Shown here: one piece after another, positions 1-64,000 of the stretch
How positions within the stretch are numbered: the stretch's first letter is position 1
Layout of the letters: each line of letters begins with the position of its first letter
Assembly: GCA_018662005.1 (NCBI GenBank)
Contig: JABJHA010000008.1
Span: forward strand, 62,001 to 126,000
DNA length: 64,000 nt
Reading direction: 5' to 3'
DNA from: Rhodospirillaceae bacterium
Lineage (GTDB): Bacteria; Pseudomonadota; Alphaproteobacteria; Rhodospirillales; JABHCV01
The notes under the pieces: model-generated
Databases searched by the model: none
What the model was told of the DNA's origin: nothing
The model's input: only the letters and a program-made list of their open reading frames with translations
Made by a program: the position numbers and the translations under genes

Positions 1-934
1 ATGTTACCGGCCCGCCGCCGGTGGTTGATGCCGCCCACACATAGCGATCGGTTTCGTGTCGATCCTCGCGGACCTCATCCATGACATCGGCGCGACCGCC
101 AAGGGCGGCGATGGGGAAGCCGCCTCCCAGCGCCTTGCCGTAAGCCAGCAAGTCCGGGGTGACGCCGTAGTAGGCGCAGGCGCCGCCCAAGTCCAATCGA
201 AACCCGGACACCACCTCGTCGAAAATCAACAATACGCCGTGGCGTTCTGTTATTTGACGCAAGCCGGTCATAAATTCCTGGGTCGCCAGCACCGAACGCT
301 GAACCGGGTCGATGATGACGGCGGCCAGATCATCCGCATTGTCGGCAATCAGTTGTTCTGCCGCGCCCAGATCATTATAGGGTGACACCAGAAGGTCCAT
401 GACGGCGCTGGCGCCGCCTGTGCCGGTTGCTTCGGCGGCAGGCAGGCCGCCTTTACGGGACCAGAAAAAATTGGCCACGCCCTCGACGTGTGAGCCATGA
501 AAAGCGCCCTCAAATTTCAGAATCTTGGATTTTCCGGTCGCCCCGCGGGCAATGCGGATACAGGTCATGGTCGCTTCGGTGCCGGTTGAAACGAAGCGCA
601 TACGCTCAAGACACGGCGAAATTTCAGCCAGCCGTTCGGCAAGTTCGACCAGTGGCGTGCTCATGGCGGCAAAATTGATGCCCAGGGCGGCCTGGCGGGC
701 GACCGCTTCGACAACCTGCGGGTGGCCATGGCCGATCAGGGCCGAGCCCCAGGCCATGGTGTAGTCAAAATACTCGCGGCCCTCAGAATCCCAGATCCGG
801 CAACCCTGACCGTTCTTGAAGACCCGCACCAGATCATTTGGCAAGTCGTATTCGCCGTTTGATCCGGCCGGGAAAAGCCTCTTCGCCCGTTCGGCCCAGT
901 CAGATTGAGGGGGGTTTTTGTTAGCCGCTTCCAT
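1..934 (-). CDS. Class III PLP aminotransferase, glutamate-1-semialdehyde aminomutase-like (3' part cut off)
   Basis: The first 311 codons of a leftward gene run off the window edge. Read from ATG at 934, the protein begins MEAANKNPPQ and contains the class III aminotransferase landmarks: an N-terminal substrate region, the PLP phosphate-binding SGTEATM-type motif (here STGTEATM), the IFDEVVSGFR segment whose Asp binds the PLP ring nitrogen, and the YGKALGGGFP segment carrying the Schiff-base lysine. This layout is typical of glutamate-1-semialdehyde aminomutase (HemL) and of related transaminases of unknown substrate. The sequence does not distinguish true HemL from these paralogues, so no symbol is given. 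It stands apart from the genes to its right. Confidence 0.85.
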   Translation of the reverse strand, partial: MEAANKNPPQSDWAERAKRLFPAGSNGEYDLPNDLVRVFKNGQGCRIWDSEGREYFDYTMAWGSALIGHGHPQVVEAVARQAALGINFAAMSTPLVELAERLAEISPCLERMRFVSTGTEATMTCIRIARGATGKSKILKFEGAFHGSHVEGVANFFWSRKGGLPAAEATGTGGASAVMDLLVSPYNDLGAAEQLIADNADDLAAVIIDPVQRSVLATQEFMTGLRQITERHGVLLIFDEVVSGFRLDLGGACAYYGVTPDLLAYGKALGGGFPIAALGGRADVMDEVREDRHETDRYVWAASTTGGGPVT

Positions 935-1022
935 TGTCCACTCCCATCCTTGCCGTCACGTTAGCCGCGCCCGGTCTTCGTAGGCGGAGTAGCAATTACG
1001 GCACCGGGATATAAAAAGCCCC

Positions 1023-1394
1023 TTAAATATACCCGCCTTCATCGTTGCCGGGAAATTCTTCTTCATCTTCTTCGCTGCCGAACAGGGTTTCGACATAAGC
1101 AAATTCCTTGCGCAGACCGCGCCTGGCGAGCAGTTTTTGCTGCGCCGGTTCGGGCAGGTCGGTGAAGCGGAAGGTGCCTTTTTCGATCAGTAAGTCGATC
1201 AAATCTTCGAGAACACGGGCAAGGCCCAGATCGGATTCAATCATATCCTTCTTGGCGGCGGCGTCCGTATCGCCATCGTAGAGGAAGTCGATCAATTGCG
1301 GATCATTGGAATTGACCTCGTCCAGACCCGGTATTTCAGCCGACGAATAAACGGCAATAATTTTTCCGGTGTCGTCGCGTTTGACGAAAGGCAT
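1023..1394 (-). CDS. Small conserved acidic protein of Rhodospirillales type
   Basis: A 123-residue protein starting at ATG 1394 (MPFVKRDDTG). It has an N-terminal strand-rich segment, a central helical segment (SDLGLARVLEDLIDLLIEKG, about residues 54-73), a FTDLPEPAQQKLL segment and a very acidic tail (GSEEDEEEF). Homologues in related genomes often carry the label 'tryptophan synthase subunit beta-like', but nothing here resembles the PLP-binding beta chain (too short, no lysine motif), so I treat that name as historical. A longer open frame continues upstream to 1889, but that part is antisense-frame shadow of the next gene. The function is unknown. Confidence 0.7.
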   Translation of the reverse strand: MPFVKRDDTGKIIAVYSSAEIPGLDEVNSNDPQLIDFLYDGDTDAAAKKDMIESDLGLARVLEDLIDLLIEKGTFRFTDLPEPAQQKLLARRGLRKEFAYVETLFGSEEDEEEFPGNDEGGYI

Positions 1395-1452
1395 TGATAA
1401 ATTCCCCGCTAATTTCACTTGCAACCAAGTGTAACGTCCGGGGGCGTACCTG

Positions 1453-2403
1453 TCACGTGATCGTGTCGCGCCGGTGCGGGCTAGTAAAGTCGATGTCCGG
1501 CCCTTTGGGGACGATACCCGATGGGTTGACCATGGTGTGGCTGGCGTAATAGTGGCCCTTGATTTGATCCATATTGACGGTTTCTGCGACACCCGGATGC
1601 TGATAAAGCTCACGCAGATAGCCCCACAAGTTCGCATAGTCGACAATACGTCGCAGGTTGCACTTGAAGTGACCAACATAGACAGCGTCAAAGCGTACCA
1701 GTGTCGTAAACAGGCGCCAGTCGGCTTCGGTAATCCGGTCACCGACAAGATAGCGCTGACCCGACAGGCGTTCTTCCAGCGCGTCAAGGCAATCGAACAA
1801 GGCGTCAAAAGCCTCTTCATAGGCTTCCTGGGTGGTCGCGAACCCGGTTCGGTACACGCCGTTGTTGACGCGGCTGTAAACGTCTTCATTGATAGCGTCG
1901 ATATCGGCCCGCAGGTTCGGGGGGTAATAGTCAGTCGTGTTATCGCCGAAAGCGGAAAATTCGCTGTTCAGCATACGGATAATTTCAGAGGACTCGTTGT
2001 TGACGATGGTTTCGCTTTGCCTGTCCCACAAAACCGGAACCGTCACCCGGCCGCTGTAGTCAGGCTTGGCTTTCAAGTAAACCTGATAAAGCGTATCCAG
2101 ACCATACAGCGGATCACCGCCTTCTGCGAAAGTCCAGCCTTGCTTCCCCATAAACGCTTCAACAAAGGAAACACTGACGACATCTTCAAGTTTCTTCAAG
2201 CTGCGCATGATCAGCGTCCGGTGAGCCCACGGGCAGGCCCAGGACAGATACAGGTGATAGCGTCCGGCCTCGGCCTTGAAGCCACTCGTGCCGTCGGTTG
2301 AGACCTGTTGACGAAAGGAAGAGTCCCAGCGAACAAATCGACCGTCTGTATTGCTGGTGTCGTAGCCTTCGTCCCGCCACACACCTTCAATCAATTTACC
2401 CAT
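1453..2403 (-). CDS. Glutathionyl-hydroquinone reductase (omega-class GST family, YqjG/ECM4-like)
   Basis: A 316-residue cytosolic protein. It has an N-terminal thioredoxin-fold domain with the catalytic SWACPWAHRT motif near residue 55, followed by an all-helical GST C-terminal domain (about 150-300). The CPWA cysteine and the roughly 320-residue length match glutathionyl-hydroquinone reductases, which reduce glutathionyl-hydroquinones to hydroquinones using glutathione. It is the last gene of a leftward group DoxX-azoreductase-GST, 23 bp after azoR. All three products handle quinones or thiols, so a quinone/electrophile detoxification unit controlled by the divergent LysR protein is likely (inference). 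Confidence 0.88.
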   Translation of the reverse strand: MGKLIEGVWRDEGYDTSNTDGRFVRWDSSFRQQVSTDGTSGFKAEAGRYHLYLSWACPWAHRTLIMRSLKKLEDVVSVSFVEAFMGKQGWTFAEGGDPLYGLDTLYQVYLKAKPDYSGRVTVPVLWDRQSETIVNNESSEIIRMLNSEFSAFGDNTTDYYPPNLRADIDAINEDVYSRVNNGVYRTGFATTQEAYEEAFDALFDCLDALEERLSGQRYLVGDRITEADWRLFTTLVRFDAVYVGHFKCNLRRIVDYANLWGYLRELYQHPGVAETVNMDQIKGHYYASHTMVNPSGIVPKGPDIDFTSPHRRDTIT

Positions 2404-2426
2404 ACTTGTTCTCCTTGATGCCGGCT

Positions 2427-3038
2427 TTAAGCGGCCAGCGCACTAACCGCTGATTTTACAGCTTCGTGGGCAACGGCAACGCCCTCATTACCAGAGGCAA
2501 CGCCTTCGGCGTTGATGAACGTGACATTATCCAGTCCAATAAAGCCAAGCACGGTCTTAAGATAAGGGGTCACAAAATCCATTCCGTGGGCTGGGCTTTC
2601 GGGGCTGTAATCGCCACCCCTGGCACCGAGCACAAAAACCTTCTTGTCGTTCAACATGCCTTTCGGTCCGGCTTCCGTATAGGCGAAAGTGCGCCCGACC
2701 CGGGCAACATGATCCACCCAGGTTTTAAGACCCGAGGACGGACCGAAATTATGCATCGGGGCACCAATGACAACCACGTCGGCAGCCTCAAGCTCTTCAA
2801 CAAGGGTGTCTGAAAGGGCAATACTCTCGCGGGCCCCCTCATCGCGCTGTTCAGCCGGTGTATATATAGAGCCGATGGTCGCACCATCAAGGTGCGGAGG
2901 AGGGCTGATGCCGACATCACGACGGACGACTTCGGTATCCGGGGAGGCGGACATCTGGGCGTCGATAAAACTGTCGACGAGCCCATTGGTGACACCTTGC
3001 GGGTTGGGACTGCTGGTGATGGCAAGAATGTGGGTCAT
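2427..3038 (-). CDS. azoR: FMN-dependent NADH:quinone/azo reductase
   Basis: A 203-residue flavodoxin-like fold protein. The start MTHILAITSSPNP gives the phosphate-binding loop (SSPNPQG). APMHNFGPSSGLKTWVDHV (about residues 96-114) and the VLGARGGDYS segment (about 136-145) are the flavin-contacting segments characteristic of AzoR. The enzyme reduces quinones to hydroquinones, and azo dyes, with NADH in the cytosol. It lies between a DoxX membrane protein and a glutathionyl-hydroquinone reductase on the same strand, which supports quinone reduction as its natural role. Confidence 0.92.
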   Translation of the reverse strand: MTHILAITSSPNPQGVTNGLVDSFIDAQMSASPDTEVVRRDVGISPPPHLDGATIGSIYTPAEQRDEGARESIALSDTLVEELEAADVVVIGAPMHNFGPSSGLKTWVDHVARVGRTFAYTEAGPKGMLNDKKVFVLGARGGDYSPESPAHGMDFVTPYLKTVLGFIGLDNVTFINAEGVASGNEGVAVAHEAVKSAVSALAA

Positions 3039-3076
3039 AATTAAAAGACTCCTGTCTGAATGTTTCGGAATTGGCT

Positions 3077-3496
3077 TTAAGCGTTGATGCGGGCCTGTCC
3101 GGGAATCGGCAGACGAACTGCATAAAGGCCCTCGCCTAAAAGCGCCTGAACAACCGTCGCCACGCTCAGGAATATCGGATATTCCCAGCCGCCGCCTTCG
3201 GCGCTGAAGACCCAGCCATTACCGAAATGAACCTGAGCCGCGCCCAGCAAAATCGGAATGATGACGATAGAGACAGGGCGCACATAAAGCCCTGCAATCA
3301 GCATGAGGCCGCCGCCGACCTCAATAAAGGTTACAACATAGGCGAAGAAACCTGGGTAGCCGATGGACTCGAAGAAGCCAACGGTACCGGGCATGGTGAA
3401 GACAAAAATCTTCAGGAACCCATGGGCAATCAACATGACGCCCAGAGCCAGGCGCAATATCAGTGCTGCATATGAGGACGAATTTTCGGTGGACAT
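3077..3496 (-). CDS. DoxX family membrane protein
   Basis: A 139-residue protein with four predicted transmembrane segments (about 10-30, 45-68, 72-92, 105-125) and the DoxX hallmarks: LRLALGVMLIAHGFLKIF at the N-terminus and the FIEVGGGLMLIAGLYVR segment. DoxX-type proteins sit in the inner membrane; several are linked to quinone or thiol redox protection, but the biochemistry is poorly defined. It is the first gene of the leftward DoxX-azoR-GST group, 139 bp from the divergent LysR gene, with the shared control region between them. Confidence 0.85.
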   Translation of the reverse strand: MSTENSSSYAALILRLALGVMLIAHGFLKIFVFTMPGTVGFFESIGYPGFFAYVVTFIEVGGGLMLIAGLYVRPVSIVIIPILLGAAQVHFGNGWVFSAEGGGWEYPIFLSVATVVQALLGEGLYAVRLPIPGQARINA

Positions 3497-3600
3497 GGTC
3501 TTTCTCCTTAAACTTTTGGGTGATGGATAATCATTTCAATCATCTTCATGGGAATGTATGGCCCATTAAGCCCGTAGACAATTATGCAATTTTGATTATA

Positions 3601-3623
3601 ATTGTTTCCATATTGGAAACGAT
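3601..3623. promoter_or_regulatory. Palindromic operator between DoxX and LysR genes
   Basis: GTTTCC-ATATT-GGAAAC (3604-3620) is a perfect 6-bp-arm inverted repeat. It extends to 9-bp arms with one mismatch (attgtttcc / ggaaacgat). It ends 15 bp before the LysR start codon and lies in the divergent intergenic region. This is the usual position of a LysR-type regulator site for autoregulation and control of the divergent operon. The binding itself is inferred. Confidence 0.55.
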
Positions 3624-3635
3624 CAAGGGTTCATC

Positions 3636-4541
3636 ATGGACACGCTGAACGGCTATACGGTTTTTACCAAGGTTGTCGAAACCGGTGGCTTCTCTGCGGC
3701 TGCCCGTGATCTCAACATCAGCAAATCGGCCGTCAGCAAGCACATCGCCAAGCTTGAAGATCACCTGGGCGTCAGGTTGCTTAACCGGACCACCCGCAAA
3801 CTGTCACCAACTGAGGTCGGTGCGACTTTTTACGAACGGGCCCGGCGGATTGTTCAGGATGTGGAGGAAACCGAGCAAGCCGTCAGCGCCCTTCACGTCG
3901 AACCGCGCGGCACCTTGCGCTTGAACGTACCAATGTCGTTTGGCATCTCCCATGTCGCCCCAATCCTGGCAGACTTCAGCAAACGCTACCCGGACCTCAA
4001 CATCGATATAGTCCTTAATGACCGTGTGGTCGATCTTCTTGACGAAGGGTTTGATGCCGCCATCCGCATCGCCCGCCTGCCAGACTCTACACTGATCGCC
4101 CGCAAGCTGGCGCCAATGCGGCTGATCCTTTGCGCCACCCCCCAGTACTGGAAAGAACACGGCATTCCGGAACATCCTTCGGATTTGCAAAACCATAATT
4201 GCCTGATTTACAGCTACCTGCTTAAAAAGAATGAATGGTCATTCAAAGGCCCGGACGGTGATATTTCGGTCAAGGTATCGGGCACCATCAGCGCCAATAA
4301 TGGTGACGCCCTTCGGGGCGCGGCCCTTAAAGGTGTCGGCGTCTACCTGAGCCCAACCTTTATCGTCGGTGATGATCTGCGCAGTGGCCGCCTGCAAAGC
4401 GTGCTCAACCATTTCATGGAAACGGATCTGGCCATCTACGCGGTCTATCCCCACAACCGCTATCTTTCTGCTAAAGTACGTGCCTTCGTTGATTTTCTGG
4501 CCGAACACTATGGCCCCGAACCATACTGGGATGGTCCATGA
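3636..4541 (+). CDS. LysR family transcriptional regulator
   Basis: A 301-residue LysR protein. The winged helix-turn-helix is at residues 1-60 (FSAAARDLNISKSAVSKHIAKLE is the helix-turn-helix core), followed by a linker helix and a periplasmic-binding-protein-like effector domain (about 90-295). The form with RLLNRTTRKLSPTEVG after the HTH is common in regulators paired with quinone reductases or DoxX genes. It is divergent from the DoxX-azoR-GST group and probably controls it in response to a quinone or electrophile (inference). Its stop codon overlaps the start of the DUF1285 gene (ATGA). Confidence 0.92.
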   Translation: MDTLNGYTVFTKVVETGGFSAAARDLNISKSAVSKHIAKLEDHLGVRLLNRTTRKLSPTEVGATFYERARRIVQDVEETEQAVSALHVEPRGTLRLNVPMSFGISHVAPILADFSKRYPDLNIDIVLNDRVVDLLDEGFDAAIRIARLPDSTLIARKLAPMRLILCATPQYWKEHGIPEHPSDLQNHNCLIYSYLLKKNEWSFKGPDGDISVKVSGTISANNGDALRGAALKGVGVYLSPTFIVGDDLRSGRLQSVLNHFMETDLAIYAVYPHNRYLSAKVRAFVDFLAEHYGPEPYWDGP

Positions 4542-5047
4542 GCAAGCAGAAAAACACCCTTCCCCTGGACGCCGTCTGCGGTGAAATCGATATCCGTATT
4601 GACCGCACCGGCCAATGGTTCCACGAAGGATCGCCGATTGGCAGGAAGGAACTTGTCAAACTGTTCGCCACGGTCCTTAAAAAGGATGAAAATGGCGATT
4701 ACTGGCTGCAAACCCCGGTCGAGAAAGGCCGCATCCAGGTCGAAGACGCACCGTTCATTGCCATCATTATGACCATCGATGGAAACGGCGAGGATCAGAT
4801 CCTTCACTTCGAGACCAATGTCGGTGACACCATGAGCGCCGGCACTGAAAACCCAATCAGGGTCGAGACCGATCCGGAAACCCGCGAGCCCTCGCCCTAT
4901 GTACTGGTTCGCGACAATCTGGAAGCCAAGATCGCACGGCCGGTGTTTTATGATCTGGTTGCCCTGGGCGTCGATCACCAAGGCGACTTCGGTGTGTGGA
5001 GTGGCGGCTTGTTCTTCCCCCTTGGCCGTCTTGATGACGGACTTTAA
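4538..5047 (+). CDS. DUF1285 domain protein
   Basis: A 169-residue protein. It starts inside the LysR stop codon (ATGA), so the two are translationally coupled. Family landmarks are the DIRIDRTGQWFHEGSPIGRK segment near the N-terminus, the KDENGDYWLQTPVEKGRIQV segment and a C-terminal FGVWSGGLFFPLG. DUF1285 proteins are small cytosolic beta-rich proteins of unknown function, widespread in alphaproteobacteria and usually upstream of a NUDIX gene and the CCA-adding enzyme, as here. Confidence 0.85.
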   Translation: MSKQKNTLPLDAVCGEIDIRIDRTGQWFHEGSPIGRKELVKLFATVLKKDENGDYWLQTPVEKGRIQVEDAPFIAIIMTIDGNGEDQILHFETNVGDTMSAGTENPIRVETDPETREPSPYVLVRDNLEAKIARPVFYDLVALGVDHQGDFGVWSGGLFFPLGRLDDGL

Positions 5048-5048
5048 G

Positions 5049-5678
5049 ATGATCAGAATGACCCATCCCCTTTCCCCCCTGGACAAAGACTGGCTTGCCG
5101 GAAATCTTGATCAATCGACGGCGACACTTGAACAGGCGCCGCGCGGCGACCACGATCTAAATCCGGGCACCCGCTTGGCAAGCCCGCTGACCGCTGCGGC
5201 GGTGCTGGTGCCGCTGGTCACCTATCCCGACACGACAACAGTACTGCTGACCCGGCGCACCGATCATCTTGCCAATCATCCGGGTCAGGTCAGCTTCCCC
5301 GGCGGCCATATTGAACCGGACGATGGTTCGCCCGAAGAAACCGCTATTCGCGAAACCGAAGAAGAAACCGGCATGGCGCGCCGCCATATCGAAGTTATCG
5401 GTAGACTTGACGATTATGAAACCCGCACTGGTTTCAGGGTGACGCCGGTTGTTGCCATGGTGTCTCCGCCGTTTGAGCTGACCCCCGACGTCCATGAAGT
5501 CGCAGAAGTTTTCGAGGTGCCGCTTGCGTTCCTGCTCGACCCGGCCAATCATCAACGTCATGCTCGTGAATTTGAAGGAACGGAGCGACAATTCTTCGCC
5601 ATGCCCTACAAGCAGCATTTTATCTGGGGGGCGACTGCCGGTATGTTGATCAATCTGTACGAGGCCTTAAAAGAATGA
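5049..5678 (+). CDS. NUDIX hydrolase, coenzyme A pyrophosphatase type
   Basis: The chosen start is ATG 5049, 1 bp after the DUF1285 stop; the open frame upstream is shadow. The 209-residue product has the Nudix box at residues 86-109 (GGHIEPDD through REXXEEXGM), preceded by the HPGQVSFPGG motif that marks the CoA pyrophosphatase (NudL/YeaB, NUDT7) branch. These enzymes cleave CoA or acyl-CoA to 3',5'-ADP and phosphopantetheine, with Mg2+ or Mn2+ bound by the Nudix glutamates. It belongs to a five-gene run ending with the SGNH hydrolase, with 1-4 bp overlaps or gaps. Confidence 0.9.
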   Translation: MIRMTHPLSPLDKDWLAGNLDQSTATLEQAPRGDHDLNPGTRLASPLTAAAVLVPLVTYPDTTTVLLTRRTDHLANHPGQVSFPGGHIEPDDGSPEETAIRETEEETGMARRHIEVIGRLDDYETRTGFRVTPVVAMVSPPFELTPDVHEVAEVFEVPLAFLLDPANHQRHAREFEGTERQFFAMPYKQHFIWGATAGMLINLYEALKE

Positions 5679-5962
5679 TCCGTGTTTTTCTGCTTTATGT
5701 TTTGCCCATCGCCCTGCCCAGCCTGATGTACTTCTGCTGGGCCGCCTACATCCACAAATTCGACGAGGGTGAACCCGACAAGGCGGCGATAATACGCCAG
5801 GGACCCTGGTTCCGGCTTGTCCTGGCCGGCCTGTGCCTGATGGCTGTTGGCCTGGTGACCGCCGCCATAACCGGCGGCATGAGCCCGGATGGCCAGTATC
5901 AAGCGCCTTACGCCAAAGATGGCGAAATCGTACCCGGCCGGATGGTTCCCAAGCAGGAGTAA
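5675..5962 (+). CDS. DUF6111 family small membrane protein
   Basis: A 95-residue protein that starts 4 bp inside the NUDIX gene (ATGA). It has two predicted transmembrane helices (about residues 3-23 and 45-68) and a short polar tail, with the conserved MIRVFLLYVLPIALPSLMYF start and a GPWFRLVLAG segment. This matches the DUF6111 family, known almost only from Rhodospirillales and relatives between the NUDIX and CCA-transferase genes. The function is unknown. Confidence 0.75.
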   Translation: MIRVFLLYVLPIALPSLMYFCWAAYIHKFDEGEPDKAAIIRQGPWFRLVLAGLCLMAVGLVTAAITGGMSPDGQYQAPYAKDGEIVPGRMVPKQE

Positions 5963-5967
5963 CGTTC

Positions 5968-7254
5968 GTGAGCACTGGCCTGCAACCGACCGGTAAACTA
6001 GCGCCGCAACCGTGGATGACCGCGCCGCAAACCTTCGCCCTTTTCAAGGCCCTGCAGGCCGGTGGCAAGGAGGCTCGTTTTGTTGGCGGCTGCGTGCGAA
6101 ATGCCGTCTTCGGGCTGCCGGTCACCGATATTGATATCGCCACCCCCGAACTGCCCGAGCGGGTGCTTGAACTTTTGCAAGCAGCCGACATCAAGGCCAT
6201 TCCAACAGGGATCGAGCACGGCACCATTACCGCCGTCATTGACCATTGGCGCTATGAAGTCACGACCCTGCGCATTGATGTTGAAAGCCATGGACGTCAT
6301 GCCACCGTTGCCTTTGGTGACGACTGGCTGGCCGATGCCAAGCGCCGCGATTTCACCATCAACACCCTGTCGAGCACACTTGAAGGCGATATCTATGATC
6401 CGTTAACCGGCCTTGATGACCTTGGCCAGCGCTGGGTTCGTTTCGTCGGTCGGGCCAAGGACCGCATTGAAGAAGATGTCCTCAGGTTGCTGCGCTTTTT
6501 TCGCTTTCAGGCGACCTTTGCCGGGATCACGGTTGACCGCGACGCGCTGGCCGCCTGTCGCCTGCTCGCCCCCAGACTGAATGAACTGTCCGCCGAAAGG
6601 GTCCGCGATGAACTGTTTAAAATTCTTGAAGCGCCCAACCCGGCTGACACCCTGGGGCTGATGAGGGGCGAGCGGGTGCTCGAACATGTGCTGCCGGAAG
6701 CTGAAAATTTTGGCCGCCTGCGCATGATCTGCTGGCTTGAGACAACGGCGATCAAGGTTCCATCGGTACAGCCCGATACGCTCAGGCGTCTTGCCGCCAC
6801 CCTCCCCTGTGATCCATCGGGCCATCAGCCGCTGGCCGGAAGATTGCGCCTGTCCAACAAACAAACGGTGCGTCTGTCGACGATGACAAGCACCACGGTT
6901 ACGATAAACCCGGAAATTGACGTACCCACCCAACGCAAGGTCTTGTATCAACTGGGCGCAGATGACGTTCGTGATCAGTTGTTACTTAACTGGGCCCAGG
7001 AAATGTCCATCGAACCGCGCCATAGCCCCCAGCGTACTGAAGCATGGCTGGCTTTACTTAATGTCGCCGACAACTGGACGCATCCCGTCATTCCGATTAA
7101 GGGTGATGACGCCTTGACCCTTGGAATGAAGCAAGGTCCCGGTGTCGGTGAGGTTCTTGGCGCGGTTGAAGACTGGTGGCGTGAAGGCGACTTCAAGGCC
7201 GACAGAGATCAATGCCTGGACCGTTTATCAACAATAATAGAGGAAATAACATGA
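5968..7254 (+). CDS. cca: CCA-adding tRNA nucleotidyltransferase
   Basis: The start chosen is GTG 5968, 5 bp after the DUF6111 stop and behind a GGAGT ribosome site; no ATG fits, and the upstream open frame is shadow. The 428-residue protein is a class II nucleotidyltransferase: FVGGCVRN, the catalytic LPVTDIDIAT (DxD, about residue 50), the RRDFTINTL motif and the DRIEEDVLRLLRFFRF segment of the fingers domain. It adds or repairs the 3' CCA end of tRNAs. No HD phosphohydrolase domain is visible. Its stop overlaps the next start by 4 bp. Confidence 0.93.
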   Translation: MSTGLQPTGKLAPQPWMTAPQTFALFKALQAGGKEARFVGGCVRNAVFGLPVTDIDIATPELPERVLELLQAADIKAIPTGIEHGTITAVIDHWRYEVTTLRIDVESHGRHATVAFGDDWLADAKRRDFTINTLSSTLEGDIYDPLTGLDDLGQRWVRFVGRAKDRIEEDVLRLLRFFRFQATFAGITVDRDALAACRLLAPRLNELSAERVRDELFKILEAPNPADTLGLMRGERVLEHVLPEAENFGRLRMICWLETTAIKVPSVQPDTLRRLAATLPCDPSGHQPLAGRLRLSNKQTVRLSTMTSTTVTINPEIDVPTQRKVLYQLGADDVRDQLLLNWAQEMSIEPRHSPQRTEAWLALLNVADNWTHPVIPIKGDDALTLGMKQGPGVGEVLGAVEDWWREGDFKADRDQCLDRLSTIIEEIT

Positions 7255-7889
7255 CCGCCTTGCGCATCTGTTTTGTTGGCGACAGCCTGATCAATGGAAC
7301 CAACGACGAGGAATTTCAGGGATGGCCCGGACGCCTGTGCGCCGCCGAATGCGCGCGCGGCCATGAGTTGACATATTATAATCTGGGCGTGCGCGCCGAA
7401 ACATCCGAACAGATCGAAATGCGCTGGCGCGCTGAATGCGAACCCCGCCTGCTTGATATTCATCCCGGGGCGCTGGTGTTCTCCTTTGGCGTCAATGATA
7501 TGGCGATAGAAAATTCCGGTGAGGTCCGGGTTTCCAGACAACGTTCCCTTGAGGTCGCCAAAAAGATGCTTGGACAAGCCCAGCAATGGAAGCCGACCTT
7601 GTGGATTGGACCGGTTCCGGTCGATGAAACACAACAGCCCTTCCAGTCCGCCCCCGGCGTCGCCTACCATTTTTCGACCGGGCGTATGGCCGAACTTTGT
7701 CGGGACTATGAGACCCTGGCTGCCGAGATGGGCATTCCCTACCTAAAACTCATCGAGCCCCTTGCCGGCGAAAAAGTTTGGCAAGAGTCGTTTCGGCAAG
7801 GTGACGGGGTCCATCCCGCCGGGCCCGGTTACCAATTGATGGCAGACAGAATCAGCACTTGGACGGCCTGGCGCAACTGGCTGGATTAA
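7251..7889 (+). CDS. SGNH/GDSL-type hydrolase
   Basis: A 212-residue protein starting at ATG 7251 inside the cca stop codon. The SGNH blocks are clear: block I FVGDSL (Ser12), block III FGVND (Asn82) and block V DGVHP (Asp185, His188), which gives the full catalytic triad. There is no signal peptide, so it should be cytosolic. GDSL hydrolases cleave esters or thioesters of varied substrates and this one cannot be assigned further. It is the last gene before a 289-bp AT-rich gap ahead of the act operon. Confidence 0.85.
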   Translation: MTALRICFVGDSLINGTNDEEFQGWPGRLCAAECARGHELTYYNLGVRAETSEQIEMRWRAECEPRLLDIHPGALVFSFGVNDMAIENSGEVRVSRQRSLEVAKKMLGQAQQWKPTLWIGPVPVDETQQPFQSAPGVAYHFSTGRMAELCRDYETLAAEMGIPYLKLIEPLAGEKVWQESFRQGDGVHPAGPGYQLMADRISTWTAWRNWLD

Positions 7890-8178
7890 AGCTGCACCTT
7901 TTATTAAAAATCAGTCCAATTATTATATTAGAATTACTTAATAAAGGTAAATAAGTCGCACCGGGAACAGTCACTAGCACCCACCTGACAAGGTAGTTCT
8001 ATTCCTCCTCACAGAAGCAGTAGTAATTGATGACACTTTTATACTAAGGTGCTTCCGAATCATTTAAGAAGTTACGTGCTGAGGACTGATTTTTGATTAC
8101 CATTACTATATTATCTAATTCTAATATTGCGACTAACTTGCGCCGTACTGCGACCTCCCATTTTAGAGAGTGTCGTTC
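7890..8178 (+). other. AT-rich leader ahead of the act operon with two interleaved inverted repeats
   Basis: No gene fits in this 289-bp stretch. It holds two perfect 12-bp inverted repeats: aaaaatcagtcc (7906-7917) with its complement at 8083-8094, and atattagaatta (7925-7936) with its complement at 8116-8127. Their order is A-B-A'-B', so both pairings together would form a pseudoknot-like or alternating structure rather than a nested hairpin. The act promoter must lie here or inside the upstream gene. I could not fix -35/-10 boxes with confidence. Confidence 0.4.
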
Positions 8179-8877
8179 GTGAAGGCTGAAGCGAAAACCT
8201 GTCACGAACAATCCCACCGTCCGTCATTCAAATGGACACGGATGTGGGTTGTGCTCGTGCTCGCCGGTCTGCTTGGCGGACTGTCGCTGTCCGGCTCGCC
8301 TTCCGCCGATGAACTTTTGGCGCCACCACGCGTTCATACGCCGCCGGGCGCAGCCGATAGCGAGGATGAACCCCTGGGCCCGTTCCCCGGTGTTGTCGCC
8401 CCTGAAGGCACATACGATGGCAAGAATGTCGAACAACCGATCGAATTCCCCCATGACCTTCACGCCGACACCAACAAGATCAATTGCCTGTACTGCCATA
8501 CCTACGCACGCCGTAGCGCCGTCGCAGGAATTCCGCCGACGTCAAAGTGTATGGGCTGTCACAGCGTTATCGCCACGGATCGCCCGCGCATCAAAAAGCT
8601 GACGGAATATTGGGAAAAGGGCGAATCACCACCGTGGAAAAAAGTTCATGACCTTCCCGATTTTGTCCGCTTCACCCACGAGAGGCATTTAAAGAAATTC
8701 CTGTTCGACAATCCCGACATGGATGTTGAGCGTGTCGACGAGGTCTGCGCCCTGTGTCATGGAGACGTCAAGAAAATGACTGTCGCCAAGAAACAAAAAC
8801 CACTGACCATGGGATTCTGCACCCGCTGTCACGAGGCCAATGACGGTCCCTTCGATTGCCAGAAGTGTCACAAGTAG
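8179..8877 (+). CDS. actA: Alternative complex III pentaheme cytochrome subunit ActA
   Basis: A membrane-anchored periplasmic protein with five CxxCH heme c sites in order: CLYCH, CMGCH, CALCH, CTRCH, CQKCH. A hydrophobic N-terminal helix (MWVVLVLAGLLGGLSL) serves as signal anchor. I prefer GTG 8179, 8 nt after GAGAG; GTG 8170, in frame, would add three residues. Five hemes and roughly 230 residues match ActA, which passes electrons from the Fe-S subunit of alternative complex III towards its cytochrome partners. It is the first gene of an actA-F operon and is followed 26 bp later by actB1. Confidence 0.9.
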   Translation: MKAEAKTCHEQSHRPSFKWTRMWVVLVLAGLLGGLSLSGSPSADELLAPPRVHTPPGAADSEDEPLGPFPGVVAPEGTYDGKNVEQPIEFPHDLHADTNKINCLYCHTYARRSAVAGIPPTSKCMGCHSVIATDRPRIKKLTEYWEKGESPPWKKVHDLPDFVRFTHERHLKKFLFDNPDMDVERVDEVCALCHGDVKKMTVAKKQKPLTMGFCTRCHEANDGPFDCQKCHK

Positions 8878-8903
8878 AGCATTTTAGAGGAAGTATACCG
8901 GCA

Positions 8904-11132
8904 ATGAGCAAAATCGAATTTGATCGCAGGGATTTCCTCAAAGTTATGGGCGTCAGTGGAGTCGCGGCCACCGTTGCCGGTTGCGATATGCCCTCCTACA
9001 TCACCTCCGAAGAAGGCGTTGAAGAAGTCATCCCTTACCTGTCGCCGGAAGAATTCGTTATTCCCGGTGTCGGTGTCCATTACGCCTCGACATGTCTGCA
9101 ATGCCCGGCAACCTGCGGAATCCGCGGTCGGGTTCGCGAAGGGCGGGTGTTGAAACTTGAAGGCAATCCGAAGAGCGCTTTAAACACTGGCAAACTGTGC
9201 CAGATGGGACAGGCCGGATTGCAGGCCCACTACAACCCGGACCGCCTGACAAAGCCCCTGGTTCGCAAGGACGGCGCGCTTGCCGAGGCCACCTGGGAAG
9301 ATGCCCTGGCCCTGATAGAAGAAAAAACCGGTCCGTCTTCGGGGATTTCGGGCACCCGCTTTGCCTGGCTTACCGGCACCACCAGCGGTCACCAAAGCGT
9401 CTTGCTGAAGGCCCATCTGGAAAGCCTCGGCTCGTCCAATCATTTTGTCCACGAAGTCATAAACAGCAAGGTTTGGCAGGCCGTCTGCCAGGATATGCTG
9501 GGCCAATCCATGCCCCGCTTGCGCATCGACAAAGCCAAAATGGTGTTGTCCTTCGGCGCCGATTTCCTGGGCACATGGATGTCGCCTATTCATTTTTCCG
9601 CCGACTACGCCAAATTCCGTTCCGGTGAAGACCGCGGCATGTTGGTACAGGCCGAGCCGTCGATGTCGCTGACCGGCGCCAACGCTGATCTGTGGGTCGC
9701 CCTGCGCCCCGGAACCGAGGGCGTTATGGCTTTGGGACTGGCTAATGTTCTGATTAACAAGGAACGCATGGACGCATCGGCCCTGCCCGCCGACGCCCTG
9801 CAACTGATCAACCAGTACGGCGTTTCGAGGACCACTAGAATAACCGGTATCGCCGGTGATCGCCTGATCCGCATTGCCCGGCACTTGAAAGAACGTTCGC
9901 CAAGTCTGGTTCTGGCTGGCCAGTCAGCCGCGGCCCACGCCGATGGTTTTCAGTCCGTACAGGCGGCGATGTTGTTGAATGTTCTGCTTGGTAACATCGA
10001 CCAAACTATTGAAGCCAATGGCGGTTTTGCTTTGCCGCAACTGGCCTCGGTCAGTGGCGGAACCTCTGATCTGGCGCGTTTTGCAGACGCCGCCGGGGCC
10101 GGAAAGCTCGATGCCGTCTTCTTTGATGGCAGCAACCCGCTTTTCGCCGCACCCAGCCACCTTGGCCTGAACGAAAAATTCGACGCCATCCCCTTCAAGG
10201 TTGCCTTCAGCCAGTTCATGGACGAAACCACGGCCCACGCCGATGTCGTCCTGCCCATGGCCTCACACCTTGAAGATTGGGGAACCCACGTCGCGGCTTA
10301 TCAAGGGGCTGATCACGAAATTGCCTTCCAGCAGCCACTGATGGAATCAATTCATCCCGGAACCCGCAGTTTTGGTGACATGTTGCTGGCCTTGAATTCC
10401 ATGCGCAACCCTGGCCCATTTGACGGGCTGGAAGACTACTACGCCTATCTGCAAAGTGCTGTTGGATCGATCCCCGGCGTCCTCAGGGGCGAGGATGATG
10501 AAGGTATCAACACCAGCGCCTGGAACCGGATTTTACAAGACGGACGCCTGCAAATGCCAATCGACACCAGGGCCCTTGCCAGCAACATTTCCGCCAATGA
10601 CATGGACGTCAAGGAGGCCGACCCGGCGTTCCCTTATTATCTGGTGCCGACCCCGCGCAGCACTCTTTACGATGGCCGCCACGCCAACATACCGTGGCTG
10701 CAGGAATCACCTGACCAAATCAGCAAAGTGGTGTGGAATTCATGGGCTGAAATCCATCCGGTTACCGCCGCCAAGCTGGGTGTCGAGGAAGGCGATGTCA
10801 TCACCGTCACAACCACCGACGGCTCACTTGAAGTGCCGGTCTACATTCATAAAGGCATTCACATTGACGTTGTCGCCGTGCCCATGGGACAGGGCCATAA
10901 GGAATATGGCCGTTACGCCAAGGGACGCGGAGTCAACCCGTTGAAAATTCTGAGCCCCGGCAGCGACGCCAAAACCGGCGAACTGGCCCTTTTCGGCAGC
11001 CGGGCGGCCCTTGCCGCGACTGGCCGGGCCGGTCGTCTGGTCAAAATGGGCAACACTGAAACACAACATGGTCGCAAGATTGTCGCCACCATCACCGCCG
11101 AACAACAACGCCGCAACGAAGGGGACTCTTAA
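8904..11132 (+). CDS. actB1: Alternative complex III subunit ActB, molybdopterin-oxidoreductase-like half (B1)
   Basis: A 742-residue protein from ATG 8904. It has an N-terminal twin-arginine signal (FDRRDFLKVMG), then a DMSO-reductase-family fold ending in a molydopterin-dinucleotide-binding-like domain (about 600-720). In ACIII this domain has lost molybdenum. Here four cysteines in the family's Fe-S spacing remain (C64, C67, C71, C99; C-x2-C-x3-C-x27-C), while I see no clear Cys/Ser/Asp molybdenum-ligand motif in the expected region. In many ACIII operons B1 and B2 are one protein; here the Fe-S half is a separate gene 3 bp downstream. Confidence 0.88.
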   Translation: MSKIEFDRRDFLKVMGVSGVAATVAGCDMPSYITSEEGVEEVIPYLSPEEFVIPGVGVHYASTCLQCPATCGIRGRVREGRVLKLEGNPKSALNTGKLCQMGQAGLQAHYNPDRLTKPLVRKDGALAEATWEDALALIEEKTGPSSGISGTRFAWLTGTTSGHQSVLLKAHLESLGSSNHFVHEVINSKVWQAVCQDMLGQSMPRLRIDKAKMVLSFGADFLGTWMSPIHFSADYAKFRSGEDRGMLVQAEPSMSLTGANADLWVALRPGTEGVMALGLANVLINKERMDASALPADALQLINQYGVSRTTRITGIAGDRLIRIARHLKERSPSLVLAGQSAAAHADGFQSVQAAMLLNVLLGNIDQTIEANGGFALPQLASVSGGTSDLARFADAAGAGKLDAVFFDGSNPLFAAPSHLGLNEKFDAIPFKVAFSQFMDETTAHADVVLPMASHLEDWGTHVAAYQGADHEIAFQQPLMESIHPGTRSFGDMLLALNSMRNPGPFDGLEDYYAYLQSAVGSIPGVLRGEDDEGINTSAWNRILQDGRLQMPIDTRALASNISANDMDVKEADPAFPYYLVPTPRSTLYDGRHANIPWLQESPDQISKVVWNSWAEIHPVTAAKLGVEEGDVITVTTTDGSLEVPVYIHKGIHIDVVAVPMGQGHKEYGRYAKGRGVNPLKILSPGSDAKTGELALFGSRAALAATGRAGRLVKMGNTETQHGRKIVATITAEQQRRNEGDS

Positions 11133-11135
11133 GCA

Positions 11136-11987
11136 ATGTCTCTCGTCAGAAACTTTATCGAAGACTGGTCGCGTTATCGCAGAAGCATCGACGAAGGCGG
11201 CTTCCACGAATATGAACACATGTGGGGCATGGTCATCGACCTTGATAAATGCACCGGCTGCAATGCCTGTTCGGTCGCCTGTTACGCCGAAAACAATCTG
11301 GCCGTGGTTGGCGAGGACAAGTTTGAAAACGGCCAAGGTATGCACTGGATGCGTATCGAACGCTATTGGGACGAGCCGAACCTGGGCAACGAGCGGGTCC
11401 GCGATACCCAGGAGCATGGCGCTTCGTTCATGCCGATGATGTGCCAACAATGTAATTCAGCGACTTGCGAACCGGTTTGCCCGGTTTCGGCCGCCTACCA
11501 CACCCCAGATGGCCTTAACGCCCAGATTTATAACCGCTGTGTCGGTTCGCGTTACTGCGCCAACAACTGCCCGTATCGTCTGCGCTATTTCAATTTCTTC
11601 TCTTACTACGAAGACAGCTGGCCGTCGCCGCTGGATATGCAGTTGAACCCGGATATTTCCGTGCGCGACAAGGGCGTTATGGAAAAGTGCACCTTCTGCG
11701 TTCAGCGCATCAGGTCCACCAAAAACGCCGCCAAGATGGAAGACCGTGATGTCATCGACGGCGAAGTGCAGACGGCGTGTCAACAAACCTGCCCGACAAC
11801 GGCGATTGTTTTCGGTGATCTTCTTGATCATGAAAGCGATGTTCACAAGCTTTGGCATAAACACCAGACCCGCCTTGGCACGACGAAGCAGAATAAAGAT
11901 AACCCTGAATTGCGCGGATACAGGCTCTACGAACAACTCAATACCGAGCCCTCCGTCACCTACCTGGAACGGGTGCGAGACGTTTAA
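11136..11987 (+). CDS. actB2: Alternative complex III subunit ActB, iron-sulfur half (B2)
   Basis: A 283-residue ferredoxin-type protein of the DmsB/HybA class with four cysteine groups: CTGCNACSVAC near residue 31; CQQCNSATCEPVC near 106; CVGSRYCANNCPY near 135; CTFC with CQQTC near 187 and 210. These can hold up to four Fe-S clusters that wire the quinol site to ActA. The protein lacks its own Tat signal and presumably travels with B1, whose signal is intact (inference). Its stop overlaps the actC start by one base. Confidence 0.9.
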   Translation: MSLVRNFIEDWSRYRRSIDEGGFHEYEHMWGMVIDLDKCTGCNACSVACYAENNLAVVGEDKFENGQGMHWMRIERYWDEPNLGNERVRDTQEHGASFMPMMCQQCNSATCEPVCPVSAAYHTPDGLNAQIYNRCVGSRYCANNCPYRLRYFNFFSYYEDSWPSPLDMQLNPDISVRDKGVMEKCTFCVQRIRSTKNAAKMEDRDVIDGEVQTACQQTCPTTAIVFGDLLDHESDVHKLWHKHQTRLGTTKQNKDNPELRGYRLYEQLNTEPSVTYLERVRDV

Positions 11988-13423
11988 TGGCTGAGGAAAC
12001 ACACGTACACGCGACCAAGGATATCGACGAGAAAATCGCCTGGGCGAAGATCAACACCGATGTCCTAAGGAGTATGGAAAACCCGCGCATGGGTTACTGG
12101 CTGGCTGTTGGCGTCAGTATTTGCATGTTGATGGTCGGCGTCTATTCGGAAGTCTACCAGTACAACGTCGGCATGGGCCCGGCGCAGTTGAACAATCCGC
12201 ACATGTGGGATTTGTATATATCTACCTTTGTGTTCTGGATTGGCATGAGCCACTCAGGCACGTTGCTGTCGGCTATTTTGCATTTGTTCCACGCCGACTG
12301 GCGCAAGCCGATCTACCGTTTTGCCGAGGCCATGACCACGTTCTCGCTGATGACGGCGCTGGTCTTCCCGATCATTCACTTAGGGAGGGTCTGGAACATG
12401 CACTGGGTTATTCCCTATTACAGTGACCGTGGCATCTGGCCGAACTTCAGATCACCGCTGGTTTGGGATGCTTTCGCCATCACCACCTACCTGACCGGAT
12501 CGGTGCTGTTCCTGTATATTGGCATGATCCCTGATCTGGCGATTTGCCGTGATAACGCCATTGGCTGGCGCAAACGCCTGTACACCTTCATGTCCGTTGG
12601 CTGGCGCGGCGATGACCGGCAGTGGCGCAACTTCCGCAAGACTTATCTTCTGATGGCCTGTTTCCTGATCCCGCTGGCGGTGTCCGTGCACTCCATCGTT
12701 GCCGCCGATTTCGCCATGGCGATCATGCCGGGCTGGCACGTTACTTCATTCCCGCCCTACTTCGTTTCCGGGGCCCTGTATTCTGGCTGTGCGGCGATTA
12801 TCACCCTGTTCGTGCTGCTGCGGTATTTCTTCAAGTTCGAGCAGTACATGACCCTGCCGATTCTCGACAAAACCTGCAAGCTGACCTTCGCCATCGCCAT
12901 GGTCTGGTCCTATTTGAACCTGATTGAGTTCGCTTCTGTCTGGTACGGCCATGACATACCGGCCAAGGAAGTGCTGATCGCCAAGTTCACCGGCCCTTAC
13001 TCACCCTTCTTCTTGGGCATGTTATTCTGCGGTTCGGTGCTGCCCTTTACCCTGGCTTTTGAGAAAATCCGCCGCAACCCGATGTTGCTGCTACCTATTT
13101 CCATCTTCCTAAACGTCGGCATGTGGCTGGAACGCTACATGATCGTCGCCCCGACCCTGTCCCTGTCCTATCACCCCTGGAGTTGGGATGTCATGTGGCC
13201 GGGCTGGGTTGAGTGGGGCATTGTCTTTGGCAGCTTCGGCTGGTTTGGCCTGCTGTTCCTTATCTTCGTCAAGGTGTTCCCGTCGGTGTCCATGTACGAG
13301 GTCAAGGAAATGGTCTACCACCGCCGTCGTGTGGTCTATGAAGACGCCGAACTGAGAGCCCATGAGTATAAGACGGGCGCTTCGGGCGCCAGCAGCGCCG
13401 CCCCGGCGACGGAGGGCTCTTAA
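11987..13423 (+). CDS. actC: Alternative complex III NrfD-like membrane subunit ActC
   Basis: A 478-residue integral membrane protein with about ten transmembrane helices, starting one base inside the actB2 stop. It contains the NrfD/PsrC-family features: FVFWIGMSHSGTLLSAIL in the early helices and a charged loop before HVTSFPPYFVSGALYSG. ActC is the subunit thought to bind menaquinol or ubiquinol and pass electrons to the Fe-S subunit. An Ala/Gly/Ser-rich C-terminal tail follows the last helix. actF downstream is its paralogue. Confidence 0.92.
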   Translation: MAEETHVHATKDIDEKIAWAKINTDVLRSMENPRMGYWLAVGVSICMLMVGVYSEVYQYNVGMGPAQLNNPHMWDLYISTFVFWIGMSHSGTLLSAILHLFHADWRKPIYRFAEAMTTFSLMTALVFPIIHLGRVWNMHWVIPYYSDRGIWPNFRSPLVWDAFAITTYLTGSVLFLYIGMIPDLAICRDNAIGWRKRLYTFMSVGWRGDDRQWRNFRKTYLLMACFLIPLAVSVHSIVAADFAMAIMPGWHVTSFPPYFVSGALYSGCAAIITLFVLLRYFFKFEQYMTLPILDKTCKLTFAIAMVWSYLNLIEFASVWYGHDIPAKEVLIAKFTGPYSPFFLGMLFCGSVLPFTLAFEKIRRNPMLLLPISIFLNVGMWLERYMIVAPTLSLSYHPWSWDVMWPGWVEWGIVFGSFGWFGLLFLIFVKVFPSVSMYEVKEMVYHRRRVVYEDAELRAHEYKTGASGASSAAPATEGS

Positions 13424-13427
13424 GGTT

Positions 13428-13973
13428 ATGGCTAAAAAAACCCCCAAGAAAAGGCTGCTCGGGCTGTTTGGCGATTTTGAACAAGCGATCAAGGTGATTA
13501 TCGATATCCGCCAATACGAAGTTCCCGGCGTCAATGTCGACAATATCACCATCAAGTCGCCCATCGAACATCCCGAGATCGAGGAAATCCTTGGCGACCG
13601 GCCCTGCCATGTATCCAAATTCACGTTGTCGGGCGCCCTGTTCGGCTTGATTTTTGGCGCCTTCTTCCTGGCCGCTGCCCAGGCCAACTTCCTGATCCAG
13701 CCGCAAGGCGGAAAGCCGGTTATCACCATCACCTCGAATCTGGTGCTGATATACGAAATGCTGATCCTGTTCGGAATGCTGGCGACCTTTATCGGCTTCC
13801 TGTTCGGGGCTGGCCTGATGCGCAAGCGTTCGACCCTGGATGATGAAATGATCAGCCTTGATCAGGTCGGCATCGTTATCGAAGTCGAAGATGAAAACAT
13901 CGACCCGGTCATGGCGTTGTTTGAAAAACACCATGTGCTTGAGGTCAGGGACAGGGAGCTCACGGACATATGA
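13428..13973 (+). CDS. actD: Alternative complex III membrane subunit ActD (DUF3341)
   Basis: A 181-residue protein from ATG 13428, 4 bp after the actC stop. It has an N-terminal cytosolic alpha/beta domain (GLFGDFEQAIKVIIDIR), two transmembrane helices (about 68-88 and 105-128) and a C-terminal alpha/beta segment. This is the DUF3341/ActD layout: a small subunit that packs against ActC and ActF. Its end overlaps the actE start (ATGA). Confidence 0.9.
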   Translation: MAKKTPKKRLLGLFGDFEQAIKVIIDIRQYEVPGVNVDNITIKSPIEHPEIEEILGDRPCHVSKFTLSGALFGLIFGAFFLAAAQANFLIQPQGGKPVITITSNLVLIYEMLILFGMLATFIGFLFGAGLMRKRSTLDDEMISLDQVGIVIEVEDENIDPVMALFEKHHVLEVRDRELTDI

Positions 13974-14545
13974 GACATCTTTTCCCGTTCCCGCTTGCAT
14001 TCGTCTGCCTGATGCTGGCCGCTGCCGCCCTGTTGGCGCCCACCCCGGCCCATGCATGGCCCTGGTCGACCGACATGATGAACCAACCCAACGTCAAGCC
14101 ACAGGAAGGCCCCATGCGTCCCTTCCCAAGGCGTTCGGTTCCGGTAAGCGGCATCCCGACAGAAATCATCGACCGCGACGAGGCCGAAGAAATGGCTAAT
14201 CCTTATCCGCCAAGCCCGGCATCCATTGGAACCGGGCGGACCCTGTTCAAAATCTATTGTGCTGCCTGTCACGGCATTGCCGGGCGGGGTGATACCCCCG
14301 TCGCCGAACTGATTGGCACCGTTGATTTGACCGACCCCGATATGGTCGGCGACCTGACAGACGGCTGGATCTTCGGCACCATCACCTTCGGCAGCGCCAT
14401 TATGCCCGCTTACGGCGTCACTAACGAAGAAGGGGAATATCGCGGTTCTAACGATTTAAATGTCGAGGAACGCTGGCATGTCGTTAATTACATTCGCAAC
14501 GGCCTGGTTGCCGACGCCGAAATGCGCGAGGCAGCTGCACAATGA
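13970..14545 (+). CDS. actE: Alternative complex III monoheme cytochrome c subunit ActE
   Basis: A 191-residue exported protein: a signal sequence with core LPFAFVCLMLAAAALLAPT-like hydrophobic stretch (about residues 6-25), then a class I cytochrome c domain with CAACH near residue 95 and a C-terminal Met candidate in SAIMPAYG. ActE is the monoheme subunit of ACIII that can hand electrons to a soluble cytochrome or directly to an oxidase. The start lies inside the actD stop (ATGA). Confidence 0.9.
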   Translation: MRHLFPFPLAFVCLMLAAAALLAPTPAHAWPWSTDMMNQPNVKPQEGPMRPFPRRSVPVSGIPTEIIDRDEAEEMANPYPPSPASIGTGRTLFKIYCAACHGIAGRGDTPVAELIGTVDLTDPDMVGDLTDGWIFGTITFGSAIMPAYGVTNEEGEYRGSNDLNVEERWHVVNYIRNGLVADAEMREAAAQ

Positions 14546-14583
14546 AGAAAACCTGTTTTTTTAACAAAATGAGCGCCTGAGCC

Positions 14584-15627
14584 ATGGAAGATTTCGGTAG
14601 CTGGTCGATCATCACGACGAATTTCCTCATTGTTCTATATTTGGCCTTGGGGGGCGTTATCCTTTCGTCACTGCTGCATCTGGTGAACGCCAAATGGCGC
14701 TTTCAGATCCGCTGGCTGGCCTGCGCCAACATGGCGTTATTCCCCATCGCCTTTGTCCTGTTGCTGATTTTGCTATCCAACGGCGAGGCCACATTCCCGT
14801 GGCTGGCCACGGCCCATAATGAAGGCGTACATCTGCCGGGATGGCAAAACTATACCTTCCTGGTGATCCGCGAGATCGGTGGCTTTATCTTCGCCTTTGG
14901 CCTCTGCTACGCCTACGTCAAATTGCAGAAACAGGCCGAAATTGACCCGGCACCCGCCGTCCAGCGACGCTTCCGCAATGTGGCCCTGACCATCCCCTTC
15001 CTTTATGTCATCTACGGCAGCATGGTCGCCTGGGATTTTGAAATGACCATGGAAGCCGGATGGCACAGTGCCAGTTACGCGGCCTATCAGTTCCAAAGCA
15101 ACTTCCACGGCTTTCTCGCCTATTTTGTCCTGATGCTCTACGTCATGGATAAAACAGGCAATATGAAGGACGACTTCGAGCGTAAAATTTACAACTATCT
15201 GGCCCAGCTTATTCTTGGCATGACCATTTTGTGGATTTACTTCTACTTCACCCAGTACCTGGTTTTCTGGTATGGCCGTCTGCCCTTCGAGATGGATCGC
15301 TTTATTCGTATGCTCGAGGGTGGTTACTACCCGCTTATGGCGCTGTTCCTGACCTGCAAGTTCATCATTCCGTTCTGTACCTTTATCTTCACCCCGGCCC
15401 GCCACAGCCGTCCGACTGTGGTTATTGTGGCGGTGTTCATTCTTGCCGGGACATGGCTTGAACGTTACGTGTGGATTTCAGGGTCCGTTGCCAGCCGCTA
15501 TTTCCACACGCCCCTGTCAAACTCCTTTGACCTGCTGGTCACCGGCTTGATCATGGCGGCTGTGTTCATGTCACTGCGTTGGCAACTGAACCGCGAGAAT
15601 TTGCTCAAAAACCGTCAATCGGTCTGA
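14584..15627 (+). CDS. actF: Alternative complex III NrfD-like membrane subunit ActF
   Basis: A 347-residue integral membrane protein with about ten helices, related to ActC but shorter, beginning MEDFGSWSIITTNFL. The MTMEAGWHSASYAAYQFQSN stretch and the WERY-type motif (GTWLERYVW) near the C-terminus resemble those of ActC. ActF completes the actA-B1-B2-C-D-E-F set. It starts 38 bp after actE. Its last 13 bp overlap the convergent trmL gene, leaving no room for a separate terminator. Confidence 0.9.
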   Translation: MEDFGSWSIITTNFLIVLYLALGGVILSSLLHLVNAKWRFQIRWLACANMALFPIAFVLLLILLSNGEATFPWLATAHNEGVHLPGWQNYTFLVIREIGGFIFAFGLCYAYVKLQKQAEIDPAPAVQRRFRNVALTIPFLYVIYGSMVAWDFEMTMEAGWHSASYAAYQFQSNFHGFLAYFVLMLYVMDKTGNMKDDFERKIYNYLAQLILGMTILWIYFYFTQYLVFWYGRLPFEMDRFIRMLEGGYYPLMALFLTCKFIIPFCTFIFTPARHSRPTVVIVAVFILAGTWLERYVWISGSVASRYFHTPLSNSFDLLVTGLIMAAVFMSLRWQLNRENLLKNRQSV

Positions 15628-16061
15628 CGCAAGGCCTCTCCCAGAACCATAGCCGCTGCGATGGCGACGTTGAGTGAGCGCGCGCCGGGCGCCATTGGCA
15701 CCTGCAATTGCGCATGGGCGGCGGCAAAAACATCGTCCGGAACCCCGGCGCTTTCACGGCCGACCATGATGATGTCGTCGGCCCGGAAGGGAAAATCCGT
15801 ATAAACGGTTTCAGCTTTCGTCGACAACAACACCAGCCGCACCCCTTGAACATCTATTTCCTGCTTGAAGGATTGCCAGGAGGAATGCCGGGTGACATCG
15901 GCATCTTGCAGATAATCCATAGCGGCGCGTTTTAACTGCCGGTCGGAAAAAACGAACCCACAGGGCTCGATAATATCGACGGCGATATCAAGACACATGG
16001 CTGTACGCAGCAAGGTGCCGGTATTTTGTGGAATATCCGGTTGATAGAGGGCGAGACGCAT
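15615..16061 (-). CDS. trmL: tRNA (cytidine/uridine-34-2'-O)-methyltransferase TrmL
   Basis: A 148-residue SPOUT-fold methyltransferase with the full TrmL motif set: MRLALYQPDIPQNTGTLLRT (motif 1), IIMVGRESAGVP (motif 2, knot) and PMAPGARSLNVAIAAAMVLGEA (motif 3, SAM-binding trefoil knot). It methylates the ribose of the wobble base in leucine tRNAs. In alphaproteobacteria trmL commonly lies beside petABC, as here; it is divergent from petA across a 177-bp gap and overlaps actF tail to tail. Confidence 0.93.
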   Translation of the reverse strand: MRLALYQPDIPQNTGTLLRTAMCLDIAVDIIEPCGFVFSDRQLKRAAMDYLQDADVTRHSSWQSFKQEIDVQGVRLVLLSTKAETVYTDFPFRADDIIMVGRESAGVPDDVFAAAHAQLQVPMAPGARSLNVAIAAAMVLGEALRQTD

Positions 16062-16238
16062 GTTTTATTCATTCAGACTGTGAAAATTGATCCATGTTAA
16101 GGCATAATGCACGAAAGACCTGATTTTATCCCTTTGCATCCAGGATTGTATTGATTATACCCTTCTGCCAATCTAGGGCGCGCCCGGCAACAAGATCAGA
16201 TTTAAATCGTCCCGAACGGACACCTAAGAGGTTCTTTC

Positions 16239-16793
16239 ATGACCGACCAAGCAAGTGACGACACGGCAACCCCTGAAGAAAGTGCCAGCAGGCGTGATTT
16301 TCTGCAAATAGCCACCTATACGGTTGGCGCGGTTGGCGCCGGTTTGGCCGTCTGGCCAATTGTTGACAGCATTAACCCGCCGGCAGATGTTCTCGCCCTT
16401 GCTTCGACAGAGGTTGATCTTTCACCCGTCGAAGTCGGACAGAGCATCACTGTTATCTGGCGTGGCCGTCCGGTCTTCGTTCGCCACCGTTCGGAAAAGG
16501 AAATCGAAGACGCAAGGGCCGTCCCCCTGGACGCCATGCCTGACCCGCAAAGCGATGATGACCGAACGCAAAAGCCGGAATGGCTGATTATGGTCGGCAT
16601 CTGCACCCATTTAGGATGCATTCCCAACGGCCAGCGGCCAACTGATCCTAAGGGAGACTTCGGCGGCTGGTTCTGCCCCTGTCACGGTTCCCACTATGAT
16701 TTGTCCGGACGCATACGAAAAGGCCCGGCCCCGACGAACCTTGAAATTCCGACTTATGAATTCGTTGACGATACAACCATCAAAATCGGCTAA
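16239..16793 (+). CDS. petA: Ubiquinol-cytochrome c reductase Rieske iron-sulfur subunit
   Basis: A 184-residue protein. The N-terminal Tat-type signal anchor (SRRDFLQ then a hydrophobic helix, about 18-45) is kept as the membrane anchor. The Rieske [2Fe-2S] ligands are C122/H124 in CTHLGC and C146/H149 in CPCHGS; C127 and C148 form the stabilising disulfide. It takes electrons from ubiquinol at the Qo site and passes them to cytochrome c1. It is the first gene of the petABC operon, 12 bp before petB. Confidence 0.96.
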
Positions 16794-16805
16794 GGGAATT
16801 ATAAA

Positions 16806-18035
16806 ATGAAACTATCAAAATCCATCATTTTGCCCTTTCTTGACTGGGTTGATTATCGTCTTCCGGTATTTTCCTATGCACGGGAAAACCTGATTGATTA
16901 TCCGACGCCAAAGAACCTGAACTACTGGTGGAATTTCGGATCGCTTGCCGGCATCGTCCTGATGATAATGATCATCACCGGGTTTTTCCTGGCCATTAAC
17001 TACACCCCGCACACGGATTACGCCTTTTCCAGCGTCGAGCACCTGATGCGCGACGTTAACTATGGCTGGCTGCTGCGCTTTATGCACGCCAACGGCGGCT
17101 CCATGTTCTTTATCCTGGTCTACATTCACATGTTCCGCGGCCTGTATTTCGGCTCTTTCAAAGCGCCGCGAGAATTGCTGTGGATCATCGGCGTGGTCAT
17201 CTATCTGTGCATGATGGGCACCGCCTTCATGGGTTATGTGTTGCCCTGGGGACAAATGAGCTACTGGGGTGCTACCGTTATCACCAGCCTGTTTTCCGCC
17301 GTCCCCATTATTGGCGATACAATCGTCACCTGGCTGTGGGGTGGCTTCGTCATCGATAACAACACCCTGACCCGCTTCTTCGTTGGTCACTACCTGATGC
17401 CGATGGTTATTTTCATGCTGGTTGTTGTTCACATGTGGGCCTTGCATGTCCATAAATCGAACAACCCGCTGGGCGTTGATATGCGGACCCCGGCTGACAG
17501 CATTCCCTTCCATCCTTATTACACCATCAAGGATATGGTCGGCATGGGCGTGTTCTTTATCGTCTACTTTGGATTTGTCTTCTTCGCCCCTGACTTCTTC
17601 GGCGAGCCTGACAACTATATCGAGGCCAACCCGCTGGTCACACCGCCGCACATTGTCCCCGAATGGTACTTCCTGCCGTTCTATGCAATCCTGCGTTCCA
17701 TCGACAATAAACTGATCGGCGTTATCGCCATGTTCGCCGGTGTCTGCATTCTGTTCGCCTTGCCGTGGATGGATCGTTGCCGGGTTCGCAGCGCCAAGTT
17801 CCGGCCGATTTACCGGCAGTTTTTCTGGCTGTTCTTCGCCGATTGCATCCTGCTTGGCTATATCGGCGCACAAACCGCCGTCGAGCCGTTTGTCACCATC
17901 GGCCGTATCGCCACCGCCTATTATTTCGCCCACTTCCTGATTATTTGCCCGCTTATCTGTAAGTTTGAACGACCCCTTGTGCCGCCGGAAAGTATCAGTG
18001 CGGGTGTTCTGAAAGCCCAGAAGGGAGCTGAATGA
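16806..18035 (+). CDS. petB: Cytochrome bc1 complex cytochrome b
   Basis: A 409-residue membrane protein with eight predicted helices, fused N- and C-terminal parts as in proteobacterial cytochrome b. Signature features: the paired heme-ligand histidines in helices B and D ([20 protein letters not shown] and [20 protein letters not shown] regions), [16 protein letters not shown] on the Qo side, and [14 protein letters not shown] (PEWY motif). It carries hemes bL and bH and both quinone sites. Its stop overlaps the petC start (ATGATG). Confidence 0.97.
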
Positions 18036-18823
18036 TGCGTATCAACATGACGTTCCCGCGCACCATTGGCGCCGCCTGTGCCGGTGTTCTGCTTGCCACA
18101 GCGATCAGCACAGCGGCCCAGGCATCCGGTGACAGCGTCAAACTGGAAAAACAGGACTGGTCCTTCAATGGTATTTTCGGCACTTATGACAGAGGTGCCT
18201 TGAAACGCGGTTATCAGGTTTATTCCGAAGTGTGCGTTAGCTGCCACTCCCTGAATTATGTCGCCTATCGTAATTTGATGGATATTGGCTTCGAGGAAAC
18301 AAACGTCAAGGAAATCGCCGCCGAATTCGAGGTCGAGGACGGCCCAAATGACGAAGGTGAAATGTACCTGCGTCCGGCCCGCCCCTCGGACCGCTTCGTC
18401 GCCCCTTATGCTAACGAGAAAGCCTCCCGTGCAGCCAACAACGGTGCTTTCCCACCTGATTTGTCGCTGATGGCGAAAGCCCGTAAGGGTGGTCCGGATT
18501 ATCTTTTCGGCCTTCTGACCCGTTATCATGAAGAAGCGCCCGAGGGCATGGAACTGGCCGATGGCATGAGTTATAACGAGGTCTTCCCTGGCCATCAGAT
18601 CGCCATGTCGCAGCCCCTGGAAGATGAGTCGGTTGAATACGAGGACGGCACGCCTGCGACACTGGTTCAGCACGCAAAAGACGTCACCACCTTCCTGGCC
18701 TGGGCTGCAAGTCCGGAAATGGAGCACCGCAAACGTCTTGGCATCAAGGTCATGCTATTCCTGTTCGTGTGGACAGGCATGTTGATCGCCCTGAAGAAAA
18801 AAATCTGGGCAAAGCTGCATTAG
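18032..18823 (+). CDS. petC: Cytochrome bc1 complex cytochrome c1
   Basis: A 263-residue exported cytochrome: an N-terminal signal peptide ending about ...TAAQASG, a heme site CVSCH near residue 69, the axial-Met region near HQIAMSQPL (about 190), and one C-terminal transmembrane anchor ([20 protein letters not shown]). It receives electrons from the Rieske protein and reduces cytochrome c. ATG 18032 and ATG 18035 are adjacent possible starts. Three tandem hairpin repeats follow 10 bp after the stop. Confidence 0.96.
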
Positions 18824-18832
18824 AGCATTCAT

Positions 18833-19003
18833 ATCGATCAAATTACCCACCATTAAATTAAGTGATTTGATGGCAGTTTGATCTTTGTATGATCGATCAA
18901 ATTTCCCGCCATTATATGAAGTCATTTGATGGCGGTTTGATCTTTGTATGATCGATCAAATTTCCCGCCATTATATGAAGTCATTTGATGGCGGTTTGAT
19001 CTT
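18833..19003. repeat. Three tandem 59-bp hairpin-forming repeats
   Basis: Units begin at 18833, 18892 and 18951 with a period of 59 bp. The third is truncated after 53 bp and is identical to the second over that length; the first is diverged in the middle. Each unit folds into a stem: GATCAAA, a TTTC bulge, CCGCCAT, an 11-16-nt loop, then ATGGCGGTTTGATC. They fill the gap between the convergent ends of petC and the cytochrome gene at 19005-19409. They may act as bidirectional terminators or mRNA-stabilising ends, or be a REP-like element (inference). Confidence 0.85.
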
Positions 19004-19004
19004 G

Positions 19005-19409
19005 CTAGTTGTTCAGGGCGCCCCGGTTAATCCAGCGGCGTAGCATCAGTTTTTCCCATTTGCTCAACTCTTTGCGGCCACCGTGGGGCATCTTCAGCAT
19101 GGCGTTGGCGCGTCCTTCGATCAACACCATCATGTTACTTGAGAATGCGTCACCCGGAACAATGATCGAGCCATATTCTGTGCCCTTCATCAGGCTTTCA
19201 TAAGTACTCATATCCAGTTTGCTTTTCTCGTAACCTTCCTGGCCGGGAACATGACATTCCAGACAATGCTTTTCCAGGATCGGCATAACCTCAGCTTTAA
19301 AGGTGGCGTGATCGGCGCGCGCACTTGTCGACAAAACCAGTCCAATGAGCCCGGCCCCAAGCAGAAGTCCTTTGGGGAAACATAAACATCGTGATTTCCG
19401 CACAAACAT
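19005..19409 (-). CDS. Exported monoheme cytochrome c with planctomycete-type (PSCyt1-like) domain
   Basis: A 134-residue protein with a signal peptide (LLLGAGLIGLVLSTSARA, cleavage near residue 32), one heme site CLECH near residue 49, and the LDMSTYESLMKG...IVPGD...MPHGG pattern typical of the 'cytochrome c, planctomycete-type' domain. That domain usually sits at the N-terminus of larger proteins; here it stands alone. It is the last gene of a five-gene leftward electron-transfer cluster and ends 2 bp from the tandem hairpin repeats. Confidence 0.8.
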   Translation of the reverse strand: MFVRKSRCLCFPKGLLLGAGLIGLVLSTSARADHATFKAEVMPILEKHCLECHVPGQEGYEKSKLDMSTYESLMKGTEYGSIIVPGDAFSSNMMVLIEGRANAMLKMPHGGRKELSKWEKLMLRRWINRGALNN

Positions 19410-19450
19410 AGCAACCTCCTTTCGCTTTCTAACTCTCCCTTATTCAGCCC

Positions 19451-20653
19451 TTACATCTGGGCCCGTTTTGGTTCCGTATCCATGCTCTTGCCTTCAAAGA
19501 TCGGAATGAAACGGCTGATCACGTAATACGTCACAAACGGTGCAACCATGATAGTCCCGGCTGTCAACAACCCTTCCTTGGCAAAGAATTCAAACTCGTA
19601 ATGGACGAACCCGCGTTCTGATTTTGAAATCAACTGACCGCCGACAACGACATTGAAGCGCATCACCAGCACCTGGAAGATCAGCATCAGGCTGCCCAGG
19701 TTGCCCAGATAAAGCAGCGCCTTATCCCTGATATCCAGAAGCGAGACAATGCCAAGCACCAGTATCGGGCCAAGCGACAGGAAGCCCATTTGGCCAAGCA
19801 CATAGGAATTATACAAAGGTCCCATCAGCAGCGGCTTGATAACGGCCCAGTGGGCTCCTTGCTCATAACTGACGAAGGTAATTTCCAGAATCTCCAGCGC
19901 GTAATCCAGAATAAACGCTATCCACAAGGTGATGATGAACTTCTTGATCAGGACGTAGTCGTAACCCTGTCCGCGCCGCCACATAATAAAGCTGTACATA
20001 AGAAACATCATGGCGATGCCACTGACAATGGCAGAGGACAGGAAGATAAACGGCTGCAGCGCCGTCGCCCACCAGGCGACCGCTTTCACAGAACCGAAGA
20101 CAAACCCCACATATCCATGCAACAGGCAAGCCCAGGGAATACCGATGCCGGCCAGGAATTTGGCTAATTTTTTATCGAACGCGGCCGATTCCGGATTGTA
20201 GGTGGTAATACCCAGGCACAGGATTTTCCAGAAAATTGCCATGTTTCCGGCGGCTTCATTGGCTTTTTCGATGAACACCTTCCGGTAGATAACCCAGATT
20301 TCGATCATCAGAAGCACCAGATAACTGGAGTACACATAACCGAAAATACTCATCGCCGAGGTTGTGTGTGGTGTGGTGTAGATCTGGTAGGCCCGTTGCG
20401 GTTGGCCCAGATGAACCAGCAGGGGCATGGCCGCAAACAGGCCGAAACTGAACGCCGCAACCAGCGCAAAATTGGCAATCGGCTTGAATTCCTTGACCCC
20501 AAAGACATGGTACATCGATGACAGCACAAAGGCGCCCGCGACCAGCCCTGTAATGTAGGGGTAGATGACAATCATGATCGACCAGGTGACATGGGCGTTA
20601 TTGGGAAAGATGTAATTGACCAGGGCACCATCAGGCAGTCCAAAGGCTTCCAT
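19451..20653 (-). CDS. NrfD/PsrC-family membrane quinone-interacting subunit
   Basis: A 400-residue integral membrane protein with about eight to ten helices. The start chosen is ATG 20653, which shares one base with the upstream stop (TGATG) and has GGAGG 8 nt before it; the open frame reaches 20689. NrfD/PsrC-type subunits bind quinol in the membrane and exchange electrons with a periplasmic Fe-S protein, which is the next gene upstream. ISKSERGFVHYEFEF near the C-terminus is not part of a motif I know. The charge-rich last 15 residues are cytosolic. Confidence 0.88.
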   Translation of the reverse strand: MEAFGLPDGALVNYIFPNNAHVTWSIMIVIYPYITGLVAGAFVLSSMYHVFGVKEFKPIANFALVAAFSFGLFAAMPLLVHLGQPQRAYQIYTTPHTTSAMSIFGYVYSSYLVLLMIEIWVIYRKVFIEKANEAAGNMAIFWKILCLGITTYNPESAAFDKKLAKFLAGIGIPWACLLHGYVGFVFGSVKAVAWWATALQPFIFLSSAIVSGIAMMFLMYSFIMWRRGQGYDYVLIKKFIITLWIAFILDYALEILEITFVSYEQGAHWAVIKPLLMGPLYNSYVLGQMGFLSLGPILVLGIVSLLDIRDKALLYLGNLGSLMLIFQVLVMRFNVVVGGQLISKSERGFVHYEFEFFAKEGLLTAGTIMVAPFVTYYVISRFIPIFEGKSMDTEPKRAQM

Positions 20654-21468
20654 CACACAACCTCCCTTGGCAAGCCGATATAGAAGCAAGTCGGATCGGT
20701 ATGCATTTCAGGTTTCAAAACCATCCACTGATCGGCTTCAAAAAGTTTCGAGACTTCACTGTCGATATCATTGAGATCGCCAAACAACCGCGCCTTTTGC
20801 GGGCAGACAGTGACACACGCCGGCAGCAGACCCTTTTTCACCCGGTGATAGCACCAGGTGCACTTGTCTGACTTATGCTCGACAGGATTAATGAAACGCG
20901 CCCCGTAAGGACAGGCCTGGACGCAGTAGCCACAGGCCATGCAGTAATCCCGGTCAACCAGCACGAACCCTTCGGGTGATTTGAAGGTGGCGCCGACCGG
21001 GCAGACCTGAACACATGGCGGGTTGTGACAGTGATTGCACATTTTGGGTACCGTGCGGCTGAGTTTGATATTTTCCCGGAACCGCTTGTTGAGCTTTTCA
21101 AAACCCTCAATTGCTCCCTTGGGCGAGTCGACGTAGACGCCTTCATCCCTGACCACATAGCGTTCGACCCAGGTACGGAAATAATCAGTCGGCACGCTGT
21201 TTTCACGCTTGCAGGCACGCACGCAGTTGCCGCAACCGATACACTTGCTGACATCGATGATATAGGCATATTTGTGTTCGGCTTGATCCCTGTGCTGCGA
21301 GCCCCCTGTTTCGGGTCCGTGTGCCATAGCACCCGGTCCAAAAACCATCAGCACGGTCGCCGTCGCCGTCCCTTCGAGCAGACGCACCAGGAATTCCCGT
21401 CGGGAGTCGGGTATTTTGGAATTTTCCATATCGATTAATTCCTTCGCGATTTTATTTTGCTTCTGCAT
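20653..21468 (-). CDS. Tat-exported four-cluster Fe-S protein (DsrO/NrfC type)
   Basis: A 271-residue protein. It carries a twin-arginine signal (SRREFLVRLLEG, about residues 18-29) and a hydrophobic stretch, so it should be periplasmic. Four cysteine groups follow: CIGCGNCVRAC (about 76), CNHCHNPPCVQVC (about 143), CMACGYCVQACPYG (about 177), and CTWC with CVTVC (about 199-215), fitting four [4Fe-4S] clusters. It pairs with the NrfD-type subunit downstream as in DsrOP or NrfCD. The stop overlaps the NrfD start by one base; the start is 3 bp after the tetraheme gene's stop. Confidence 0.9.
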   Translation of the reverse strand: MQKQNKIAKELIDMENSKIPDSRREFLVRLLEGTATATVLMVFGPGAMAHGPETGGSQHRDQAEHKYAYIIDVSKCIGCGNCVRACKRENSVPTDYFRTWVERYVVRDEGVYVDSPKGAIEGFEKLNKRFRENIKLSRTVPKMCNHCHNPPCVQVCPVGATFKSPEGFVLVDRDYCMACGYCVQACPYGARFINPVEHKSDKCTWCYHRVKKGLLPACVTVCPQKARLFGDLNDIDSEVSKLFEADQWMVLKPEMHTDPTCFYIGLPREVV

Positions 21469-21471
21469 GGC

Positions 21472-21951
21472 CTAAGGCGTCGGGTCATGCGGCGTGTGAC
21501 AGGCGGTACAGACCATGTCGGGTTCAATTTCCCCATGCTCCTCGACCTTTTTCAGGTCGAATTGAGGGAAGTTTTCGGGCTTGCTAACCCGTGCGTCATG
21601 ACAATTCAGGCATTGCCATGTCGATTCGTCGTCAACCACCGCGTCAGCGATTTTCTCGCCTTCTTTAACATGATCGGCAAGCGCCCCGTGGCATGACTCA
21701 CACGACAGCGCCTGATGCTTGAATTCGGCGAGTTCCTGGTTAACTTCCTCGTGACAGGTGACGCAGGACTGATTGCCGCCATAAGAAACCTCGTAGCTTG
21801 CGTTGAGCGTCAGGGCGTCGCTACGGTACCAGTCCTTGTAATTCCAACTCGATGGCGTCGCCACTTCCTTGATAACAAGAAACACGAAAATGGCGCCGAT
21901 AAGGACCGCCGCGAGTCGAACGATGTGGGCTTTTGGGCCTGGTAACGACAT
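21472..21951 (-). CDS. Membrane-anchored tetraheme cytochrome c
   Basis: A 159-residue protein: an uncleaved-looking N-terminal helix (VRLAAVLIGAIFVFLVIKEV, about residues 11-30) anchors a periplasmic domain with four heme sites in order CVTCH, CESCH, CLNCH and CTACH. Extra histidines (FKHQAL, ALADHVKEG, EEHGE) could act as distal ligands for bis-His hemes, as in NapC/NrfH and c554-like cytochromes. In the cluster it is well placed to carry electrons between the Fe-S protein and the soluble cytochrome upstream. Confidence 0.88.
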   Translation of the reverse strand: MSLPGPKAHIVRLAAVLIGAIFVFLVIKEVATPSSWNYKDWYRSDALTLNASYEVSYGGNQSCVTCHEEVNQELAEFKHQALSCESCHGALADHVKEGEKIADAVVDDESTWQCLNCHDARVSKPENFPQFDLKKVEEHGEIEPDMVCTACHTPHDPTP

Positions 21952-21992
21952 GGTTTTCTTCTCCCGGAAAAAAGCCGGACAAATCCGAAGTC

Positions 21993-22367
21993 TTATTTAA
22001 GAGTCTTCAGGTAGGCGATGATGACGGCGCGCTGATCTTCTTTTTTCAGCTTGTAAGCCATGGTTTTGGCGCCAACGAATTTCTTCGGATTAGCCAAAAA
22101 CTGATCCATGTTCTTATCATCCCAAACCACGTCAGAGCCCTTTAAACCCTTGTATTTGGCGAAGTCTGTGGAGCCCGCTTTGCGACCGATAATACCGGCC
22201 AATGAAGGGCCGTTTTTATGCTTTCCGGCCTCTGTCGAGTGACAGCTGCCACATCTTTTCTTGAAAAGTTTCGCCCCGTCTTCTGCGTCGGCAAAGGAAA
22301 TGGAAGGACTGGAAATTAATGTCAGAACAAAAATTCCAGAAAGAACCGTCAACCATGATTTTTTCAT
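21993..22367 (-). CDS. Exported class I cytochrome c (c2/c550-like)
   Basis: A 124-residue protein with a cleavable signal (LTVLSGIFVLTLISSPSISFA, cleavage near residue 26), heme site CGSCH near residue 40, and the axial methionine in GAKTMAYKL near residue 102. The GPSLAGIIGRKAG segment is typical of mitochondrial-type and c2-type cytochromes. It is the first gene of the cluster and probably its soluble electron carrier. It lies about 45 bp downstream of the predicted FNR-type promoter. Confidence 0.9.
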   Translation of the reverse strand: MKKSWLTVLSGIFVLTLISSPSISFADAEDGAKLFKKRCGSCHSTEAGKHKNGPSLAGIIGRKAGSTDFAKYKGLKGSDVVWDDKNMDQFLANPKKFVGAKTMAYKLKKEDQRAVIIAYLKTLK

Positions 22368-22417
22368 CGGACTGCACCTTAAATCTGACCATAATTAAAA
22401 TTACAAATTGTAAGGTT

Positions 22418-22458
22418 AATATAGATGGATGATTCAGGGGATCGTTGACGTAGATCAA
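22418..22458 (-). promoter_or_regulatory. FNR/CRP-family operator and promoter for the cytochrome cluster
   Basis: TTGATCTACGTCAA, read leftward (22445-22458), matches the FNR/NNR consensus TTGAT-N4-ATCAA at nine of ten positions. A -10 box TATATT lies at 22423-22418. With a start site near 22411 the operator is centred at about -41, the class II activator position, which is where a -35 box would otherwise be. This predicts activation at low oxygen or by nitric oxide, depending on which family member binds. Confidence 0.6.
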
Positions 22459-22510
22459 AAATGATCAAATACGATCTTTAAAATAAAACTAAATCATATG
22501 AGTTTCGCAC

Positions 22511-22912
22511 TCAGGAATCTTCATTTGTCTCCTTGCGCCCCAACCAGGGCATCAACGCTGCGCCCGCAACGATGTTTGTCGCCAGCGGCACCTTGTTCAG
22601 GTCACAAACCCTGTAGAAAGGTGAAATATCGGGCTGACGCTCACCTGTGGCCAGCGGATCACGCAGAAAGAAGACCGCCCGGATGACACCCGTCGTACAA
22701 ATCAGTCCACACAGATGAATCTCGCCACCCTGGGAATTTGAATGAAGGGCGGAAACTTCAAGCCCCAACTCTTTTTCAATGATGGCACCTGTTTCCTTCG
22801 TTGATAACAGGCGGTAGGACTCGAAAATTGGCCGATTGGTCTTGATCAGCTTGACCAATTGATCTGCCATTGCCTCGTGGGCGATCAGGATCAGGGATTT
22901 GGCCGTCGTCAT
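22511..22912 (-). CDS. Methylglyoxal synthase-like protein with altered active site
   Basis: A 133-residue MGS-fold protein. By comparison with E. coli MgsA (recalled, not searched), the family segments are present: LILIAHEAM (phosphate loop), STKETG, SNSQGGE, FFLRDPL and PLATN. D85 (as Asp91) and D95 (as Asp101) are kept, but the catalytic Asp71 position is Glu64 and the His98 position is Arg92. MgsA converts dihydroxyacetone phosphate to methylglyoxal; whether this one does is open. It lies divergent from the MFS gene and downstream-facing towards the FNR-type promoter region. Confidence 0.7.
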   Translation of the reverse strand: MTTAKSLILIAHEAMADQLVKLIKTNRPIFESYRLLSTKETGAIIEKELGLEVSALHSNSQGGEIHLCGLICTTGVIRAVFFLRDPLATGERQPDISPFYRVCDLNKVPLATNIVAGAALMPWLGRKETNEDS

Positions 22913-23048
22913 GGTATTTTCTTACAGTTAGAAATTATTGTTTCGATTATGAAAAATCCGTTTAATTGAAGTCTATATTCTACTAAAAAGGGGCAGCCCC
23001 GCCTTGATAATGATCAAAGCCGCTCCGCAAGCGGTCATTGGAAAATAA

Positions 23049-24236
23049 ATGCACCTGTCCCGCGATCATCGTAACGTCACTGTGCTTGCCCTTTGTCAGG
23101 CGTTGTTCATAACCGGGCAGTCGATAATGTTTATTCTCGCAGGCCTTGTCGGGGCCGACCTGACCGAAGAAAAGGCACTGGCGACTTTGCCCATTTCGGT
23201 GATCATTATCGCCACCACCCTGACAACCATTCCCGCATCGTTGCTGATGAAACGAATTGGTCGCAAACCGGGTTTTATGATTGGTGCAACATTTGGCGTG
23301 ATCGGCGCGCTTATTGCGTCTTACGGTATTCAACAGTCGAATTTCTGGATATTTGTCTTGGGCACCGGGACCATCGGCACTTACGGCGGCTTCGCCCAAT
23401 ACTACCGTTTCGCCGCCGCCGATGTGGCCGAGTCCAACTTCAAGGGCAAGGCCATCTCGCTGGTCATTTCAGGCGGCATCGTCGCCGCTTTCACAGGCCC
23501 GCTTTTAACTAATTATACCTTTGATATCAACGTCATACCCTTTCTTGGCTCTTTTGTAACCGTGGCCATACTGGCGGCAACGGCAATCCTGATGTTGACC
23601 CTGATTGACATCCCCCGCCCCGATATTGCCGAGCGCAGCTCAAGCGGTCGACCCCTGACTGAAATCGTCCGCAATCCGGAACTTCTGGCCGCCATCTTCG
23701 TCGGCATGATCGGCTATAGCGTTATGAGTTTGCTGATGACCGCGACGCCGCTTGCCATGGTCGCCCACGGCTATATGGTTCACGACGCCTCGTTTGTCAT
23801 CCAGTGGCATTTGATCGGCATGTTTGCGCCGGCCTTTTTCACAGGATCGCTGATCGTCCGCTTTGGGGTGCGAAAAGTCATGTTCTCAGGCACCATATTG
23901 CTCGCCGGGGCGATCATCGCCGCCCTTGTAGGGGAAACGGTGACTCACTTCTGGGTGGCGCTGTTCGCCCTTGGCCTGGGATGGAACTTCACCTTCATCG
24001 GTGCTTCTACCCTGCTGACCGAAACCTATCAACCCGAAGAACGGGCCAAGGTCCAGGCCTTGAACGATTTCATGGTTTTTGGAACCGTCGCCCTGGCCTC
24101 GCTGACTTCGGGCACGATATTGCACTTCTTCGATTGGCGGACGGTGAATTTGGCGGCTATTCCGCCCATCACACTGGCTGCGGCGGCGATTATTTTCCTG
24201 ATTATCAGGAACAGACGAATTATCAGGAACAGATAA
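23049..24236 (+). CDS. Major facilitator superfamily transporter
   Basis: A 395-residue inner-membrane protein with twelve predicted helices. The MFS loop 2-3 motif is present as LLMKRIGRKPGFMIGA near residue 74. The 'YnfM/YcaD-like' general features (ADLTEEKALATLPISVIIIATT) give no substrate. The last 14 bp overlap the convergent VOC gene. The -35/-10 region must lie in the 136-bp gap shared with the divergent methylglyoxal-synthase-like gene. Confidence 0.85.
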   Translation: MHLSRDHRNVTVLALCQALFITGQSIMFILAGLVGADLTEEKALATLPISVIIIATTLTTIPASLLMKRIGRKPGFMIGATFGVIGALIASYGIQQSNFWIFVLGTGTIGTYGGFAQYYRFAAADVAESNFKGKAISLVISGGIVAAFTGPLLTNYTFDINVIPFLGSFVTVAILAATAILMLTLIDIPRPDIAERSSSGRPLTEIVRNPELLAAIFVGMIGYSVMSLLMTATPLAMVAHGYMVHDASFVIQWHLIGMFAPAFFTGSLIVRFGVRKVMFSGTILLAGAIIAALVGETVTHFWVALFALGLGWNFTFIGASTLLTETYQPEERAKVQALNDFMVFGTVALASLTSGTILHFFDWRTVNLAAIPPITLAAAAIIFLIIRNRRIIRNR

Positions 24237-24978
24237 AATGTAGCCTAGCGCCGTTGGCGTGCTGTGGCTGCACGGACAAACCTTCGCCGTCCTCTGTATA
24301 TGAAATTCCCGCATCATCAAAGAACACCGCAGTGGCCGTAAGGTCAGCCACCTCAATGCCAAGATCGCTAAGCCCCGCACCGTCCTCTGCTTGAACCAGA
24401 CACACCTTGCGGCTGACAAAGTCCGCACCAAGTACCTGCCCATAGGCGACAGTGGCCGCAGCCACGTCCTGCACGGCGATGCTCATCCAGGCGATGCCCC
24501 TGGCGCCATTTGCATGGATCAGCCATTCGGGGCGGCGCATCAGTTCCGGGGTCAGGTGCCGGCAAAAGAACCCGGACAAGCCCGGTAATGTTCCGGCAGG
24601 GGGATGGAGCAGCCTGAAACGCGGCTCGACAGTACCATCTGGTAATTCCAGTAGCCGTTTCAGGTCTTGCGGCTGACCACCCAGTTTTTCCGCAAGCGCC
24701 TCAAGATCGGAACTGGCGAAGGCCATGCCGAGCAAACCCTCGCCATGACTTTCCAGAAATGCATCAAGATTATTGGTGAACTGGCTGGCGTCGACGATGC
24801 CCAGCAGTTCAAGATAATCAACGGCGAACATGATGCAGTAATTGGCCGTGCCCCAGCCGATGTGCTTGCCGCGCGGGCAGGTGGTGAAGCCAAGCCGCTG
24901 CCAGTCAAGCCGCGCCGCCTCAAGATCGGCAACCCCGACAAGGGCGTGATCAAAACCGTCGATAAGGTCTCTCAGCAC
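24223..24978 (-). CDS. VOC (glyoxalase-like) family protein
   Basis: The start is taken as GTG 24978, one base after the aldolase stop (TAG-G-GTG); the open frame upstream lies within that gene. The 251-residue product has two vicinal-oxygen-chelate halves: residues about 6-130 (LIDGFDHALVGVADLEAARLD..GLLGMAFASSDLEALA) and about 150-251 (HANGARGIAWMSIAVQDVAAA). It belongs to the glyoxalase-like domain group with unknown substrate. It is the last gene of the mtnP operon, which suggests an aldehyde or small phosphorylated substrate (inference). Confidence 0.75.
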   Translation of the reverse strand: MLRDLIDGFDHALVGVADLEAARLDWQRLGFTTCPRGKHIGWGTANYCIMFAVDYLELLGIVDASQFTNNLDAFLESHGEGLLGMAFASSDLEALAEKLGGQPQDLKRLLELPDGTVEPRFRLLHPPAGTLPGLSGFFCRHLTPELMRRPEWLIHANGARGIAWMSIAVQDVAAATVAYGQVLGADFVSRKVCLVQAEDGAGLSDLGIEVADLTATAVFFDDAGISYTEDGEGLSVQPQHANGARLHFICS

Positions 24979-24979
24979 C

Positions 24980-25906
24980 CTATTTCCGTCGTTTGGCTCT
25001 GGCCGCCTGCCTTTTGCTCTTCTTCTTTTCTTCGGCCAACAAGGTCTGATACAGGTCCAGGGCTTTCTTGGGACGCATATTTTCATGAACCACCGCACGA
25101 ACCGCCTGGATCATGGCCACAGGGCTGTCGGCCTGGAAGATATTGCGGCCCATATCGACACCTGCCGCGCCCTGATCGATGGCCTTGTAAGCCATTGTCA
25201 GCGCCTCAAGTTCCGGTAATTTTTTGCCACCGGCAATGACAATGGGAACCGGACAGCTGGCACAAACGTTTTCGAAACCCTTGTCGAAGTAGTAACTCTT
25301 GACGTAATGAGCCCCCAGTTCGGCGGCGATGCGGGTAGCCAGCAGGAAATAGCGCTGATCGCGCTTCATGTCTGCGCCAACGCCGGTGACGGCCATGGTC
25401 GGGATGCCGTAACCATTGCCGCTGTCGATCAGCTTGATCAAATTGGCGATGGATTTATGTTCGTATTCAGCGCCGATGTATATCTGGGTCGTAATGGCGG
25501 CGACGTTGAGGCGGATGGCATCGTCTATATCGACGGCGATGGTCTCATTGGACAGCTCGCTGAGGATGCTTTGACCACCCGAACAGCGCAAAACCACCGG
25601 CTTGTTGATGGACGCCGGAACGATGGCCCGCAAAGCGCCGCGCGTGCACATCAAAACGTCGGCATGCTCCATCAGGGGGACAATTGTCAGGTCCATGCGT
25701 TCCAGGCCGGATGTCGGACCCTGGAAGTAGCCATGGTCGAAAGCCAGCATCACAGTGCGCCCGCTGTCCGGGTTGAAAATACGGCCCAGCCGGTTCTGCA
25801 TACCCCAGTCCAGGGCGCCTGCCCCCTTGACATGAAATGGTTTGTTTTCCTGGGGGATGCCGATGCCGAAATCCTTGCCTTCTTTGATGCCGTCTTTGTC
25901 AGCCAT
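24980..25906 (-). CDS. LsrF-like class I aldolase/thiolase
   Basis: A 308-residue TIM-barrel protein very close to E. coli LsrF across its length ([65 protein letters not shown]). The Schiff-base lysine is K203 in [11 protein letters not shown], the same number as in LsrF. LsrF splits 3-hydroxy-5-phosphonooxypentane-2,4-dione in autoinducer-2 breakdown. None of lsrK, lsrR or lsrACDB is present here; instead the gene ends a methylthioribose-type salvage operon. The Lys/Arg-rich tail ([15 protein letters not shown]) is an addition. Function is therefore left as aldolase/thiolase of uncertain substrate. Confidence 0.85.
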
Positions 25907-25931
25907 GTTTATTCTCCTAAATTCAAAAAAA

Positions 25932-27956
25932 TTATCTTAGCGATGCCTCAATATTGCCGCCATCAACGGTCAGAGTCGCAGCGGTTGTCGAGGGTGATAA
26001 CGCCAAATGCAGAAACGCCCGCGCAACATCAAGGGCGCTCACCTCGCGGCCCAACAGATTGCCGGACATATAATCCTTTTCACTTAACTTCCGAGCTTTG
26101 GAGCGCGCCGCAATCATATCATCGGACAACAGCCCGGAGCGGATACGATCAGCGTTAACGGCGTTGCTGCGGATACCATCGGCCCCGTGATCAAGGGCGT
26201 ATTGCTTCATCAGAAACAGCGTCGCCGCCTTGGGTAGGCCATAGGGGCCGAAATCCTTACCCGGATTGAGCGCCTGTTTGGAGGTGTTAAACAACAGGCA
26301 GCCGCCTGTGCCTTGCGCCTTCATGACCTTGACAGCCGCCTGGGCTACCTTTTGATGGCCCCAGAAATTAAGCTCGAAGCTTTGCCGCAGCACCGCCTCG
26401 TCAACGTCACCAATACGCCCCTGCCAGGCCGCACCGGCATTGGAAATGACAATATCAATGCCGCCAAAAGCCCCGGTTACCCTTGCCATGGCGGCCTCGA
26501 CCGCATCCCCATCGGTGACATCACATGCCAGGCCAAGGCCTGCAAATTCGGCTGCCGCTTTTTCGGCATCGTCACCTTCAAGATCAAGTACCGCCACCGC
26601 CGCCCCGGCATCGGCAAACAGGCGCGCCGTCGCAAGTCCAATGCCCGAAGCAGCCCCGGTCACCACCGCCACCTGCCCGACAAGCGGTTTTTCGTCTTGC
26701 CATGGCAGCTTGGCTTGTTCAGGGGCCCAGTATTCAATATCGAACAGGTCAGACTGGGCAGCGCCTTCAAAATCACCCAGACCTTCAGCCGCCATCACCA
26801 CCCCTGCCGTGCATTCTGCCAGATCGGCGGCGACGACTGCCTCCCCGGTTGATCGACCAAGCCCGAACAAGCCCAGTCCCGGAACCAGAATGACACGGGG
26901 TTTGTTATCAAGCATGACTTGTGAACCTTCACTATAACGTTCGAAATAGGCCTGGTATTGATTTTCATAAGCCTCCATGGCCACCCTCGCCGCCTTGGCG
27001 AAAGCCTCAAGATTTCCGGCTTCGGGGGGCGGCACGATAAGGGGGCGGGGTTTGATGCGAATGACATGATCCGGCGTCACATTACCGGCGTTGGCGTAAC
27101 GTTCGACATCGGCCCCGTTGACGAAGGCCACGACATCCGGACCATCACGAAATTCCAGAATGAAATTCTTGAAGGTTGCGGTTTCTGCGTCAGACAGGGC
27201 GCACAAACCGCGCAAGATTGGCGCTACCTCAGTGACGGGGGCCAATTTACCTGGAATTTTTGCCAATTTGAGGGCACGATTTGCAGACGTGGCCAAATAT
27301 TCTTCTGCCACACAGACCAGATCAATCATGCGCGTGTAGGCCTGCTGGGCGGTCTCACCAAAGGTAAACAGGCCATGGCGGGGGATCAGGATGCCCTGTT
27401 CAGCGTCACCGGCTTGCAATACGGTTTTGGCCAGGGCGAATCCAGACATGGTGTAGGGCGCAACGGCGACCTTGTCGCCAAACACCTGTGCGCTTAAGTC
27501 CTCACCGTCAGAGCGGTTGGTCAGGGCCAGGACGGCGTTGGCGTGGCTGTGAAAAATAAACTTATGGGGCAGGAAGGCATGAACAAGGGTTTCAACAGAC
27601 GCCATAGGCTGGCTGGCATCCATCATCGCCGCCTTTACAGCAGTTGTCAGTTCGGCGTCGGACAAGGCGTCAAGCCGAGACAGGTCGTGCAGGGGCTCAA
27701 GTCGCAAAGTCGTAAATCCCTGCGTCTGGATGGACGCCATATCGTAACCGCTTCCCTTGACGTAAAGCACTTCCGTATCGCGACCATGGATATCCTTCAG
27801 GGTCGTCTTAACCGAAGTGTTGCCGCCGCCGTGCAGAACCAGTGCCGGATCGCCGCCCAACAGGCGCGTGGCATAAACGCACAGGGCCAGATCAGCGCCC
27901 TGCCTGGCATCTTTTATCGCCGCTTTGGCGTTTTTTTCAGACCAGTTGTTTTTCAT
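25932..27956 (-). CDS. Class II aldolase - short-chain dehydrogenase fusion
   Basis: A 674-residue fusion. The N-terminal class II aldolase/adducin domain (about 1-400) has [10 protein letters not shown], the metal-binding FHSHANAVL and the second metal His in [10 protein letters not shown]. The C-terminal SDR domain (about 425-674) has the Rossmann [18 protein letters not shown] and the catalytic Ser (FNTSKQ), YxxxK (YGLPK). Such fusions are usually called rhamnulose-1-phosphate aldolase/lactaldehyde dehydrogenase. No rhamnose genes are in the window; mtnP and mtnA precede it, so 5-methylthioribulose-1-phosphate or 5-deoxyribulose-1-phosphate is a better guess for the substrate (inference). 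Confidence 0.88.
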
Positions 27957-28264
27957 TCATCTTTCTCAAACATGGATTTCAAATGTTTGGCCAGGCGAAT
28001 GCGCTCTTCTTCAACCGGATCGAACCTGACAGCAAAGCTGTCATCGCTCGTCCTGACGACGTGGCCGGTCATCTCGCCGATGGTTTCAATGTGCATATGG
28101 ACGAAGGCATCATTGCTGAGGTGGTTTTCGGCAACCACCGAGACGCCGCCCTGGGAAATATCAGACGTTTCACCAACAATCACTTCGTTACCGATTTCGA
28201 TGCGCACATTTTTGTGCAACTCGTGGCGGGGAAACTGTCTTTTTTCTGAATGATCGTTGCTCAT
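27953..28264 (-). CDS. PilZ domain c-di-GMP-binding protein
   Basis: A 103-residue single-domain PilZ protein. The c-di-GMP motifs are KRQFPRHEL (RxxxR, residues 8-16) and DISQGGVSV (D/NxSxxG, about 35-43). The gene is locked into a metabolic operon: its start overlaps the mtnA stop and its stop overlaps the aldolase fusion start, each by 4 bp. PilZ proteins usually control motility, polymer synthesis or biofilm; a PilZ gene inside a nucleoside-salvage operon is unusual. Confidence 0.88.
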   Translation of the reverse strand: MSNDHSEKRQFPRHELHKNVRIEIGNEVIVGETSDISQGGVSVVAENHLSNDAFVHMHIETIGEMTGHVVRTSDDSFAVRFDPVEEERIRLAKHLKSMFEKDE

Positions 28265-29355
28265 GCGTGCTCCGGATACAGCGCCGCCAAACCTGCTTCA
28301 GAGGCTTCGGCAACGCCGCGTTCTGTGATCAGGCCGGTAACCAGCCGCGCCGGCGTGACATCGAAGGCAAAGTTGGCGGCCGGGCTGTCTTTTGGCGAGA
28401 TCGTCACCGTATCGACGCGACCATCATCAGTCAGACCGACCAACCGGGTGACCTCGCCGGGATCGCGCTCTTCGATGGGCACATCGCGGACACCGTCCTT
28501 GATCGTCCAGTCGATGGTCGGTCCCGGCAGACCAACATAAAACGGGACATCGTTATCAAAAGCCGCCAGCGCCTTCAAGTACGTGCCGATCTTATTGCAG
28601 ACATCGCCCGCCGCCGTCGTCCGGTCGGTGCCGGTGATCACCACGTCGACCATGCCGTGCTGCATCAGGTGGCCGCCCACGTTATCAACGATCAGTGTAT
28701 GGGGGACGCCGTGCTGGCCCAGTTCCCAACAGGTAAGCGACGCCCCCTGATTGCGCGGCCGGGTTTCATCAACCCACACATGAACCGGGATACCGGCGTC
28801 ATGGGCCTTGTAGACCGGGGCCAGTGCGGTGCCCCAGTCCACCGTCGCCAGCCAACCGGCGTTGCAATGGGTGAGCACATTGATGCGCTCCGGTTTGCCC
28901 TTGTCGTTCCAGATTTTCTCGATAATTCCACGTCCGTGTTCACCCAGCGACGAGCAAATCTCCACATCCTCGTCGCAGATTTCCACAGCTCGCGCGTAGG
29001 CGGCGGTCTGTCGTTGATCAACCGGTAGCGGCGCCAAAAGGGCCTTCAGGTCATCCAGCGCCCAGCGCAGATTAACCGCCGTCGGGCGGGTCGCGTAGAG
29101 CACCTTGTAGGCGTTTTCAAGGCCGTCGTCGGAGGCATCGCCGCGCATCGCCAGGGCCATGCCATAAGCCGCCGTCGCCCCGATCAGCGGCGCCCCGCGA
29201 ACCAGCATATCGAAAATCGCCCTTTCGGCGTCTTCAAGGGTGTCCATGGCGACGACGATGTATTCGTGCGGCAATCGGGTCTGGTCGATGATCTCGACCG
29301 TTTCACCGTTATCACCAAGCCAAATGGTACGGGTCGGATTTCCGTTAACGATCAT
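28261..29355 (-). CDS. mtnA: 5-methylthioribose-1-phosphate isomerase
   Basis: A 364-residue enzyme of the eIF2B/MtnA fold. The catalytic pair is C164 (LTHCNAGWLA) and D244 (TGTDRTTAAGD), in line with Cys160 and Asp240 of the B. subtilis enzyme; the early VRGAPLIGA loop is also typical. It isomerises 5-methylthioribose-1-phosphate to 5-methylthioribulose-1-phosphate; some homologues also accept 5-deoxyribose-1-phosphate. Start overlaps the mtnP stop and stop overlaps the PilZ start (4 bp each). Confidence 0.95.
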   Translation of the reverse strand: MIVNGNPTRTIWLGDNGETVEIIDQTRLPHEYIVVAMDTLEDAERAIFDMLVRGAPLIGATAAYGMALAMRGDASDDGLENAYKVLYATRPTAVNLRWALDDLKALLAPLPVDQRQTAAYARAVEICDEDVEICSSLGEHGRGIIEKIWNDKGKPERINVLTHCNAGWLATVDWGTALAPVYKAHDAGIPVHVWVDETRPRNQGASLTCWELGQHGVPHTLIVDNVGGHLMQHGMVDVVITGTDRTTAAGDVCNKIGTYLKALAAFDNDVPFYVGLPGPTIDWTIKDGVRDVPIEERDPGEVTRLVGLTDDGRVDTVTISPKDSPAANFAFDVTPARLVTGLITERGVAEASEAGLAALYPEHA

Positions 29356-30239
29356 CCTCTCAACACCCGACCGGCGACCGCATCAAGCTTTTCGACCATG
29401 GCCGGGTCGCGGGCTTCGGGTGCTGTGATGATGGCGCATTCAAGGGCCGTGTGACAGCCTGATGAGCAGCTATCCGTTCGTCCACTTAGGCTGGGGGCGA
29501 CCTGTTTGACCAGCGAGCGGCCCTTGTCGGCGTTATCCAGCAGCACCTTGATGATGGCGTCGACGGTGACATGATCGTGGTCCGGGTGCCAGCAGTCGAA
29601 GTCGGTGACCATAGCGACGGTCGCGTAACACATTTCCGCCTCGCGGGCCAGTTTGGCCTCCGGCATATTGGTCATGCCGATAACATCGCAGCCCCACGAG
29701 CGATACAGTTCGGATTCGGCGAGGGTCGAAAACTGCGGTCCTTCCATGGCCAGGTACGTACCACCGCGCTGGTAGGGAATGCCCAGTTCCTTGATCGACG
29801 CTTCAAGGGCGTCGCCAAGACGGCCGCAAACCGGATGCCCGAGGCCGACATGGGCGACCAGACCGGTGGAGAAGAAACTTTTCGCCCGGTCAATGGTGCG
29901 GTCGATAAATTGGTCGGCGATAACAAAATGACCGGGTGGCAACTCCGCTTTCAGGGAACCACAGGCGCTGACCGAGATAATTTCGGTCACGCCGACCCTT
30001 TTTAAGGCGTCGATGTTGGCGCGAAAGTTCAGTTCCGCCGGTGGAATGCGATGGCCGCGGCCATGGCGTGGCAGAAAAACCATCTTCTGACCGTCCAGTT
30101 CGCCCATGAGCAACGCGTCGGACGGCTCGCCGAAGGGTGAAGAAACCTTCTCCCAGCGCGTGTTTTCCAGTCCTTCAATATCGTAAATGCCACTGCCGCC
30201 AATGACGCCAATGACTGTGGGCGTTCCCGGTTCCGACAT
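29352..30239 (-). CDS. mtnP: S-methyl-5'-thioadenosine phosphorylase
   Basis: ATG 30239 is preferred, with GGGGGA 5 nt upstream; an in-frame ATG at 30251 would add four residues. The 295-residue protein belongs to the trimeric purine nucleoside phosphorylase family: GVIGGSGIYDIEGL, LPRHGRGHRIPPAELN (phosphate and nucleoside contacts), TYLAMEGPQFST and GMTNMPEAKLAREAEM. It phosphorolyses methylthioadenosine to adenine and methylthioribose-1-phosphate. It is the first gene of the mtnP-mtnA-PilZ-aldolase/SDR-LsrF-VOC operon; the 149-bp gap to the divergent thioesterase gene should hold the promoter. Confidence 0.95.
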   Translation of the reverse strand: MSEPGTPTVIGVIGGSGIYDIEGLENTRWEKVSSPFGEPSDALLMGELDGQKMVFLPRHGRGHRIPPAELNFRANIDALKRVGVTEIISVSACGSLKAELPPGHFVIADQFIDRTIDRAKSFFSTGLVAHVGLGHPVCGRLGDALEASIKELGIPYQRGGTYLAMEGPQFSTLAESELYRSWGCDVIGMTNMPEAKLAREAEMCYATVAMVTDFDCWHPDHDHVTVDAIIKVLLDNADKGRSLVKQVAPSLSGRTDSCSSGCHTALECAIITAPEARDPAMVEKLDAVAGRVLRG

Positions 30240-30388
30240 AAATTCCCCCATTTCCTTGAAAACTGCTGATGATCAACTAATTGACAGTTTTTCAGGTTCC
30301 GACGTCCGCTTCAAGACAGGTTTTTGCAAACTCGAAAAAGAGTCTTATACTCCGCTCCCTCCGAAACACGTAAAGCCGAACCCCCGCC

Positions 30389-30844
30389 ATGCCCGAAACC
30401 GCCGACCTGAATCAACTGGCTGAAATGTTCTCGAAAATCCCCCATTGCCGTGAAATGGGAATCAACATCACCGCCCTTGAGGCTGGCAGGACATCCATGC
30501 GCCTGGACTATCATGAGCGGCTGGCCGGTAACCCGGAAACCGGTGTCGTCCATGGCGGTGTGATCTCGACCCTTCTGGATACCGTCGCGGGGCTGACGGC
30601 GATGTCCGCAGTTTCTGCGACAACCCCGGTTGCGACCCTTGATCTGCGAATCGACTACCTGAAACCGGCCCGCCCCGGCGACGCCATTTACGCCGATGCC
30701 GACTGTTTTCGCTTAAGCAGATCCGTCGCTTTCGTGCGCGCCACAGCCCACCACGGCGACAACGCCGACCCCATTGCCCACTGCATCGCCACCTTCATGC
30801 TCAATGCCGCCGGGTTCACCTCCGGCGGACAAGGGACGGGCTAA
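30389..30844 (+). CDS. PaaI-type hotdog-fold thioesterase
   Basis: A 151-residue hotdog protein: HCREMGINITALEAGRTSMRL, then the active-site GVVHGGVISTLLDTVAGL helix start (Asp/Gly-type catalytic loop), then a MATLDLRIDYLKPARPGD strand of the PaaI/4HBT group. These hydrolyse acyl-CoA esters. It is divergent from mtnP and 2 bp ahead of a second thioesterase of the same fold. Confidence 0.88.
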   Translation: MPETADLNQLAEMFSKIPHCREMGINITALEAGRTSMRLDYHERLAGNPETGVVHGGVISTLLDTVAGLTAMSAVSATTPVATLDLRIDYLKPARPGDAIYADADCFRLSRSVAFVRATAHHGDNADPIAHCIATFMLNAAGFTSGGQGTG

Positions 30845-30846
30845 CC

Positions 30847-31272
30847 ATGCTGAAAGACATCCAAAGGCTCAAGGAACAGGGCGATTATGCATCAATAAGC
30901 GAGCTTATTCCCTATACCCGTGTTCTTGGTCTTCAGTGCGCGGTTGAAGACGATGCCATGGTGACCCGCTTGCGCCACCAGGACAGCAACATCGGCAATT
31001 ACCAATTGGGGGTGCTGCACGGCGGCACGGTGGCGGCACTTATGGAACATGCGGCGATTTTTCAATTGCTGTTTGAACTGGATATCAAGACGATCCCGCG
31101 CATTATCAATATATCTGTCGATTTTCTGCGCCCGTGCCGGGCCATGGATACCCAGGCCAGCGCTGTCCTGGTCAAACAGGGCCAGCGCATCGCCAACGTC
31201 CGGGTTCAGGCCTGGCAGAACGACCCGGCAAAACTTGTCGCCACAGCGCACGCCCACTTCCTGCTCTCTTAA
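30847..31272 (+). CDS. Hotdog-fold thioesterase (second copy)
   Basis: A 141-residue hotdog protein with the LGVLHGGTVAALMEHAAIFQ active-site helix and a IINISVDFLRPCRAMD strand. It has diverged strongly from the gene 2 bp upstream but shares fold and order, which suggests a tandem pair that could form a heteromer (inference). A short gap of 12 bp leads to the FKBP-rhodanese gene, so the three are probably co-transcribed. Confidence 0.85.
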   Translation: MLKDIQRLKEQGDYASISELIPYTRVLGLQCAVEDDAMVTRLRHQDSNIGNYQLGVLHGGTVAALMEHAAIFQLLFELDIKTIPRIINISVDFLRPCRAMDTQASAVLVKQGQRIANVRVQAWQNDPAKLVATAHAHFLLS

Positions 31273-31284
31273 GAAAGAAAGACT

Positions 31285-32028
31285 ATGAAAACTTTAAAAA
31301 AAGCTGCTCTTTTCGCCATTATATTGCTTCTTACCCCGCTGGCCGCACAGGCGGGCGAAGAAGAAATGACCATCACCGACCAAGTCGTTGGCAGCGGTGA
31401 TGAGGCGAGTAATCTGGCCAAGGTGACGGTCAACTACACGGGTTGGCTGATGGATGGGACCCAGTTTGATTCCAGTATCGGCAAGCAGCCCTTCGTCTTC
31501 ACTTTGGGGGCCGGCATGGTCATTCCCGGTTGGGACCTGGGCGTCAAGGGCATGAAGGTTGGCGGCAAACGCGAACTGATCATTCCGCCGCATCTGGCTT
31601 ACGGAAAGCGCGGCGCGGGAAATGTTATCCCGCCGGGATCAAAACTCCGCTTCCAGGTCGAACTTTTGGCCGTGGCGCCGCCGACATTTAACAACATCGA
31701 CAACGCCGAACTGAAAGCATTACAGGCCAAGGGGATCAAGCTGATCGACGTTCGCCATCCGGAGGAGTGGCAGGAAACCGGTGTTGTTGAGGGATCAATC
31801 CTGATTGAATCGTTCAAGAAATCTGGCCGCCTGCGCCGCGAATTCATCGAGGAACTGGCCAAAACCGTCAAGAAGGATGAACCGGTAATCCTGATCTGCC
31901 GCACCGGTAACCGCACGGCCATGCTGTCGGAGGGTTTAAGTGACCGTTTTGGCTACACCAACATCTACAACGTCACAAACGGCATCGAGAACTGGATCAA
32001 GGCAGGCAACCCGGTCGTAAAACCCTGA
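31285..32028 (+). CDS. Exported FKBP peptidyl-prolyl isomerase fused to a rhodanese domain
   Basis: A 247-residue protein with a Sec signal peptide (LFAIILLLTPLAAQA, cleavage about residue 23). Residues about 30-131 form an FKBP domain (VNYTGWLMDGTQFDSS, VIPGWDLGVKGMKVGGKREL, IPPHLAYG). Residues about 136-247 form a rhodanese domain with the active-site loop CRTGNR, Cys205. Both domains keep their catalytic residues. The protein should act in the periplasm, as a folding factor with a persulfide or thiol function. The domain pairing is uncommon. Confidence 0.9.
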   Translation: MKTLKKAALFAIILLLTPLAAQAGEEEMTITDQVVGSGDEASNLAKVTVNYTGWLMDGTQFDSSIGKQPFVFTLGAGMVIPGWDLGVKGMKVGGKRELIIPPHLAYGKRGAGNVIPPGSKLRFQVELLAVAPPTFNNIDNAELKALQAKGIKLIDVRHPEEWQETGVVEGSILIESFKKSGRLRREFIEELAKTVKKDEPVILICRTGNRTAMLSEGLSDRFGYTNIYNVTNGIENWIKAGNPVVKP

Positions 32029-32451
32029 TCAATCAGCAGGCTTTGGCGGCATCCCGGGGAACGTCTTGATTGACGGATCAATGTCATCCCAGCTTTGGGC
32101 GCTTTCGGCATACAACGAGAAATTGGCCTCGAAAATAGCAGGGTCGTCCAGGCCGCCGACACGCACCATGACACCGGCCGGATTGCCGCTGCTGGCACCG
32201 TAAACCGGCGAGCCGCATTTGGAGCAGAAAAAGCGGGTCATGGTGTTGCCGCTATCGGCGGTGTACTCGTAACACGTTACCTCGCCGGTTACCGTGAAGG
32301 CGTCTTTCGGTAACATCATGTTGGTGGCATGACCGGTGCCACTGAACTTTTGGCAATTGGTACACTGGCAATGCCCGGCAAACATCGGCTCTGCATTACA
32401 TTCATACCTGACAGCCCCGCACTGGCAGCCACCCGTAATTTTCTCAGCCAT
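32029..32451 (-). CDS. GFA-family (CENP-V/glutathione-dependent formaldehyde-activating) zinc protein
   Basis: A 140-residue zinc protein of the GFA fold with the cysteine sets CQCGAVRY (about 9-16), CQCTNCQKFSG (about 31-41) and FFCSKCGSPVYG (about 76-87). The family is named for spontaneous glutathione-formaldehyde chemistry, but most members have no proven substrate. It starts and ends alone, tail to tail with the FKBP-rhodanese gene with no gap. Confidence 0.88.
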   Translation of the reverse strand: MAEKITGGCQCGAVRYECNAEPMFAGHCQCTNCQKFSGTGHATNMMLPKDAFTVTGEVTCYEYTADSGNTMTRFFCSKCGSPVYGASSGNPAGVMVRVGGLDDPAIFEANFSLYAESAQSWDDIDPSIKTFPGMPPKPAD

Positions 32452-32615
32452 GAGCTTTTCCTTTTCGGATTGTTACAGGCTCCCAGTATTGGGCATGGCC
32501 TGGACATTGGCAAGGGTGGGGGATTTCTCGACAAACATAAATTTGTAACCTATGGTCGAATATTACGAATATTAATCTCTTTTTCACAGACTTCGCACCC
32601 ATCGAGAATTATCAG

Positions 32616-33698
32616 ATGTCTACTCTACGCACCCTCTCAATTGTCACGATCTTTATCCTTTCTGCTTGTGCTACTCCACAGACGAGCATTAATAAAGTTG
32701 ATTCAGTTGCCGCTGAAATTGAAGCAAAAAAACAACGTGAGCTCGTTGTTCAGGATTGGGTCGAGGCCGATCAACGGTTGTTCCGTATCGGTTACCCCAT
32801 CCTTGTCAATAGCATCTCGTTTTGCGAGAAAACCTCCTTCCAGACCGGCATGATCGCCGGGTCCGCTACTGGCTTAAAAAAAGAATGGGAAGAGGCTTTT
32901 CGATCTGTTTATGGATTATCAGATATTCTTGAAGTTACCTACATTGCCCCAGGTGCGGCTGCGGCTGTTGGCGGGTTGAAAATTGGCGATGTCTTAATAA
33001 CTGTGAATGACTGGTCAGTTCCCGTTGGCAAGACGGCGAAGAAAAATTTCGACAAAAAGCTTAAAGATATTTTAAAAAACGAAGACCCCATCGAATTCAA
33101 GGTTCGACGCGACGAAAATGATCTGACACTCACCATTTATCCTGAGAAAGCCTGCGATTATCAGATCGTTCTTGATCCCCAGGATGACTTAAACGCTTTT
33201 GCCGATGGAAAAACCATTACCTTTCATAAAGGCTTGATGGATTTCTTCCGAACCGATCAGGAAGTGGTGCTGGTTTTCTCACACGAACTCGCTCACAACA
33301 CGATGAAACATGTAGAATCAAAAACTCAGAATGCGGTGATTGCCGGAGCAGGTGGCTTCATCGTTGACTTGCTGGGAGCACTGGCAGGGATAAACACACA
33401 GGGACAATTTACCGACATGGCTATGCGTGCCGGTGGTGGCGCATTCTCGGCAGCATTCGAGGCGGAGGCGGATTACGTCGGCCTCTACATCATGGCCGCA
33501 TCGGGGCATGAAATTGAAAAATCGTCCCACTTCTGGCGGCGAATGTCTTTGAAAAATGTACAAGGTATTTCCATGGCAACATCGCACCCTTCCAATGCAG
33601 ACCGGTTTGTCGGAATCGAAAATACAATAAAGGAAATTAAGGTCAAAATCGCAGCCGGGGAGCCTTTAGAACCTGAAATGAAAAATAAAACTCAGTAA
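32616..33698 (+). CDS. M48-family metalloprotease lipoprotein with PDZ domain
   Basis: A 360-residue lipoprotein: lipobox FILSAC (Cys18), then a PDZ-like region (about 95-175; PGAAAAVGGLKIGDVLITVN) and an M48 protease domain with HELAH (223-227) and the third zinc ligand E284 (FEAEADYVG). This resembles the BepA/LoiP-type outer-membrane quality-control proteases, but the PDZ-first order is different. The gene reads AT-richer than its neighbours and has poor matches to their codon use, which may mean later acquisition (inference). Confidence 0.85.
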   Translation: MSTLRTLSIVTIFILSACATPQTSINKVDSVAAEIEAKKQRELVVQDWVEADQRLFRIGYPILVNSISFCEKTSFQTGMIAGSATGLKKEWEEAFRSVYGLSDILEVTYIAPGAAAAVGGLKIGDVLITVNDWSVPVGKTAKKNFDKKLKDILKNEDPIEFKVRRDENDLTLTIYPEKACDYQIVLDPQDDLNAFADGKTITFHKGLMDFFRTDQEVVLVFSHELAHNTMKHVESKTQNAVIAGAGGFIVDLLGALAGINTQGQFTDMAMRAGGGAFSAAFEAEADYVGLYIMAASGHEIEKSSHFWRRMSLKNVQGISMATSHPSNADRFVGIENTIKEIKVKIAAGEPLEPEMKNKTQ

Positions 33699-33708
33699 GT
33701 TTACTGCC

Positions 33709-34809
33709 TCAAACATTAAACCTGAACAACATCAGGTCGCCGTCTTGGGTTGTGTAGTCGCGGCCTTCCTGGCGCATTTTTCCGGCTTCCTTGGCCCCCT
33801 GTTCACCGTTACAGGCGATGAAGTCGTCGTAGGCGATGGTTTCGGCCTTGATAAAACCCTTTTCAAAATCCGTGTGGATGGCCCCGGCGGCTTGCGGTGC
33901 TTTTGAACCGGCGGGCACGGTCCAGGCGCGGGTTTCCGTTGGCCCGACAGTGAAGAACGTAATCAGATGCAGAAGCTCGTACCCGGCGCGGATCACCCTT
34001 GTTAAGCCGGTTTCCTGAAGGCCGATGGCGTCAAGGAACTCCTGCTGTTCGGTGGCGTCGCCCAGAGCCGAGATTTCCTCCTCGATACGGGCCGAGATAA
34101 CGACCGAAATGGCCCCCTGACCCGTCGCCATTTCGGCGACCTTTTCCGATTGCGCGTTGCCTTCGCCCGCCGCGTCCTCTTCGACGTTGCAAACGTAGAG
34201 AACAGGCTTACCGCTTAACAGGTGCAGCATCTCAAAAACCCGCTTGTCATCTGCGCTTATGTCCATGGTGCGGGCCGGTTTGCCCTCGCCCAAGACCGCC
34301 AGAACACGCTCGACCATGGCAAGCTGGGCGCTCGCCTCCTTGTCGTTGCCGCGCGCTTTCTTGGTCAATGGCGTGACACGTTTCTCGAGGCTTTCCAGAT
34401 CAGCCAGCATCAGTTCTGTCTCAACGGTTTCCGCATCCCGGACAGGGCCGATGTCGCCTTCAACATGAGTGACGTTTTCATCCTCGAAGCAACGCAGCAC
34501 ATGAATAATGGCGTCGACTTCGCGGATATTGGCAAGAAACTTGTTGCCCAACCCCTCACCCTTGGAGGCGCCGCGCACCAACCCTGCAATATCAACAAAT
34601 TCAAGTTGCGTCGGAACGATTTTGGCCGACTGGCCAATAGCGGCAATCTTGTCCAACCGCTCGTCAGGAACCGCCACCCGACCGGTGTTGGGCTCGATGG
34701 TGCAAAACGGAAAGTTGGCTGCCTCGGCAGCCGCCGTCGCCGTCAATGCGTTGAACAGGGTCGATTTACCAACGTTGGGCAAGCCGACGATGCCACAATT
34801 AAAACCCAT
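33709..34809 (-). CDS. ychF: Ribosome-associated OBG-type ATPase YchF
   Basis: A 366-residue P-loop protein: G1 GLPNVGKSTLFNAL, G3 DIAGLVRGASKGEGLGNKFL, and an ATP-selecting NKxE-substitute (VCNVEEDAA) in place of the usual NKxD; the C-terminal TGS domain (about 280-364) ends MLFRFNV. YchF binds ATP rather than GTP, associates with the 70S ribosome and modulates stress responses. It follows pth by 6 bp on the same strand. Confidence 0.95.
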   Translation of the reverse strand: MGFNCGIVGLPNVGKSTLFNALTATAAAEAANFPFCTIEPNTGRVAVPDERLDKIAAIGQSAKIVPTQLEFVDIAGLVRGASKGEGLGNKFLANIREVDAIIHVLRCFEDENVTHVEGDIGPVRDAETVETELMLADLESLEKRVTPLTKKARGNDKEASAQLAMVERVLAVLGEGKPARTMDISADDKRVFEMLHLLSGKPVLYVCNVEEDAAGEGNAQSEKVAEMATGQGAISVVISARIEEEISALGDATEQQEFLDAIGLQETGLTRVIRAGYELLHLITFFTVGPTETRAWTVPAGSKAPQAAGAIHTDFEKGFIKAETIAYDDFIACNGEQGAKEAGKMRQEGRDYTTQDGDLMLFRFNV

Positions 34810-34815
34810 GATTCG

Positions 34816-35412
34816 TTATCCTTCGTCTTTGTTTTTATTTTTTGGCGGGTTTGTATTGAGCGCGACCTTGTTCAAAAATCCGGCGTCATCGCCTTGCAAG
34901 GCCATATCAATATGATCGGCGATGGAAACAAGCAGCGGCTCAAGCCATTGCTGGTCGGCTTTGGCGAAGTCCTTGAGCACATGATTTGTGACTTGCGACT
35001 TGTCACCCGGATGGCCGATGCCCAGCCGCAGGCGGCGGTAACCTTCGCCTAAGTGTGCGTGGATCGAACGCAAGCCGTTGTGACCGGCATGGCCGCCACC
35101 TGATTTAAGCTTGAGCTTTCCCGCTTCCAGATCAAGCTCGTCATGAATAACCAGAACGTCGGCGGGATCTATTTTGTAGAAGTTGGCAGCCGCCGCAACC
35201 GAACGACCACTTTCGTTCATATAAGTGGCAGGTTTCAGGGCCAGCACCTTGGCATTGCCGATGCGTCCTTCGGCAAGCGCACCATTGAATTTGGCGCGGA
35301 ATGGCTGAAAGGAATGGCGGCGGACGATTTCGTCCACCGCCATAAATCCAATATTGTGACGGTTCCTGGCGTAGTCCCCACCGGGGTTACCCAGGCCAAC
35401 AAGCAGCAGCAT
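34816..35412 (-). CDS. pth: Peptidyl-tRNA hydrolase
   Basis: A 198-residue enzyme starting [20 protein letters not shown]. The catalytic histidine is in ARNRHNIGF and the other active-site residues in YMNESGRSV and [11 protein letters not shown]...[13 protein letters not shown]. It releases tRNA from prematurely dropped peptidyl-tRNAs. It is downstream of the L25 gene by 27 bp, the conserved prs-rplY-pth-ychF order of many alphaproteobacteria. A Lys/Asp-rich C-terminal tail follows the fold. Confidence 0.96.
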
Positions 35413-35439
35413 GATGATGGCTCCTGCGGGGCAAAAGGA

Positions 35440-36141
35440 TTAGTCCTTAGACCCGCGTTCTTCGCCTTCGCCCTCGCCTTCGCCGCCTTCTGCACCTTCT
35501 TCACCTTCTTCGCCTTCGACGCCTTCTTCGCCCTCTTCGCCCTCTTCGCCTTCTTCTTCTTCAGGCTCGACGTTGATGGTCGGGGCGGCGATGGTGGCGA
35601 CGGTAAAGTCACGGTCGGTGATGGTCAGCTCGACATCGTCGGGCAGTTTGATGGCGCTGATGTGAACACTGTCGCCGACTTCAAGACCCGTCAGATCGAC
35701 AATCAGGCTTTCGGGAATGCTGTCGGGCGAGCACAAAAGTTCAATATCATGGCGAACGATGTTAAGCACACCGCCACCACGCAAGCCGGGGCATTCCTCT
35801 TCGTTTTCAAAAATCACGGCGACATCAATGTTGAGGCGTGTTTTGGCGCTGAAACGCATGAAATCGACGTGAATGGGCCGGTCAGTGACCGGGTGGAGCT
35901 GCAAATCACGGGGCAGGACGCGGTGTTTATTTCCACCTGCTTCAAGCTCATAGACGCGCGAGAAGAAGCCGGGGCCCCTTAACTGCATCATCAGTTCAAC
36001 AGGTTCGAGGGAAATCATAACCGGGTCTTGTTTGTTGCCGTAGATAACGGCTGGCACCCGACCAGCCCTGCGTATGGCACGGGCTGCCCCCTTACCTGCC
36101 CGTTCGCGCAGCTCGACACTCATAGTAGCGGCTTGAGCCAT
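35440..36141 (-). CDS. rplY: Ribosomal protein L25/general stress protein Ctc
   Basis: A 233-residue protein of the long (Ctc/TL5) type: L25 domain (about 5-95; ARAIRRAGRVPAVIYG, VHRVL-type beta strands) followed by a Ctc beta domain (about 100-190). The last 40 residues are an almost pure Glu/Gly tract (EEGEEGEEGEEG and similar), encoded by a low-complexity repeat near 35455-35575. It binds 5S rRNA in the large subunit. The acidic tail is longer than I would expect for this group. Confidence 0.93.
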   Translation of the reverse strand: MAQAATMSVELRERAGKGAARAIRRAGRVPAVIYGNKQDPVMISLEPVELMMQLRGPGFFSRVYELEAGGNKHRVLPRDLQLHPVTDRPIHVDFMRFSAKTRLNIDVAVIFENEEECPGLRGGGVLNIVRHDIELLCSPDSIPESLIVDLTGLEVGDSVHISAIKLPDDVELTITDRDFTVATIAAPTINVEPEEEEGEEGEEGEEGVEGEEGEEGAEGGEGEGEGEERGSKD

Positions 36142-36324
36142 TGGAATAGTCTCCTAAAAATCCGTTTCTAAATTGTCGACCTCCAGGGGTGTCGACGGTT
36201 TTGATTGCGCCTGAAAACAGGCACATCAAGGAGTGGCGTGTCTTTTAAAGGGATGTCAGCCAACAGTCAAACACTGAAAGCCGAAAATTAAGGGTTTTAG
36301 CGCACTGGGCCGACATCCAGGCCC

Positions 36325-37257
36325 TCACTCAAACAGGCTAGAGACCGAGCTTTCGTCACTGATGCGGCTGATCGCTTCGGCGATCAGCGGGGCGATGGTC
36401 AGTTGCTTGATGTTGTGGGAGATGCGAACCGCTTCGGTTCCCTGGATAGAATCGGTGATAACAAGACTATCCATCGGGGATGAGGAGACCCTGGCAACAG
36501 CACCGCCGGACAGAACCCCGTGGGTCACGTAAGAAGAGACCGATGAGGCGCCTTTAGCCTTCAACGCCACGGAGGCATTGCATAGGGTGCCCGCCGAATC
36601 GACGATATCATCGATCAGGATGCAGCGGCGGCCATCGACCTCGCCGATAATGTTCATGACTTCCGAAACACCGGCCTGTTCGCGCCGCTTATCAATAATC
36701 GCCAGGTCCGCATTCAGGCGCTTGGCCAACGATCTGGCGCGAACAACGCCGCCCACATCGGGTGAGACGATAACCAAATCTTCGCCGTTCATGGTGTCTG
36801 CAATATCCTTGGTCAGCACCGGGGCGGCGAACAGGTTATCGACGGGAATGTCGAAAAAGCCCTGAATCTGGCCCGCGTGCAGGTCCATGGTCAGCACCCT
36901 GTCGGCACCGGCGGTGGTGATCAGGTTGGCGACAAGTTTGGCTGAAATCGGCGTCCTGGGCCCGGATTTACGGTCCTGACGGGCGTAGCCAAAATAAGGA
37001 ATGACGGCGGTAATGCGGCGCGCCGAGCCACGCCTGAGCGCGTCCAGTGCAACCAGAAGTTCCATCAGATTGTCATTGGCCGGGTATGATGTGGATTGAA
37101 TGACGAAGACATCCTCGCCGCGCACGTTTTCCTGAATCTCGACAAAGATTTCCATATCCGAAAAACGGCGGACGCTGGCTTTCGTCAATGGCAGATTCAA
37201 ATATGCAGAAATAGCTTCGGAAAGTGGCCTGTTTGAGTTGCAGGCAAGAATTTTCAT
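36325..37257 (-). CDS. prs: Ribose-phosphate pyrophosphokinase
   Basis: A 310-residue enzyme that makes PRPP from ribose-5-phosphate and ATP for nucleotide, His and Trp synthesis. The class I features are present: the flexible [13 protein letters not shown] loop with its catalytic His/Arg neighbourhood, [19 protein letters not shown], and the PRPP-binding [10 protein letters not shown]-type loop (here DDIVDSAGT). The 183-bp gap to rplY holds no further gene; a GCCTG-AAAA-CAGGC hairpin lies near 36209-36222. Confidence 0.95.
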
Positions 37258-37701
37258 CTTGGCGGTTCCCCCTGGGGCCTTAATCCAGATCTGGTCGCCG
37301 AATCACACGGCGGCATCATAAGAATCTGGTCGTCCAACCCGGAACAGGGCGAAATCTATCAGCGTCCCCAGCCCCTGTAAACGGGTATCTCACGTTCACC
37401 CCAAATTAACACTCAAATCTCCTGCAACCCATAACCACTATAGGTTACAGATGATTTGAATGGTGCTGCAAAGACGCAACGAACCTGTAAAAAATGTCTC
37501 GCGTGTCAATTTCTTGTCAATTTCGTGTAAGACGTATCAGCTTGTTCCTACTTCGTACTCATCCCATCCATCCTGGCAATGAATTCTCTAGCCCTACTAT
37601 TGATCCATCCCGGACATTCTACGGTCTATTTTTGTGCACCCCATTCGCTAATTTGGTACTCTGTGAAACACCTTTAACTCTGACAGAAGACAGGAACAAA
37701 A
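37258..37701. other. Intergenic region between prs and the nitrobindin-like gene
   Basis: No convincing gene lies in these 444 bp; a 71-codon open frame at 37494-37709 has no recognisable domain and runs into the next gene in another frame. No tRNA fold was seen. The region becomes AT-rich from about 37480 and includes a Pho-box-like direct repeat (37503-37530). The prs promoter should lie in the left half, reading leftward. Confidence 0.6.
37503..37530 (+). promoter_or_regulatory. Pho-box-like 11-bp direct repeats
   Basis: GTGTCAATTTC is followed directly by TTGTCAATTTC and then by the weaker GTGTAAGACGT, with 11-bp spacing. PhoB sites have the form CTGTCAT-N4-CTGTCAT, also with an 11-bp period, so this is a candidate PhoB operator. 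It reads rightward, 172 bp before the nitrobindin-like gene. The match is to the TGTCA cores only; the last T of the half-site is replaced by A. Confidence 0.35.
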
Positions 37702-38268
37702 ATGGCTAATCACTCCGATGTCGATTATGGCCCGATTATACAGCTTTTGGGTTGCTGGAAAGGAGATCAGGGTACCGATATAGCCCCCGAACCTGATGGA
37801 GAGGAACACAACCCCTATTATGAGACGATAACATATGAAGACATCGGCGATCTGAGTAACGCCGAAGAACAAAAACTCGCCGCCGTCTACTACCGCCAGA
37901 TAGTAAAGCGGAAATCAAATGACGAAGCCTTTCACGACCAAACGGGATATTGGATCTGGAACGCTGCAAATAAAACTGTCATGCATTCCTTTGTTATTCC
38001 ACGCGCCGTCAGCGTTATTGCGGGTGGAGTATATTCGGACGAAACAGATGATGAAGGGCATATCGTTTTGGAATTATCAGCAAAACTTGGTGATCCGGAA
38101 TGGGGAATTATTCAGTCGCCCTTTATGAGAAAAAAAGCATCATCCTTGGAATTTCGTCAAAAAATCACCGTTGGTAGCGGAAAGATGACTTATGCACAAA
38201 CGACACTTGTCGATATTTACGGTAAGGTGTTTGAGCATACAGATAACAATGAATTGAGCCGCGTGTAA
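37702..38268 (+). CDS. Nitrobindin-like (THAP4 heme-binding beta-barrel) protein
   Basis: A 188-residue protein of the FABP-like ten-strand barrel group. LLGCWKGDQGTD near the N-terminus corresponds to the family GxWxGxG motif; YYETITYEDIGD, TGYWIWNAANKTVMHSFVIPRAVSVIAGG and a C-terminal VFEHTDNNEL (a possible proximal heme His) complete the pattern. Homologous barrels bind ferric heme and interact with nitric oxide or peroxynitrite. The motif match is loose (GCWKGDQG), so heme binding is a guess. Codons read AT-rich relative to neighbours. Confidence 0.6.
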   Translation: MANHSDVDYGPIIQLLGCWKGDQGTDIAPEPDGEEHNPYYETITYEDIGDLSNAEEQKLAAVYYRQIVKRKSNDEAFHDQTGYWIWNAANKTVMHSFVIPRAVSVIAGGVYSDETDDEGHIVLELSAKLGDPEWGIIQSPFMRKKASSLEFRQKITVGSGKMTYAQTTLVDIYGKVFEHTDNNELSRV

Positions 38269-38373
38269 GCGGACATTAATCTGGAAAACGTCTGCTATGA
38301 GGCGGTAGAGGGGACCTCTTTCAAGGCTGGTGAAAAGGGCTGCTGTTGACCCAAACCGGAACTTTGTGAAGGT

Positions 38374-38739
38374 TTACGACAGGTGCTTTGTCACTGTATC
38401 AAGGAAGACGGGAACGCTTATCGGCTTGGCTATGTAGTCGTCACATCCCGCTTCAAGTATTTTGCTCTCATCGCCCTTCATAGCAAAAGCAGTTACGGCA
38501 ACAACAGGTATGTGTTTGAGGTTGTTATCCGCCTTTAAATCGGCGGTAATTTCAAGACCAGAGCGTCCCGGTAGTTGGATGTCCATAATGATGAGGTCTG
38601 GGTTCTGATCTTTTGCAAGATCAACAGCATCACTCCCATCAACCGACTTGATCGTATCATAGCCATTGGATTTTAGAAGTTGATCGAACAACCGCATGTT
38701 CAATTCATTGTCTTCAACGATCAATATAGTCTTTGCCAT
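38374..38739 (-). CDS. divK: Single-domain response regulator DivK
   Basis: A 121-residue receiver-only protein with D9/D10/D53-type acidic pocket (VEDNELNM; IIMDIQLPGRSG with D53), T-loop AVTAFAMKGDE and KPIS lysine. It resembles Caulobacter DivK nearly along its whole length, including D53 numbering and the conserved ...HIPVVAVTAFAMKGDE.. block. DivK links phosphorylation to CtrA control of cell-cycle progression. The usual partner pleD is not next to it here; a hemerythrin remnant lies just upstream. Confidence 0.9.
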   Translation of the reverse strand: MAKTILIVEDNELNMRLFDQLLKSNGYDTIKSVDGSDAVDLAKDQNPDLIIMDIQLPGRSGLEITADLKADNNLKHIPVVAVTAFAMKGDESKILEAGCDDYIAKPISVPVFLDTVTKHLS

Positions 38740-38795
38740 GAGCGACCTTGTTCATTTTAAAATGATCGATCCGGAAGGATACATTGCCTTGTTAT

Positions 38796-39059
38796 TTAAT
38801 CCAAGGCTTCCAGATCTTTCCTAATATCCTGCTCCCTACCCTTGGCGGAAGACGTTATTTTAATATCCTCATTAAGGATATGATCGAACAGCCAGTTCTT
38901 CAAAAATTTACGAAGTTGATTTAGGTTTTCCAGATTCTGTTCGTTACCCCATTTTTTAGCTTGATCATTTACATCAACGATAAGTTCCCGATGAAGGTCA
39001 CGATGTTTTTCAAACCGCCTGTAAACGGGATTCAGGGTTGTTGGCCAAGGAAAGGTGAT
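38796..39059 (-). pseudogene. C-terminal remnant of a hemerythrin-like protein
   Basis: A leftward frame, open from 39065 to the TAA at 38796, contains FEKHRDLHRELIVDV, then FLKNWLFDHILNEDIKI: the third to fifth iron ligands (His, His, and WL..HI...D) of a bacteriohemerythrin. There is no ATG, GTG or TTG in this frame before the conserved part, and the first helices with the N-terminal His and HF..EE ligands are missing, so it looks like a 5'-truncated copy. It adjoins the stop of the lipoprotein gene. Confidence 0.5.
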
Positions 39060-39061
39060 TT

Positions 39062-40000
39062 TTATTCAGGCGGTGGTGGGGCACGCCCCGGAATCCGCTG
39101 TAAATCGGGTGCCGGTGGTGGCGTTCCCTGCTGGCCGACCGATGAAGGCGTCGCCCGTTTATTGTCTGCGCCGAGAATCCGTTCGATCCCGATGAGCGCG
39201 GCAGCGGCGACGTTTTCGGCCTGCCCTGCCCAAGGACCGTTCAGGCTCCCCGCTGGCACGACATTTTCCTGGGTCGCCCGGCCAACCTCGAAACCATCCA
39301 TGGTCAGGACTCGCCAGACAATCAGTATCTTGTCCTGATTTGTCTGCAGGGATTGGATGCCGACCTGACCCGAAAGCATCAAGCTGGCCTGACGTTTATC
39401 CTCGGTAATCGAAACATCGGCCTCGCGCAGGGCGCTGACAATAGCCTGCCGCAGGGCGTCGTTGCCATCGCCGGGCGCACCGCTCACCGGACCCACCAGA
39501 ATTCCCGCCCCTAGCAACAACACCGGCAGTGGGTCTTCCACATCATCAATGATCATCGCCGCCAACGGCTTGGCCGCACCGTTGCCGACGGCCCGGATAA
39601 TTCGCGGGTCACCGTATTCCCATTTCCAACGCGCCCCGCGCACGCCCTGGGTATAATCGCCGACGCTATCGCCCTTAAGATCAACAAGGGTCCAGTGGAT
39701 CAGCATGACAAAGGGAACCCGGGCGTCATCCCAATTGGCTTTTGCCTCGCCTTTAAGCACATAACGGCTGATCTCATTGTCCTTGATAGAGGTCTTCACA
39801 CCGTGCTCGATGAGGCCAGCGGCGACGGCGCTGGACAGCAATTTGGCCATTGGCAGGGCCGGCCCCTGAACCAGTTCAACACGCACATCGGTCATCTTGG
39901 CGACCTCAACCCGCGCTTCAAGGGGCTCGAAGGTCAACGGGACTTCGCTCGGCGTACAGGCCGCCAGCATCAACACCAACAGGGGCAAAATCAGACGCAT
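39062..40000 (-). CDS. Lipoprotein of unknown function
   Basis: A 312-residue protein with a lipobox LMLAAC (Cys15) at the end of a short signal peptide. The mature part has repeated alpha/beta segments (VELVQGPALPMAKLLSSAVAAGL; LREADVSITEDKRQASLMLSG) and a Pro-rich tail ending PGRAPPPPE. No known domain was recognised. Similar lipoproteins appear in related alphaproteobacteria. It follows the candidate 22-residue peptide with 3 bp between stop and ATG. Confidence 0.75.
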   Translation of the reverse strand: MRLILPLLVLMLAACTPSEVPLTFEPLEARVEVAKMTDVRVELVQGPALPMAKLLSSAVAAGLIEHGVKTSIKDNEISRYVLKGEAKANWDDARVPFVMLIHWTLVDLKGDSVGDYTQGVRGARWKWEYGDPRIIRAVGNGAAKPLAAMIIDDVEDPLPVLLLGAGILVGPVSGAPGDGNDALRQAIVSALREADVSITEDKRQASLMLSGQVGIQSLQTNQDKILIVWRVLTMDGFEVGRATQENVVPAGSLNGPWAGQAENVAAAALIGIERILGADNKRATPSSVGQQGTPPPAPDLQRIPGRAPPPPE

Positions 40001-40003
40001 CGC

Positions 40004-40072
40004 CTACCCCGCAACACACATGACAAGCATGAAAACGACAGGAACCAGCAACATGAACAACAGGTAGGGCAT
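40004..40072 (-). CDS. Possible 22-residue membrane peptide
   Basis: ATG 40072 to TAG 40004-40006 gives MPYLLFMLLVPVVFMLVMCV-AG (22 residues), a single hydrophobic helix. A GGAAG ribosome-site-like sequence lies about 10 nt before it, at the end of the upstream M24 gene. The stop is 3 bp before the lipoprotein ATG, so the two would be coupled. It is too short for ordinary gene callers and has no other support than composition, spacing and position. Confidence 0.35.
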   Translation of the reverse strand: MPYLLFMLLVPVVFMLVMCVAG

Positions 40073-40078
40073 GTTGGT

Positions 40079-41230
40079 TTACTTCCTGATCATGTCCAGC
40101 GAGGACCGGGAAAGGCGTTCCGGCGTCGTATCAGTGACCCGCACGGTTTCGCCAAGGGTCATCGCCACACCGGCGTCGCTGTCGAAAATAATCATGTGCA
40201 GAAAGAAGACCATGTCCGGGGCGGCAAGCACCGGATTGCCATGATAAAGCATCGGCCAGTCCATCCAGTTGGGGGCAAAGGTGGTGCCCAGCGAATAACC
40301 ACAGGCATTGAGCCTATGGGCTGCCAGACCATGCCGGTCAAGAACCGTGGCGTGGGCATCGAAAGCCTCGCCGACAGGGCGACCGGGAACCAGCGCCGCG
40401 GTGACCGCTTCAAGGGCCTCGCGGGCCGCGTCATACAACGCCAGTTGTCGATCCGGCGGCGGCCCGATGCTAATCGTCCGGATCATGCAGGCGTGATAAT
40501 GACGATACACCCCGGCCCACTCCAGGGTCAGCTGGTCGGCAGGGTCGAGATGCCTTCTGCCGGTGAAATAACGACACAGCAGGGCGTCCGGGCCTGAGCC
40601 AATAATGGTTTCATTGGCCGGGTCATCGCCGCCGCCACGAAACACGGCGGATTGCATGGCCGCCAGTATATCGCCTTCAAAAGCGCCGGGACCGGCAAGC
40701 GCTACCGCCGCGTCCAGGGCGTCATCGGCCAGTTCCGCAGCCCGACGCACATAGGCGATCTCTGCCGGACTTTTGACCAGCCGCAGGCGAGTGACCAGGT
40801 CGGAGGCATTCTCCAAAGTGCAGAAGCCGTCCAGGGCGGCGCTCAGCTTTTGACCGTTCAGGGCGGTCAGCCCGTAGGAATCCCACTCGACGCCCAGCCG
40901 CTTGCCCTTCAGGCCGTGGCCATCAAGTATCTGCGCCAGTTCCCGGGCCGGGTCAGCGTCAGGGCCATCGACCCAGATACGGATATCTTCAATGACAGAG
41001 GTATGACGGGCCTGACGCAAATCCGCCGCTCGGGTCAGCAGGGTCATGGCCCCGTCGGCGCTTAACAAAAGGCACTGAAAATAGACATAACCGAAGGTGT
41101 CGTAGCCGCTCAGATAGAACATGCTTTCCTGACGGAAAATCAGCAAACCGTCGAGACCGCGCTCAGCCATTTCGGCGCACGTCCGCTTGCGGCGTTCGGC
41201 CAGTTCCTGTTCGCTGAAATGCAGGGCCAC
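40079..41230 (-). CDS. M24-family hydrolase without the usual metal ligands (creatinase/EutD-like)
   Basis: A 383-residue protein: an N-terminal creatinase domain (about 1-140) and a C-terminal pita-bread domain. The aminopeptidase P metal ligands, recalled from E. coli PepP, are not kept: the LIDAG and GDITRT Asp sites are replaced in LEWAG and ACMIRT, and the GHG-type His is replaced in the CGYSLG segment. GYSLG and PNW resemble creatinase/ectoine-hydrolase types, which work without metal. The 'Xaa-Pro aminopeptidase' label would therefore mislead. It starts 4 bp after the pgeF stop. Confidence 0.75.
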   Translation of the reverse strand: MALHFSEQELAERRKRTCAEMAERGLDGLLIFRQESMFYLSGYDTFGYVYFQCLLLSADGAMTLLTRAADLRQARHTSVIEDIRIWVDGPDADPARELAQILDGHGLKGKRLGVEWDSYGLTALNGQKLSAALDGFCTLENASDLVTRLRLVKSPAEIAYVRRAAELADDALDAAVALAGPGAFEGDILAAMQSAVFRGGGDDPANETIIGSGPDALLCRYFTGRRHLDPADQLTLEWAGVYRHYHACMIRTISIGPPPDRQLALYDAAREALEAVTAALVPGRPVGEAFDAHATVLDRHGLAAHRLNACGYSLGTTFAPNWMDWPMLYHGNPVLAAPDMVFFLHMIIFDSDAGVAMTLGETVRVTDTTPERLSRSSLDMIRK

Positions 41231-41234
41231 GGAT

Positions 41235-42002
41235 TCAGTCCTCTATCACTATCGCTGACAACAGCCGACCATAATCCTTTTCGCCGTTCAAGGTACAGCG
41301 GCGGTAACTGTAGAAGCGTTCAGGATCGGCGCAGGTATCGACGTTTAGCGCCGTCACCGAAGCCAGCCCCTGCCTCGACAAGCGCCGTTCGATATAGCCC
41401 GAAAGATCAAACTGAAAGTGGCCGGGCCGCTTCGAGGCCTTGAAAAAATCATCATGGGCGGCATCCTCGTCCATAAAATCCTGATAGAACTCAGGTCCCA
41501 CTTCATAAGACGCCTGAGCGATGCAGGGGCCGATAGCGACGTCAATATTTGAAAGCGTGCCACCCATGGCAATCATTTCATCAATGCAGGCTTCGACAAC
41601 CCCTGCCCTGGCCCCGCGCCAACCGGCATGGGCGGCGCCGATGATGCCGGCGGTCCGATCAGCAAACAATACCGGTGCGCAATCGGCGGTCAGAATGCCC
41701 AGCACCATACCGCTCTCGCCTGTGACCATGGCGTCGACCTGCGGCGCATCCTCGGGTGCCCAGGCTCGCGTCACCCTGACCACCTTGGCCGAATGAACCT
41801 GATAGGCGGTCACAAGATCGCAGCCCTGGACGCCCAGCCGGGCAACAGCAAGACGACGGTTCTCGGCAACACTTTCAGGACTGTCATCGGAACCAAAACC
41901 ACAATTCAGCCCGTCCATATCACCAACACCATCGGCACTGACGCCACCCTGACGGGTGAAAAAACCATGCCGGACGCCGTTTAAATTTGATGCAGTCAAC
42001 AT
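41235..42002 (-). CDS. pgeF: Peptidoglycan editing factor PgeF (YfiH, multicopper-oxidase-like fold)
   Basis: A 255-residue protein with the PgeF landmarks: LTADCAPVLFADRTAGIIGAAHAGWRG (catalytic Cys and His) and IGPCIAQASYEVG with a third metal-binding group. PgeF removes misincorporated L-Ser-containing precursors from peptidoglycan; it is often annotated as laccase. The gene reads leftward, 4 bp ahead of the M24 gene, after a 66-bp gap from the SRPBCC gene. Confidence 0.92.
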   Translation of the reverse strand: MLTASNLNGVRHGFFTRQGGVSADGVGDMDGLNCGFGSDDSPESVAENRRLAVARLGVQGCDLVTAYQVHSAKVVRVTRAWAPEDAPQVDAMVTGESGMVLGILTADCAPVLFADRTAGIIGAAHAGWRGARAGVVEACIDEMIAMGGTLSNIDVAIGPCIAQASYEVGPEFYQDFMDEDAAHDDFFKASKRPGHFQFDLSGYIERRLSRQGLASVTALNVDTCADPERFYSYRRCTLNGEKDYGRLLSAIVIED

Positions 42003-42068
42003 GACGCTATTATGCTTTTTTTGTGGTCACCAGGGGAAGAGATGCATCGACCCATCAAGAAGCAGCTA

Positions 42069-42554
42069 TCAACTTTCGGATTCATCAAGCGCATCGGCCA
42101 TGAATGTAAATGCCGCGATCCAGCCACCGCCAATACCGCGACGAGCATCCTCGCTTCGAACTGCCGAATGAACAAGGCGGACATATGTGCCCTTTCCTTT
42201 CGGCGTAAACTCCACTTCGACCCGCGAATCTGGCGTTACTTCACACTTTCCGTTTGCGTACCGGATCACATGAGACCATGAAAAAACGAGTTTTTCGCTG
42301 GGCTGAATGTCATGATACAGACCCTCGAAACAAATCGACTTGTCATCGTCCTTTGACTTCAGAAAACTCCACCCGCCCCCCGGACGCAGATCAATCGTCG
42401 CGGAAAAAAGCGAATTTGGCGCCATTCCAAACCATTTCACGACGATCTTCGGATCAGTCCACGCTTTAAAAACCTTTGCCGGGGTTGCGGCAAAATAACC
42501 CTCGACAACAATCGGGTCATCGCCGGGTTCGGATTTAATCAACTCCATTGTCAA
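42069..42554 (-). CDS. SRPBCC (AHSA1-like) domain protein
   Basis: A 161-residue START-like/AHSA1 protein: VVEGYFAATPAKVFKAWTDP, VKWFGMAPNS..DLRPGGGWSF, and LVFSWSH. It starts 4 bp inside the ArsR stop and is co-transcribed with it. ArsR/SRPBCC pairs are common, and the SRPBCC pocket is thought to bind a hydrophobic ligand, but the ligand is unknown. Confidence 0.88.
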   Translation of the reverse strand: MTMELIKSEPGDDPIVVEGYFAATPAKVFKAWTDPKIVVKWFGMAPNSLFSATIDLRPGGGWSFLKSKDDDKSICFEGLYHDIQPSEKLVFSWSHVIRYANGKCEVTPDSRVEVEFTPKGKGTYVRLVHSAVRSEDARRGIGGGWIAAFTFMADALDESES

Positions 42555-42868
42555 TCTCCCTCAGTTACCAAATATTGAGCAAGATTGTCAAATTGGTGGG
42601 TCCAAAATTCCTGATAATCAGTTAGCCAGTCAGTTGCCTGTTTCATAGGTTCCGCAACGAGGCGGCAATGGCGGGTGCGGCCGCGTTTTTCAATAATCAG
42701 CAAGCCCGCATCACTGAGCACACGCACATGTTTGGAAACCGCTGTTTGTGACATGTTGAAGGGCTCTGCCAGATCAGAAAGTCTGGTTTCCCCCTGCATG
42801 AGTTGCCCTAAAATGGCACGCCGCGTGCCATCACTGAGCGCCGCAAAGGTTGTATCGAGGTTTTCCAT
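42551..42868 (-). CDS. ArsR-family regulator
   Basis: A 105-residue winged-helix protein with DGTRRAILGQLMQGETRLSDLA and FNMSQTAVSKHVRVLSDAGLL as the recognition region. It has no CxC metal motif (the ArsR/SmtB alpha-3 or alpha-5 metal sites), so it is not a metal sensor; it belongs to the group paired with SRPBCC genes. It is divergent from the first YCII gene across a region with matching half-site repeats. Confidence 0.9.
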   Translation of the reverse strand: MENLDTTFAALSDGTRRAILGQLMQGETRLSDLAEPFNMSQTAVSKHVRVLSDAGLLIIEKRGRTRHCRLVAEPMKQATDWLTDYQEFWTHQFDNLAQYLVTEGD

Positions 42869-42887
42869 GTAAAATCCGTTATTAGTG

Positions 42888-42937
42888 AACTATTTGGTTG
42901 ACTATGTGTCTCTCAGATTATAGTAAACCAAATAGTT
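42888..42937. promoter_or_regulatory. Inverted pair of ArsR-type operator sites
   Basis: AACTATTTGGTT (42888-42899) is repeated in reverse complement as AACCAAATAGTT (42926-42937), a perfect 12-bp pair with 26 bp between. Each arm is itself an AAC-N6-GTT near-palindrome, the form of a dimer site. They sit between the ArsR and YCII start codons, so a bidirectional repressor region is likely. Confidence 0.6.
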
Positions 42938-42994
42938 AAGTTTCGAAAGCCTGAACGACTGACAAACAACATATTGATAACAGGAGAAATTATT

Positions 42995-43303
42995 ATGTCT
43001 AACTACATCTATGCCTTTCACGGGGGGAAAATTCCTGAGAGTCCCGAGGAGGGGGCCAAACTTATGGCGAGATGGGAAACCTGGATGGCTGGCCTAGGCG
43101 GTGCCTTGGCCAACCCCGGCGCGCCTTTAGGATTATCCAAGACCGTTAGCGCCGGTGCTGTTACGGACGATGGCGGGTCCAATCCCTTGTCGGGATATAC
43201 AATTGTGAAAGCTGACAGCATGAACGATGCCCTGGAGAAGACAAAAGGCTGCCCACACCTTGAACACGGCACGATTGAGGTCGCAGAAGAGATGCAAATA
43301 TGA
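42995..43303 (+). CDS. YCII-related domain protein
   Basis: The start is ATG 42995 with AGGAGA 9 nt upstream; 7 residues more upstream are in frame but lack such a site. The 102-residue YCII-like protein shows the AFHGGKIPESPEEGAKLMARWETWMAGLG and SGYTIVKADSMNDALEKTKGCPHL regions. YCII proteins are small ferredoxin-fold enzymes or ligand-binders, often beside transport or antibiotic-stress genes. A second, damaged copy follows 96 bp later. Confidence 0.85.
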   Translation: MSNYIYAFHGGKIPESPEEGAKLMARWETWMAGLGGALANPGAPLGLSKTVSAGAVTDDGGSNPLSGYTIVKADSMNDALEKTKGCPHLEHGTIEVAEEMQI

Positions 43304-43399
43304 TTTCCGACAACAAACAAGGACTTCTGCTACGTTCGGCGCAGCTATCAAGACTTTAAAGCGTCTTGCAACCAAAATTGAAATTCGGAGGAAAGTATC

Positions 43400-43710
43400 A
43401 TGCCAAACTACATCATCGCCTATCAAGGGGGAAGTAAGCCTGAAAGTCCCGAAGAGGGTGCCAAACATATGGCGAAATGGAAAGCTTGGGTCGATGCCCT
43501 TGGCGATGCCGCAGTCAACCCCGGCACTCCCTTGGGGAAAACCAGGATTGTAAGCACCGCAGGTGTGTCCGAAGATGGCGGCCCAAATGCCATGTCGGGG
43601 TTTTAACCGTCAAGGCCGACAATATCGATGCGGCTCTTGAAATGGCCAAGGATTGCCCGTTTCTTGAAACCGGGGGCACACTTGAGGTCGCCGAGATGAT
43701 GGAAATGTAG
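43400..43710 (+). pseudogene. Second YCII gene, interrupted by a frameshift
   Basis: Starts ATG 43400 behind GGAGG. The first 68 codons (MPNYIIAYQGGSKPESPEEG...) follow the upstream YCII protein closely, then stop after MSGF at 43604-43606. The missing end (TVKADNIDAALEMAKDCPFL...) continues in the next frame from about 43610 to the TAG at 43708. One base is missing or extra in the GGGGTTTT run at about 43597-43604. Removing that change restores a protein of the same length as its neighbour. Confidence 0.8.
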
Positions 43711-43766
43711 TCACCAACACCGTGATCCGGTCAATGTGGACGCAAAAATAACGTCGTTAATTTTCC

Positions 43767-44840
43767 CTATTCAAATCCTGGCGGTGGCGGGGCCTCAAGG
43801 CCGGTCACCGCCATGACCTTGAACAGGTCGCCCATTTCTTCCGGATCGACCAGCCTTTGCAAGGCCCGGGCGATGTCCTCGGCTTGTTCAGATGTGGCGT
43901 TTTCACGCAGGGTTTCGGCCCTCTCAATAATCCCAAGGGTAGTCAGGAAATTCCCTTGCGTAACCGGCCCCAGGGCCCGCGCGCCGGAGGCAAATACGCG
44001 CTGGGCCAGCGCCCCGAAATCCACATGAGCCGTCAGGTCGGCGGTGCCCGGATCAACCAGCGGATCGTGGAAATTGTGACTTTTTACCGCTTGCAAGGTT
44101 TCACCTGGCGCGCTTTGACCATGGCCATAATCGACAAACAGGGCGGCGCCGCCGTGATCGGCAATCCGGCGGGCGATGTCTTCGCTAATGTCAAGGGCCG
44201 CCGGGCAGACCTCGACCATGACATCGGCCGGCGCATCGATCAGTCCGGGCGGTAATTCCGGCGTATCGAAAGGCGGCAGCAGGACAAAACACAAACCATC
44301 GCCATCGGGCTTGATATCGACCATGCGCGGGCACCAGAAATCCCCGGCGTGGAAATACTGCTCGATGGGCAGGGCGTCGAAGAATTCATTGGCGATGACA
44401 ATCAGGGGGCCTTCGGGCACATCGGTAAAAGCGCGATGCCAAACCACATCCCTGCCCTCAAGTTTTTGCTGCTGGATTTCCTGCAACGCCGGACTGGTTT
44501 CAACCAGATGAACCTCAATGGCATCACTAAAGCCATCAACCAGCGGTGCGGCGCGCAGCATATCGGCCATCAGGGTTCCCCTGCCCGGCCCCAACTCGAC
44601 CAGGTTGATGGTCGTGGCGCTGCCCGCCGTCATCCAGGCGACACCGGCCCACAGTCCAAGCAGTTCACCGAACATCTGCGAGACTTCCGGCGCGGTGACA
44701 AAATCACCGCTGACCCCGAAAGGATCACCGCGCATATAATAGCCGTACTCGGGATGGGCAAGCGCCTGCTCCATGTACTCTGCAATGGTTAAGGGTCCGG
44801 TTCCCCTTATTCGTTCAATAAGGATTTCTTCCAGCGACAT
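43767..44840 (-). CDS. Class I SAM-dependent methyltransferase, NDUFAF7/MidA type
   Basis: The start is taken as ATG 44840, 9 bp after the lgt stop, with GAGAG 5 nt before it; a TTG at 44852 overlaps lgt. The 357-residue protein has the family DPFGVSGDFVTAPEVSQMFGELLG, VELGPGRGTLMADML (SAM motif I) and FDALPIEQY. NDUFAF7 methylates a complex I subunit arginine in mitochondria; bacterial members are co-located with lgt, as here. Function is by homology only. Confidence 0.88.
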   Translation of the reverse strand: MSLEEILIERIRGTGPLTIAEYMEQALAHPEYGYYMRGDPFGVSGDFVTAPEVSQMFGELLGLWAGVAWMTAGSATTINLVELGPGRGTLMADMLRAAPLVDGFSDAIEVHLVETSPALQEIQQQKLEGRDVVWHRAFTDVPEGPLIVIANEFFDALPIEQYFHAGDFWCPRMVDIKPDGDGLCFVLLPPFDTPELPPGLIDAPADVMVEVCPAALDISEDIARRIADHGGAALFVDYGHGQSAPGETLQAVKSHNFHDPLVDPGTADLTAHVDFGALAQRVFASGARALGPVTQGNFLTTLGIIERAETLRENATSEQAEDIARALQRLVDPEEMGDLFKVMAVTGLEAPPPPGFE

Positions 44841-44848
44841 AGAGTCTC

Positions 44849-45646
44849 TCAACTTTCTTTTTTAGCCCGGGTTATCAGGTAAAGGCCGCCCAAAATCATT
44901 GGTATGGACAACCACTGCCCCATGGTCAGTCCGGCGGCGAGGAAGCCCAGGTGGGCGTCTGGCTGGCGGAACAATTCAACAAAGGCCCGCGCCAGCGCGT
45001 AGCCGATCAAAAAAACACCGGTCAAAACGCCGGGGCGATTGCGAATGTTTTCATTTTTTGACAACAGATAAAGCAGACAAAACAGCACCAGCCCTTCAAG
45101 AAAGGCTTCATATAACTGGCTGGGATGGCGCGGCGCCTCCCCACCACGGGGGAAGACCATGGCCCACGGCACGTCAGAGACCCTGCCGAACAATTCACCG
45201 TTGATAAAATTGGCCAGCCTGCCCAGCATCAAGCCAACCGGTGTCGCACAGGCGACGATATCGGCGAAACGAAGCGCCGGAATATGACGCCGTTTAACAA
45301 AAATCAATCCGGAGACAATGACCCCCAACACACCGCCATGAAAAGACATGCCGCCTTTCCAGATTTGCAGGGCCGCCAGCGGGTTATCTGCGTAATAGTC
45401 GAAATTGTAAAACAGCGTATAGCCAACCCGGCCACCCAGAACAACGCCCAGCGTGGCCCAGATCAGAAAGTCATCAACGGCTTCCCGGCTGGCCACTTGC
45501 GGGGAAAGGGCTGCAAGACGGATCATGTAGCGCCAGGCGAACAACAGGCCGCCGATATAGGCCAGCGAATACCAGCGAATGGCGAGGGGCCCGACCTGAA
45601 AAATAATCGGGTCGATGCTGGGATAGGGAATGGCGAGAAGGCTCAT
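44849..45646 (-). CDS. lgt: Prolipoprotein diacylglyceryl transferase
   Basis: A 265-residue inner-membrane enzyme with seven predicted helices. Signature: GRLANFINGELFGRVSDVPWAMVFPRG (catalytic Arg, Glu and Asn region) and HPSQLYEAFLEG. It transfers diacylglycerol to the lipobox cysteine of lipoproteins such as the ones at 32616 and 39062. Overlaps hldD by 4 bp. Confidence 0.95.
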   Translation of the reverse strand: MSLLAIPYPSIDPIIFQVGPLAIRWYSLAYIGGLLFAWRYMIRLAALSPQVASREAVDDFLIWATLGVVLGGRVGYTLFYNFDYYADNPLAALQIWKGGMSFHGGVLGVIVSGLIFVKRRHIPALRFADIVACATPVGLMLGRLANFINGELFGRVSDVPWAMVFPRGGEAPRHPSQLYEAFLEGLVLFCLLYLLSKNENIRNRPGVLTGVFLIGYALARAFVELFRQPDAHLGFLAAGLTMGQWLSIPMILGGLYLITRAKKES

Positions 45647-46629
45647 CGGTAACGGTCTGCAGTGCTTAAATAATCACCAACATAAGATCCGATACCATCC
45701 TCAAGCGAGGTGAAAGGCTTCTCATACCCGGCAGCCCTGAGGCGGCTCATATCGGCCTGCGTAAAATACTGGTACTTGTCGCGAATCTCTTCGGGCGTCG
45801 GCACAAATTTGATAGCCGGCTCTTTGCCCATGGCTTTGTATACAGCGCTGACAAGATCATGGAAGGAGCGCGCCTGACCGGTACCGCAATTGAACAGTCC
45901 GCTAACATCCGGATTTTCCAGCAGCCAAATAACAATATCGACACAGTCACCGATCCAGACAAAATCCCGAAGCTGGCCACCGTCGGCGTAGTCGGGATGG
46001 TGGGATTTGAACAACGTCGCCGTTTTCCCGGCGCTTGCGTCGGTGAAGACTTTCGAGGCGACGCTTTGCATGGAACCCTTGTGGTATTCGTTGGGGCCAT
46101 AAACATTGAAGAACTTGAGCCCGGCCCATTGCGGCGGGGTTGGCTCTTCGGCATCAATCATCCGCATCACCCGGCGGTCAAAAAGCTGTTTGCTCCACCC
46201 GTAAGGATTAAGCGGCCTTAGTTTAGCCAGGGCGTCGCGGGCAGGATCATCAACAAAGCCGTTGGCGCCGTCCCCGTATGTCGCCGCTGATGAAGCATAG
46301 ATAAACGGCACATGATGGCGGGTGCACCAGTTCCACAGGTCAATGGACAGTTTGAAGTTGTTTCTGAAAATCAAGTCGACATCGGTTTCCGTGGTCGCGG
46401 AAATTGCGCCCATGTTGATGACGCCCTTGATGCCGTATTCATTACCGCCCAGATATTCAAACAATTCTTCGGGAGGGATAATATTGGTCAGGTCGCGTTT
46501 GGCTACATTGCGCCACTTATCGTCCTGGCCAAGCCAGTCGCTGACGACGACCTTGCCATGGCCGCGCTCTTCGATGGCGGCGGCGATGTTGGAGCCGATG
46601 AAACCTGCCCCGCCCGTTACCACGTACAT
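45643..46629 (-). CDS. hldD: ADP-L-glycero-D-manno-heptose 6-epimerase
   Basis: A 328-residue NAD(P)-dependent extended SDR. The Rossmann motif GGAGFIGSNI is at the N-terminus; the active site is GWSK with YxxxK as YGWSK near residue 143; NVYGPNEYHKG and substrate-binding TLFKSH follow. It makes the heptose precursor of the LPS inner core. It precedes lgt. The 138-bp gap to ubiK on the right is a divergent promoter region. Confidence 0.93.
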   Translation of the reverse strand: MYVVTGGAGFIGSNIAAAIEERGHGKVVVSDWLGQDDKWRNVAKRDLTNIIPPEELFEYLGGNEYGIKGVINMGAISATTETDVDLIFRNNFKLSIDLWNWCTRHHVPFIYASSAATYGDGANGFVDDPARDALAKLRPLNPYGWSKQLFDRRVMRMIDAEEPTPPQWAGLKFFNVYGPNEYHKGSMQSVASKVFTDASAGKTATLFKSHHPDYADGGQLRDFVWIGDCVDIVIWLLENPDVSGLFNCGTGQARSFHDLVSAVYKAMGKEPAIKFVPTPEEIRDKYQYFTQADMSRLRAAGYEKPFTSLEDGIGSYVGDYLSTADRYR

Positions 46630-46767
46630 GGACTATCCTTAATCATTAAAGTTATCTGGCTGGGTTAAGTTTATAAAGCCAGCGACAACGCTGAGCAAGC
46701 GGTGAGGCGTTGCTAACGCACCGGCCAAGGGCCATAATAGTCGCCTTAAAACTTCGGAGAGAGAGCC

Positions 46768-47073
46768 ATGCAGACTTCCAACCGTATTCTCGATGACCTG
46801 GCGAAAGTCGCAGGTGGCGCCGCGTCAACCATTGCCGGTGTGAAATCCGAAGCCGAAAACCTGATCCGCCAGCAGCTGCAACGTCTGCTTGCCGATGCCG
46901 ATCTGGTCAGTCGCGAGGAATTTGAAGTCGTCAAAGCCTTGGCTACCAAGGCCCGCACGGAACAGGAAAAGCTGACAGCCCGGGTCAAAAAGCTGGAAGC
47001 CAAGCTGGTGGCAAAGAAACCCGCCGCTAAAAAATCCAAACCAGCCAAAGCAAAGAAAACCAAAAAGGCTTAA
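46768..47073 (+). CDS. ubiK: Ubiquinone biosynthesis accessory factor UbiK (BMFP)
   Basis: A 101-residue protein of the BMFP/UbiK group: amphipathic N-terminal helix (RILDDLAKVAGGAASTIAG), then a coiled-coil helix with SREEFEVVKALATKAR and a Lys/Ala-rich C-terminal tail (KKPAAKKSKPAKAKK). It helps assemble the Ubi complex in gammaproteobacteria. The basic tail is a common variation. Confidence 0.9.
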   Translation: MQTSNRILDDLAKVAGGAASTIAGVKSEAENLIRQQLQRLLADADLVSREEFEVVKALATKARTEQEKLTARVKKLEAKLVAKKPAAKKSKPAKAKKTKKA

Positions 47074-47106
47074 GGTCGGTCAACCCAATGGGTAAGGCTG
47101 ACTGTC

Positions 47107-47115
47107 TTATCCACA
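47107..47115 (+). promoter_or_regulatory. Perfect DnaA box
   Basis: TTATCCACA, the consensus DnaA box, lies 34 bp after ubiK and 178 bp before the YbjN-like gene, followed by AT-rich AATAAATATT. A CTAGG-CTATA-CCTAG palindrome is 53 bp further on (47168-47182). One box in a 219-bp gap is little evidence for an origin; a DnaA-controlled promoter is possible. Confidence 0.35.
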
Positions 47116-47292
47116 ATAAATATTCCCTTTAAGCAATTCGGTCCTTGCGTCCGGACTCCCCTATTGGCTAGGCTATACCTAGTGGTGTACGGGGGGTCAA
47201 TCCACCATATATCGGGTTTCATCCCATATTTTGTGGTTTAGCTTCCCTAAAGCGCTATTTCGACCGCCCGAGACAGCAATGGGAGACCGATC

Positions 47293-47796
47293 ATGAACAA
47301 CCTCAACATTGCCCAAACCAAGCAGTCCTCACACCCGCTGGATATTATTGAACGAATCGTTGACGACAACGACTGGATTTCCGATCGCCGCAGCGATCAG
47401 GAAATGGCCGTTCAGGTGCCCGGGCACTGGTGTGATTATTCCATGTTCTTTGCCTGGAACGACGCTGCCGACGCCATCCACTTCACCTGCGCCTTCGACA
47501 TGCGGGTACCCCCCGAATGCCGGGGCAAGGTCCATGAATTGCTGGTCATGATTAACGAAAAGCTGTGGCTCGGCCATTTCGGCGTCTGGGATGAAGAGGG
47601 CCTGCCCATGTATCGTCACGCCCTGCCCCTGCGTGGCACCGGCGGTCCCAGTCAGGGCCAGATGGAAGACATGGTCGAAACGGCACTGATGGAATGCGAA
47701 CGGTTTTACCCGGCTTTCCAGTACGTGATCTGGGGCGGCAAAAGCGCCATTGATTCCATCTCTGCGGCCATGGTCGATACCGTCGGCGAAGCCTGA
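47293..47796 (+). CDS. YbjN domain protein
   Basis: A 167-residue YbjN-like protein: the domain is near 20-140 (DWISDRRSDQEMAVQVPGHWCDYSMFFAWN; HFTCAFDMRVP; LPLRGTGGPSQGQMEDMVE). The fold resembles secretion chaperone folds. Function is unknown in most bacteria. It is 2 bp before proC, so co-transcribed with it. Confidence 0.88.
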   Translation: MNNLNIAQTKQSSHPLDIIERIVDDNDWISDRRSDQEMAVQVPGHWCDYSMFFAWNDAADAIHFTCAFDMRVPPECRGKVHELLVMINEKLWLGHFGVWDEEGLPMYRHALPLRGTGGPSQGQMEDMVETALMECERFYPAFQYVIWGGKSAIDSISAAMVDTVGEA

Positions 47797-47798
47797 TC

Positions 47799-48611
47799 AT
47801 GACTGTCAACTTGTTGTTGGCCGGTTGTGGCAAGATGGGCGGTGCGATGCTCGCCGGTTGGCTCGACAAAGGCTTCGAGGCCAACGCCATTACCGTCGTC
47901 GAACCCAATGAGGACACCGCAAACGATTTGCGGCAAAGATACGGTGTCGCCACCGTCGCCAGCCCCGATGACCTGGACTTCAATGCCAATCCCCATGTCG
48001 TAATTATTGCCGTCAAACCACAGGTCATGGATGATGTCGCCCCTGCCTACGCCCGCTTTGCAGGATCAGGCGTGGTTTACCTGTCCATCGCCGCTGGCAA
48101 GACCATTGGTTATTTTGAAGAAAAGCTTGGGGACACCGCCGCCATCGTCCGCGCCATGCCCAACACCCCTGCCGCCGTCGGTCGGGGAATTACCGTGTGC
48201 TGCGCCAATGGCCATGTGACGAACGATCAGATTTCCCTGTGCGGTGATTTGTTGAGCACGGTCGGCGAAGTTGCCTGGGTTGATGATGAAGATCACATCG
48301 ATATCGTCACCGCAGTATCAGGCGGGGGCCCCGCTTATGTGTTCCTGCTGGCTGAATGTTTGGGGCGGGCCGGCATCAACGCCGGTCTGCCGGAAGATCT
48401 GGCAAACCGTCTGGCCCGGGTAACCGTCGCCGGATCCGGCGAACTGCTGCACCGCTCACCCGAACAACCCGAAACCCTGCGCCAGGCTGTCACCAGCCCG
48501 GGCGGCACCACCGCCGAAGCCTTACGGGTGCTGATGGCCGATGATGGTTGGCAGCCGCTTCTCGACCGGGCCATTGCCGCCGCTACTGCCAAATCCCGCG
48601 ATCTGGCCTGA
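47799..48611 (+). CDS. proC: Pyrroline-5-carboxylate reductase
   Basis: A 270-residue enzyme. N-terminal Rossmann fold LLAGCGKMGGAMLAGW; then IIAVKPQVM, the MPNTPAAVGRGITV segment, and a C-terminal domain with AVSGGGPAYVFLLAECLGRAG and TSPGGTTAEALRVL. It reduces pyrroline-5-carboxylate to proline with NAD(P)H. It ends its operon; the next gene starts 170 bp later. Confidence 0.95.
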   Translation: MTVNLLLAGCGKMGGAMLAGWLDKGFEANAITVVEPNEDTANDLRQRYGVATVASPDDLDFNANPHVVIIAVKPQVMDDVAPAYARFAGSGVVYLSIAAGKTIGYFEEKLGDTAAIVRAMPNTPAAVGRGITVCCANGHVTNDQISLCGDLLSTVGEVAWVDDEDHIDIVTAVSGGGPAYVFLLAECLGRAGINAGLPEDLANRLARVTVAGSGELLHRSPEQPETLRQAVTSPGGTTAEALRVLMADDGWQPLLDRAIAAATAKSRDLA

Positions 48612-48683
48612 CATTTTTCAACTTTATTTGAATTTTTTAATCAAGCACCCATAACTGATTGATTCCAGGGCTTTTTTATTTAT

Positions 48684-48758
48684 GGTGCAGTGCAACATAA
48701 ATGTTGACATATGCCATGCTGTGCCTCATATTATGCTCATTGTGCAGTGCAGCATAAA
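48684..48758 (+). promoter_or_regulatory. Phasin promoter flanked by two TGCAGTGCA repeats (PhaR-type sites)
   Basis: GGTGCAGTGCAACATAAA (48684-48701) and TGTGCAGTGCAGCATAAA (48741-48758) agree at all but a few positions. Between them lie TTGACA (48704-48709) and, 17 bp on, CATATT, or TATTAT two bases later. The TGC-N-TGCA-type repeats match the site style reported for the PHA repressor PhaR in alphaproteobacteria. One site precedes the -35 box; the other follows the -10, the usual position for blocking. Confidence 0.6.
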
Positions 48759-48781
48759 ACGAATTTCAGGAGACTATTATT

Positions 48782-49261
48782 ATGGCTAAGCAAACCAACC
48801 CGTTCCTCAATTTTGACGTCACCAAGATGATGGCTGACTTCGATCCGTCCAAGATGGCTGACGAATTCACCAAGTTCGCCGGCAACTACAAACTTCCTGC
48901 CTTTGATGTCGAATCCGTTATGACATCTCAGCGCAAGAACATCGAAGCCCTCGCCGCCGCCAACAAGGCCGCGACCGAAGGCATGCAGAACGTCGCCACC
49001 CGTCAGGCTGCGATCTTGCAGGAAACCCTCGACGAAGCAACCAAGAGCTTCTCCAACTTCGGCAAAGCTGGCGATCCGTCAGCCGCCGCCGCCAAGCAGG
49101 CAGAACTCTATCAGGCTGCTTTCGAAAAGGCCCTGGCCAACATGAGCGAACTGGCTGACATGGTTGCCAAGTCAAGCAACGAAGCGACCACCGTCGTCAA
49201 CCAGCGCATCAGCGACAGCCTGGACGAAATCAAGGCTCTTTCCAAGAAGTCTGCCAAGTAA
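48782..49261 (+). CDS. Phasin-family protein
   Basis: A 159-residue mostly helical protein with the phasin domain (about 30-140): FDPSKMADEFTKFAGNYKLPAF, the ANKAATEGMQNVATRQAAIL region and ELADMVAKSSNEATTVVNQR. Phasins coat polyhydroxyalkanoate granules. The start at 48782 follows TCAGGAGA. It is followed by a rho-independent terminator and preceded by a promoter with PhaR-style repeats, fitting PHA-dependent control. Confidence 0.9.
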   Translation: MAKQTNPFLNFDVTKMMADFDPSKMADEFTKFAGNYKLPAFDVESVMTSQRKNIEALAAANKAATEGMQNVATRQAAILQETLDEATKSFSNFGKAGDPSAAAAKQAELYQAAFEKALANMSELADMVAKSSNEATTVVNQRISDSLDEIKALSKKSAK

Positions 49262-49287
49262 TCTCGACCCTCCCCTTCGAGACTGCC

Positions 49288-49328
49288 AAGGCCGCGCCCT
49301 TTTCAATAAAGGCGCGGCCTTTTCTTTT
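49288..49328 (+). terminator. Rho-independent terminator after the phasin gene
   Basis: AAGGCCGCGCC (49288-49298), a 12-nt loop and GGCGCGGCCTT (49311-49321) form a perfect 11-bp GC-rich stem followed by TTCTTTT. It lies 27 bp after the phasin stop. Confidence 0.88.
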
Positions 49329-49361
49329 GCCCTTTGGGTTGCCTTCTATATAAGTTGCGTC

Positions 49362-50252
49362 ATGCAATCGGCTGACCCTCAACAGAATTCGCCAGCACTG
49401 GCAATCGTGCTGATCCTGATTACCGGGATTATCCTTGCGGGTATGGACGCGACGGCCAAACATCTGGCCCTTGAGTTGCCCATCCTGATGGTCATCTGGG
49501 GCCGCTATTTCTTCCACACAGTTATCACCTTTTCCATCTACGCCGGACGCACCCGTTCGCTGGGCTTCCTGCGCGCCCGAAGACCCGGCCTGCAATTGAT
49601 CAGAGCCAGCGCCCTGTTCGGCGCCACTTCGTGTATGTATGTGGCGATCACCCACATGCAACTGGGTGACGCATCGGCCATTCAGTTCCTGGCTCCGGTC
49701 CTGGTTACGGCCCTGTCTGGCCTGGTGCTGGGCGAACATGTGGGACCAAGGCGATGGGCGGCTGTGGTGTTTGGTTTTATTGGCGTCCTGATCGTCGCCA
49801 GGCCCGGTTCGGGGGTGCTTGGCTGGTGGGCCTTACTGCCGCTGATGACAGCCGCAATGCTGGCCGTCTATATGCTGATGACGCGGATCATCCGCGACAA
49901 GGACGCGGCCGCCACAACAACCTTTTATTCGACCGCCGTGGGGGCCTTTGTGCTCAGCGCCCTGGTCCCGTTTGTTTGGCAAAGCTTAAGTCCGGGCCAA
50001 TGGGGATTGATGCTGCTTATGGGCTCGGCAGGCGCTCTTGGTCATTTCATGCTGGTCAGGGCCTTCTTTACGGCGGAAGCTTCGATGCTGGCGCCCTTTA
50101 CCTATTCACAAGTCGTCGCCTCGATTATTTGGGGCTTGTTGATCTTCGCTGACGTGCCAAGCGCCTGGACAATTTGTGGGGCGCTCGTCGTTAGCGGCAG
50201 CGGTCTTTATGTATGGTACCGGGAAGCCGCTTTGCGCCGCGCCACTTCTTGA
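49362..50252 (+). CDS. EamA/DMT-superfamily transporter
   Basis: The start ATG 49362 is after the terminator; the open frame upstream is shadow. A 296-residue membrane protein with ten predicted helices in two EamA repeats (about 10-145 and 155-290; ILAGMDATAKHLALELPILMVIWGRYFFH, IQFLAPVLVTALSGLVLGEHVG, MLAPFTYSQVVASIIWG). Substrate cannot be told. csaA follows 14 bp later. Confidence 0.88.
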   Translation: MQSADPQQNSPALAIVLILITGIILAGMDATAKHLALELPILMVIWGRYFFHTVITFSIYAGRTRSLGFLRARRPGLQLIRASALFGATSCMYVAITHMQLGDASAIQFLAPVLVTALSGLVLGEHVGPRRWAAVVFGFIGVLIVARPGSGVLGWWALLPLMTAAMLAVYMLMTRIIRDKDAAATTTFYSTAVGAFVLSALVPFVWQSLSPGQWGLMLLMGSAGALGHFMLVRAFFTAEASMLAPFTYSQVVASIIWGLLIFADVPSAWTICGALVVSGSGLYVWYREAALRRATS

Positions 50253-50266
50253 ATTGGAGAAAGCTC

Positions 50267-50611
50267 ATGGATTCAGAAATAATATCTTACGATGATTTTA
50301 CCCGCGTTGACATCAGGGTCGGCACCGTTGTCCGCGCCGAGGCCTACCCCGAAGCCCGGGTTCCGGCCATCAAATTGTGGATCGACTTCGGCCCCGACAT
50401 TGGCGAGAAAAAGACCTCGGCCCAGATCACCAAACACTACAGCCCTGAAACCCTTAGCGGACGTCAGGTTTGCGCCGTGGTCAATTTTCCACCGCGTCAA
50501 ATTGGCAAATTCATGTCCGAAGTACTGGTCCTGGGTTTGCCTGATGATGAAAACGAAGTGGTGATGATCGGCCCCGGCAAGCAAGTCGCCAATGGCGGCA
50601 GGCTGTACTAG
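50267..50611 (+). CDS. csaA: tRNA-binding OB-fold protein CsaA
   Basis: A 114-residue protein from ATG 50267. The EMAP II/Arc1p-type OB fold is seen in FTRVDIRVGTVVRAEAYPEAR, PAIKLWIDFGP, and PPRQIGKFMSEVLVLGLPD. CsaA binds tRNA as a dimer and has chaperone-like activity. It ends the rightward group before the AT-rich restriction-modification pair. Confidence 0.9.
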   Translation: MDSEIISYDDFTRVDIRVGTVVRAEAYPEARVPAIKLWIDFGPDIGEKKTSAQITKHYSPETLSGRQVCAVVNFPPRQIGKFMSEVLVLGLPDDENEVVMIGPGKQVANGGRLY

Positions 50612-50663
50612 GGTTGCTGAGAGACTATGTGTCTGGAAAGGGTGCGTACAGGTGTTCAATTGA

Positions 50664-52196
50664 CTAAGAAGCAAATAAAACTTGTTGCAGGGAATCTTTC
50701 TGCCTTAAGGCATTTCGCTGAGCTTTAAACACATCTAGCTCTTTCTGACGCCCAAGTTTTGTTGCAAGCGCTACAATGTTCAATCGTCTGAGAATTTCAA
50801 TCGTTATAGGGCGCTTCTCTGACCAAAAAATCATCGAACTTAGAAATTCTTGAGCAGGCTCAGAATTTAGCAGACTGCATATGAGTTCGGCTTCATCTTT
50901 GGAGCCACACGGTAAAAAGTTCACCGTGTCATCAAGCATTACAGGCCGTCCCTTTAACGGAGTAATAATCTGAAAACTAAGGTTCTTATAGAATCCTGAG
51001 ATAGCCACCTTCCAAGGCGCAAAAGTATAGTCACCGACGCCGAAAATAGAGAACGGAGGTCGCTTTTTGTAAATTACGCTACCGCGTTTATCTAACAGCG
51101 ATTTGTTTTCATTGAGATATTTCCAAGTTTTAGGTGCATCGTCTTTAATGTGAGCAGTATCTTCCCCAATCACGTGCTGGGTAACAATTACATACTTCCT
51201 GCACTGCTTGACGCGACCATTTCCAACATCAGAACTCTTGTAGAGCGGGAATACGTACTCTTCTTCCAAACTCACATTTTGTCCAAAACCGTTAATTAAT
51301 CCGTCATCACCTATTGTCAGTTCCATGACCTTTGAGCAATCGTGTTTAAGACCCGAACGCCACACATGGTCTTTGTCAGTTCCTCTTAAAAATTGCCATC
51401 TCTGATAAGCCTCTACGTCCGCAATCAGGGTGTTGTCATGATAACCGAGGGTATGAGAAGGGGTGTGCGACTGAATGTCGTCATAAACTTCGCAGTCTTT
51501 AGACTTAGCCTCTCTAGTGCAGTCGATAAAGAACAAGCAAGCATCAACTGATGCATCAAAATTTTTCAATGCATCTATGCTAAAAAATTTTGCTGAATCT
51601 ATTCTTTGGTCTTTCTTCCAGGCTTGAATAAGAACTTTCCGCGCAACTGATGTCTTACACAACATAGCCAACGCACCCTTCCGGGTTTGAAGCCAATCTA
51701 AATGCTTAAGAAGCATCCACTCGGATATATCAAAGTTAGCTTTTCCGGTTATTGCATCGAAACCTTTTCGATTTTGGAAGTTGGATTTCTGAGGCAAATT
51801 CTGGCTGCCTAACATTCCCAACTCAGAACTTGTCACCCAAGGGGGGTTCCCAATAATCAAAATCGGTTCAGGCAAGTCATCAAGAATTTCTGGCCAATCT
51901 TGTGTAAAGAAATCAGCGTGTAGGAGATGGATTTTACTCTCCCAAGATGTTCCTTCTAATTGTTCACGGCAATGTTCTATGTGCGATTTGTTGATTTCAA
52001 CACCAACCAAACTTTTTGCATCTGAAAAAATACTAGAAGCGGCCCGTATGAAAGCGCCGCGTCCGCAAGTTGGCTCAAGAATCGACGCTGGTTTAAGGCC
52101 CAGTTGCTGGATCAATTCGACTGCTGCGGTGGCAAGTGTATCCGGAGTTTGAAAATCTCCAAACTCCCATACCTGTTTTGACTTTTTCGAGGCCAT
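50664..52196 (-). CDS. Class I N6-adenine DNA methyltransferase of a type II restriction-modification system
   Basis: A 510-residue methyltransferase: ILEPTCGRGAF (motif I, about residues 39-49), an IGNPPW motif IV (N117-P-P-W) that gives N6-adenine specificity, and FGDFQTP (motif X) at the start. The C-terminal half (about 250-480) has a TaqI-like target-recognition arrangement (PPFSIFGVGDYTFAPWKVAISG). It lies 6 bp after the putative restriction gene. Reads clearly more AT-rich than the flanking genes, so it was probably acquired. Confidence 0.85.
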   Translation of the reverse strand: MASKKSKQVWEFGDFQTPDTLATAAVELIQQLGLKPASILEPTCGRGAFIRAASSIFSDAKSLVGVEINKSHIEHCREQLEGTSWESKIHLLHADFFTQDWPEILDDLPEPILIIGNPPWVTSSELGMLGSQNLPQKSNFQNRKGFDAITGKANFDISEWMLLKHLDWLQTRKGALAMLCKTSVARKVLIQAWKKDQRIDSAKFFSIDALKNFDASVDACLFFIDCTREAKSKDCEVYDDIQSHTPSHTLGYHDNTLIADVEAYQRWQFLRGTDKDHVWRSGLKHDCSKVMELTIGDDGLINGFGQNVSLEEEYVFPLYKSSDVGNGRVKQCRKYVIVTQHVIGEDTAHIKDDAPKTWKYLNENKSLLDKRGSVIYKKRPPFSIFGVGDYTFAPWKVAISGFYKNLSFQIITPLKGRPVMLDDTVNFLPCGSKDEAELICSLLNSEPAQEFLSSMIFWSEKRPITIEILRRLNIVALATKLGRQKELDVFKAQRNALRQKDSLQQVLFAS

Positions 52197-52201
52197 ATCA
52201 A

Positions 52202-52855
52202 CTATCTTACGCGTAGGACACCAGAAACATCACCCGCTTTTTGTATAACTCTACGATATTGTAGCCGCCATTGTAGTGCGTTCGAGATCGTCAAATATCC
52301 TAGGTTTGGGGGAGTGGCTATAATTTGCTTGGCAATATTGTTAGCCTCTATCTCATCGACTGGAAGATTTTTGTCTTGCATGAAGGCGATAAGATCATCT
52401 TCATTTCCATCGCGTTCGAGGATTTCTAGGATTCCCCTCGTCATCTGAAAATCAGCAGTGCGAGACTTATCAATAAAAATTGTGTGTTGCATATTTAGTT
52501 GACCGGTTTGGTTTTCGTGGTCATCAGATTTCTCATACACAAATACGAGAAGATTATAGCCAAGCCCGAACACCTTCTGGCGCGCCGCCTTATATGGGCA
52601 AGAAGATTGAGGTTGGCGAATGCTGGTGACTTTCATATCAACAGATAGTCCTGGGAAATCGATTCCTGACGCCGCGTTGCAAACCTCATATTTATATTCA
52701 TCTGCTAGGTGGTCATTAAACTTGTGCTCTAGGTAGGTTCCAACTGCCTTCCCATCAGTAACTCCATATAGAGTAGGTTCGTCATGTGTACTCTCGATCT
52801 CAGCAAATTTTTCCGCTTCTTCCAAAAGTAGTTTTAGCGTGAGAGTATTTTTCAT
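52202..52855 (-). CDS. Putative type II restriction endonuclease
   Basis: A 217-residue protein of no recognised name. A PD-(D/E)xK-type core is visible as LEHKF (Glu43), GIDFPGL (Asp66) and VDMK (Asp73, Lys75) in order. It directly precedes the methyltransferase on the same strand, the usual restriction-modification arrangement, and shares its AT-rich composition. The recognition sequence cannot be told. Start MKNTLTLKLLLEE at 52855. Confidence 0.7.
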   Translation of the reverse strand: MKNTLTLKLLLEEAEKFAEIESTHDEPTLYGVTDGKAVGTYLEHKFNDHLADEYKYEVCNAASGIDFPGLSVDMKVTSIRQPQSSCPYKAARQKVFGLGYNLLVFVYEKSDDHENQTGQLNMQHTIFIDKSRTADFQMTRGILEILERDGNEDDLIAFMQDKNLPVDEIEANNIAKQIIATPPNLGYLTISNALQWRLQYRRVIQKAGDVSGVLRVR

Positions 52856-53024
52856 ATGACACTCGATATTATGATTTGCGTTAAATTAGACAGTACATTT
52901 TGGTGTAACGCTACTGCTTGTGCAATGTTCAAACTCGTGTGACGCTAATACCTCTTTCTTAAGGCATATGAAAATATCGAAAGCTTCACAGCGATAATCA
53001 ATGATGAATAAGATAAAGCTAACC

Positions 53025-54341
53025 CTAAAGCGGCAACTTGATACGTGCCCGCAGGCCGCCGTTGGGACTGTCGTCCAATTCAATATCGCCACCGTGTGCC
53101 CGCACCACATCGCGGGCGATGGTCATCCCCAGGCCAACGCCGCCGGTACCGGGATTTCTTGACTCGTCAATACGGAAGAACGGTTTGAACACATCCTCGC
53201 GCATTTCTTGGGGAATGCCCGGACCATCATCATCAATGGTGATATCGACCAGATCACCACGTTTACCGGCCTTGACCGACACATGCTCGGCGTAACGCAT
53301 GGCGTTGTCGATCAAATTGGTCAGGCAGCGCCTGAACACCTTGGGTCTGAGCGGAACCGTGATGGCACTTTCAACATGCAGGTCGATAATGCCGCCCTGG
53401 CGACGGGCCTGGGCGGAAACGCTGCCTAAAATTTCACCCAGATCGGTCTCTACAGGTTCCTCGCCGCCCTCGCCCCTGGCAAAGGCCAGATACCCTTCAA
53501 GCATATGCTCCATCTCGCCGATGTCGTTTTTCAGTTCGGTCAGGCTATCATCTGCGGCAGCCATTTCCAGTTGCAGTTTCATGCGCGCCAGGGGTGTCCT
53601 GAGATCGTGGGAAACACCGGCCAGCATTTTGGTTCGTTGCGAGATCTGGCGCTGGATGCGGTCACGCATGTCAATAAAGGCAGCGGCGGCCTGACGCACT
53701 TCGGTGGCACCCTCCGGCTTGAACTTTGGCGCGTCGCGCCCCTTGCCAAAATCATCGGCGGCTTCAGCCAGCCGCCGGATCGGCTTGACCTGATTGCGCA
53801 TGAAAATGGTCGCGACGGCAAACAGGACAAGCGAACTGCCAACCATCCAGATAACAAATACATAGGTGGTCGAACTGAACAGACGTTTGCGCGAAGTGAT
53901 CACATGCAAGACGCCGTCGGAAAGTTGCACATCGATAACCACATCACGGGCCAGACTTTCAGAATCCACATAAAAAGGCCGCCCGACAGCTTCGCGCATG
54001 GCCTTGACCAGGGTTTCTTCCATTTTCCCCGACATCACGGATTGCGAGCTGGGGATGATTGCGTCCTTTTTGAAGCTCATCAACATGTTCATGTTTTTTG
54101 CCGGCAGCTCCAGTATCCAGTCGATATTGTCCTTATCGGGATTACGGCGCATCAAATCAATGACAGAGGCGATGTCCCCTGCAACGCCGCGAGACAGGGT
54201 CAGCGACACCTTGTGCCAGTGACTTTCGTAGAAAATAAGCGCCGCAATCACCTGCAGAATGACCAGCGGCATGATGATAATCATCAGCGAGCGGCCCAGC
54301 AGGCTTTTTGGTAACAGGCGTTTGATAAAGGGCGTCGACAT
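53025..54341 (-). CDS. EnvZ-like sensor histidine kinase
   Basis: The start ATG 54341 lies 1 bp after the response-regulator stop (TAAT-ATG). The 438-residue kinase has two transmembrane helices (about 22-40 and 160-180), a periplasmic loop, a HAMP domain (about 181-235), a dimerisation domain with H245 in AGVSHDLRTPLARM, and a HATPase domain with N, DDGPGIP and GTGGVGLGM boxes. It is the last gene of a MarR-OmpR-kinase operon. Confidence 0.92.
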   Translation of the reverse strand: MSTPFIKRLLPKSLLGRSLMIIIMPLVILQVIAALIFYESHWHKVSLTLSRGVAGDIASVIDLMRRNPDKDNIDWILELPAKNMNMLMSFKKDAIIPSSQSVMSGKMEETLVKAMREAVGRPFYVDSESLARDVVIDVQLSDGVLHVITSRKRLFSSTTYVFVIWMVGSSLVLFAVATIFMRNQVKPIRRLAEAADDFGKGRDAPKFKPEGATEVRQAAAAFIDMRDRIQRQISQRTKMLAGVSHDLRTPLARMKLQLEMAAADDSLTELKNDIGEMEHMLEGYLAFARGEGGEEPVETDLGEILGSVSAQARRQGGIIDLHVESAITVPLRPKVFRRCLTNLIDNAMRYAEHVSVKAGKRGDLVDITIDDDGPGIPQEMREDVFKPFFRIDESRNPGTGGVGLGMTIARDVVRAHGGDIELDDSPNGGLRARIKLPL

Positions 54342-54342
54342 A

Positions 54343-55026
54343 TTAATCCGGACGCAGTACGTAGCCTTTGCCACGCACTGTCTGCAGGTAAGTTGGAAGT
54401 TTCGGGTTTGGTTCTATCTTGCGGCGAAGGCGGGTCACCTGCACGTCAATGGCACGGCTGCCGCCACTGGCGCCGGTCATTTCGGTCAGCTCTTCACGAC
54501 TTAACACCGCCCCCAAGCTGGCCGCCAATACCTTAAGCAACGCCGCCTCTACATCGGTCAGGCGGATAACTTCGCCGTCCTCGCTAAGCACCTCCCGGGC
54601 CTGGTCATAAACCACATCGCCGAGCTTGATTTCCACGGGCGCCACTTTTGGGGCCGGGACGCGGCGCAGGATGGCGTTGATCCGCAACAACAGTTCGCGT
54701 GGCTCGAAGGGCTTGCTCAGGTAGTCATCAACGCCGCCCTCAAGCCCGTCAATCCGGTCTTCTGGTTCGCCCATGGCCGTCAGCATCAGGATCGGCACGG
54801 TGCTTGTCTTGCGCAGATCGGCGGCGAAATCCAGGCCACTTTCCCCCGGCATCATGCGATCCAGAACCAGCAAATCAAAGGTCAGACCTTTCAGGCGTTC
54901 ACGGGCGTCCGTGGCATCGGTCGCCGTCGACACCCAAAAGCCGCTCTCGGTGAGGAACTGGCGCAACAATTCACGCAGACGATCATCGTCGTCGATCACC
55001 AAAATATGGGGCTGCTCGCTATCCAT
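54343..55026 (-). CDS. OmpR-family response regulator
   Basis: A 227-residue protein: receiver domain with D56 (LLVLDRMMPGESG) and a winged-helix effector domain (about 130-225; VDVQVTRLRRKIEPNPKLPTYLQTVRGKGYVL). It partners with the kinase gene 1 bp downstream. The EnvZ/OmpR order in alphaproteobacteria often controls osmotic or envelope responses. 16 bp separate it from the MarR gene. Confidence 0.93.
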   Translation of the reverse strand: MDSEQPHILVIDDDDRLRELLRQFLTESGFWVSTATDATDARERLKGLTFDLLVLDRMMPGESGLDFAADLRKTSTVPILMLTAMGEPEDRIDGLEGGVDDYLSKPFEPRELLLRINAILRRVPAPKVAPVEIKLGDVVYDQAREVLSEDGEVIRLTDVEAALLKVLAASLGAVLSREELTEMTGASGGSRAIDVQVTRLRRKIEPNPKLPTYLQTVRGKGYVLRPD

Positions 55027-55042
55027 GACTGACTATAACACC

Positions 55043-55549
55043 CTAAACCCGTTGCCGATCCTTCTTGTTGATTATACCGCGCAACACATCCTTGAAACCG
55101 CGCGGTGCATCTGGCCCGGCATTTTGATAAGCGGCGGCGATACGTTCTGCCTGACGGGCCGTCAGCAAGGCTTCAATTTCAATGCCTTTTTCGCACAGAT
55201 GAAGCAAGCGGCGGCGGCCATCGCCGACGTCCTGACGTTGTTCAATAAAACCCTCATCGACCAACTGGCGTAATACCCTGGCCAGACTCTGCTTGGTGAT
55301 TTGCAGGATATCGAGAAGCTGGCTGACAGTCATGCCGGGACTGCGGCCAACAAAATAAATGACCCGGTGATGAGCGCGACCAAAACCATACCGGGCAAGG
55401 ATGGCATCCGGTTCGGCGGTGAAATCCCGATAGGCGAAGAACAGCAGTTCAATGGCCTGACGCAAATCCTCCATATCCTCCATATCCTCCATATCCTGGG
55501 GTTCTACAGGGGGGGCGTCGTGGTCCGGTGGGGTCCTGGATGCGGTCAT
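55043..55549 (-). CDS. MarR-family regulator
   Basis: A 168-residue winged-helix regulator with a helix-turn-helix (VSQLLDILQITKQSLARVLRQLVDEGFIEQ) and a D-x-R wing. Its N-terminus carries MEDMEDMED, coded by a 9-bp tandem repeat (55471-55500). It is first in a MarR-RR-HK operon and divergent from ilvE across a palindromic operator, suggesting autoregulation. Confidence 0.9.
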   Translation of the reverse strand: MTASRTPPDHDAPPVEPQDMEDMEDMEDLRQAIELLFFAYRDFTAEPDAILARYGFGRAHHRVIYFVGRSPGMTVSQLLDILQITKQSLARVLRQLVDEGFIEQRQDVGDGRRRLLHLCEKGIEIEALLTARQAERIAAAYQNAGPDAPRGFKDVLRGIINKKDRQRV

Positions 55550-55576
55550 CTGCGCCCCTTAAACAGGTTACATGAA

Positions 55577-55603
55577 ATATATGTCAGCCTTATTGACATA
55601 TAT
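55577..55603. promoter_or_regulatory. Perfect palindromic operator between marR and ilvE
   Basis: ATATATGTCA (55577-55586) and its complement TGACATATAT (55594-55603) form a perfect 10-bp-arm inverted repeat with a 7-bp spacer, 27 bp in all. This is the classical MarR-dimer site layout, 28 bp upstream of the marR start and 64 bp before ilvE. Confidence 0.65.
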
Positions 55604-55667
55604 GCCTCATCCTGCTAGAAAACGCAAGATACTTTTGCATTAACGGGACTTTTGGAAAGATAATTTC

Positions 55668-56555
55668 ATGTCGGCACCTTCTTTCGACGATCGCGATGGT
55701 CTTATCTGGCTTAATGGTGAACTTATTGACTGGCGGGATGCCAAGTTGCACATCCTGAGCCATGCCCTTCACTACGGCTCGTCGGTGTTCGAGGGGGTCC
55801 GTTGTTACAGCGGCAACGTCTTCAAACTGACCGAACATTCCCAGCGCTTGATTGATTCGGCAGCACTGCTGGGCTTTGAAATCCCCTATTCCCTGGAAGA
55901 CATCAACAATGCCTGCATCGAAACCCTGAAGGCCAACAACATCACCGAAGGTTACCTGCGTCCGGTCGCCTGGCGGGGCAGCGAAATGATGGCGATCAGC
56001 GCCCAGAACACGACCATCCACTTGTCGGTGGCGACCTGGGAATGGCCATCCTATTTCTCGCCGGAGGCCCGCATGAAAGGCATCCGCCTGAAAACCGGCC
56101 CGTGGAAGCGTCCGTCGCCTGAAACAGAGCCTGTCCATTCAAAGGCAGCCGGCCTCTACATGATTTGCACCTTATCAAAGCACGCCGTCGAAAAAGACGG
56201 TTACGACGACGCCATGATGCTCGACTGGCGCGGCCAGATCGCCGAGGCAACCGGCGCCAACATCTTCCTCTATATGGGTGATGGTAAATTGCACACGCCG
56301 ACCCCTGATTGCTTCCTCAACGGCATCACCCGCCAGACTGTCATCGAGCTTGCGAAAAACCGCGGCATCGACGTCGTCGAACGCGCCATCATGCCCGAAG
56401 AACTGGCCGACGCATCAGAAGTGTTCCTGACCGGCACGGCAGCCGAGGTGACCCCGGTCGGCGAGATCGACGAGCACACATTCACACCGGGCGATATTTG
56501 TAAAACGCTGATGGAAGACTACGACAAGGCGGTCGGAAAGTGGCCTGCTAACTAG
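55668..56555 (+). CDS. ilvE: Branched-chain amino acid aminotransferase
   Basis: A 295-residue fold-type IV PLP aminotransferase. Residues: FEGVRCYSG, the PLP lysine K159 in HSKAAGLYM, the Glu of EATGANIF and GITRQTVIELA. It interconverts Val, Leu, Ile with their keto acids. It is divergent from marR; whether it is regulated by it is open. A convergent LOG gene follows after 17 bp. Confidence 0.93.
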   Translation: MSAPSFDDRDGLIWLNGELIDWRDAKLHILSHALHYGSSVFEGVRCYSGNVFKLTEHSQRLIDSAALLGFEIPYSLEDINNACIETLKANNITEGYLRPVAWRGSEMMAISAQNTTIHLSVATWEWPSYFSPEARMKGIRLKTGPWKRPSPETEPVHSKAAGLYMICTLSKHAVEKDGYDDAMMLDWRGQIAEATGANIFLYMGDGKLHTPTPDCFLNGITRQTVIELAKNRGIDVVERAIMPEELADASEVFLTGTAAEVTPVGEIDEHTFTPGDICKTLMEDYDKAVGKWPAN

Positions 56556-56572
56556 AGGCGGCAAGCAGCCTC

Positions 56573-57409
56573 CTACAAGCTGCCGCCCGGGCGCTTTAGG
56601 GCGGCTTTGTTGAGCTCGCCGGTAATATAGTCGAAGGCTTCGTCGACAGTTTCCAGTCGCTTGAACAATTTCAAATCATCGGCCGAGATGGTTCCGTAAC
56701 GGACCAGCGCATCGAAATTAATGACCTCGTTCCAGAACGACGCCCCGTAGAGCACAATCGGCATTTTCTTGCTCAGTTTCTGGGTCTGAATAAGGGTCAT
56801 CAGCTCGAAAAACTCATCCATGGTGCCAAAACCACCGGGAAAGGCGATCAGCGCCTTGGCCAGATAGGTGAACCAGAATTTGCGCATGAAGAAATAATTG
56901 AATTCAAAATTCAACTCGCGCGAGATATAGGGATTGTCGGACTGTTCGTGGGGCAGGGAAATATTAAGGCCGATGTTAAGGCCCCTGGCTTCCGAGGCGC
57001 CGCGGTTGGCGGCTTCCATCAGCCCCGGTCCGCCGCCAGTGCAGACAACAAAACGCCGCCGGCCTTTCTCGAGCCCTTTCGACCATTTGGTCAGGCGCTT
57101 GGCCAGTTCGCGGGCCTCTTCATAATAACGGGCCATGGAAAGGTCGCGCTGGGCATTTGAAACCCGGGCGGCATCACCACTTTCCCTGGCTTCCTTCAGG
57201 GCAGCGCGGGCTTCCCTTCGCGGCAGCATCCGGGCGGAGCCGAAAAAGACGATGGTGTCGCTGACATTGAAATCCTCGAAGCGGGACTCAGGTTCAAGGT
57301 ATTCCGACAGAATCCGCATGGTGCGAGCCTCGCGCCGCTTCAAAAAGCCGGTATTTTTGTAGGCCTTGACCGGCCAGTCGTCTGCGTCCTGTTCGGACAT
57401 GGTGGGCAT
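56573..57409 (-). CDS. LOG-family protein (cytokinin riboside 5'-monophosphate phosphoribohydrolase type)
   Basis: A 278-residue protein with a Rossmann-like core: FVVCTGGGPGLMEAANRGA, and the LOG motif FPGGFGTMDEFFE with its catalytic Arg/Glu set. LOG proteins hydrolyse nucleoside 5'-monophosphates to base and ribose-5-phosphate; older labels call them lysine decarboxylases. The N-terminal 80 residues are an extra helical part. The last gene in the leftward mo/pgsA run, 3 bp after the HAD gene. Confidence 0.88.
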   Translation of the reverse strand: MPTMSEQDADDWPVKAYKNTGFLKRREARTMRILSEYLEPESRFEDFNVSDTIVFFGSARMLPRREARAALKEARESGDAARVSNAQRDLSMARYYEEARELAKRLTKWSKGLEKGRRRFVVCTGGGPGLMEAANRGASEARGLNIGLNISLPHEQSDNPYISRELNFEFNYFFMRKFWFTYLAKALIAFPGGFGTMDEFFELMTLIQTQKLSKKMPIVLYGASFWNEVINFDALVRYGTISADDLKLFKRLETVDEAFDYITGELNKAALKRPGGSL

Positions 57410-57412
57410 CTC

Positions 57413-58042
57413 CTATATCGATAAACCGGTCAGGTCGGGGATGATCGTCGTTCCGTCGGGAAATGGATTGACGTCGCCACGACCGACCCGGCCAATGAAT
57501 TGAAGTCCGGTTTCCTCTGCTGCGTGGTAGTCGGTCATGGCGTCACCGACAAACAGGCAATCCGGCCCGTTTAAAGAATGCTCGAAAAGCAGGTCCATGA
57601 CGATCGGCCCCTTGCGCCGGGGTGATCCGTGGATCGAGGTAAAATAATCCGCCATATCGCGGCGCTCGATAATATCCCGCAGTTCCGTCTCAGGCGTCCC
57701 TGAGATAACGAAAATCGGCAATTCCTTGATGTTTTTTTTAAGAAATTCGAGGGCCCCAGGAACCCCGTCACAGGCGATCACAGCTTCCTTAACGAGAGCG
57801 CTGTAACGCCCTGCAAGGTCCGCCAGTTCATCCTTATTCAACTCAATGTCGAGAAATTCCCGGTGACAATGGAGGATTTTATCAACCCTTGAGATGCCCT
57901 CATGGGCCAGATGATAAGCCACAGTCTGCTCAAGAACGCTCTGCCCGTGTTCCCCGTAAAGGGTGCGGAATGCCTGGGATTTTATTTCTGCTGATTCAAC
58001 CAGAACCCCGTCGAAATCGAAAAATATTGCCTGATACTTAAT
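57413..58042 (-). CDS. HAD-superfamily phosphatase with apparent ATT start
   Basis: The motif I segment IFFDFDGVLVES (nucleophile D9, acid D11) lies upstream of the first ATG of the open frame (57922), so translation must start earlier. In this frame there is no ATG, GTG or TTG upstream of motif I. AGGAGG at 58052-58057 is 9 nt ahead of an ATT codon at 58042-58040, within the end of moaE. From ATT the protein is 209 residues, normal for phosphoglycolate-phosphatase-like HADs: motif II ISGTPE and motif III/IV KGPIVMDLL, VGDAMTD are all present. Confidence 0.85.
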   Translation of the reverse strand: MKYQAIFFDFDGVLVESAEIKSQAFRTLYGEHGQSVLEQTVAYHLAHEGISRVDKILHCHREFLDIELNKDELADLAGRYSALVKEAVIACDGVPGALEFLKKNIKELPIFVISGTPETELRDIIERRDMADYFTSIHGSPRRKGPIVMDLLFEHSLNGPDCLFVGDAMTDYHAAEETGLQFIGRVGRGDVNPFPDGTTIIPDLTGLSI

Positions 58043-58511
58043 CGGACGAATCCTCCTGATTTTTTTCCAGCCAACGGGCCTGGGCCCGGGTGTCGCTATC
58101 CTTGGCCTCGACCCAATTGGCGCCCTTTTCAGATTCTTCGAGCTTCCAGAAAGGGGCTTCGGTTTTGAGCCAGTCTATCAAAAAGCGGCAGGCATCGAAG
58201 GCGGCGTCCCGATGGGCCGACGAAGCCGCGACCAGGACGATTTGATCAGCCGGCTCGAGACGACCATAGCGATGAATAATCAGGGTTTTTTCCAGCGGCC
58301 AGCGGGCCTGGGCCTGGGCCTCTATTTCAGTCAACGCTTTTTCGGTCATGCCCGGATAGTGCTCCAGGGTCATGGCGCTGATTTTGGTATCGCCTGCTAT
58401 CTCGCGGACCAAGCCTGTGAAGGCGCAAACACCCCCGACGCTCTTGTTCCCGGCGCTTAAAGTCGCAACTTCCTGAGCAAAATCGAAATCCTCGCGCTGC
58501 AACCGGATCAT
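58038..58511 (-). CDS. moaE: Molybdopterin synthase catalytic subunit MoaE
   Basis: A 157-residue protein: GGVCAFTGLVRE, TLEHYPGMTEKAL and SSAHRDAAFDACRFLIDWLKTEAPFWKLE (active-site residues His/Arg and Lys). With MoaD it converts precursor Z to molybdopterin. Its stop codon overlaps the HAD start; it is 2 bp after moaD. Confidence 0.95.
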   Translation of the reverse strand: MIRLQREDFDFAQEVATLSAGNKSVGGVCAFTGLVREIAGDTKISAMTLEHYPGMTEKALTEIEAQAQARWPLEKTLIIHRYGRLEPADQIVLVAASSAHRDAAFDACRFLIDWLKTEAPFWKLEESEKGANWVEAKDSDTRAQARWLEKNQEDSSD

Positions 58512-58513
58512 GG

Positions 58514-58765
58514 TTACCCCCCCGTCACAGGTGGAAAGAAGGCGACTTCATCATCGGGGCCAACGGGGTGTTGCAGCTTGACGTGTTCCTGATTGACGGC
58601 GGCGCGGATTACGCTGACATCGGCAAAAGCCTGGGCATGGCCGGCCCCCTGCTCTTTCAGCCAGTCGATCAGGCTCTCCACGGTGGTGACGCTGGCCGGC
58701 GGGTTCAGCTCTTCACTTCCGACACCGGTTTTGTCACGGACCCAGGAAAAATAAATTATTTTCAC
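58514..58765 (-). CDS. moaD: Molybdopterin synthase sulfur carrier subunit MoaD
   Basis: An 83-residue beta-grasp protein ending in the required Gly-Gly (PPVTGG), the thiocarboxylate carrier for the dithiolene sulfurs. It starts MKIIYFSWVRDKTG and contains the AAVNQEHVK segment. moaE follows 2 bp later; moeA lies 18 bp upstream. Confidence 0.95.
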   Translation of the reverse strand: MKIIYFSWVRDKTGVGSEELNPPASVTTVESLIDWLKEQGAGHAQAFADVSVIRAAVNQEHVKLQHPVGPDDEVAFFPPVTGG

Positions 58766-58783
58766 GTCTTCTCCTTGATTAAT

Positions 58784-60040
58784 TTAAGGGCACATTTCCG
58801 GGAAAGGCAGAAAATCAACCAGCTCTCCCTCCTCTATCCGGGTCTGTTCCTCGCCCACTTCAACAAGCCCGTCTGATGCGACCATCGAGGTTAGCACCCC
58901 GGAGCCGGTTGCCGGATACAAATGAGCGCAGAAATCGCCATCGGCGTTTTTCTCAAGGCGGGCCCGCAACCATTCCCGGCGCTCGCCCTTGCCTTTGAAG
59001 GAAAAAGCGGCGCGCACTTTATATGTCGGGGCCGCCACATCGAGCGCCCCGGATAACCTGAGGACCAGCACCCGGGCGATACACATGAAGGTGACCATGG
59101 CGGCCACCGGATTGCCTGGCAGGCCGACAAACGGTGTCCCTGCGACCTGACCAAAGGCGATAGGCCGCCCCGGCTTGATCGCCAGACGCCAGAAATGCAG
59201 GGAGCCCAGCTTTTCCACCGCCGGTTTGATGTGATCTTCATCACCAACCGACACCCCGCCCGATGTAAACAGCAGGTCGTGATCACCGGCAGCCGCGGAC
59301 AAGGCATCTGCGATCACGGTTTCGTCGTCTTCAAGAATGCCAAGGTCCGTGACCAGACAGCCCAGACGCTCAAGCAACCCCATGATGGTGAAGCGGTTAG
59401 CATCGAAGATACAGCCTTCCGGCGCTTCCCCACCCGGGTCGCGGACTTCGTCCCCGGTTGAAAAGACGGCCACCCGCAGGCGCTTGTAGACGGTTAATTT
59501 ACTACGCCCAACAGAGGCCGCGAGACCAATTTCCTGTGGCCTGAGGCGCTTTCCCCGGCTCAGAATAACCGATCCGGCCTGCACATCCTCGCCCTTGAAG
59601 CGGCGGTTGGCGCCCGCCTTGATACCGGCGGGCAAGATCACATCGTCGCCATCAAGGCGCACATCTTCCTGCATGAACACCGTATCGGCGCCTGCGGGCA
59701 TGGGCGCACCGGTGAAAATCCGGTAGGCTTGGCCCGGTTTAGCCACGTCATCCAGCTTATGCCCGGCGGTGATCCGACCGCCTATGGGCAGGCTGGTATC
59801 GGCATCCGGCATTAGATCCTGATGGATCACGGCGTAACCATCGACGGCGGAATTGTCATGGGGTGGCACATTTCGCTCCGCCTTGACATCCTGCCCGAGA
59901 ATGCGGGCCAACGCAGCGCTCAAAGGCACCTCTTCGGTGCCGACGACGGCCTCCACGGTTTTCTGCAACTGCTCAAGGGCAAGATCAAGCGGCGTCAGAT
60001 CATCACCGTGGGCGAAGCAGTCATCCTTAAGCTGGGTCAT
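58784..60040 (-). CDS. moeA: Molybdopterin molybdenumtransferase MoeA
   Basis: A 418-residue protein with the domain layout of MoeA: domains I-II (PLSAALARILGQDVKAERNVPPHDNSAVDGYA), III with RVAVFSTGDEV, SGGVSVGDEDHIKPAVE and domain IV. It inserts molybdenum into molybdopterin. The window has no obvious molybdoenzyme; ActB1 is a relative that lacks the metal. It overlaps mobB by 4 bp. Confidence 0.94.
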   Translation of the reverse strand: MTQLKDDCFAHGDDLTPLDLALEQLQKTVEAVVGTEEVPLSAALARILGQDVKAERNVPPHDNSAVDGYAVIHQDLMPDADTSLPIGGRITAGHKLDDVAKPGQAYRIFTGAPMPAGADTVFMQEDVRLDGDDVILPAGIKAGANRRFKGEDVQAGSVILSRGKRLRPQEIGLAASVGRSKLTVYKRLRVAVFSTGDEVRDPGGEAPEGCIFDANRFTIMGLLERLGCLVTDLGILEDDETVIADALSAAAGDHDLLFTSGGVSVGDEDHIKPAVEKLGSLHFWRLAIKPGRPIAFGQVAGTPFVGLPGNPVAAMVTFMCIARVLVLRLSGALDVAAPTYKVRAAFSFKGKGERREWLRARLEKNADGDFCAHLYPATGSGVLTSMVASDGLVEVGEEQTRIEEGELVDFLPFPEMCP

Positions 60041-60555
60041 TGCTTGCCCCCCTCAAGCCCACAGCAGGCGACGATAAAATCGGCAATGGCGGCAATATCA
60101 TTGATGTCGATCACCGGAATGTCGAGATCGTCAACGACACTGTCACAAGCAAGGGCGACGATTTCCTCGTCTTCCCTGCAACGCAACGGCTTTCCTGTCG
60201 CCTGACGGGAAACCTCCAGCTTGTCATAGTGACGGCCTTTAAAGCCTTCAACCAGCAGAAGATCAACCGGTGTCATCTGGGCGATCAGTTCATCCATATC
60301 CGGTTCGGGAACGCCACGCAGCTCGTGCATCAGGGCCCAGCGATTTGACGAGGAAACCAGCACTTCACTGGCCCCTGCCTGGCGATGCTCAAAGGAATCC
60401 TTGCCCTTACGGTCCAGATCAAAACGGTGATGGGTATGCTTCATGGTCGATACGCTGTAACCCCGCTTGATCATCTCTGGCAACAGCTTGACCATCAGGG
60501 TGGTCTTGCCACTGCCACTCCAACCGGTAATGCCAAATACTTTCATTCTACTCAT
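60037..60555 (-). CDS. mobB: Molybdopterin-guanine dinucleotide biosynthesis protein MobB
   Basis: A 172-residue P-loop protein with GITGWSGSGKTTLMVKLLPE (Walker A), and a GTP-binding core. It probably helps deliver GTP in molybdopterin guanine dinucleotide synthesis. Its start lies 8 bp inside pgsA's end. Confidence 0.93.
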   Translation of the reverse strand: MSRMKVFGITGWSGSGKTTLMVKLLPEMIKRGYSVSTMKHTHHRFDLDRKGKDSFEHRQAGASEVLVSSSNRWALMHELRGVPEPDMDELIAQMTPVDLLLVEGFKGRHYDKLEVSRQATGKPLRCREDEEIVALACDSVVDDLDIPVIDINDIAAIADFIVACCGLEGGKQ

Positions 60556-61117
60556 CGGATTCAGTTATATGCTGTATGCCAGCCTGCAGGTAATCGTAGC
60601 CTGTGCCGACGGTAAGGGCGGCGGCGACCCACAGGCCGACGATGCCGATTTCCATGGTTGTAACAGGGCCAAAATCCGGTCCGGCGGCACCGACCAGCAA
60701 GAACCCCAGAGCCAGCATCTGAATAAACGTCTTCCATTTCGCCAACACCGTGACCGGAACCTTGACCTGAACTTCGGCCAGGAATTCGCGTAAACCTGAA
60801 ACCAGTATTTCCCTGAATAAAATGACAACCGCCGGGATCAGCGTCAGGTCCGCGATTGCGTCACTGGCGACCAGCATCAACAGCACTGCCGAAACCAGCA
60901 GTTTGTCGGCAATGGGGTCAAGGAACCGGCCCATCGCCGATTGCTGTTGCCAGGCGCGGGCCAGATAGCCATCGAAAAAATCCGTGATACAGGCGTAGGT
61001 ATAAATGCCAAACGGCAACCAGTTGCCAAGCGGCGAAGGCAGGAACATCAAGCCGACGATCACGGGTATCGATCCAATCCGCGAAAAGGTCAGAATATTT
61101 GGCAGGTTTACCCGCAT
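60548..61117 (-). CDS. pgsA: Phosphatidylglycerophosphate synthase
   Basis: A 189-residue integral membrane enzyme with the CDP-alcohol phosphatidyltransferase signature D-G-x2-A-R-x8-G-x3-D-x3-D visible as DFFDGYLARAWQQQSAMGRF followed by LDPIADKLL (about residues 43-71). It makes phosphatidylglycerol phosphate from CDP-diacylglycerol and glycerol-3-phosphate. About five hydrophobic helices. 52 bp after uvrC. Confidence 0.95.
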   Translation of the reverse strand: MRVNLPNILTFSRIGSIPVIVGLMFLPSPLGNWLPFGIYTYACITDFFDGYLARAWQQQSAMGRFLDPIADKLLVSAVLLMLVASDAIADLTLIPAVVILFREILVSGLREFLAEVQVKVPVTVLAKWKTFIQMLALGFLLVGAAGPDFGPVTTMEIGIVGLWVAAALTVGTGYDYLQAGIQHITESDE

Positions 61118-61169
61118 GTGCGTCTTCCAATTTCAAGTTCTGTCATGATGCCCAGTTACTTTTATAAGT

Positions 61170-63074
61170 TTAACCCTCTGTGTGGAACCAGTCATAGATT
61201 TTCTTGGCCATCGCCTTACTGACCCCTTCGACGGCTTCCAGATCGGCAAGTCCCGCTCCCTCCACCGATGGCGCCGAACCAAAGTGGTGGAGCAGCGCCT
61301 TCTTTCGCCTGGGGCCGATGCCCGGAACCCCGTCGAGGCTTGATTTGGTCACCGCCTTGCCCCTTTTTTGACGATGGAAGCCAATGGCGAAACGGTGCGC
61401 TTCGTCGCGAAGTCGTTGCAGGAAATACAGAACAGGGTCGCGCGGGGCCAGGCTGATCGGTTCGCGGCCGGGCAGGAATATGCGTTCGCGCCCGGCATTG
61501 CGATCAACACCTTTGGCAATCCCCGCGACAACCACATCGTCGATTTCCAGTTCTTTAAGAACATCCAGGGTGACACTCAGTTGCCCGGCCCCGCCATCGA
61601 TTAACACCAGATCGGGCCACTGGCCGCGCGAACGCTCCGGATCCTCCTTAAGGGCGCGGGAAAAACGCCGGGTCAGGACTTCACGCATCATCGCGTAATC
61701 ATCGCCGGGGGCGGTGTCAGGATTTTTGATGGTGAACTTGCGATAGGCATTTTTTATCATGCCCTCAGGACCGGCGACAATCATGCCGCCAATCGCCTTG
61801 GTGCCTGAAATATGGCTGTTGTCGTAGACTTCGATGCGTTCGGGAGCGGCATCAAGGTCCAGCACCTCGGCCAGGCCCTCCAGCAACCGGCGCTGGGAGG
61901 CGCTTTCGGACAAGCGGCGTCCCAGGGCTTCGCGGGCATTGTTAAGGGCGTGTTCGACGAGATTGAGTTTCTCGCCACGTTGCGGGCAGACAACCGAGAC
62001 CTTGCGTTCGGACTTGACCCCCAAAGCATCGGCTATCAAGGCCTGATTGGGAAGCCGGTGGGACAGCAGCAACAGGCGTGGTGGTTCCTTGTTGTCATAG
62101 AACTGACCGATAAAGGCCTCAAGAACCTGAGCTTCATTTTCATCCTTGGCATGAGAAGGATAATAGGCCCGGTTGCCGAAATTGCGGCCGCCGCGAAAGA
62201 AGAAAACTTCGACACAGGTGTGACCACCTGCCTGATGGGCGGCGATGACGTCGGCCTCGTCCACACCTGAGAAATTAATGTCCTGATGGGCCTGAACCCG
62301 GGTCAGGGCGCGAATACGGTCACGAAAACCCGCGGCGGTCTCGTAATCCTGCTCGTCGCTGGCCTTTTGCATGCGCCCTGCCAGATCACGCTGGATTTTT
62401 TGGCTCTCCCCGGTCAGGAAGGCACGCGCTTGTGACACCAGCTCTGCGTATCCGGCAGTGTCAATGCGATCGACGCAAGGGGCAGAACAACGCTTGATCT
62501 GATACAGCAGGCAGGGCCGGGTGCGGTTTTCAAAGACACTGTCCGAACAGGTCCTGAGAAAAAATGCCCGTTGCAGGATGGTTAGCGTCTCGTTCACCGC
62601 CCAGACCGAGGCAAAGGGACCAAAATATTCACCTTTGCGGCTTTCGGCCCCACGATGCTTCATCACCTGGACGAAAGGATGGCCACTGGTCAGCAGGATT
62701 TTAGGAAACGACTTGTCGTCACGCAGCAGAATATTATAGCGCGGCTTGTAGCGCTTGATCAGGTTCGCCTCAAGCAGCAACGCCTCGGCCTCCGTATGGG
62801 TGGTGACGAATTCCATGGAGGCGGTTTCGGAAATCATCCGCAGCAACCGGGTCGGCTGGCGTTTCAGGTTGGTATAACTGGCGACCCGCTTGTTCAGGTT
62901 TTTCGCTTTGCCCACATAAAGCACATCGCCGCCACTGTTGATCATCCGGTAAACGCCCGGGGCGGCGTCCAGGGTACGCAGATGGGCTTCGATAATCTTC
63001 ACGCCAGCGGGTCGAGCATCGGCCTGTTTGGCGGAACTTCCGGCTTTGTCCTTGTCGGTGTGTTTTTTCGCCAT
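61170..63074 (-). CDS. uvrC: UvrABC system protein C
   Basis: ATG 63074 is preferred; an adjacent GTG at 63077 would add one residue. About 634 residues. GIY-YIG nuclease domain ([22 protein letters not shown]), a Cys-rich section ([13 protein letters not shown]), UVR domain, the RNase H-like endonuclease domain ([30 protein letters not shown]), and a helix-hairpin-helix C-terminal ([17 protein letters not shown]). It makes both incisions in nucleotide excision repair. It is upstream of pgsA. Confidence 0.96.
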
Positions 63075-63120
63075 CACTGGTATTTGAACGAAACCGGACC
63101 CCGCGTCAACGGATGCTCTA

Positions 63121-63178
63121 GATCAGTTCACGTTTAGTTTGAACACGTTGTGTTCAAACTAAACGTGAAAAACTGATC
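63121..63178. repeat. Large hairpin upstream of uvrC
   Basis: Perfect 18-bp inner arms: CACGTTTAGTTTGAACAC (63129-63146) and its exact complement (63150-63167) around a GTT loop; outer arms GATCAGTT (63121-63128) and AACTGATC (63171-63178) with a three-base AAA bulge on one side. 26 bp of stem in all. It resembles a dispersed palindromic element rather than a terminator (no T run directly after the outer arm on the plus strand, but TTTTTT follows within 3 bp). Confidence 0.8.
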
Positions 63179-63571
63179 GATTTTTTAAAGATCGAGCCGA
63201 TTCACACACTTACGACTCCGAAAAGCTTTTATTGAAGAGTTCACCAAACATATCCACGACTCTTGTGGATAAAACTGTTGAAAACCCGCCATCTGAAGAA
63301 AAGTTACCAAATAAGCCATACAGTTTTCCAATTTGCTTAAAAATTGTGCAAATTTGTAACTGCTTGTTTTTAAAGGGGAAAAATTAAAGCAAGTGGAAAA
63401 TGATACAACAGGCACTTTTTCAAGGAATATTTTGCTATCGATACAACAGAAAACCCTTACCTGTGCACAACTCGCTATGTTTCCATTCAATGAATCTATT
63501 TATTGCAATGGGTTGCAGGAATTTTTGGAAACTCATCAAGGGCCAACGGCGGGCCAAAAACAGGGCCAGAA
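63179..63571. other. AT-rich gap between folB and uvrC with DnaA-like boxes
   Basis: No gene is supported in this part of the 494-bp gap; the 101-codon open frame at 63185-63490 has no recognisable domain. Features: TTATCCACA (read leftward, 63272-63264), facing TATCCAC at 63250-63256 in an inverted pair (TATCCAC-N7-GTGGATA), long A/T runs from 63300 to 63400, and four GANTC sites (near 63198, 63213, 63258, 63571). These features fit a replication origin or a regulated promoter; the uvrC promoter must also be here. Confidence 0.4.
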
Positions 63572-64000
63572 TCAGACGTCGGGATTAAATCTTTCGATCT
63601 CGACACCGACGCTGACGGCGTCTTCCAGAATGTCAAGTTTCTCGATACGGATTCTGGCAGAGCGGACGCGATTATCTGTCAGGCACATGGCGGCCACGTC
63701 CTCGGCCAACGTCTCAACCAGATTGACATGATCCCTGGCGATCAGTTGACGAACGCCTTTAGTCAGTTCCTCATAACAAACCACATTGGCCAGATCATCG
63801 TTTAACTGGCCATTTGTTTCACCTTCACGGACGGCAAGATCCAGGTTGATGCGCACCCGTTGGCTGGCTTCACGTTCAAACTGATGGACGCCGATCGAGC
63901 AATCAAGGACCAGGTCACGAATAAAAACATGACGAAGGGCGGCCCTCGCATCGGCTATATTTCGGGGTTGTACAAGTTCCATCTGACTGCCAGTCATCAT
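63572..64000 (-). CDS. folB: Dihydroneopterin aldolase FolB
   Basis: About 142 residues. FolB landmarks: FIRDLVLDCSIGVHQFEREASQRVRINLDL, then NVVCYEEL and NLVETLAEDVAAMCLTDNRVRSARIRIEKL. It cleaves 7,8-dihydroneopterin to 6-hydroxymethyl-dihydropterin in folate synthesis. The first codon is at the window edge, so the true start may be upstream; ATGs at 64000, 63997 and 63982 are in frame. Confidence 0.9.
   Translation of the reverse strand: MMTGSQMELVQPRNIADARAALRHVFIRDLVLDCSIGVHQFEREASQRVRINLDLAVREGETNGQLNDDLANVVCYEELTKGVRQLIARDHVNLVETLAEDVAAMCLTDNRVRSARIRIEKLDILEDAVSVGVEIERFNPDV

Follow-up and report, generated by a model that had tools for sequence, protein, structure and literature searches.

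An uncharacterised locus recently described in cable bacteria as 'DsrOhPh-tetrahaem' or 'pACIII', and also found in some Gamma- and Betaproteobacteria, has been proposed to provide a quinone-to-periplasmic-cytochrome route distinct from bc1 (PMC11976967, PMC13047784). A four-gene locus of Thermosulfurimonas dismutans and Dissulfuribacter thermophilus, encoding an HaoA-like protein, NrfD, a 4Fe-4S protein and a cytochrome, has been proposed for nitrite reduction (PMC5276818). In a 64,000-nucleotide stretch of Rhodospirillaceae DNA (the window), we found an operon under predicted FNR control that encodes a core of the kind put forward as cable bacteria's missing complex III and, with it, the likely acceptors of its electrons. 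The kind of complex is already known from the cable-bacteria locus; what is new is the alphaproteobacterial variant with its dedicated cytochromes, the conserved putative FNR control and the survey of partners. The operon consists of five genes on the minus strand (22367-19005), in the order cytI, C4, FeS, NrfD, PSC, and its features are as follows.

23004-23017, minus strand: FNR-type box TTGATCATTATCAA, 10/10, upstream of the mgsA-like gene
22511-22912, minus strand: mgsA-like gene directly upstream of the cluster; TIGR00160 90 bits, below cut-off
22445-22458, minus strand: FNR-type box TTGATCTACGTCAA, 9/10, at about -41 relative to the inferred transcription start
22418-22423, minus strand: -10-like hexamer TATATT, seen in the sequence; transcription inferred to start near 22411
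21993-22367, minus strand: cytI, class I (c2/c550-type) monoheme cytochrome c, 124 aa, one CXXCH, signal peptide; PF00034 52 bits
21472-21951, minus strand: C4, tetraheme cytochrome c, 159 aa, N-terminal membrane anchor, four CXXCH
20653-21468, minus strand: FeS, PsrB/NrfC/DsrO-type protein, 271 aa, SRREFL Tat motif, 16 Cys
19451-20653, minus strand: NrfD, quinone-binding membrane subunit, 400 aa; PF03916 121 bits
19005-19409, minus strand: PSC, PSCyt1-type monoheme cytochrome c, signal peptide; PF07635 35 bits

An earlier note on this DNA had assigned these types, this place and this strand to the five genes, as we confirmed, and had likened their wiring to DsrJOP, NrfBCD or Qrc-type complexes, which is supported. 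The FeS gene shares one base with the NrfD gene. Neighbours of the operon are bc1 (16239-18823), ACIII (8170-15627) and the mgsA-like gene, which is kept beside the cluster in three genomes and whose part in an electron-relay system is doubtful. The operon is distinct from bc1 and ACIII, as the note had held, and also from the DsrJOP encoded in the same genome. No molybdoenzyme or other terminal reductase adjoins it, except the ActB-type subunit of ACIII.

Residues His81, Ser99 and Arg332 of NrfD, placed by alignment with the genome's own DsrP and ActC, were kept in 81/81 relatives; in the NrfD family the matching positions are the His/Asp and Ser of the quinone site and the Arg of the gate (PMC8076601). 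The Fe-S protein, described earlier as Tat-exported with four clusters, carries the SRREFL motif and 16 invariant Cys, which fit four 4Fe-4S clusters; its best solved relative was PsrB (2vpw, 176 bits). Outside the CXXCH motifs of C4, His 79, 94, 139 and 155 were invariant in 8/8 sequences, a pattern that fits four bis-His hemes with no open site, and because only bis-His-type motifs are present C4 would be a relay. The distal Met was kept in cytI (KTM, 4/4 orthologues) and conserved in PSC (KMPH), which suggests that both have high potentials downstream of quinol. The core subunits would form a complex. A PDB profile search with NrfD gave no match at 0.001, the AlphaFold model of C4 was set aside (mean pLDDT 50), and a plasmid search returned nothing but distant haloarchaeal NrfD.

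Relative to the TATATT hexamer and the transcription start inferred from it, the centre of the operon's FNR box falls at about -40.5 to -41.5. Three species share this spacing between box and start codon (TTGATCTAAGTCAA in L013/L018 and TTGATGTTGATCAA in L014/L019), with the surrounding sequence otherwise diverging; the NrfD proteins of these relatives are 95% and 89% identical to that of the window, and the TATATT hexamer was found in L013 too. FNR boxes were present in 7/13 loci of the window's clade against 0.2 expected, which together with the shared offset places the operon's box beyond chance; the FNR-type site claimed at -41 is real. A sigma-70 scan did not list the TATATT promoter, which has no -35 match; class II FNR promoters usually have none. 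CRP/FNR-family genes with an E..SR recognition helix are present and are candidate readers of the TTGAT-N4-ATCAA box, and a divergent regulator gene of this family adjoins the core in L024. An FNR/Nnr-type regulator probably switches the operon on at low oxygen, a claim that we grade jointly with the functional reading below.

Relatives of the core were assessed from 517 candidates for C4-FeS-NrfD, of which 80 were examined using a tblastn-built table of their neighbours. They occur in at least eight phyla, and the tree placed the window's core in a 15-row clade (support 100/100) with L023, L025, L026, L027 and L028, including beta- and gammaproteobacterial sequences. Within this clade small cytochromes are present and the only enzyme at the core is FccB, the flavocytochrome c sulfide dehydrogenase subunit, which follows it with a diheme cytochrome in two gammaproteobacteria (L025, L026). 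The clade has neither an outer-membrane conduit nor a large multiheme cytochrome next to the core, except in Thiobacillus L027 (9-10 hemes) and L021 (an 8-heme c9 repeat protein). A persulfide dioxygenase-rhodanese-like gene follows the core in L022. In the sister clade an octaheme HAO/OCC-type cytochrome is encoded directly downstream of C4-FeS-NrfD (31/80 loci), sometimes adjoining nap genes. In Ignavibacteriota, 13-19 heme cytochromes adjoin the core. The diheme protein c9 is a partner of several alphaproteobacterial core copies, joins both core and octaheme in Sulfurospirillum L097 and is found in the nirS operons of two relatives, a link that is not exclusive because c9 also lies inside a molybdoenzyme cluster in G053. 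We found no report of a biochemical purification of any core relative. The earlier claim that the cluster has no catalytic subunit therefore stands for this operon and its closest loci, but the core as such is not an orphan; known enzymes adjoin it outside the close relatives (the octaheme protein, and FccB in two gammaproteobacteria) and not inside them.

The source organism is a sulfur-oxidising marine bacterium and probably a denitrifier. Its genome encodes bc1, ACIII, Nap, NirS, cbb3 and aa3, with NirS and a NOR-like oxidase on the same contig as the operon, and a separate, full Dsr system that includes DsrL and DsrMKJOP, whose operon (L007) is on another contig. A search for a menaquinone pathway found none. 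NirS was present in 6/7 core carriers and also in 2/3 non-carriers, numbers too small to judge co-occurrence; it occurred without the module in G387 and G388 and was absent from G053, which has the module.

Our best reading, to which we give a probability of roughly 0.55, is that the operon encodes an NrfD-based quinol:cytochrome c oxidoreductase module under FNR/Nnr control that serves low-oxygen respiration. The quinol, probably ubiquinol, would be bound by NrfD close to the periplasmic side of the membrane, and electrons would pass through the four FeS clusters to the anchored C4 and from there to the two soluble His/Met cytochromes encoded alongside. Having no catalytic subunit of its own, the module would use cytI and PSC to supply periplasmic or membrane terminal enzymes elsewhere, such as NirS, the NOR-like oxidase, the cbb3 oxidase and possibly others. 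We infer the direction of electrons, the final acceptor and any proton translocation. The reading is supported by the quinone-site and gate residues kept in all 81 NrfD sequences, by the bis-His relay with distal Met in its partners and by the quinol-oxidising octaheme layout of the sister clade, proposed for nitrite reduction (PMC5276818). The excess of FNR boxes and the regulator gene in L024 also speak for it, as do c9 in nirS operons and the genome's NirS, Nap, cbb3 and aa3. Against this reading, NirS is not restricted to module-bearing genomes, bc1 and ACIII already give quinol:cytochrome c activity, and the FccB pairing would fit electrons entering the quinone pool. Bis-His tetrahemes often have low potentials, which, with no menaquinone pathway found, suits ubiquinol oxidation less well. 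Tentatively, the module could represent a third, anaerobically induced class of ubiquinol:cytochrome c oxidoreductase beside bc1 and ACIII, without a catalytic subunit and with its own high-potential monoheme cytochromes, feeding denitrification and possibly coupled to proton translocation by NrfD.

Electrons could also run in reverse, from periplasmic sulfur (or other) oxidation to the quinone pool under anoxia, the module then being a cytochrome c:quinone reductase. This would suit the full Dsr system, the genes following the core in L022, L025 and L026 and the full rDsr pathway of most beta- and gammaproteobacterial carriers (PMC13047784), and NrfD complexes do run in both directions, QrcABCD reducing quinone. 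We nevertheless consider it unlikely, given that 5/16 carriers are without sulfur metabolism (PMC13047784), that an octaheme reductase-like protein accompanies the core in the sister clade and that the His/Met motifs of the partner cytochromes suggest high potential; a sulfide dehydrogenase partner encoded by the same genome was rejected, as the FCSD flavin domain (PF09242) was not found there. The DsrO score of FeS (181 bits, cut-off 200) and the DsrP score of NrfD (43 bits, cut-off 350) might indicate a second DsrJOP-like unit assisting DsrMK in sulfur oxidation, but both fall below cut-off, and such a duplicate was rejected: DsrJOP is already present in the dsr operon, the tree sets NrfD far apart from the genome's DsrP, with 2/3 key residues different (His/Arg vs Asp/Ile), and C4 is a tetraheme where DsrJ is a triheme, which leaves this a very improbable account.

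The octaheme neighbours of the sister clade and the combined Sulfurospirillum locus are what would be expected if the operon were a nitrite (or hydroxylamine) reductase system whose octaheme enzyme had been lost or relocated, the small cytochromes now serving a multiheme reductase elsewhere. A hidden partner of this kind in the own genome was rejected, however, since no PF13447 protein was found in G000, G385, G389, G396, G359 or G053, and with NirS at hand instead we regard this history as quite improbable. The large multiheme cytochromes of Ignavibacteriota raise the prospect of extracellular electron transfer, as in Geobacter CbcSTU; given small monoheme partners and a clade without conduits or large multihemes apart from L027 and L021, we see very little chance of it here.

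Compared with known systems, the operon shares an Fe-S/NrfD redox pair with NrfBCD, MccCD/SirCD, PsrBC, QrcCD and DsrOP, most of which, in contrast, serve a known catalytic partner of the same operon, though SirCD can serve several routes (PMC11434368). Family scores of the window's proteins were under cut-offs wherever tested. NrfABCD was rejected (no pentaheme NrfA/NrfB nearby; NrfC 155 bits, cut-off 378; NrfD 39 bits, cut-off 348), as were DsrMKJOP (no DsrM, DsrK or DsrJ at the operon; DsrO and DsrP scores as above) and QrcABCD (no QrcA multiheme or QrcB molybdopterin-like neighbour; QrcC 86 bits, cut-off 400). ACIII (ActABCDEF), the own copy of which lies 3-11 kb away, likewise has an NrfD-type subunit, a quinone-site His, an Arg gate and Fe-S clusters leading to c hemes; it differs in its ActB molybdopterin-like domain, ActD/E/F, multiheme ActA vs a tetraheme and two NrfD vs one, and membership was rejected because ActB, ActD, ActE and ActF are all missing from 19005-22912. 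By description, Geobacter Cbc4 (CbcSTU) also combines a tetraheme c-type cytochrome, a 4Fe-4S protein and a membrane subunit to pass electrons from quinol to periplasmic cytochromes, in a setting of extracellular electron transfer (PMC11434368, PMC10989804). The Thermosulfurimonas and Dissulfuribacter locus has the gene types and layout of the octaheme sister clade, and its adjacent octaheme HAO/OCC-type protein is absent from the window's operon.

The cable-bacteria locus, compared by its description, likewise has a bis-His tetraheme, a DsrO-like Fe-S protein and a DsrP/NrfD-like protein. The window's core matches it in the order C4-FeS-NrfD with four CXXCH and four further invariant His, in having no catalytic subunit, in lying apart from dsrMKJOP and in an NrfD distinct from canonical DsrP, the own DsrP falling far outside the clade. 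The small TMH1 gene, unique to cable bacteria (PMC13047784) and thus no mark of the broader family of loci, was not seen in the window. The window's operon adds class I and PSCyt1 monoheme cytochromes and conserved FNR boxes, in Alphaproteobacteria. The route distinct from bc1 and ACIII that the earlier note put forward holds as regards separateness, but a route distinct from bc1 had already been proposed for the cable-bacteria locus (PMC11976967, PMC13047784). With likely acceptors in the operon, the direction of electron flow, the acceptor and the energy coupling become accessible to experiment, and the octaheme (nitrite) and sulfide-dehydrogenase forms of the module are linked to the puzzle posed by cable bacteria.

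All five genes that the earlier note had read on the minus strand were found as described at 22367-19005. Its claim that no catalytic subunit adjoins them was also borne out, the neighbors being an mgsA-like gene, the bc1 genes and alternative complex III (ACIII).

Features of the operon and its neighbors
22912-22511, minus (same strand as the cluster): mgsA-like gene, upstream of the five-gene cluster
22367-21993, minus: class I cytochrome c (cytI)
21951-21472, minus: anchored tetraheme cytochrome (C4)
21468-20653, minus: Tat-exported Fe-S protein, 16 Cys
20653-19451, minus: NrfD
19409-19005, minus: PSCyt1 cytochrome (PSC)
16239-18823, plus: bc1 genes, past the cluster 3′ end
8170-15627, plus: ACIII, past the cluster 3′ end

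There is a one-base overlap between the Fe-S and NrfD genes. A tandem array at 18833-19003, in the gap where the cytochrome c1 and PSCyt1 genes converge, repeats a 59-bp unit 2.9 times; the unit contains an inverted repeat, and blastn found no match to the array in any other locus compared, sister genome L013 included. The ACIII B subunit (8856-11984) appears to be encoded by two genes instead of a single fused one, the first for a molybdopterin-oxidoreductase-like protein and the second for an Fe-S protein.

Our best reading, at a probability of about 0.55, is that the operon, under FNR-type control, encodes a quinol:cytochrome c module. The spacing between the box TTGATCTACGTCAA and the start of cytI is identical in the window, L013/L018 and L014/L019, and the L014/L019 version of the box is perfect; L019 carries two extra boxes, one before PSC and one before a NapC/NirT gene. 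The operon's transcription start is one that we infer. Of the 13 clade loci, 7 had a box scoring ≥9/10 no more than 300 bp from the first gene, against 0.2 expected from dinucleotide shuffles; three of the seven are not independent because they belong to close relatives, and the remaining four (L022, L025, L026, L028) are by themselves more than expected. The core (C4, Fe-S protein and NrfD) of L024 has a CRP/FNR-family gene divergent from it with a box between the two, and the window's own genome holds CRP/FNR-family genes with an E..SR recognition helix. The mgsA-like gene (22511-23017 with its upstream region) also has a perfect FNR box upstream; it adjoins the cluster in three genomes, lies between PSC and cytI in L019, and does not reach the TIGR00160 cut-off for MgsA.

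Window NrfD residues were placed by alignment to the genome's own DsrP and ActC, together with the residue survey of PMC8076601. His81 (TMH2), Ser99 and Arg332 (TMH8) would correspond to the quinone-site acid/His position, pocket Ser and gate Arg of the NrfD family; all three are kept in 81/81 family members, and the own DsrP has Asp, Ser and Ile there. C4 has four CXXCH motifs and four further invariant His (8/8 orthologues). A Met at the distal-ligand place is kept in cytI and PSC (4/4), which suggests potentials above that of C4.

Counting its own genome, window-type NrfD was present in 3 of 385 alphaproteobacterial genomes searched and 5 of the 40 nearest relatives; among these carriers, G396 alone had two copies. 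A pattern scan of one genome per species (84,980 species) gave 517 candidate relatives, and among the best 80 of these the Fe-S and NrfD pair was common to nearly all loci, with a tetraheme or larger cytochrome upstream in most. The NrfD tree placed the window in a 15-row clade (support 100/100) that comprises alpha- and gammaproteobacteria, Thiobacillus and a single Akkermansiaceae MAG, next to a sister clade (99/96) in which an octaheme protein lies directly downstream in 31 of 32 loci. The octaheme hits both PF13447 and the hydrazine dehydrogenase/HAO group, and 4qo5, the Ignicoccus octaheme cytochrome, is its closest relative of solved structure; nap genes adjoin several of these loci. Six Thermodesulfobacteriota and related loci have a NarI/HdrD-like protein instead of the octaheme, most with a heptaheme, and partners in Ignavibacteriota are large multihemes.

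Several alphaproteobacterial cores are partnered by the diheme cytochrome family c9, directly upstream in L016, L020 and L022 and as multi-domain versions in L021; Sulfurospirillum L097 has c9 together with an octaheme. In G388 and G396, homologues with 41-46% identity belong to nirS operons, but this link between the core and denitrification is suggestive only, because a molybdoenzyme cluster in G053 contains a c9 member too. In G397 and G053, c9-type dihemes are tandemly repeated inside single proteins of 8, 6 and 4 hemes (L021/L017 and L172).

The window spans C8:62001-126000 in an assembly of 3.5 Mb and 96.5% completeness; among named relatives, those nearest to it are Rhodospirillaceae MAGs (L018, L019). 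Respiratory genes were assigned on stretches of this genome, largely by reading translations, and comprise NapDABC (L137), a nirS cluster (L134) that shares the window's contig and includes a NOR-like heme-copper oxidase, cbb3 (L145) and aa3 (L144) oxidases, and a full Dsr set including DsrL and DsrMKJOP (L007). The main rival reading, reverse electron flow through the module from sulfur oxidation, seems to us rather unlikely. Two gammaproteobacteria (L025, L026) have a diheme cytochrome and the flavocytochrome c sulfide dehydrogenase FccB downstream of NrfD, a layout that is possibly a sulfide-to-quinone route through FccAB; in the window's genome no FCSD flavin domain was found, nor an octaheme PF13447 protein, an MqnA/MqnD family protein or an above-cut-off MenD, absences that are provisional because the assembly is incomplete. 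Since neither MqnA/MqnD nor such a MenD was found, the quinone is likely ubiquinone. In the nirS cluster of L134 (7800-20000; C8:30-42 kb), nirS is followed in one run by genes for a cytochrome b-like, a Sco-like and a NOR/cbb3-like oxidase protein, with a 10/10 FNR box before the cytochrome b-like gene; G396 has a similar run (L168). L142 (C46:1-7 kb) groups a decaheme cytochrome, a Tat Fe-S protein, a molybdoenzyme and a TorD-like chaperone.

In the open-licence papers searched, we came across no account of this alphaproteobacterial operon and its two monoheme cytochromes, of the FNR boxes, or of the partner-by-clade pattern. The kind of locus itself is already known but uncharacterised, having been described as pACIII (PMC11976967), DsrOhPh-tetrahaem (PMC13047784) and a four-gene HaoA-like locus (PMC5276818). 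The cable-bacteria tetrahaem is reported to have bis-His hemes (PMC13047784), matched by the four extra invariant His of C4, and Geobacter CbcSTU resembles the window core in outline (PMC11434368, PMC10989804).
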